A stretch of DNA of 20,578 nt from a virus, in the IMG/VR virus record IMGVR_UViG_3300036466_000329, positions 1 to 20,578 of that record; one strand, 5' to 3'. A program made the position numbers and the translations under genes. Positions 1-20,578 of this stretch are shown one piece after another. Below the pieces are notes generated by a model. That model was not told the origin of the DNA. It did no database searches and worked only from the letters and a program-made list of their open reading frames with translations. Each line of letters begins with the position of its first letter. Position 1 is the first letter of the stretch.

Positions 1-142
1 CCCACTCTGTGAGGCCCTTATATTTATCTTTAAGAAAATCGTGAACCGAAGATTTTGGAACCCCTGTTGCGGCAGAAATCTGCCTTATAGACTTCCCAGC
101 CTTTTGCATTATAAGAGCAACCTCTTTCTGATATTCCTCCAT
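1..142 (-). CDS. Small helix-turn-helix protein, partial (C-terminus beyond window)
   Basis: The reading frame opens with ATG at 142 on the minus strand, preceded by a clean GGAGG Shine-Dalgarno 4 nt upstream, and stays open to the window edge (47 codons visible). The protein starts MEEYQKEVALIMQKAG and continues with SIRQISAATGVPKSSV, which has the spacing of a resolvase/Hin-type helix-turn-helix (I-x-x-I-S-x-x-T-G-V-x-x-S-x-V). It lies 38 nt downstream of the PAPS-reductase gene and probably shares its transcript. A DNA-binding role (regulator, or DNA-recognition part of a larger enzyme) is inferred from the motif alone. The rest of the protein is not visible, so no family can be named. Confidence 0.65.
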   Translation of the reverse strand, partial: MEEYQKEVALIMQKAGKSIRQISAATGVPKSSVHDFLKDKYKGLTEW

Positions 143-180
143 CTAACCTCCAGTATTTTGAAAGAATTTACCTATTTTAT

Positions 181-923
181 TTATAAATGTCCTTGTGCCT
201 TTACGAGATTTTCATTGGCAAACTTTTCACCTAAATCCTTGACAGAATAATCACTTCTGAACTTTCTGAATGATTTTTTATCCATATCCTCTAGTTCTCT
301 CCACAGATCTGGAAAATCGTTGTACAAAGAACGTAGCTCACCAATACGGGATAACGGACAGCACCAGCAAGAAACACGACAAAACTTCTCGTATAAACCA
401 CCCCAATCAAGACCTCTTGAATAGCAGTAATGCAAAGCCTCTTTTCCTGTTATTTGCCATTCAATAAGAGGATATTTTATATTTCTACCCTTATTCTTCA
501 AGGCTCTTTCTTTTTCATCAAACGCAATACCGTGAAATTCGGTAATATTGGAAGGGATGAGGTGAGAACCGCCTCTTTTTCGTGGATCGTACCGTGCTGA
601 AGCAAGAACTTTTCCATAAGACTCTTGCTTCACAACGCGGTACACCACCTATTACGAAAATCGGGAAAACCATACCCTCTTTCCCCTTTTCTTTTACCTC
701 TTGTTTTTATATGTTCGCCAAACCAGTAATCAAAGTCGATTTTTACAATCTCAATCTCTATAGGAATGATCATCTCTTGGACTTTTTTTATGTGTTCATA
801 CATTTGCGGAAATTCTTTTGTAGTATCAACACAAATAACCCTATCAACAGGTATTCCTCTTTCCAGCATCATTAACAACATAGCCGTTGAATCTTTTCCG
901 CCGCTAAAGCTAACTATATTCAC
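181..923 (-). pseudogene. PAPS reductase / PP-loop ATPase family protein, split by a -1 frameshift
   Basis: Two overlapping frames encode the two halves of one phosphoadenosine-phosphosulfate-reductase-like protein. The upstream part (923 to 630, GTG start) begins MNIVSFSGGKDSTAML with the PP-loop motif SGGKDS and ends FRNRWCTAL-stop. The downstream part (open from 648, stop at 181) carries the conserved C-terminal signature YPLIEW...CYSRGLDWGGLYEKF.RVSCWCCPL with the paired cysteines. The family's R-x-C-T-x-x-(L/V)-K motif is cut exactly at the junction: ribosomes would need to slip back one base around 631-635 to join A-L to V-K-Q-E. Joined, the protein is about 245 residues, a normal length for phage members. 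Such proteins are linked to sulfate activation or DNA phosphorothioation-like chemistry; the substrate here is unknown. It could be a true inactivating mutation, a recoding event or an assembly error. GTGA couples its start to the stop of the upstream ORF. Confidence 0.8.
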
Positions 924-1060
924 CTTGTCTCCTCCTTATAAACCCTAAGCCTGTTACCGGCCACACTGCCGTAGAATGCAACCATGATTGTACTCCAACC
1001 GCCATCCGTTTTCAATTCAGTATTTTTTACGATATCCTCTCCGATATCAAACATTGTCAT
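920..1060 (-). CDS. Hypothetical 46-residue protein
   Basis: A 46-codon frame runs from ATG at 1060 (alternative ATG at 1054) to a TGA at 922-920 that overlaps the GTG start of the PAPS-reductase gene as GTGA. The product begins MTMFDIGEDIVKNTEL, is rich in both acidic and basic residues, and has no membrane segment or motif I recognise. Its last codons contain AAGGAGGAG, which doubles as the ribosome binding site of the next gene; that tight coupling is the best argument that it is real. Its own ribosome binding site is weak. No function can be assigned. Confidence 0.5.
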   Translation of the reverse strand: MTMFDIGEDIVKNTELKTDGGWSTIMVAFYGSVAGNRLRVYKEETR

Positions 1061-1130
1061 GCTTTATTGTAGGCTTTTATAAATAACCAGAATAGTTTAC
1101 CCTGTTTTACCTTAAGGAATGCAAATATGG

Positions 1131-1206
1131 TACTGGTAGTGGGATTCGAACCCACACCTTTTAGCATTTTAAGTGCTATGCCTCTGCCAAGTTGGGCTAT
1201 ACCAGT
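1131..1206 (-). tRNA. tRNA-Leu(TAA)-type anticodon on a class I (short variable loop) body
   Basis: This 76-nt gene has a 7-bp acceptor (ACTGGTA/TACCAGT), discriminator A and an encoded CCA at 1130-1128. The T arm is GTGGG-TTCGAAT-CCCAC. The anticodon stem TAGCA/TGCTA holds the loop CTTAAAA, giving anticodon TAA (Leu, reads UUA). The variable region is only about 5 nt, whereas bacterial tRNA-Leu normally has a long variable arm, so amino-acid identity by anticodon alone is uncertain. It is the last tRNA of the minus-strand cluster. Confidence 0.9.
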
Positions 1207-1207
1207 A

Positions 1208-1462
1208 TTATGCTTATTATTTTATTTTGAAAGGCCATATGTATACACATATATATATACATATATATATGTATAGAGCAACCAAAATGGTTAAATAAAA
1301 AGGTGTTTTGTGGAGACACCAAACTCCTCCAGTTTTAGTGATCTGGCAACAATAAGCGGTGTAGGTGCTCTTAAAAACACGTACTACCAAGCATATAAAT
1401 GGTCTAGGGGATTTCACCAAACACAGGGTGTTATAGGAGGGATCTTTCCCTAGACTCAGTAA
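1208..1462 (-). other. Structured tRNA spacer, no gene seen
   Basis: The 255 bases between the last two minus-strand tRNAs hold no convincing ORF. They contain a 52-nt unit closed by the 7-bp pairing TCTAGGG/CCCTAGA (1454-1448 with 1409-1403) with an inner AACAC-CCT-GTGTT hairpin; a hairpin at 1358-1388; the terminator described separately; and a (TA)n palindromic tract at about 1235-1276. All would be part of the tRNA transcript. Confidence 0.4.
1296..1331 (-). terminator. Rho-independent terminator with an overlapping alternative hairpin
   Basis: On the minus strand GGTGT (1306-1302 side) and ACACC (1320-1316) pair over a 9-nt loop and are followed by TTTTTATTT, a typical intrinsic terminator. 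CTCCA in the loop can instead pair with TGGAG (1331-1327) just upstream; the two helices exclude each other, as in an attenuator. It sits between tRNA-Thr and the last tRNA. Whether the switch is used is inference. Confidence 0.5.
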
Positions 1463-1535
1463 AGCTCCTGACAGGACTTGAACCCGCAACCCAGTGCTTA
1501 CAAGGCACTTGCCCTACCAATTGAGCCACAGGAGC
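1463..1535 (-). tRNA. tRNA-Thr(TGT)
   Basis: The acceptor GCTCCTG/CAGGAGC is perfect over 7 bp, with discriminator T and no encoded CCA. The D arm is GCTC-AATTGGTA-GGGC. Anticodon stem AGTGC/GCACT encloses CTTGTAA, giving anticodon TGT. The T arm has loop TTCAAGT. Confidence 0.95.
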
Positions 1536-1539
1536 AAAA

Positions 1540-1611
1540 CAGAGGGAGAAGGATTCGAACCTTCGAATGACGGGACCAAAACCCGTTGCCTTACCGCTTG
1601 GCTACCCCTCT
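1540..1611 (-). tRNA. tRNA-Gln(TTG)
   Basis: Acceptor AGAGGGG/TCCCTCT (one G-T pair), discriminator G as usual for tRNA-Gln, no encoded CCA. Anticodon stem ACGGG/CCCGT encloses TTTTGGT, giving anticodon TTG. T arm GAAGG-TTCGAAT-CCTTC. Confidence 0.95.
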
Positions 1612-1622
1612 AAATTTTTTGG

Positions 1623-1696
1623 CTCCGGTGATAGGATTTGAACCTACATTCACAATGGTTAACAGCCATTTGCCTTACCAAATCGGCGACACCGGA
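1623..1696 (-). tRNA. tRNA-Asn(GTT)
   Basis: Acceptor TCCGGTG/CACCGGA, discriminator G, CCA encoded at 1622-1620. The anticodon stem ATGG/CCAT encloses CTGTTAA, giving anticodon GTT. T arm GTAGG-TTCAAAT-CCTAT. Confidence 0.95.
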
Positions 1697-1743
1697 ATGA
1701 ACTTTTATTTGTTATTAGTATTGCTTTGCTTCATTCTAAATGG

Positions 1744-1819
1744 TCTCGGTGATTAGATTTGAACTAATGATTATTCCTGCTCCCAAAGCAGGTGCCATAC
1801 CAAGCTAGGCGACACCGAG
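1744..1819 (-). tRNA. tRNA-Pro(TGG)
   Basis: Acceptor CTCGGTG/CACCGAG, discriminator A, CCA encoded at 1743-1741. Anticodon stem CCTGC/GCAGG encloses TTTGGGA, giving anticodon TGG. T arm ATTAG-TTCAAAT-CTAAT. It lies 35 nt downstream of the 93-residue ORF and is first of the four consecutive tRNAs in transcription order. Confidence 0.95.
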
Positions 1820-1854
1820 ACATGTGCGGTGTAAAGGGCCGCAAAAAGACGATA

Positions 1855-2136
1855 TTACCATCTGTGTTCGAATGTCTCATCAAAGCTGTCTGCGGCAACA
1901 GAACACGCTGCCGCACCAACGACATATCTTACATCACAATTTCCAATTCCTTCAAGTTCAACAACAACGTTGTTGTTTTCATCCACAAACGCCTTTGATT
2001 TTGTATAGCTGCGTTTACAATCTTTGTGAATCAATGTTCCGTCATCATAGCACCTTGGAAAGTATACAACGCGGGTGCCCACCTCGAAGCATGTGTTAAA
2101 TAGATAGATAGTTCTTTCTATTTTTCCAATCTCCAT
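1855..2136 (-). CDS. Hypothetical 93-residue protein upstream of the tRNA cluster
   Basis: I place the start at ATG 2136 (MEIGKIERTIYLFN...). The frame is open further upstream, but a strong promoter at 2208-2180 means the extension would lie before the transcription start. A GGGG stretch about 10 nt upstream serves as a modest ribosome binding site. The protein is soluble, with no signal or membrane segment. It has a central stretch VGTRVVYFPRCYDDG resembling a small beta-barrel strand pattern, scattered cysteines without a CxxC pair, and ends FEHRW. I do not recognise a family. It is the only protein gene on the tRNA transcript here, so it is expressed together with tRNA-Pro, -Asn, -Gln and -Thr. 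Confidence 0.7.
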   Translation of the reverse strand: MEIGKIERTIYLFNTCFEVGTRVVYFPRCYDDGTLIHKDCKRSYTKSKAFVDENNNVVVELEGIGNCDVRYVVGAAACSVAADSFDETFEHRW

Positions 2137-2179
2137 TGTCAAACCCCGTGTGTTTTGTTTATGTCGTTTCGTTAAATAC

Positions 2180-2208
2180 AATCTATCAATTTTGAGGGTT
2201 CTTGTCAA
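2180..2208 (-). promoter_or_regulatory. Sigma70-type promoter for the 93-residue ORF and tRNAs
   Basis: Minus strand: -35 TTGACA at 2208-2203, 17-nt spacer, -10 TAGATT at 2185-2180. Expected start near 2173, about 37 nt before the ORF start codon. Confidence 0.75.
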
Positions 2209-2230
2209 TAGTTTTTTTGAAATTTTTGTT

Positions 2231-2262
2231 GAACGCTGATTTGCTACGCGGGTACAGCGTTC
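2231..2262. repeat. 8-bp inverted repeat
   Basis: GAACGCTG (2231-2238) and CAGCGTTC (2255-2262) form an 8-bp stem with a 16-nt loop between the tRNA-like region and the 2208 promoter. No T-run follows on either strand, so it is not a standard terminator; it may end or protect an upstream RNA. Confidence 0.4.
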
Positions 2263-2301
2263 GAAACCTCGATAGCATCCTTGCCGTTGGCAAAGCTGTC
2301 A

Positions 2302-2440
2302 GGAGCCGCAGGAGGAGAATTGAACTCCTCTGGCATCAACACGCAGTCACCACAACTACATCTACCGTTACGGGTATGGCTCCCCATCCTAGTCACCTGT
2401 TGATACCTTATAGGTTCAGCCCTACCAAGGGCACTGCGGC
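2302..2440 (-). ncRNA. tRNA-like structured element of about 136 nt, non-canonical
   Basis: The ends pair as GCCGCAG (2440-2434) with CTGCGGC (2311-2305). The 3' side has a convincing T arm (GAGGAG-TTCAATT-CTCCTC) and the 5' side a D-like hairpin GCCC-TTGGTA-GGGC. A 10-bp helix GGTATCAACA/TGTTGATGCC (2407-2398 with 2342-2333) replaces the anticodon arm and encloses about 55 nt with further hairpins, one holding a GTG triplet. A G-1/C73-like pair would suit tRNA-His, but no arrangement gives a normal anticodon loop. A shorter alternative closes GGAGCC/GGCTCC (2384-2302). It may be a decayed or interrupted tRNA, or a different RNA. Confidence 0.35.
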
Positions 2441-2786
2441 CTAAGCGGGTTGGTTGGTGCAGATTTTGAGAATGTTGCAAGCAATTAACTTATGAGGAAT
2501 CTGCCCTATTGCCCTCAAACAACTTGCCCAACCCACAAAATAACGGTGGCATCAGCAATTCCTGTTATGCACTTACCAGCACGGCTCGACCGTTATGTAT
2601 TTCTGAATTACGCAGTTGACATACGTCTTACACAAACACAGAACTTTATAACAAAGTTTATCACCCTCTTGTCAGAAGTTTGCGTTCGAGCCTGTGCGAG
2701 TTTCTGTCAAGAAATCATGTAGGCTCAAACAAGTTTTATGTTTGATTTGTTCAGAGGGGTAACTAGTAAATTACCTCTGAGAAAAC
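2441..2786 (-). other. Gene-free region with hairpins
   Basis: I see no supported gene in these 346 bases. They contain a 46-nt unit closed by GCAGATT/AATCTGC (2504-2498 with 2465-2459) that is followed immediately by ACCA, like a tRNA acceptor without arms; an 8-bp inverted repeat ATAACGGT/ACCGTTAT at 2540-2547 and 2589-2596; and several weaker hairpins. Short open frames on both strands lack ribosome binding sites. Confidence 0.4.
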
Positions 2787-2836
2787 TGGTGCCCAATGCA
2801 GGACTCGAACCTGCACGCCATTTCAGGCAGGAGGGC
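2787..2836 (-). pseudogene. 3' half of interrupted tRNA-Leu(TAA)
   Basis: This half supplies loop bases GC, anticodon-stem strand CCTCC, a 15-nt variable arm with stem GCC/GGC, T arm GCAGG-TTCGAGT-CCTGC, acceptor strand ATTGGGC, discriminator A, and CCA at 2789-2787. The acceptor pairs fully (one G-T) with GCCCGAT of the 5' half at 4262-4256. Joined to that half it gives 84 nt plus CCA, the same arm lengths as E. coli tRNA-Leu(UAA). The gene is interrupted by the TnpB element. Confidence 0.85.
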
Positions 2837-3000
2837 GTGAACGTACCCCCGCCTATAGAGGCGGAAGCTTCCTGCTTCAGCGAGAACAGCACCACTATCT
2901 CCAAAGAGTTATGGCGAATTACACTCTCTCCACAGGCGTAGATTCCCGTGCGACCCACGGTACTTTATGAGTTACGCTAGGCAGATATTCGCCTAGCTTC
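2837..3000 (-). ncRNA. Predicted TnpB omega-RNA (reRNA) at the right end
   Basis: In IS200/IS605 elements the guide RNA of TnpB comes from the 3' end of tnpB through the right end, and its guide is the flanking DNA. Here the 140 nt after the tnpB stop contain several hairpins and finish with CCGCCT-CTAT-AGGCGG followed by a GTTCAC end. The guide would then read GCCCTCCTGCC..., the 3' half of the tRNA. The 5' limit is approximate. The assignment rests on family knowledge and position. Confidence 0.6.
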
Positions 3001-4095
3001 TTCTCTAATATTTATTGCAGCGTTCTTGTCACGGTTATGATGACTGCCACACCCAGGGCAATCCCATTCCCGCACAGATAAGTCTTTTGTATCATTGTTC
3101 TGGTAGCCACAGACATGGCACAGCTGACTGCTTGGATACCATTTGTCTATCTTGATAAGTTGCTTACCCTGCCATGCAAGTTTGTATTCCAGCATACTTG
3201 TGAACATGCTCCAGCCATTGTCGGATATGGATTTACCAAAGCTGAAATTGCCACCCTTCTTTCGCTTCGCCATGTCCTTTACGCTAATGTCCTCTATGCC
3301 AATCGCATCATAGCGGTCTGCAAGATAACGAGCTTTCTTATGCAGGAAGTCGCGGCGTTGATTAGCAATTTTCTCATGGAGTACAGCCACACGCAGTCTT
3401 TGTTTATTCCTATTACGGCTCCCTTTTTGTCTCTTGGAGAGTTTTCTTTGTGCCTTGATCAATCTCTTTTCGGCTTCCCGTAAGAAATTTGGATAATCGG
3501 CGTTGTCCTCATCGGAAGCAACATACATCCCGTGCATAGCAAAATCCAATCCAAGAAAATTCTTCGGTATGATGGGAAGTATTTGGTTTTCATACTCCAC
3601 CAAAATACTAATATAGTATTTTCCTGACGGTGTTTTACTTATGGTTACAGTCTTTATGGTGCTATTCTCCATCAATGGACGATGCAGACACAGCTTTACC
3701 CAACCTATTTTCGGCAGCTTGACTTTGTTTCCCTCGATTCTTACAGAGCCATGTTGGTTGTTCGTAGAATATGAAGCATGACCCGCTTTCTTCGACTTGA
3801 AGCGTGGCTTGCCAAAATGCTTCCTATTGCTCCAAAAGTTGTTATACGCCTTGTTCAGGTTTATTTGGGCATTGGCGAGAGCAAGGCTGTCAACCTCTTT
3901 CAGCCAAGGAAACTCTTTCTTGTACTGTGCAGGTGTGTTGTTCAGCCTCTCTCCTGTTTCCTTATAGTAATCAAGACGATCTCCAAGCATCTTGTTATAG
4001 ATGAATCTGGCACTGCCGAAAGTCTTGGCAAACATAATCTTCTGTTCAATTGTCGGGTTGAGTCTATATCGGTATGCCTTATTCACTATAATCAC
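2977..4095 (-). CDS. tnpB: TnpB, RNA-guided RuvC-like nuclease of an IS200/IS605-type element
   Basis: This 372-residue protein begins with the typical TnpB start NKAYRYRLNPT and the helical N-terminal domain. The RuvC parts are intact: LGLDFA (first Asp, about residue 184), IGIEDI (Glu, about 270) and NRDKNAAINI (last Asp, about 358). The zinc-binding cysteines CHVCG and CPGCG flank the last motif, as in the family. TnpB cuts DNA matching the guide part of its omega-RNA next to a short TAM, helping the element survive at its site. The start could be GTG 4095 or, better matched to an AGGTGA ribosome binding site, GTG 4086 (nine bases in). There is no sign of decay, so it is probably active. 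It lies inside a split tRNA-Leu gene. Confidence 0.95.
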   Translation of the reverse strand: MIIVNKAYRYRLNPTIEQKIMFAKTFGSARFIYNKMLGDRLDYYKETGERLNNTPAQYKKEFPWLKEVDSLALANAQINLNKAYNNFWSNRKHFGKPRFKSKKAGHASYSTNNQHGSVRIEGNKVKLPKIGWVKLCLHRPLMENSTIKTVTISKTPSGKYYISILVEYENQILPIIPKNFLGLDFAMHGMYVASDEDNADYPNFLREAEKRLIKAQRKLSKRQKGSRNRNKQRLRVAVLHEKIANQRRDFLHKKARYLADRYDAIGIEDISVKDMAKRKKGGNFSFGKSISDNGWSMFTSMLEYKLAWQGKQLIKIDKWYPSSQLCHVCGYQNNDTKDLSVREWDCPGCGSHHNRDKNAAINIREEARRISA

Positions 4096-4225
4096 CTGCC
4101 TTGATTTTCTATGTATTTACGAATTGTCTCAAACGGAGCAATTATCTGGCTCAACTACTTACGTAAATTCGCCAGACCCGCCTTCATCCCCCACCTTAGA
4201 GGTGGAGGGCTTCTGGCGGATTAGG

Positions 4226-4262
4226 TTAAACCTCGTGTGTCTACCAATTCCACCAATCGGGC
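4226..4262 (-). pseudogene. 5' half of interrupted tRNA-Leu(TAA)
   Basis: Starts GCCCGATTGGTGGAATTGG, very close to bacterial tRNA-Leu: acceptor strand, Leu-type D arm with GGTAGACAC, anticodon-stem strand CGAGG and loop bases TTTAA including anticodon TAA. The sequence then leaves the tRNA pattern because the TnpB element begins. The matching 3' half is at 2836-2787. In the joined stem, pair 27-43 would be C-C, the other four pairs are perfect. Confidence 0.85.
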
Positions 4263-4274
4263 TAAAATCTTTGG

Positions 4275-4355
4275 TGCCTCAGGCAGGATTCGAACCTGCA
4301 CGGATCTCTCCACTTGGTCCTAAGCCAAGCGTGTCTGCCATTCCACCACTGAGGC
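4275..4355 (-). tRNA. tRNA-Leu(TAG)
   Basis: Acceptor GCCTCAG/CTGAGGC, discriminator A and encoded CCA at 4274-4272. Anticodon stem CTTGG/CCAAG encloses CTTAGGA, giving anticodon TAG. A 13-nt variable arm and T arm GCAGG-TTCGAAT-CCTGC follow. It is intact and lies 12 nt upstream of the interrupted tRNA-Leu(TAA). Confidence 0.95.
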
Positions 4356-4372
4356 TGAAATTTTAATTAAAG

Positions 4373-4507
4373 TGTATGGGTCGCATTCTATGCGCTTGAA
4401 CATTCTTCACCACACAGGGTGTGTAAATGGGCACATATCGACATCTCCGCAGGCACGGTGTTTTAACACACCACTGAAGGCGGTCTATTTATTAAACTAC
4501 CATACAC
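4373..4507 (-). other. Possible structured RNA, function unknown
   Basis: GTGTATGG (4507-4500) pairs perfectly with CCATACAC (4380-4373) across 135 nt containing hairpins such as GGTGT/ACACC and CGCAT-TCT-ATGCG. The size resembles the 136-nt element at 2302-2440, but I find no T loop or anticodon loop. A promoter starts almost at its 5' edge (expected start about 4503), so part of the closing stem may not be transcribed from it. Confidence 0.25.
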
Positions 4508-4509
4508 CC

Positions 4510-4538
4510 TCTATAACCCGCCTAGCCACCACTGTCAA
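4510..4538 (-). promoter_or_regulatory. Sigma70-type promoter with a palindrome over the -35 box
   Basis: Minus strand -35 TTGACA (4538-4533), 17-nt spacer, -10 TATAGA (4515-4510). The -35 box lies in the perfect inverted repeat ACCACT-TGAC-AGTGGT (4528-4543), a plausible operator. It would drive tRNA-Leu(TAG) and the split tRNA. Confidence 0.65.
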
Positions 4539-4595
4539 GTGGTAATTATCCGATTGCCTGACGGGGCCGGTGAGTATTCTGATGTCTCTTATCAT

Positions 4596-4649
4596 GCATA
4601 ATAGCTGTGATCCGTCGAAAGAGAGAGTGAACAGCCGAGACAGCTATGC
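4596..4649 (-). other. Stable hairpin at the start of a minus-strand transcript
   Basis: GCATAGCTGT (4649-4640) pairs with ACAGCTA-ATGC (4608-4596, 2-nt bulge), a 10-bp stem with a 31-nt loop. It begins about 12 nt after the start expected from the 4696-4668 promoter, so it would cap that RNA. I do not recognise it as a tRNA. Confidence 0.35.
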
Positions 4650-4667
4650 AGGCGTTAACGTTCTTAT

Positions 4668-4696
4668 TATATAGCACAAGAGAAACACTTTGTCAA
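4668..4696 (-). promoter_or_regulatory. Sigma70-type promoter
   Basis: Minus strand -35 TTGACA (4696-4691), 17-nt spacer, -10 TATATA (4673-4668; TATAAT is present two bases further on). Reads toward the tRNA cluster. Confidence 0.7.
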
Positions 4697-4771
4697 GCTT
4701 TTTATAAAAATATTTTTAAAAATGGTTGTTTCGCTATGCATAGTTATAATTTAATGCCTAGAACAGATAAT

Positions 4772-4842
4772 AAAACCGGATGAGGAGCTTCTTTTCATCT
4801 AGGATGTGTCTTCCGTGACTGATAGGCTTTCCGGCGTGTTAA
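4772..4842 (-). ncRNA. Candidate small RNA of about 70 nt
   Basis: A strong promoter (4875-4847) would start an RNA near 4840. About 45 nt later GATGA and TCATC form a stem followed by CGGTTTTATT (4799-4772), a weak intrinsic terminator; CCGGA near the 5' end can also pair with TCCGG near the 3' end. There is no ORF. It is not obviously a tRNA. It is proposed only from promoter, fold and terminator order. Confidence 0.35.
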
Positions 4843-4846
4843 GAAG

Positions 4847-4875
4847 ACTATAATAAACAACCTCGCTCTTGTCAA
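4847..4875 (-). promoter_or_regulatory. Sigma70-type promoter
   Basis: Minus strand -35 TTGACA (4875-4870), 17-nt spacer, -10 TATAGT (4852-4847). One of five minus-strand promoters in the strand-switch region. Confidence 0.75.
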
Positions 4876-4906
4876 GTGTTTTATTCGTCCTTACCTCGCT
4901 TTTCAT

Positions 4907-4935
4907 TTTCTATCCCTATTCCCTCTGTTTGTCAA
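4907..4935 (-). promoter_or_regulatory. Sigma70-type promoter (weaker -10)
   Basis: Minus strand -35 TTGACA (4935-4930), 17-nt spacer, -10 TAGAAA (4912-4907). The expected start lies just upstream of the 4875 promoter. Confidence 0.5.
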
Positions 4936-4961
4936 TACCTTATTCTTATCTAAACACAAGA

Positions 4962-5078
4962 TATATATTATATATATATATTATATAAATATACTATATA
5001 TAATATATATATAATATATTTATATACTATATATTTATATAATATATATATAATATATTTATATAATATATATATACT
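4962..5078. repeat. AT-only tract with an exact 26-bp direct repeat
   Basis: About 115 bases consist almost entirely of A and T in TATA/ATTTATA patterns. A 26-bp unit occurs exactly at 5001-5026 and 5040-5065 (39-bp period), and much of the tract is self-complementary. It sits at the point where transcription switches strand. Possible roles are a DNA-unwinding/origin element or slipped-strand expansion; nothing here decides. Confidence 0.6.
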
Positions 5079-5119
5079 CCTACTCACTACGAGACACATA
5101 CATAATATATACATTAACC

Positions 5120-5135
5120 CTTCCTGCAAAGGAAG
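5120..5135 (-). other. Hairpin at a transcript 5' end
   Basis: CTTCC-TTTGCA-GGAAG lies exactly where the RNA from the 5168-5140 promoter should begin (about 5133). A hairpin at the extreme 5' end can stabilise an RNA. Confidence 0.35.
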
Positions 5136-5139
5136 CCGT

Positions 5140-5168
5140 AGGATACCATAAAAAAGGGATTTTGTCAA
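5140..5168 (-). promoter_or_regulatory. Sigma70-type promoter, divergent
   Basis: Minus strand -35 TTGACA (5168-5163), 17-nt spacer, -10 TATCCT (5145-5140). It is back to back with the plus-strand promoter at 5224, marking the strand switch. Confidence 0.7.
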
Positions 5169-5223
5169 GCATTATTTTAAGAAATGTTAAAAATAATTTT
5201 TTAGCTTAGTCTCTACTTTTTAC

Positions 5224-5252
5224 TTGACAAAAAGACTTTGTTGTGTTATAAC
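5224..5252 (+). promoter_or_regulatory. Sigma70-type promoter for the zinc-ribbon ORF
   Basis: -35 TTGACA (5224-5229), 17-nt spacer, -10 TATAAC (5247-5252). First plus-strand promoter, about 26 nt before the ORF start. Confidence 0.8.
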
Positions 5253-5284
5253 ATAATAGAGGCTAATTTTATATGGAGGAAAAT

Positions 5285-5467
5285 ATGATATACACATATA
5301 GGTGTTCAATCTGCAACAAGCTTTTTACCTCGCACGAGGATGTATACGACGTATACTTAGAAAACTTTGTTTGCCCAGAGTGTCTGCGTGAAGGGAATAT
5401 CTCCGCTGTCTATGGTGAGGATTTCTTAGATTCACTGGACATATTCGACAACCCAGAAGATCTTTAA
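5285..5467 (+). CDS. Zinc-ribbon micro-protein
   Basis: I start this 60-residue protein at ATG 5285 because GGAGGA ends 4 nt before it. The in-frame ATG at 5273 would include that ribosome binding site in the coding region. The N-terminal half has two CxxC pairs (CSICNK near residue 7 and CPEC near residue 30) spaced as in a small zinc ribbon of the FmdB/rubredoxin-like kind. The C-terminal half is strongly acidic (EDFLDSLDIFDNPEDL). It has its own promoter and precedes the virion operon. A nucleic-acid or protein-binding regulator is plausible, including one acting on host transcription, but this is inference from the fold pattern only. Confidence 0.8.
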   Translation: MIYTYRCSICNKLFTSHEDVYDVYLENFVCPECLREGNISAVYGEDFLDSLDIFDNPEDL

Positions 5468-5502
5468 TAGAGTATTTTATCAAAAAATAATCAAATAAAG
5501 AC

Positions 5503-5531
5503 TTGACAAATGGTTAAAAGTGTGTTATAAT
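5503..5531 (+). promoter_or_regulatory. Consensus promoter of the virion operon
   Basis: Perfect -35 TTGACA (5503-5508), 17-nt spacer and perfect -10 TATAAT (5526-5531). It is the only strong promoter seen before the terminase and head genes, giving a leader of about 130 nt. Confidence 0.9.
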
Positions 5532-5556
5532 AGGTTTTGAATTAATAATTAAAAAT

Positions 5557-5575
5557 GATAATGAATTTCATTGTC
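5557..5575 (+). promoter_or_regulatory. Imperfect 19-bp palindrome just after the promoter, Fur-box-like
   Basis: GATAATGAA-T-TTCATTGTC is symmetric at 8 of 9 positions per half and matches the GATAATGATAATCATTATC Fur consensus at 15 of 19. It starts about 20 nt after the expected transcription start, a good operator position. Fur binding is a guess; a phage repressor is equally possible. Confidence 0.45.
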
Positions 5576-5591
5576 TTTTGTAATCTTCTAA

Positions 5592-5648
5592 GATGCCTTA
5601 AACAGGCATCCGAAAAGTATAGGGGAGTTTCCCTCCTTTTCTCCCCTA
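5592..5648 (+). promoter_or_regulatory. Two leader hairpins before the small terminase gene
   Basis: GATGCC-TTAAACA-GGCATC (5592-5610) is followed by TAGGGGAG/CTCCCCTA (5620-5627 with 5641-5648), an 8-bp stem. The second stem ends 12 nt before the AGGAGG ribosome binding site. No T-run follows, so an RNA-stability or translation-control role is more likely than termination. Confidence 0.5.
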
Positions 5649-5670
5649 TAAAATATTAACAGGAGGTAAT

Positions 5671-5991
5671 ATGGCTAGGCCGAAAGGTACAACAAAAGAG
5701 GTTCTTATGAACAGGAAGCTTCTTGCACAACTAGACATTATCAAAGAGAAGGTGTCTGATGATGTTGTAGAGGCTTATGAAACGCTGGCCTCCCTGATGA
5801 GAGATAAAGCATCCTCTTCAAGTGTAAGAAAGGGTTCAGCGGAACAAATCATTGGTCTCCACAAATCTTTTTGCAAGGAAGCAAGCGGCGATGTTGAAGA
5901 TGTAGAAGAAGTAATGGAAGACGGTATGGCTTCTGGCGGGGGTATGGGTAAAATACTCAGCCTGAAAATGGTAGGAGGAGGCAATGACTAA
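5671..5991 (+). CDS. terS: Probable terminase small subunit
   Basis: The 106-residue protein starts at ATG 5671 after a strong AGGAGG. It begins MARPKGTTKEVLMNRK, the MARPKG opening frequent in phage small terminases and DNA-binding subunits, followed by helical segments to about residue 70. The tail is acidic and glycine-rich (EDVEEVMEDGMASGGGMG). Its end overlaps the large terminase start by 8 nt, which fits the usual terS-terL order. The subunit would recognise packaging-site DNA and hand it to TerL. It is shorter than many TerS proteins, and the family assignment rests mainly on position and N-terminus. Confidence 0.7.
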   Translation: MARPKGTTKEVLMNRKLLAQLDIIKEKVSDDVVEAYETLASLMRDKASSSSVRKGSAEQIIGLHKSFCKEASGDVEDVEEVMEDGMASGGGMGKILSLKMVGGGND

Positions 5992-8678
5992 ACTTGCACC
6001 TGCATCAAGAAAGCAAGAAATGATGCTGGGTGCTGATGCCCAAATTACGGTAATTGGTAGATAACTGCCCTGTACACAGGAAACTGTGTATGTGTATCTC
6101 ATTAAAACGGGGAACCCTAAGTGTACACGCATAAGGGAATCCCGTGACTACACAGGCCGAAAAGGAGTAGGCATGAAAAATTTAGGATCTATAGAAGAAA
6201 GACGCATACTTCTATATCCAATAATTTTTCTTGGGAGTAGTTGTAACGACTAGTTCATAAGAACGTAAGACACAAGTAGTTCTTGAATATAAGGACAAGG
6301 TGTTTGAAACATGAGACACCCTAACAAGTAATGTTGAGGGTGAAGAGATAGTCTGAACTGTATAGAAATATACAGCAGGAGAACATTTTAATGTTTTTCC
6401 GGCAGATGCCTTACGAACATCTGTGAACATTTTGGGTGCCGCCGGTTCGGGAAAGTCATACATAATGAATATGATACCTTTGAGGTATGTCGATTGCCCC
6501 AACTTTAGGGGGATTGTCTTCCGAAGGGAAACGACACAGCTTACAGGTGAAGGAGGGATGTGGGATACAGCAACGGAGATATACTCTAAGCTTCCTAAAG
6601 ATATCAGGCCCAAGGTATTAAAACACAACCTGAGAATGATTTTTCCGAATGGGGCAAAAATTAAGTTTTCACACATGGAAAATGATAATGATTTCAGGAA
6701 ACATCAAGGGTTAATTAGTAGCCCCTTGTGTTGGTGACAGCGCAAGCAAACTAACCTAATTCGGTGGAAGCCCAAACATGTAGGATGTGGGTGATACCGA
6801 GCAAGCCACGGCGTGTGTAACGACTAGTTCTTAGGAACGTAGGCCCAAGCGGGTCGAAACGGTTAGCATCTTATTAAGATGAAGATATAGTCTACTCTGC
6901 ATGGAAACATGCAGCGGACACTTTATGTGTCGGGCAGATGTTAGCGCCATCTGTTGAATATTATGTACAATATACCCTGATATGCTTTGATGAGGCAACA
7001 CATTTCACTTTCCAACAAGTTGAATACTTAATGTCACGTATGAGAAGTAAAAGTAAATACACTTCTCGTATGGTTCTGTCGTGGATTACGCGACATGTAT
7101 GGCGAAAGCTGTACTGGCAACTGTGTGAACTCAGGGAAACCTTAGCTGCTGCAATTGGGCAGAGGAAGAAGGCAATCCTGAGCGAAGCCTTCCCATCAGG
7201 GAGGAACGTGCAACGGCCATCGAAAGCGCAACACCTGTTGCAGTGAGTAGAGTACATCACACATGTGTGGTGGAAGCGCACAGCCCCTAACAGGTAAAGC
7301 TGAGGGTGAAGATATGGTCTGAACCTACAGAAATGTAGAAAATATTAACAAATACAGGATAATAGGTAACCCAGATCCTGATAGTTGGCTTTTGCCTATG
7401 GTAGAGTGGTACTTAGATGAACAAGGATACCCAGACCAGTCTAAAGATGGGGTTGTAAGATGGTTCATTAGAAAGAATGGTGAGTTTATCTGGAGGGATA
7501 CAGAAGAAGAAATCTATAGAGATTTTGGAACAGGTCCGTCTATTAGGCCTGTATCCTTTACATTCATCTCTGCAAACATCTATGATAACCCCATTATGAT
7601 AGAGACCAATCCAGACTATCTTGCAATGCTTGAAGGCCTTAACGAGGTTGATAAGGCAAGATTACTACACGGTTAACAGTGGCCGCATATAGTAGCGATA
7701 TTATATGAAAAATTGTGTGAATTCAGGGGACACCTAAACAGGCAACGCTTTGTGCTGTAGGCAATCCTGAGCGAAGCCTTCCCATCGGGAAGGAACGTGC
7801 AACGACCATCCTGAGTAGGAGTAGGGCCAAGCGGTTCCGAAGCGCACAACATCTCATTGAGATGATGATATGGTCTGATCTATATGGAAACATATAGCTG
7901 ACACGGTTTATATTACGTGTCGGGCACGTCTTAGCGAGGCGTGCTGAACAAAATGAACTGGTATGCTAGACCACAGGATAGTGGATACTTTAAAAGAGAT
8001 TGGGTGCAACGTTGTGTTGAAGCACCTGCTGACACAAAGTGGGTACGTGCTTGGGATAAAGCGGCTACAGAGCCGAGTGACACAAACCCCTCACCTGACT
8101 ATACAGCTTGTATAAAGATGGGGAAAGATAGAGCAGGAAACTACTACATTGCTGGCGATTTTGTAGAAGAAAACTATGATGAAGACAGTAAGACATATGG
8201 CAGGTTCAGGAAAAGAGCAGGCGCAAGAGATAATATCATCTTGAAACAGGCACTTGCTGATGGCCATGATTGTGAGGTTGTTCTTCCTCAAGACCCCGCT
8301 GCTGCGGGTAAGACGGAATACATTGAATCAGCAAAGAAATTAATAGAGCAAGGTATCCGTTGCAGAAAGGATGTGGTTGCATCTAACAAATCTAAGCTAA
8401 TAAAGTTTTCACCGTTTTCTGCATCATGCGAGAATGGGCTTGTTTACATCTTGGATGCAACATTTACTCAAAAAACATTGAATGCATTTTATACAGAGCT
8501 TGAATCTTTCAACGGAGAAGCAAGCACAAGAACACGGAAGGATGATTGGGTTGACTGTACAGCAATGGCATTCAACTACTTATCTAAGAAGAGTGTGCTT
8601 CCTAACTTTACACTAGATGAGTGGGGAGGTACATCGGTAAAAACACCCCTCTCAATTGTGAGGGCCAACTTTCATTAA
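5984..8678 (+). CDS. terL: Terminase large subunit, five exons split by four group I introns
   Basis: Coding exons are 5984-6058, 6435-6711, 6966-7082, 7366-7673 and 7956-8678. They total 1500 nt, giving a 499-residue protein with no internal stop. Exon 1 ends ...ITVIG and exon 2 restores the Walker A region as GGAAGSGKS. Exon 2 ends KHQ-G, and exon 3 continues QYTLICFDEATHF with Walker B FDE. The exon 3/4 junction restores VLSCNPDPDSW, a hallmark of this TerL family. The exon 4/5 junction restores LLHGNWYARP. Exon 5 holds the RuvC-like nuclease (RAWDKAAT near its start; DDWVDCTAM near its end). TerL is the ATP-driven packaging motor and the nuclease that cuts the concatemer. Every exon ends in T and every intron in G, as group I splicing requires. 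Start ATG 5984 has AGGAGG upstream. Confidence 0.93.
6059..6434 (+). ncRNA. Group I intron 1 of terL
   Basis: The 376-nt intron lies between the two glycine codons of the Walker A motif (phase 0). P7 strands CGACTA (about 6247-6252) and GATAGTC (about 6347-6353) pair as in group I cores. P9 is CTGTATA-GAAA-TATACAG with a GNRA loop, and a CAGATG/CATCTG hairpin lies near the 3' end. The last intron base is G (6434). A 26-codon ORF inside is listed separately; there is no full endonuclease. Confidence 0.9.
6173..6253 (+). other. 26-codon ORF inside terL intron 1
   Basis: ATG 6173 follows AAGGAG with a 5-nt gap and the frame runs to TAG 6253, inside the P7 strand. The product, MKNLGSIEERRILLYPI..., has no endonuclease motif. 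It may be the stub left after loss of a homing-endonuclease gene, or chance. Confidence 0.3.
6712..6965 (+). ncRNA. Group I intron 2 of terL
   Basis: A 254-nt mini-intron splits a Leu codon (T|TA) just before Walker B (phase 1). The core has CGACTAG (about 6820) and GATATAGTC (about 6886), a P9 CTGCATG-GAAA-CATGCAG, then GACAC/GTGTC and CAGATG/CATCTG hairpins near the 3' end. It contains no ORF. The P7 strand region CGACTAGTTCTTAGGAACGT is identical in intron 5. Confidence 0.92.
7083..7365 (+). ncRNA. Group I intron 3 of terL
   Basis: The 283-nt intron splits the Cys codon (T|GT) of the conserved CNPDPDSW motif (phase 1). It carries AACTCAGGGAAACC (P3/P4), GGCAATCCTGAGCGAAGCC, P7 strands GGCCAT and ATGGTC, and P9 CTACA-GAAA-TGTAG. 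The core is close to intron 4 and unlike introns 1, 2 and 5. It contains no endonuclease ORF. Confidence 0.92.
7674..7955 (+). ncRNA. Group I intron 4 of terL
   Basis: The 282-nt intron follows ...LLHG and precedes NWYARP (phase 0). It shares GGCAATCCTGAGCGAAGCC and GGAACGTGCAACG with intron 3. P7 is GACCAT/ATGGTC and P9 is CTATATG-GAAA-CATATAG, followed by GACACG/CGTGTC and GCACG/CGTGC hairpins. No ORF. Confidence 0.92.
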
Positions 8679-8689
8679 GGAGGGCACTG

Positions 8690-11200
8690 GTGGTAAAAGA
8701 GGGCAGCAAGTCTGCTACAAAAACAACCACTTCTAAGAAATTCAACCTATCTGAAAAAGGGTATATAGGACTTAATCAGGTAAATGGCCGCATTTATGAG
8801 GAAAGTCGTGATGCTTTAAGGTTCCCTAATGCGACAAAGACCTTTAAAAAGATGTCCTATGATCCTGTAATATCCGCTGCCAATTCCACAATAGATCTTA
8901 TGATAGGACGTGTGCAGTGGTTCTTCGATGTTCCTGATACAGCCAGCGATAAGGCAAAAGAAGCAGCAGAATTTTTAAATTACTGTATGAACAGCATGGA
9001 TATGGGAACATGGGAAGATTTCATTACTGAGTGTGGTAGCTATAGACGTTACGGCTTTCACATAGCGGAAAAAGTCTACAACAAGGTTAAAGAAGGGAAG
9101 TGGAAGGGTAAGTATAAGTGGAAAAAACTACCAACAAGAGCACAAGACACCATTGAAGAGTGGGTCTTTAGTAAGGATAACAGGGAGCTTTTAGGCTTAA
9201 AACAGTCAACAAGAAATGTGACACACCCGCTGGCATTGAAAAGCCTTACAGGCTATATAGAAATACCAAGGTCAAAATTCATACATTTTGCCTACGACGG
9301 GTACAGAGATAACCCAGAGGGAAGAAGTCCGTTGGTTGGTGCCTACATCCCTTGGACATATAAAACACTTATAGAGGAATATGAGGCTGTTGGTGTGGCC
9401 AAAGACCTTGGGGGTATTCCTCTTATAGGTGTGGATGTTGATTACCTTGCTAAAGCACAGGAGAACCCTGCATCAGCAGAAGCCGCTGTTGTAGAGGCAC
9501 TGAAGCGTGATGCAGCAAATATGCATTCAGGTGATCAATCCTACATGCTCCTTCCTCTTGCTTACACACAGGATGGGGGGAAACCACTCTTTGATTTTAA
9601 ACTTGTTGGGGTGGATGGTGGTTTGCAAATAAGCCACGGTAGATGGAAACATCTATAAAAATAAACCTATCTAATTGCTGGGAAGTCTTGTTAGGCTTAA
9701 TGTACAATACAGAGTGGTGACACTCTGCGATACTGTAAAAATCATTAAGATAGAGATAATCAGCAGCTAAGAACCTAGAAAACCGAAGATCAGTAGGGAG
9801 AGAAGAAATGGAAGAAGAGTTTGTACCAAGTCGTAAATATCCGCCGTTCGCTGCAAATGCAAGCGGACAGATAAAGAATTTAAAAACCGGTAAGGTTAGA
9901 AAACAAACCGTTGCTGCAAACGGGTATGCTTATATTGGCACAAGACAAGGGCTTATTCTGGCACACAGAATTGTGGCTGACTGCTTTATTCCTAACGAGG
10001 AAAACCTAGAGCAGATTAATCATAAGAATGGTGTAAAAACAGATAACAGGGTTGAGAACCTAGAGTGGGTTTCAAGGTCTGAGAACATGAAACACGCAGC
10101 CAGAAACAACCTTCTTGTGTGGAACGGAAAAAGCGGTGAGGAAAGCAACCTCACTAAACATGAAGATTCGCTTGTACACGCTATATGCGCTGATCTACAG
10201 ACAGGTCTCAGAAACAAAGACATAGCGGATAAATACAACCTTAAGACCTCTTACATAAAAGAGATTAGGTCTGGAAGGTGTAGAAAAGATATCTCTGTGC
10301 AATACAGCTTTAGAAAAAGAAAAGATAGTCTTTCTTATGAAACCATTGTTTGGGTTTGTAAGCAGATTGCAGCCGGACTATCTACGAGACAGATTCTGGA
10401 TAGGAGTACAAACAAAAGAATAACAAAGGATACAATTAAAAACATCAGATTAAAAAGATCTTATGCTGAAGTGTCCTCTTCCTATTTCTAGGTTAAAGTT
10501 CAACGACTAGTTCTTAGGAACGTAGGCCAGAAGTCTGGCCCAAACGGTAGGGTTCCTCCAGTGCGGCTGAGGAATAAGATATAGTCTAGTCTGTATGGAG
10601 ACATGCAGGTGCAGGTAAAGCTGCCGGAAAGGTCTAACGAGCCTTTTTGAATACTAAACGGGAAAGCAATATAATACTGATGATATTATAAAAAGAAAGC
10701 AGAATGAAATATTAATCTTGTATCTTGCTGATGTTTTAAAGCTTGGTACAGACACGCACGGCAGTTTTGCGCTTGCTGATAGCAAGAATGCTTTACTCGG
10801 CTTTGCTATTGACCGCCATTTGAAGTTTATAGCTCAAACATTAAAAAGAGATTTGGTTGTACAAACCCTGAACATAAATGGTTTCGATCTCGATAAAAGC
10901 GAAATTCCCACTCTCCAACACACAGAGCTTGACAGTGTAGATATAGATGTCTTTTCTAAGTTTATCCAGCGTGTTGCTGCTGTTGGATACCTGCCGCGAA
11001 CACCGGAGCTTATCAACGAGGTTCTCAAGAAGGGGGACTTCAAATATCGTATAGATGAAGAGATGAGTAACGAGGAGTTTGATAAACTCTTTCCTGAGGC
11101 TGTTTCAAGATCGGGTGATGGGATGAAGAGTGCAGGAGAAGGAACGTCAAACAAGGTGGGTGGTGCAGATAACAGTACGTCAAACAAGGAGAACGCTTAA
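8690..11200 (+). CDS. Portal protein (DUF935-like), two exons around a group I intron
   Basis: Coding exons are 8690-9622 and 10661-11200, 1473 nt in all, giving 490 residues. I chose GTG 8690 (MVKEGSKSATKTT...) because AAGGAGG ends 6 nt before it. The earlier in-frame ATG at 8621 lies inside terL and has no ribosome binding site. The protein resembles Mu gp29/DUF935 portals: an N-terminal region with YDPVISAANSTIDLMI, a wing with the HFAYDGYRDNPEGRSPL motif near residue 205, then KLVGVDGG|GKQYNTDDIIKRKQNEIL... where the intron is removed, and a charged, low-complexity tail (STSNKENA). The portal forms the dodecameric vertex ring through which TerL packages DNA. It follows the terL stop by 11 nt and is followed directly by the protease gene. 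Confidence 0.9.
9623..10660 (+). ncRNA. Group I intron of the portal gene, with homing endonuclease
   Basis: The 1038-nt intron lies after VDGG and before GKQY (phase 0; exon ends in T, intron ends in G 10660). The 3' core reads CGACTAGTTCTTAGGAACGT (10503-10522), P7 partner GATATAGTC (about 10578), and P9 CTGTATG-GAGA-CATGCAG. An HNH gene fills the middle, between the 5' core and P7. The 3' core is shared with terL introns 1 and 2. Confidence 0.92.
9808..10491 (+). CDS. HNH homing endonuclease (I-HmuI-like), intron-encoded
   Basis: The 227-residue protein starts at ATG 9808 after GGGAGA. An N-terminal NUMOD4-like strand region (FAANASGQIKNLKTGKVRKQ) leads into an HNH nuclease, with AHRIVADCFIPN (about 50-61), then INHKNGVKTDNRVENLEWVS (about 70-89, with catalytic His and Asn residues) and SENMKHA. 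The C-terminal half holds helix-turn-helix-like DNA-binding segments (RNKDIADKYNLKTSYIKEIRSG and a second, weaker copy). Such enzymes nick intronless alleles of the host gene, here the portal gene, to spread the intron. It appears intact. It is the only full endonuclease for the five introns. Confidence 0.93.
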   Translation: MEEEFVPSRKYPPFAANASGQIKNLKTGKVRKQTVAANGYAYIGTRQGLILAHRIVADCFIPNEENLEQINHKNGVKTDNRVENLEWVSRSENMKHAARNNLLVWNGKSGEESNLTKHEDSLVHAICADLQTGLRNKDIADKYNLKTSYIKEIRSGRCRKDISVQYSFRKRKDSLSYETIVWVCKQIAAGLSTRQILDRSTNKRITKDTIKNIRLKRSYAEVSSSYF

Positions 11201-12487
11201 ATGGGGAATATAAATAGGGTACTAAGCTATTTTGAAAACAAACCTCAGCTTATTGAGCCTAAAACAGCGAGTACCATTCTTGAATTTCTTGAACTAAGAA
11301 ACAGCAAAGGTTTTGAGGCGGATAAAAACAAGCCTGAAGCCTTCACCAAGAAGCACTTCGATTACAAAAAGAATGTCGAGGGTAAGAGGGTATCCAAGAA
11401 AACAGCAATAATGAATATTGAGGGACCTCTTACATATAAAAAGACAGGGTGGGAGGCCCTTTGTGGAGGATGCTCTTATCAGGCAATCCATGAAGGTGTT
11501 GCACAGGCCATTGAGGACGGCATTGAACACATTGTTATGAATGTTGATAGTGGTGGGGGGGAGGCCTACGGTGTTTTTGAAACAGCCGAAGAAATAAGGA
11601 AAATGTGTGATGATGGAGGTGTTAAGCTAACAGCCTACGTTGACGGCTTGTCTGCATCTGCCGCATATGCACTTTCCTGTGTTTGTGATGAGGTTGTTGC
11701 TAACAATTATGCTGAAGTGGGTTCTATCGGTGTTGTAACTCGGCTTGTGAATAGTACAGAAGCACAAGAAAAGGCGGGGTATAAAACAACATATATCTAT
11801 GCAGGCGGAAACAAAATTCCCTATGACACAGACGGAGGTTTTAGGGATGAGTTTTTGAAAGATATACAGGCAAAAGTGGACAATCTTTACGATGCCTTTG
11901 TTTCCCATGTAGCTGAAGCAAGAGGTATGGATGAAGAAAGTGTGAGAAACACAGATGCTAAAGTTTTTACAGCAGTAGAAGCAAAAGAGAAGGGGTTGGT
12001 GGATAAGATTATGTCTAAGGATGAATTTTTGAATTACATAATGGAGGAAGACGGAATGAGTGCAAAAAAGCAAGGGGAAACCCCTGTGGCTGAAGCAGAA
12101 GAGCAGAAGAAGGTAGAGATGGCTGATACCGGTATCGACGCAAAAGCTATCAAAGAACTTATGGCCCAGAATGAGCAGCTTCGCAAGATGAATGCTGAAT
12201 TTTCTGAGAAACTAAATAAGCTTGAAGAGCAGAAGAAGGCAGAATATAAGCAAATGGTGCAGGATGCTGTTAATGGTTATAGCTTCCTAACCGAAGAAAG
12301 CAAGGTAGGGCTTACATCCTTCTTGATGTCTAATAATGATGCTGTCTGTGTTATTAATGCCCTTAATGAGGCGAGCAATGCGCTGGCTGCTGCCGTAGAG
12401 GAAGAAAAAGGTCACGGTGCCGAGTCTAGCACCACAGGCCCAGAAGATGCCATGACCGCTGCCCTTAAAAACGTACTGAAGAAATAA
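11201..12487 (+). CDS. S49-family capsid maturation protease with C-terminal scaffold domain
   Basis: This 428-residue protein starts one base after the portal stop. Residues 65-280 form an SppA/lambda C-type ClpP-fold protease: NVDSGGGEAYG (about 114-124), catalytic Ser in GLSASAAYALS (about Ser153), VGSIGVV, and a Lys about residue 205 in AGGNKIPYD. Residues 285-428 are a charged, coiled-coil-prone region (AQNEQLRKMNAEFSEKLNKLEEQ), typical of the scaffold fused to such proteases. An internal ATG at 12056 with GGAGGA 7 nt upstream could make the scaffold alone, as lambda makes Nu3 from gene C. The protease cleaves scaffold and itself during head assembly. Its position before decoration and capsid genes fits the lambda head order. 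Confidence 0.92.
   Translation: MGNINRVLSYFENKPQLIEPKTASTILEFLELRNSKGFEADKNKPEAFTKKHFDYKKNVEGKRVSKKTAIMNIEGPLTYKKTGWEALCGGCSYQAIHEGVAQAIEDGIEHIVMNVDSGGGEAYGVFETAEEIRKMCDDGGVKLTAYVDGLSASAAYALSCVCDEVVANNYAEVGSIGVVTRLVNSTEAQEKAGYKTTYIYAGGNKIPYDTDGGFRDEFLKDIQAKVDNLYDAFVSHVAEARGMDEESVRNTDAKVFTAVEAKEKGLVDKIMSKDEFLNYIMEEDGMSAKKQGETPVAEAEEQKKVEMADTGIDAKAIKELMAQNEQLRKMNAEFSEKLNKLEEQKKAEYKQMVQDAVNGYSFLTEESKVGLTSFLMSNNDAVCVINALNEASNALAAAVEEEKGHGAESSTTGPEDAMTAALKNVLKK
12056..12487 (+). CDS. Possible internally initiated scaffold protein (Nu3-like)
   Basis: In-frame ATG 12056 begins MSAKKQGETPVAEAEEQ at the protease/scaffold boundary and has its own GGAGGA (12043-12048). The product would be 143 residues, acidic and helical, sharing the C-terminus of the protease. 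Nested scaffolds are known in lambda-like head modules; use of this start is inferred. Confidence 0.5.
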   Translation: MSAKKQGETPVAEAEEQKKVEMADTGIDAKAIKELMAQNEQLRKMNAEFSEKLNKLEEQKKAEYKQMVQDAVNGYSFLTEESKVGLTSFLMSNNDAVCVINALNEASNALAAAVEEEKGHGAESSTTGPEDAMTAALKNVLKK

Positions 12488-12497
12488 GGAGATATAA

Positions 12498-12857
12498 ATG
12501 ACTAAAGTTGCAACAACAAATGCTTTTGTTACCGATGTTGTAAAGAAAGAACTTTGGATGGAAGAAAAATGGTGCCGCGAGGTAGGTACTGTTACGGTTG
12601 TTGATGGTATGGATGTTGGGCAGGTTCTTGAGAAATCTGGTGATACTTGGGCCGCCATTGCAGCCAACCCCACAGGGCAGGTAGGCATTCTTGTGGATGA
12701 AACTGTTGTTGAAAAAGACGCAGGAAACCACACCCTTGCCGTTCTTGTTGGTGGCCCCGCTGTTGTTTTTGCCGGTGCACTAACCCTTGGAGGAACAGCC
12801 ACTGAAGCTGCCGTTATTACAGCACTTGAAACCGCAGGTATCCGCGTAGATAAATAA
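12498..12857 (+). CDS. Head decoration protein (lambda gpD-like)
   Basis: The 119-residue protein follows a good AAGGAG site. Its position between the S49 protease and the E-type capsid protein is that of lambda D. The sequence is beta-rich and alanine/valine-rich with no charged helices, including GDTWAAIAANPTGQVGILVDE and GNHTLAVLVGGPAVVFAGAL, as in HDPD-family proteins. Trimers would cap the threefold sites of the expanded head and stabilise it after packaging. There is no alternative family I can suggest. Confidence 0.8.
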   Translation: MTKVATTNAFVTDVVKKELWMEEKWCREVGTVTVVDGMDVGQVLEKSGDTWAAIAANPTGQVGILVDETVVEKDAGNHTLAVLVGGPAVVFAGALTLGGTATEAAVITALETAGIRVDK

Positions 12858-12867
12858 GGAGATTTAG

Positions 12868-13926
12868 ATGGCCGTAAGAGATTATAACAACTACAATAGA
12901 ATTATTGACCGCACCGAGATGGTGCAACTTATCCCCAACCAGGCAGGCTATATCAACGATTCTGGCCTGTTTGAAGGTGAAGGTGTCGCTACAGAAACTG
13001 TAATTTTTGACCGTGAAGAAACCACTTTCAGTCTTCTTCCCACTGTAAATCGCAGAGGCGGTGCACCAACAAAGCGTAAAGAAAACAGGGCAGATACTTT
13101 TGCACTTGTTCTTCCTTACTTCCAGACCACAGACCTTATTACAGGCTCTGATGTTCAGGGCCGGAGAATGGTTGGAACAGATGCAGACCCTGAAACTGTT
13201 GCTAACGTTATGGCTAAGAAGATGCGTAGGATGCGTCTTGAGGCGGATCAGACGAACGAATACATGAAGCTACAGGCACTGAAGGGTAAAACTGTTGCAC
13301 CGGATGGTACTGTTATCGCTGATATGTTTACCAAGTTTAATCTTGACCCTGCTGATTATACTTTTAACTTTAAGCTTGATGACGCCACTACCGATGTTGA
13401 TGTAAAGGTGGCCGAGTTTAAACGTGCCTTTGTTCGCAGCGCAAAAACAGGGCGTATGGGGGCAATCAATGCCTTGGTTAGCCCTGAGTTCTTTGATAAG
13501 CTTACCTCGCATGAGAAGGTACAGGAAGCGTACAAATACTATGCTGCAAATGTGAACCCGATGCGTGATGATATGCAGCGTATGACTGCATACGGCATTG
13601 TGGATGTCTTTGATTATAAGGGTGTTCGTTTTATGACCTATGATATCGACTTCCCGATGCCTGACGGTACAACTCAGTCTGCATTTGATTCCAACACAGC
13701 AGTAGAGGGTGGTAGGACATTTGTTACCGGTCTTCCTGAAGTCTATCGAACTGTGTGGGGGCCAGCAAACACGCTTGAAGGTGCGAACCAGATTGGGCAG
13801 GAAATGTTCATGTATCAGTATACCGACCCCAAAGGAAAGTTTATTGAGCTTGAACTTGAAATGGCTCCTCTGCACTGGATGAACCATCCGCAGCTTTCTT
13901 GGAACCTTATTTCCACAGCTACCTAA
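12868..13926 (+). CDS. Major capsid protein, lambda gpE family
   Basis: The 352-residue protein starts at ATG 12868 after AAGGAG. It has the family pattern of Phage_cap_E: N-terminal ...MVQLIPNQAGYINDSGLFEGEGVATETVIFDRE, a middle with RADTFALVLPYFQTTDLITGSDVQG, and a C-terminal region with YGIVDVFDYKGVRFMTYDID and FVTGLPEVYRTVWGPANTLEGAN. The length is right for the family. It forms the icosahedral shell of the head. A terminator follows within 65 nt, so this gene is the end of the head transcript or the point of reduced read-through. Confidence 0.93.
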   Translation: MAVRDYNNYNRIIDRTEMVQLIPNQAGYINDSGLFEGEGVATETVIFDREETTFSLLPTVNRRGGAPTKRKENRADTFALVLPYFQTTDLITGSDVQGRRMVGTDADPETVANVMAKKMRRMRLEADQTNEYMKLQALKGKTVAPDGTVIADMFTKFNLDPADYTFNFKLDDATTDVDVKVAEFKRAFVRSAKTGRMGAINALVSPEFFDKLTSHEKVQEAYKYYAANVNPMRDDMQRMTAYGIVDVFDYKGVRFMTYDIDFPMPDGTTQSAFDSNTAVEGGRTFVTGLPEVYRTVWGPANTLEGANQIGQEMFMYQYTDPKGKFIELELEMAPLHWMNHPQLSWNLISTAT

Positions 13927-13989
13927 AGTCTATGTATGGCTTTTAAGCGGATAATAAGAAAAAACAAAAGCCACATAAAACGCGCAAGA

Positions 13990-14020
13990 GGGGGAGGGAG
14001 GAAGGCTCCTCCCCCTTTTT
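13990..14020 (+). terminator. Rho-independent terminator after the capsid gene
   Basis: A GGGGGAGG.. arm (13990-14000) pairs with CTCCTCCCCC (14006-14015) over a GAAGG loop, followed by TTTTTCTTT. Neck and tail genes downstream must be reached by read-through or another promoter, none of which is obvious. Confidence 0.8.
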
Positions 14021-14034
14021 CTTTAGGGGGGAAA

Positions 14035-14388
14035 ATGCCTAAAATAGTTATGACAACATCTGTTTCCTTTATCATTCCCCTTATTATATCTTTCGTAGGT
14101 ACTTATTATGCTTTAAAAGAGAATGATGCCCTTACAGAGATGCGTATTAAGAATATAGAAACCACTGTGTCTGGTGTTTGTAGCGACATTAGGCACCTTA
14201 AAAAAAGCAACGAAGATATAAAGGCCAGTTATCGAGAGATAAAAAAAGATACAGAGGTTACAAAAGACACTTTCAATCGTCTGAACATTACACTTGAGTC
14301 TTTGAGTGAGAGCCTTCAAAGCATGGCTATAAGTATGGGAAGGATGGATGAAAGGCTTAAAACAATAGAGGAACGGAGGGGTAGGTAA
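14035..14388 (+). CDS. Membrane-anchored coiled-coil protein
   Basis: I use ATG 14035 (GGGGGG 4 nt upstream); the frame is open to 13936, but that part would run through the terminator. The 117-residue protein has one hydrophobic segment near its N-terminus (SVSFIIPLIISFVGTYYAL, about 8-26) and then an alpha-helical, coiled-coil-like remainder (MRIKNIETT, IKASYREIKKDTEVTK, LESLSESLQSMAISMGRMDERL, KTIEERRGR). This layout occurs in small phage membrane proteins such as XhlA-like or spanin-like factors, but no family match is evident. It sits between the capsid terminator and the connector gene, an unusual place for a lysis gene. Its stop overlaps the next start (TAATG). Confidence 0.75.
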   Translation: MPKIVMTTSVSFIIPLIISFVGTYYALKENDALTEMRIKNIETTVSGVCSDIRHLKKSNEDIKASYREIKKDTEVTKDTFNRLNITLESLSESLQSMAISMGRMDERLKTIEERRGR

Positions 14389-14768
14389 TGGATTTACTTA
14401 TGCAATTAAGGGTATTGATCGGGGATATCTCGGAACCATATATTCTTGATGATGATATCTTACAATACTACCTTGATAAAAATGGTGGGGATGTTTCTCT
14501 AACAGCTAAAGAAATCATGCCTATAATCCTTGTCAATCTCTCTACAACCTCTGTCAGGGAGAGAGAGGGTCAAGTAGAAATCTTTGGTTCCGAAAGGGTT
14601 AAAAACTATCTCGACACCCTTGAGCATCTTAATAGCGCAGGAAGTAGCCTTACGAAGAATTACGCACCACCTACAATTGGTGGGGTAAGAAAGTCAGAAG
14701 TAGAAAGGGTTAGGAAAGACCCTGAAAGCGTTTCTTGTGGTTTTAAAATAGGTATGTTTTCAGAATGA
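14388..14768 (+). CDS. Probable head-tail connector protein
   Basis: The 126-residue product starts MDLLMQLRVLIGDISEPYILDD, a pattern like gp6/gp15-type connectors (short helices, a DD.l.yyL segment, then a bundle). The start overlaps the preceding stop, and its stop overlaps the next start as ATGA, so translation is coupled. In this gene order the connector ring would sit under the portal. Family assignment comes mostly from position and the N-terminal pattern. Confidence 0.55.
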   Translation: MDLLMQLRVLIGDISEPYILDDDILQYYLDKNGGDVSLTAKEIMPIILVNLSTTSVREREGQVEIFGSERVKNYLDTLEHLNSAGSSLTKNYAPPTIGGVRKSEVERVRKDPESVSCGFKIGMFSE

Positions 14769-15229
14769 CATCTCTTAGCCTAAACCTCAAAGGTATACGA
14801 AAAGTAGAAAGGGGGATGTTAAAAATAGAGGAAACATCCTCTGGTGCCGGTTTTTTCAAAGACCAAATGCATCCAGAACATGGTATTCCTCTTGCAACAA
14901 TAGCATATAAAAACAATGAAGGCTTTACAACACCGGAGGGGAGGAGGGTTCCTGCAAGACCTTTCTTTGATTACGCCGTAAATACGTGTGACTCTGTTGT
15001 GGCTGATCCTTTTATAAGGGGTGCAGGAAAAATTGCCTCAGGGGATAAAAGTGTTCGGGGAAATCTTAAAAATGCCGCTGATACTATGGCTGAATGGATA
15101 TCGATGTATATCAAATCTGATGAACTCTATGAGCCAAACGCACCATTTACTATAAAGAAAAAGGGATTTGATAAGCCTTTAACGGAAACAGGGTATCTCT
15201 CTGAAAATGTTGAGGGGAGGTTGTTATGA
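14765..15229 (+). CDS. Neck / minor virion protein (HK97 gp10-like)
   Basis: The 154-residue protein has GIRKVERGMLKIEE near its start, then a middle part HGIPLATIAYKNNEGFTTPEGRRVPARPFFDYAV, where RxxPARPFF is the signature of gp10/virion-morphogenesis-type neck proteins. It ends with DKPLTETGYLSENVEGR, like the loop that docks the terminator ring. It overlaps both neighbours by 4 nt (ATGA). It would help close the neck between head and tail. Good motif support, exact family unproven. Confidence 0.7.
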   Translation: MTSLSLNLKGIRKVERGMLKIEETSSGAGFFKDQMHPEHGIPLATIAYKNNEGFTTPEGRRVPARPFFDYAVNTCDSVVADPFIRGAGKIASGDKSVRGNLKNAADTMAEWISMYIKSDELYEPNAPFTIKKKGFDKPLTETGYLSENVEGRLL

Positions 15230-15585
15230 AGTGGAGACCAAAGCTTCTTCCAAGAAGGGAGTTTTCTGCAATTAGGACAAACTCTATTCTTGATGAATAT
15301 AACCTGAGTACAAAAGTAGAAGAACCGTTCTCTGTGGAAAACAGTTCTGCACCTCAACCAGTCACTGTGGATGACAATATACCTCTCCCAGAAGGGCTTG
15401 CTAATGCAGAGCTGTATAAAATATATACTACAACACCCCTTAGAGGTGTTAAGGTTGGAACAACAGAACTAGCCGATACAGTGATTGTGGAAGGGGAAAA
15501 ATACACCGTTGTAAGAAGTAAAAAATGGAGTGCAGGCTTACTTGACCACTATGAAGTATATCTTGCAAAGAATCCCAACTGGTAG
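15226..15585 (+). CDS. Hypothetical neck protein
   Basis: The 119-residue product is translationally coupled (ATGA) to the gp10-like gene. It begins MKWRPKLLPRREFSAIRTNSILDEY, then has a beta-rich C-terminal half (ADTVIVEGEKYTVVRSKKWSAGLLDHYEVYLAKNPNW) similar in feel to small head-closure or stopper proteins. I cannot name a family. It ends in TAG, showing that TAG is used as a stop here. Position between neck and tail-terminator genes supports a structural role. Confidence 0.6.
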   Translation: MKWRPKLLPRREFSAIRTNSILDEYNLSTKVEEPFSVENSSAPQPVTVDDNIPLPEGLANAELYKIYTTTPLRGVKVGTTELADTVIVEGEKYTVVRSKKWSAGLLDHYEVYLAKNPNW

Positions 15586-15590
15586 GTTTT

Positions 15591-16097
15591 ATGGATATTG
15601 AAAAGGATACATACAAGGTTTTACACAATTTCATAACTCAGGCTATAGGAGAAAAGCCCTATCTTATGGAAGAGGGGTTTGTAAGGCCAACAGGGGGGTA
15701 TGTTGCTTGCAAGCTTATGAACGTGAACAAGCTTACAACTGGTTCACACAGGCTGCCACCAACAGACTCTTCAGGTGTTGAAAGATTCGCTGTAGAGATG
15801 CTTCTGCGTTGGCATATCCATGCATACAGGGAGATGAGCATGGAGAAGCTAGCGGCTATAGCCTACAGGCTTAATGATAGGAATGTAAGAAACATTCTAT
15901 CAGATGGTGGTCTTGGTTATAAGGGCCACTCTCAAATAACACAAACAACAATATCTAGGGATGGGGTAGAAAGAGAAAAGCAGGCATACTTTGTTGTAGA
16001 TTTTTACTACGTCTACGAGGATACTGTATTTGTTGGCAAAGAGGTACCTTCTGTCATTGAAGAGGCAGAGGGTGTTGCCCCAGACTTAAAAGTATAG
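15591..16097 (+). CDS. Probable tail terminator protein
   Basis: The 168-residue protein starts at ATG 15591, 6 nt after the previous stop. The layout fits phage tail-terminator/neck proteins of the LIC_12616 type: N-terminal VLHNFITQAIG helix, PTGGYVACKLMNVNKLTTG strand with a conserved PTG, a central LRWHIHAYREMSMEKLAAIAYRL segment, and a final strand YFVVDFYYVYEDTVF. It would cap the tail tube and sheath on completion. It lies directly before the sheath gene, the usual place. Stop is TAG. Confidence 0.6.
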   Translation: MDIEKDTYKVLHNFITQAIGEKPYLMEEGFVRPTGGYVACKLMNVNKLTTGSHRLPPTDSSGVERFAVEMLLRWHIHAYREMSMEKLAAIAYRLNDRNVRNILSDGGLGYKGHSQITQTTISRDGVEREKQAYFVVDFYYVYEDTVFVGKEVPSVIEEAEGVAPDLKV

Positions 16098-16106
16098 GAG
16101 AATAAT

Positions 16107-17468
16107 ATGGAAATGGAGCGTATTGTTGATGTGCAGGTGAGTATAGCGGCACGGCCAATTACTCAAACAGGGTTTGAAACACCCCTATTTATTGCACCTC
16201 ATACGGTTTTTGATGAAAGATTTAGGATTTATACAAGTTCTCAGGCAGCAGTAGAGGACGGTTTTGATGCTGAAAGTGATGTTGTACGTGCCCTTACAGC
16301 CTTCTTCAGTGGTAACTTTGCACCTGCACAGGTTATTATAGGTACACGGCAGTTTGATGACTACACCATAACAATTCCGGCAGGAAGTTATGATACAGCA
16401 GCAAAGTTTGCTATAAAGGTTGTTGCAAAAGATTCCTCTTCAAAGGTATCTGAATTTGTAGAATATACACCTTCCGTTTCTGAAGACCAAGATGCAGTGG
16501 CAACAGCATTGGCTGCTGCAATTGAAGGGGATGTGGCTCTTGGATCCCTTGTTTCAGCATCCGCTGTTGGTGGTGTTATTACGGTGACAGCAAAGACAGG
16601 GGCAAGAATACTATATCTTGGAAAGAGCATTCAAGATGAGGATGCTGTGGATGTTGTTTTTGAAACAACAAACATGGAGGATATTGCCGATACATTGACC
16701 GCCATTACACAGCAAACCAATGATTACTTTTTCATAACCTCCCACAGCAGGAGCGAGGTAGATATCTTGCAGCTTGCTGCTTATGCAGAGGCAAATAAGA
16801 AGATTTATGCTGTTGCTACCTATGATGCGGATATTCTCAATCCCGCTGTTATAGACGATATTGCCTCGCAGTTGAAGGATTTGCAGTATGAACTAACTAT
16901 GCTTATTGCACAAGACGAAAATCAGGTTGGGGAATATCATGAATGCACAGCTATAGGAGAAATGGCTGCACTACAGGCAGGAAGTTCTACCCTCCACGGC
17001 AAGACGCTGCAAGGTGTCACTGTAAGCAAATTCTCTACAACACAGGAAGAAACAATCCTAGGGAAAAATGCAAACATTTATACAATGATTGCTGGTGTTG
17101 GATTCTTCCTTGATGGGAAGATGTCTGATGGAACATTCTTCGATGTTCAGCGCGGGAGGCTGTGGCTTGAAACCAGAATGGAAGAGGATATTTTCCTGCT
17201 AATCAAGCAGAAAGCAGATCTGGGAATGAAGATACCCTACACAGACGAAGGTGTGGGCATGGTTGTTACTGTTATGGAAAGACGCCTACAGAACGCCGTA
17301 GATGTTAACTTCCTTGCAGCAACGCCAAGATTCAAGGTGAAACCGCCTCTTGTTGCTAACATTCCTACAATTGATAAAGTAAACCGTTTCCTTCCTGATA
17401 TTCCTTTCGAGGCAACACTGGCTGGAGCGATTCATAGAATAAAGATTAAAGGTATTGTAACGGTTTAA
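16107..17468 (+). CDS. Tail sheath protein (DUF3383-like)
   Basis: The 453-residue protein starts at ATG 16107 (AGGAG 7 nt before; ATG 16113 is an alternative). It has DUF3383 features: RIVDVQVSIAARPITQTGFETPLFI at the start, an inserted variable domain (about 80-170, rich in A, V and T), DYFFITSHSRSEVDILQLAAYAEANKK in the core, and a C-terminal RGRLWLETRMEEDIFLLI and LPDIPFEATLAGAIHRIKIKGIVTV. The sheath surrounds the tube and contracts on infection, so its presence marks the phage as a myovirus. It is followed by the tube gene with 11 nt between. Confidence 0.88.
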   Translation: MEMERIVDVQVSIAARPITQTGFETPLFIAPHTVFDERFRIYTSSQAAVEDGFDAESDVVRALTAFFSGNFAPAQVIIGTRQFDDYTITIPAGSYDTAAKFAIKVVAKDSSSKVSEFVEYTPSVSEDQDAVATALAAAIEGDVALGSLVSASAVGGVITVTAKTGARILYLGKSIQDEDAVDVVFETTNMEDIADTLTAITQQTNDYFFITSHSRSEVDILQLAAYAEANKKIYAVATYDADILNPAVIDDIASQLKDLQYELTMLIAQDENQVGEYHECTAIGEMAALQAGSSTLHGKTLQGVTVSKFSTTQEETILGKNANIYTMIAGVGFFLDGKMSDGTFFDVQRGRLWLETRMEEDIFLLIKQKADLGMKIPYTDEGVGMVVTVMERRLQNAVDVNFLAATPRFKVKPPLVANIPTIDKVNRFLPDIPFEATLAGAIHRIKIKGIVTV

Positions 17469-17479
17469 AGGAGTAATAA

Positions 17480-17953
17480 ATGGCAGAATTTTTAGGAACT
17501 TATGATCCTGAAAAAGTTCAAATCCAGTTGAACTTTGAGAATGTTACAGGGTTTGCTCAAGGTAGTATGGTAACTGTAACACGGAACGAGGACAGGACAA
17601 CAGAGCATGTAGGTACGAAAGGTGAAGTTTCCAGAGCCATAAACCGGAACAACACCTATACAATCAAATTCACCCTCCAGCAGACAAGTCGCTTTAATGC
17701 TGTGTTGAACGCACTTTCAAACGGCGATGATCTTCTGGGTGTGCCCACCATCATTCCCTTAAGGGTTTTTGATCCAAACTCCTATGAGCAGGTTTTTGCC
17801 GCAACCTGTTGGGTAAAGACCGAACCAGAGCGCGATTGGAGTAACGAAGTAGGTACACGTGAATGGACGCTTTTCGCGGTGAGTGTTGGTGTAACACCAA
17901 ACGAGGTTACTTCTCTTCTTGGTGCAGCAGGAAACGCAGCAGGTATTTTATAA
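17480..17953 (+). CDS. Tail tube protein (DUF3277-like)
   Basis: The 157-residue protein follows AAAGGAG. It matches the pattern of DUF3277 tube proteins: YDPEKVQIQLNFENVTGFAQGSMVTVTRNED at the N-terminus, VGTKGEVSRAINRNNTYTIKFTLQQTS, and NEVGTREWTLFAVSV near the end. Hexamers stack to build the inner tube through which DNA passes. Position after the sheath confirms it. Length is normal. Confidence 0.88.
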   Translation: MAEFLGTYDPEKVQIQLNFENVTGFAQGSMVTVTRNEDRTTEHVGTKGEVSRAINRNNTYTIKFTLQQTSRFNAVLNALSNGDDLLGVPTIIPLRVFDPNSYEQVFAATCWVKTEPERDWSNEVGTREWTLFAVSVGVTPNEVTSLLGAAGNAAGIL

Positions 17954-17958
17954 ATGAT

Positions 17959-17976
17959 GGGGGGGTAATACCCCCC
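17959..17976 (+). terminator. GC hairpin after the tube gene
   Basis: GGGGGGG and CCCCCC pair over TAATA, followed by TTAATAAGGAGG. The T-run is short, so it is at best a weak terminator; it may dampen expression of the chaperone gene whose ribosome binding site begins 6 nt later, or protect the tube mRNA 3' end. Confidence 0.5.
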
Positions 17977-17992
17977 TTAATAAGGAGGATTT

Positions 17993-18421
17993 ATGTCTAT
18001 AGAAAAAGAGTTTAGCATCAACGGTTTTGAGTTTAAAGCTAAGAAATGGAACCTTCCCCGCACATTGGAGTATCAAGGGCAGATTATGAAAATACTCACA
18101 GAGCCTCTGTCCACAATGGCCTCTGTAAGTAACGGAACACAGGATGATGATATTGTAGCAGGGGCTATCACTGCTGTTCTACTATCCACAATAGGCGAGA
18201 TAGATTTCCCACAAATAACAAAAATACTTTTCTATAATGTTACCACAAAGAACAAAAACGGTGTAGAGGTAGAATGTACCCTTGAAAGGTTGGATGAGCT
18301 GGGTGTAGATTTTGATACAGTTATTCTTCTTTGTGTAGATATAATTTTATTCAACTTTGGAGCATTTATAAAAAACGACTTCGCGGGTCAGCTAACAAAG
18401 AGGATGATGATAGAACAATAA
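17993..18421 (+). CDS. Tail assembly chaperone, short form (G-like)
   Basis: The 142-residue protein starts at ATG 17993 with AAGGAGG. It begins MSIEKEFSINGFEFKAKKWNLPRTLEYQGQIMKIL and is mostly helical, as in chaperones that bind the tape measure protein. Near its end the codons ATA-AAA-AAC form the slippery site A-AAA-AAC (18370-18376). Most ribosomes would end at TAA 18421, and a fraction slipping by -1 would read into the overlapping frame, as in lambda G/GT. Position between tube and tape measure is the canonical one. Confidence 0.8.
   Translation: MSIEKEFSINGFEFKAKKWNLPRTLEYQGQIMKILTEPLSTMASVSNGTQDDDIVAGAITAVLLSTIGEIDFPQITKILFYNVTTKNKNGVEVECTLERLDELGVDFDTVILLCVDIILFNFGAFIKNDFAGQLTKRMMIEQ
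18370..18376 (+). promoter_or_regulatory. Slippery heptamer A-AAA-AAC for -1 frameshifting
   Basis: In-frame codons ATA AAA AAC give X-XXY-YYZ = A-AAA-AAC. A weak GAC...GTC hairpin follows within a few bases; no strong pseudoknot is evident. Confidence 0.75.
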
Positions 18422-18630
18422 CCGCTGATCCGTTATTTAAGAAGTATAAGAAGACAACAATCCTTACAGATGAGGATTTTTTCTTTCTAATGCCTATTGT
18501 TGACCCTGATTGTGGTGTATATGTAGATTGGAGTTCATTAGACTTAGAAACATTTACAAAGATAACAGAGATGAGGAACTTCATTATAGAGTACCGTAAC
18601 AGAGAGTCTAAACAAAATTCAAAGGGGTAA
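18376..18630 (+). CDS. Tail assembly chaperone extension (T-like), reached by -1 frameshift
   Basis: After slippage at A-AAA-AAC the -1 frame reads RLRGSANKEDDDRTITADPLF and stays open to TAA 18630, adding 84 residues to the first 128 of the short form (fusion of 212). The only ATG in this frame that could begin it separately (18331) lacks a ribosome binding site, so expression by frameshifting is more likely. The segment is acidic and contains FFFLMPIVDPDCGVYVDW. It ends directly before the tape measure ATG. Confidence 0.75.
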   Translation, partial: RLRGSANKEDDDRTITADPLFKKYKKTTILTDEDFFFLMPIVDPDCGVYVDWSSLDLETFTKITEMRNFIIEYRNRESKQNSKG

Positions 18631-20505
18631 ATGATGGCAGAACAGAAGGTTGTTGCAGAACTAATTGCAAAACTTGAATATAGACTTGATAATAGGTCTA
18701 AAAGTAGGCTTAAGGAGTTTGAGAATAACTTAATAAGGGCCACAAGAAGACAGACAGACCTTACAAGAAATATTAGGACAGAAGCATCTACTGTTAAAGA
18801 ATTAAACAAGGTGAAGGATAAGGCTGCTAGAGACGAAGAAAGGCGTATTACACGCCTTGCCAGAAATCAACTCCGTTCAGGAACGGCAAGATGGAACAAG
18901 ATAAAGAGGCAAGAGATCCGTGACAGGAAAATGCTGCTTCGTCTTGAAAAGCAGCAGGCTGCTGAAGAGATCAGGCAACGTAAAGAGTTTATAAGGCAGG
19001 AAAATAAAAGGCTCGGTGGTATCCCAGAGAAAGGTACTTGGGCCGCTTTTAATAGGCTACGCGCTGCTGCTGTTGCCGCAACAGCTACATTTGGTGCGTT
19101 TCAAATAGCAAGTTCTGTTATCCAACAAGGTCAAGCGATGAACAGACTTCAGAGCAGTCTTATTGCTATTGAAGGAAGTGCAAAGGATGCCTTCCATACA
19201 TTCCAATTCTTAACAAAAGAATCTCAGCGACTTGGTCTAGATATCGAATCTATGGCTGATGGTTTTATCAACCTAGCCGCATCCTCTAAAGGGCAGATTA
19301 CAAAAGAAGAAGTAAGAGAGCTTTTTACAGGGTTTTCAGAATACGGAAGAGCTTTTGGTGTAAACCAGTTTAGAATGGAAAAAGGCCTCGCCGCACTGGC
19401 TCAGATGGCAGGCAAAGGCCAAGTCATGATGGAAGAACTAAAACAACAGTTTGCAGAACAGGTTCCGGGCGGTATGCAGATCTTTGTACGAGCAACCGGC
19501 AAGACTGTGGCCGAGATAATGGAGCTATCCGCAAAAGGCGAACTGCTTGCAAAAGATGTTCTTCCTAAGGTAGCTAAAACAATGGCTATAATGGCTAGAG
19601 AAGGTGGTGCACTAGAACGAAGACTAAAAGACGGTGACACAGCACTTGGGGCATTCTCAACGCAGTGGAAGCTTATGACAAAGACAATGACAGACACAGG
19701 GATGAACGCCGCTATGGCCGCGTTATTCAACTCCCTTACAAGTCTTCTTGAGATTTTACAGCCGTTTTCATCCTTCTTTGGTGGTTTTTCTCAAGGATTC
19801 ATCTTTGCAATAGTGGAGCCTTTCCATCTTCTTGCAGACGCTGTTTATAATACTTTCCTTTTTATTGACAGAGCTTTCGGAACAAACTCACGTCAAGCTG
19901 TGCAAAACTTCGGGGAAGAGGTTGGTAAGATAGCTGGTATTCTTATAGGAATGGTAGCTCTTTGGAAAGGCTTTCAATTTGTAAAGAGAATACCGCGTAT
20001 GGTGGCTGATATCCTGTATGTAAGAAGGATAGAGGGAGCCACAATGGGTGGTGGCGTATCTCCTATGGGTAAGTCAGGGAAAAAAGGAGGCATGGGCGGA
20101 CTTGCCGGTGCTTTCTCTAAAAAAAGTGCCATGAAAGCAGGCGGAGCAGCTTTGCTTGTTGGTGGTTTGGCAACGGCCTTAAGCAGTGATACTGTTTCAG
20201 ACTTTGCAAAGAATGTTACAAGTCTTGCAGCAGGTAGTGCAGGCATGGCTTTAGGTATGAAGGCAGGTGCCGTTGCTGGTGCATTAACAGGCCCACTTGC
20301 ACCTATTGCTATACCAGCCCTTACAGTTATAGGCGGAGCAGCAGGCGGAATGCTTGGAAACTTCGCAGCAGACGTGGCAATAGATGGCATAACTGTTGTA
20401 GTAGATGGTGAACCACTAAATGCAAGAATAGATGGTGCTGTGGAAGCACGTATGCAAACAAGTACAAAAAGTGCACAAGCAACACTACCAAGGAGTATGC
20501 GATAA
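18631..20505 (+). CDS. Tail tape measure protein
   Basis: The 624-residue protein starts at ATG 18631, right after the chaperone extension stop; ATG 18634 is equally possible. Residues 1-130 are a highly charged coiled coil (repeated R, K, E). Residues about 140-330 match the tape-measure N-terminal domain: NRLQSSLIAIEGS, LGLDIESMADGFINLAASSKG, GLAALAQMAGKGQVMMEELKQQFAEQVPGGMQIF and GELLAKDVLPKVAK. Then a hydrophobic part with possible membrane helices (FSSFFGGFSQGFIFAIVEP; VGKIAGILIGMVALW) and a Gly/Ala-rich tail follow. The protein sets tail length and is ejected with DNA. A gene of this size predicts a rather short tail of about 90 nm by the usual 1.5 angstrom per residue rule. Confidence 0.92.
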   Translation: MMAEQKVVAELIAKLEYRLDNRSKSRLKEFENNLIRATRRQTDLTRNIRTEASTVKELNKVKDKAARDEERRITRLARNQLRSGTARWNKIKRQEIRDRKMLLRLEKQQAAEEIRQRKEFIRQENKRLGGIPEKGTWAAFNRLRAAAVAATATFGAFQIASSVIQQGQAMNRLQSSLIAIEGSAKDAFHTFQFLTKESQRLGLDIESMADGFINLAASSKGQITKEEVRELFTGFSEYGRAFGVNQFRMEKGLAALAQMAGKGQVMMEELKQQFAEQVPGGMQIFVRATGKTVAEIMELSAKGELLAKDVLPKVAKTMAIMAREGGALERRLKDGDTALGAFSTQWKLMTKTMTDTGMNAAMAALFNSLTSLLEILQPFSSFFGGFSQGFIFAIVEPFHLLADAVYNTFLFIDRAFGTNSRQAVQNFGEEVGKIAGILIGMVALWKGFQFVKRIPRMVADILYVRRIEGATMGGGVSPMGKSGKKGGMGGLAGAFSKKSAMKAGGAALLVGGLATALSSDTVSDFAKNVTSLAAGSAGMALGMKAGAVAGALTGPLAPIAIPALTVIGGAAGGMLGNFAADVAIDGITVVVDGEPLNARIDGAVEARMQTSTKSAQATLPRSMR

Positions 20506-20578
20506 ATGGCTACAACACAACAAATGGCCCTCCTGTTTGGGGGGCCAACTTCAAGAGTTTTACAGGGAACAAGATGTG
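20506..20578 (+). CDS. Next tail gene, partial at window edge
   Basis: An open frame starts at ATG 20506, directly after the tape measure stop, and reads MATTQQMALLFGGPTSRVLQ before running off the window. Only 24 codons are visible. By position it should be a tail or baseplate protein (often a circularisation-like or hub-related protein follows the tape measure), but the fragment carries no identifying motif. Confidence 0.5.
   Translation, partial: MATTQQMALLFGGPTSRVLQGTRC

What the first reader, a model, noticed from the sequence alone, without database searches (positions are those of the whole stretch)
2787..4262. TnpB element sits in the anticodon loop of tRNA-Leu(TAA), and its guide would be the tRNA itself
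The 5' half (4262-4226) and 3' half (2836-2787) join into an 84-nt tRNA-Leu with a paired acceptor and the arm lengths of E. coli tRNA-Leu(UAA). The element follows TTTAA, a plausible TAM made of the anticodon loop. The RNA guide at the right end would read GCCCTCC..., so TnpB should cut intact copies of the same tRNA gene next to TTTAA, in sister phages or host. That makes a conserved tRNA loop the homing site.
Basis: partly seen in the sequence, partly recalled or inferred. Interest (0 to 1): 0.88.

Follow-up and report, generated by a model that had tools for sequence, protein, structure and literature searches.

The report
Transposon nuclease splits a phage tRNA
A phage that probably infects Selenomonas-type bacteria carries a small mobile element with an RNA-guided DNA-cutting protein exactly in the middle of a tRNA gene, and the element's predicted guide matches the intact tRNA gene of a sister phage, so it should cut that gene and be copied into it; the parts are of a known kind, the address is unusual.

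Summary
Window 4262-4226 plus 2836-2787 (minus strand) join into an 87-nt tRNA-Leu(UAA); shifting the junction by 1-2 bases destroys it. A sister phage carries this tRNA uninterrupted, 87/87 identical. The 1,389-bp insert is an IS200/IS605 element that has lost tnpA. It keeps an intact tnpB (RuvC D184/E268/D356), a conserved omegaRNA with covarying stems, and the family's ends: TTTAA|CCTAA...GTTCAC|guide. In relatives 26 of 33 left junctions are exactly TTTAA. The predicted guide, GCCCTCCTGCC..., next to TTAA, has one full match among 11 genomes and records searched: the sister's intact tRNA. Full-length copies with tnpA live in Selenomonadales; the closest is Mitsuokella jalaludinii (96%).

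Host tRNA-Leu(UAA) is not a target (CTTAA loop, 5-6 of 20 guide matches). The family is not tRNA-seeking: 1 of 20 empty sites is a tRNA. However, the sister carries a 98%-identical copy right after TTTAA in a second tRNA-Leu half, so this lineage sits in two neighbouring anticodon loops; that copy's tnpB looks under relaxed selection. Cleavage and homing remain inferred. The tRNA is broken, not spliced: no intron was found.

The parts
4226..4262 (-). 5' half of tRNA-Leu(UAA), positions 1-36, ending in TTTAA (U32-A36), which is also the insertion motif / predicted TAM (4226-4230)
   Evidence: intact copy at L003:1476-1562
4147..4225 (-). Left end of the element (CCTAATCC..., with an imperfect palindrome), conserved in the family
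4096..4146 (-). Scar of the lost tnpA: last tnpA codons and the stretch before tnpB; the deletion is identical in the sister phage's copy
2977..4095 (-). tnpB, 372 aa, HTH + OrfB_IS605 + TNB domains, RuvC D184/E268/D356 and zinc ribbon intact
2837..2976 (-). Right end and omegaRNA scaffold, ending in GTTCAC; 35 consensus pairs in relatives, 9 with double changes; weak RAGATH-18 match at 2869-2936
2817..2836 (-). Predicted omegaRNA guide GCCCTCCTGCCTGAAATGGC, which is the start of the tRNA 3' half
   Evidence: position after GTTCAC and the SisTnpB7 rule; full match beside TTAA only in the sister phage
2787..2836 (-). 3' half of tRNA-Leu(UAA) including CCA
4272..4355 (-). Intact neighbouring tRNA-Leu(UAG), upstream in the same tRNA cluster

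Best explanation
An IS605-type element from a Selenomonadales bacterium lost tnpA and entered this phage lineage. It was inserted directly 3' of TTTAA, which here is U32-U33-U34-A35-A36 of a phage tRNA-Leu(UAA) (shown: ends, motif, empty site); the move needed TnpA in trans, or preceded the loss (inferred). The insertion inactivates the tRNA (inferred: no intron found). Because the omegaRNA runs from the element into its 3' flank, the guide is the 3' half of the tRNA (predicted from position). TnpB loaded with it should cut the intact allele, TTTAA+GCCCTCCTGCC..., carried by sister phages in a mixed infection, and recombination through the shared tRNA cluster would copy the element in: homing, or a gene drive, at a tRNA (inferred). 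The interrupted copy is protected because GTTCAC stands in place of the TAM. The family is a TTTAA generalist; the tRNA loop is a tolerated site that has the motif built in.
For: Exact empty site in a sister phage; sister identity by 127-nt contig overlap and 94-97% DNA identity. Conserved ends and TTTAA in 26 of 33 junctions. Intact catalytic residues. Covarying omegaRNA. Guide + TTAA full match only in the sister's tRNA; own copy reads TCAC. tnpA present in full-length bacterial copies and deleted identically in both phage copies. SisTnpB7 precedent for TTTAA and a guide after UUCAC; TnpB gene drive of IS elements shown in plasmids (PMC11870625, abstract).
Against: No cleavage, omegaRNA or co-infection data. 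dN/dS between the two phage copies is 0.66 against 0.14 to the nearest bacterial copy, with the excess on the sister's branch, so long-term selection on tnpB in these phages is doubtful. The sister with the intact allele has kept it while carrying an element next door. No phage yet found that shows the converted product in several independent lineages.
Confidence: 0.6

Rival explanations
1. A plain dead-end insertion: a tnpA-less IS copy landed on a TTTAA that happened to lie in a dispensable phage tRNA. TnpB may be active in principle but plays no part in keeping or spreading the element here.
For: The family inserts after TTTAA anywhere; no tnpA; relaxed selection between the phage copies; the host should supply tRNA-Leu(UAA) itself.
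Against: tnpB, omegaRNA and ends are intact in the window copy, the target allele circulates in a close relative, and the lineage occupies a second tRNA-Leu loop in the sister.
Confidence: 0.3
2. The insert is an intron-like element (IStron or similar) that is removed from the tRNA transcript, so the tRNA still works.
For: The anticodon loop of tRNA-Leu(UAA) is a classic group I intron site (general knowledge); this phage has several group I introns elsewhere.
Against: No group I or other intron match inside the element even at a permissive threshold; only 130 nt precede tnpB; every boundary is that of an ordinary IS605 element; the sister's copy has no tRNA 3' half to be joined.
Confidence: 0.03
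3. TnpB was taken over by the phage for another job (regulation or attack on host genes), with the tRNA site as a mere parking place.
For: tnpA is gone while tnpB stays open in two related phages.
Against: RuvC residues are intact, unlike TldR-type regulators (general knowledge); the guide has no good target in 8 host-group genomes; tnpA-less copies also occur in bacteria; selection looks relaxed.
Confidence: 0.05

Closest known systems
IS200/IS605 elements with TTTAA target and TnpB, e.g. the IS605-type TnpB7 of Sulfolobus islandicus (PMC11043419)
   Same: TTTAA TAM; omegaRNA scaffold ending in UUCAC with the guide directly behind it; TnpB with RuvC and zinc ribbon
   Different: Here tnpA is deleted, the carrier is a phage, and the insertion site is a tRNA anticodon loop
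TnpB gene drive of IS elements in plasmids (PMC11870625)
   Same: TnpB reprogrammed by its own insertion site cuts copies that lack the IS
   Different: There experimental and with whole IS elements; here inferred, between phage genomes, with a tnpA-less element
IStrons (group I intron + IS; PMC4227781)
   Same: IS605/IS607-type mobile part inside genes
   Different: No ribozyme found here, so the host gene is not rescued
Group I introns in tRNA-Leu(UAA) (general knowledge)
   Same: Interrupt the anticodon loop of the same tRNA
   Different: They interrupt the anticodon and self-splice; this insert lies between positions 36 and 37 and carries no ribozyme

Membership tests
IS200/IS605 element, tnpB-only derivative | TnpB with HTH, OrfB_IS605 and TNB domains and RuvC D-E-D | tested here: met
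IS200/IS605 element, tnpB-only derivative | Insertion 3' of a fixed short motif without target duplication; conserved ends in relatives | tested here: met
   TTTAA in 26 of 33 left junctions, GTTCAC right end, exact empty site
IS200/IS605 element, tnpB-only derivative | HuH TnpA in full-length relatives | tested here: met
   tnpA with HxH in Mitsuokella, Schwartzia, Selenomonas copies; deleted in the window
IS200/IS605 element, tnpB-only derivative | Structured omegaRNA at the right end | tested here: met
   35 consensus pairs, 9 with double changes
TnpB homing / gene drive | Intact allele with TAM and guide match exists, own copy protected | tested here: met
TnpB homing / gene drive | TnpB cuts the intact allele and the element is copied in | not testable with these tools
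   needs a cleavage and a co-infection assay
TnpB homing / gene drive | tnpB kept under purifying selection in the phage lineage | tested here: inconclusive
   dN/dS 0.66 from 18 changes, excess on the sister's branch only
IStron / intron | Group I ribozyme core in the element | tested here: not met
TldR-type regulator | Loss of RuvC catalytic residues | tested here: not met

The most novel reading that the evidence does not exclude
TTTAA-type TnpB elements have a standing niche in phage tRNA-Leu(UAA) genes: the anticodon loop UUUAA supplies the TAM and the tRNA 3' half the guide, so the element homes between phages at a site that tRNA function keeps constant. The copies in two neighbouring tRNA-Leu loops of sister phages would be two such events.
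Probability: 0.2. Interest if true: 0.75.

Novelty: new member of a known kind. Interest (0 to 1): 0.5.

Why it matters
It is a natural pair of interrupted and intact alleles for a phage TnpB element, with the predicted target in hand, so homing by an RNA-guided nuclease between phages can be tested directly. It also points out that the anticodon loop of tRNA-Leu(UAA) is a ready-made TAM for every TTTAA-type TnpB: in one capped scan, 57 of 120 hits had such a loop in a tRNA-like context followed by AA or GC. No held paper mentions TnpB together with an anticodon loop.

Tried and rejected
Host as target: tRNA-Leu(UAA) of six Selenomonadales genomes has CTTAA and 5-6/20 guide matches; no good guide match in 8 genomes. 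Intron/IStron: no ribozyme. Guide plus TAM in viral contigs: seven hits, only the sister's is a tRNA, the other six are chance 16-mers. Pattern of a tRNA-Leu loop followed by this left end: none, but the pattern could not see the sister's copy because of its G-to-A change in the D loop. TnpB elements of eight phage records: none clearly in an anticodon loop. BLAST of the whole tRNA against host genomes: nothing, uninformative by itself.

Full report
WHAT IS THERE. On the minus strand, 4262-4226 and 2836-2787 are the two halves of one tRNA gene. Joined at exactly 4226/2836 they give an 87-base tRNA-Leu with anticodon TAA and loop TTTAAGC; moving the right junction by one or two bases spoils it. 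The sister phage contig IMGVR_UViG_3300042267_000152 holds the same 87 bases in one piece (L003:1476-1562). It is a true sister: the end of that contig overlaps by 127 identical bases with contig 3300042267_000191, and the latter is 94-97% identical to the window's DNA over most of the terminase-to-tail region, with an identical portal segment of 259 residues.

THE INSERT. Between the halves lie 1,389 bases with one 372-aa TnpB (Pfam PF12323, PF01385, PF07282). It matches ISDra2 TnpB (8h1j) over nearly its whole length and has the RuvC residues D184, E268 and D356 and the zinc-ribbon cysteines. Relatives in bacterial genomes are Selenomonadales above all: Mitsuokella jalaludinii 96%, then Selenomonas, Schwartzia, Megasphaera. 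The phage therefore probably infects such a bacterium (inference). Relatives share the ends. Directly before the left end (CCTAA in most) stands TTTAA in 26 of 33 distinct junctions; the right end is GTTCAC in nearly all copies that could be read, and the DNA beyond differs from copy to copy. Full-length bacterial copies carry a tnpA with an HxH motif; the window copy keeps only its last codons, and the sister's copy has the identical deletion.

THE RNA. The last 140 bases form a conserved RNA: 35 consensus pairs, nine with changes on both sides that keep the pair, and a weak match to RAGATH-18 (27 bits, below the 44.9 cut-off), the scaffold RNA of IS607 TnpBs (PMC11061315). By the rule shown for SisTnpB7 (TAM TTTAA, guide directly after UUCAC; PMC11043419), the guide starts at 2836 and reads GCCCTCCTGCCTGAAATGGC. 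Among the window, the two sister contigs and eight host-group genomes, the only full match next to TTAA is the sister's intact tRNA; the window's own copy reads TCAC there and is safe.

THE SISTER'S OWN ELEMENT. Next to the intact tRNA the sister has a second tRNA-Leu 5' half (AAGGGATTTAA, with G-to-A in the D loop) followed directly by a copy of the same element. The tnpB genes of the two phages are 98.4% identical and group together with full support. Behind that copy no tRNA 3' half follows but AATCTGCACC, which in the window lies about 320 bases beyond the tRNA, after CTCAA. The stretch AAAATC, which the uninterrupted second tRNA loop would share with that place, suggests a deletion by short homology (inference). 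So one element lineage occupies the anticodon loops of two neighbouring tRNA-Leu genes in two sister phages, which needs a move, presumably by TnpA in trans. Chance is not excluded: the window's tRNA region offers about six TTTAA sites and the sister's about 18.

SELECTION. Between the two phage copies 13 of 18 changes alter the protein (dN/dS 0.66), against 0.14-0.17 to the Mitsuokella copy and 0.03-0.12 for the other pairs computed. A binomial test against the window-Mitsuokella proportion gives P=0.003, with the excess on the sister's branch (9 of 11, P=0.004) and none shown on the window's (3 of 5). Short time scales inflate such ratios. The reading is that the sister's copy, whose guide no longer matches a TAM-bearing site, may be decaying, while the window's copy cannot be judged.

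WHAT DOES NOT HOLD. The host tRNA-Leu(UAA) is not a target: in six genomes its loop is CTTAA and it matches the guide at 5-6 of 20 bases. The family is not tRNA-specific: of 20 copies with both ends readable, only the window's empty site folds as a tRNA. There is no recognisable intron in the element, so the tRNA is most likely broken; the host's own gene can read UUA, and TTA is a minor leucine codon in the window's structural genes (23 of 234).

VERDICT. Cutting and homing are predictions. It is a new member of a known kind at a striking address.

Noticed in passing
window 6702-7897: Three group I introns (Rfam RF00028, 71-93 bits) lie within the terminase large-subunit gene; the sister phage L014 has them too.
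   Followed up: partly
window 9659-10717; L014:6588-8061: The portal gene is interrupted by an insert with an HNH endonuclease (9808-10491) and a weak group I intron match (29 bits); the sister has an intron there without most of the HNH gene, and a further group I intron about 0.4 kb upstream in the same gene.
   Followed up: partly
window 1128-1206: ARAGORN calls a second tRNA-Leu(UAA), but it lacks the long variable arm of leucine tRNAs; its real identity is unclear.
   Followed up: no
window 2470-2786: About 318 bases with inverted repeats stand between the tRNA 3' half and the next block shared with the sister; they are absent there.
   Followed up: no
window 181-923: A PAPS-reductase-like gene appears split over two frames on the minus strand, a possible frameshift.
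   Followed up: no
L190:1300-1500 (Enterococcus phage EFP01): A TnpB gene with a truncated tnpA is fused directly to what looks like the 5' half of a tRNA-His, apparently through a short shared stretch TGGAA: another phage tRNA broken next to a TnpB element.
   Followed up: partly
L004, L009, L010, L011: A tnpA-less relative of the element (89% protein identity) sits after TTTAA at one and the same non-tRNA site in four other viral contigs.
   Followed up: partly
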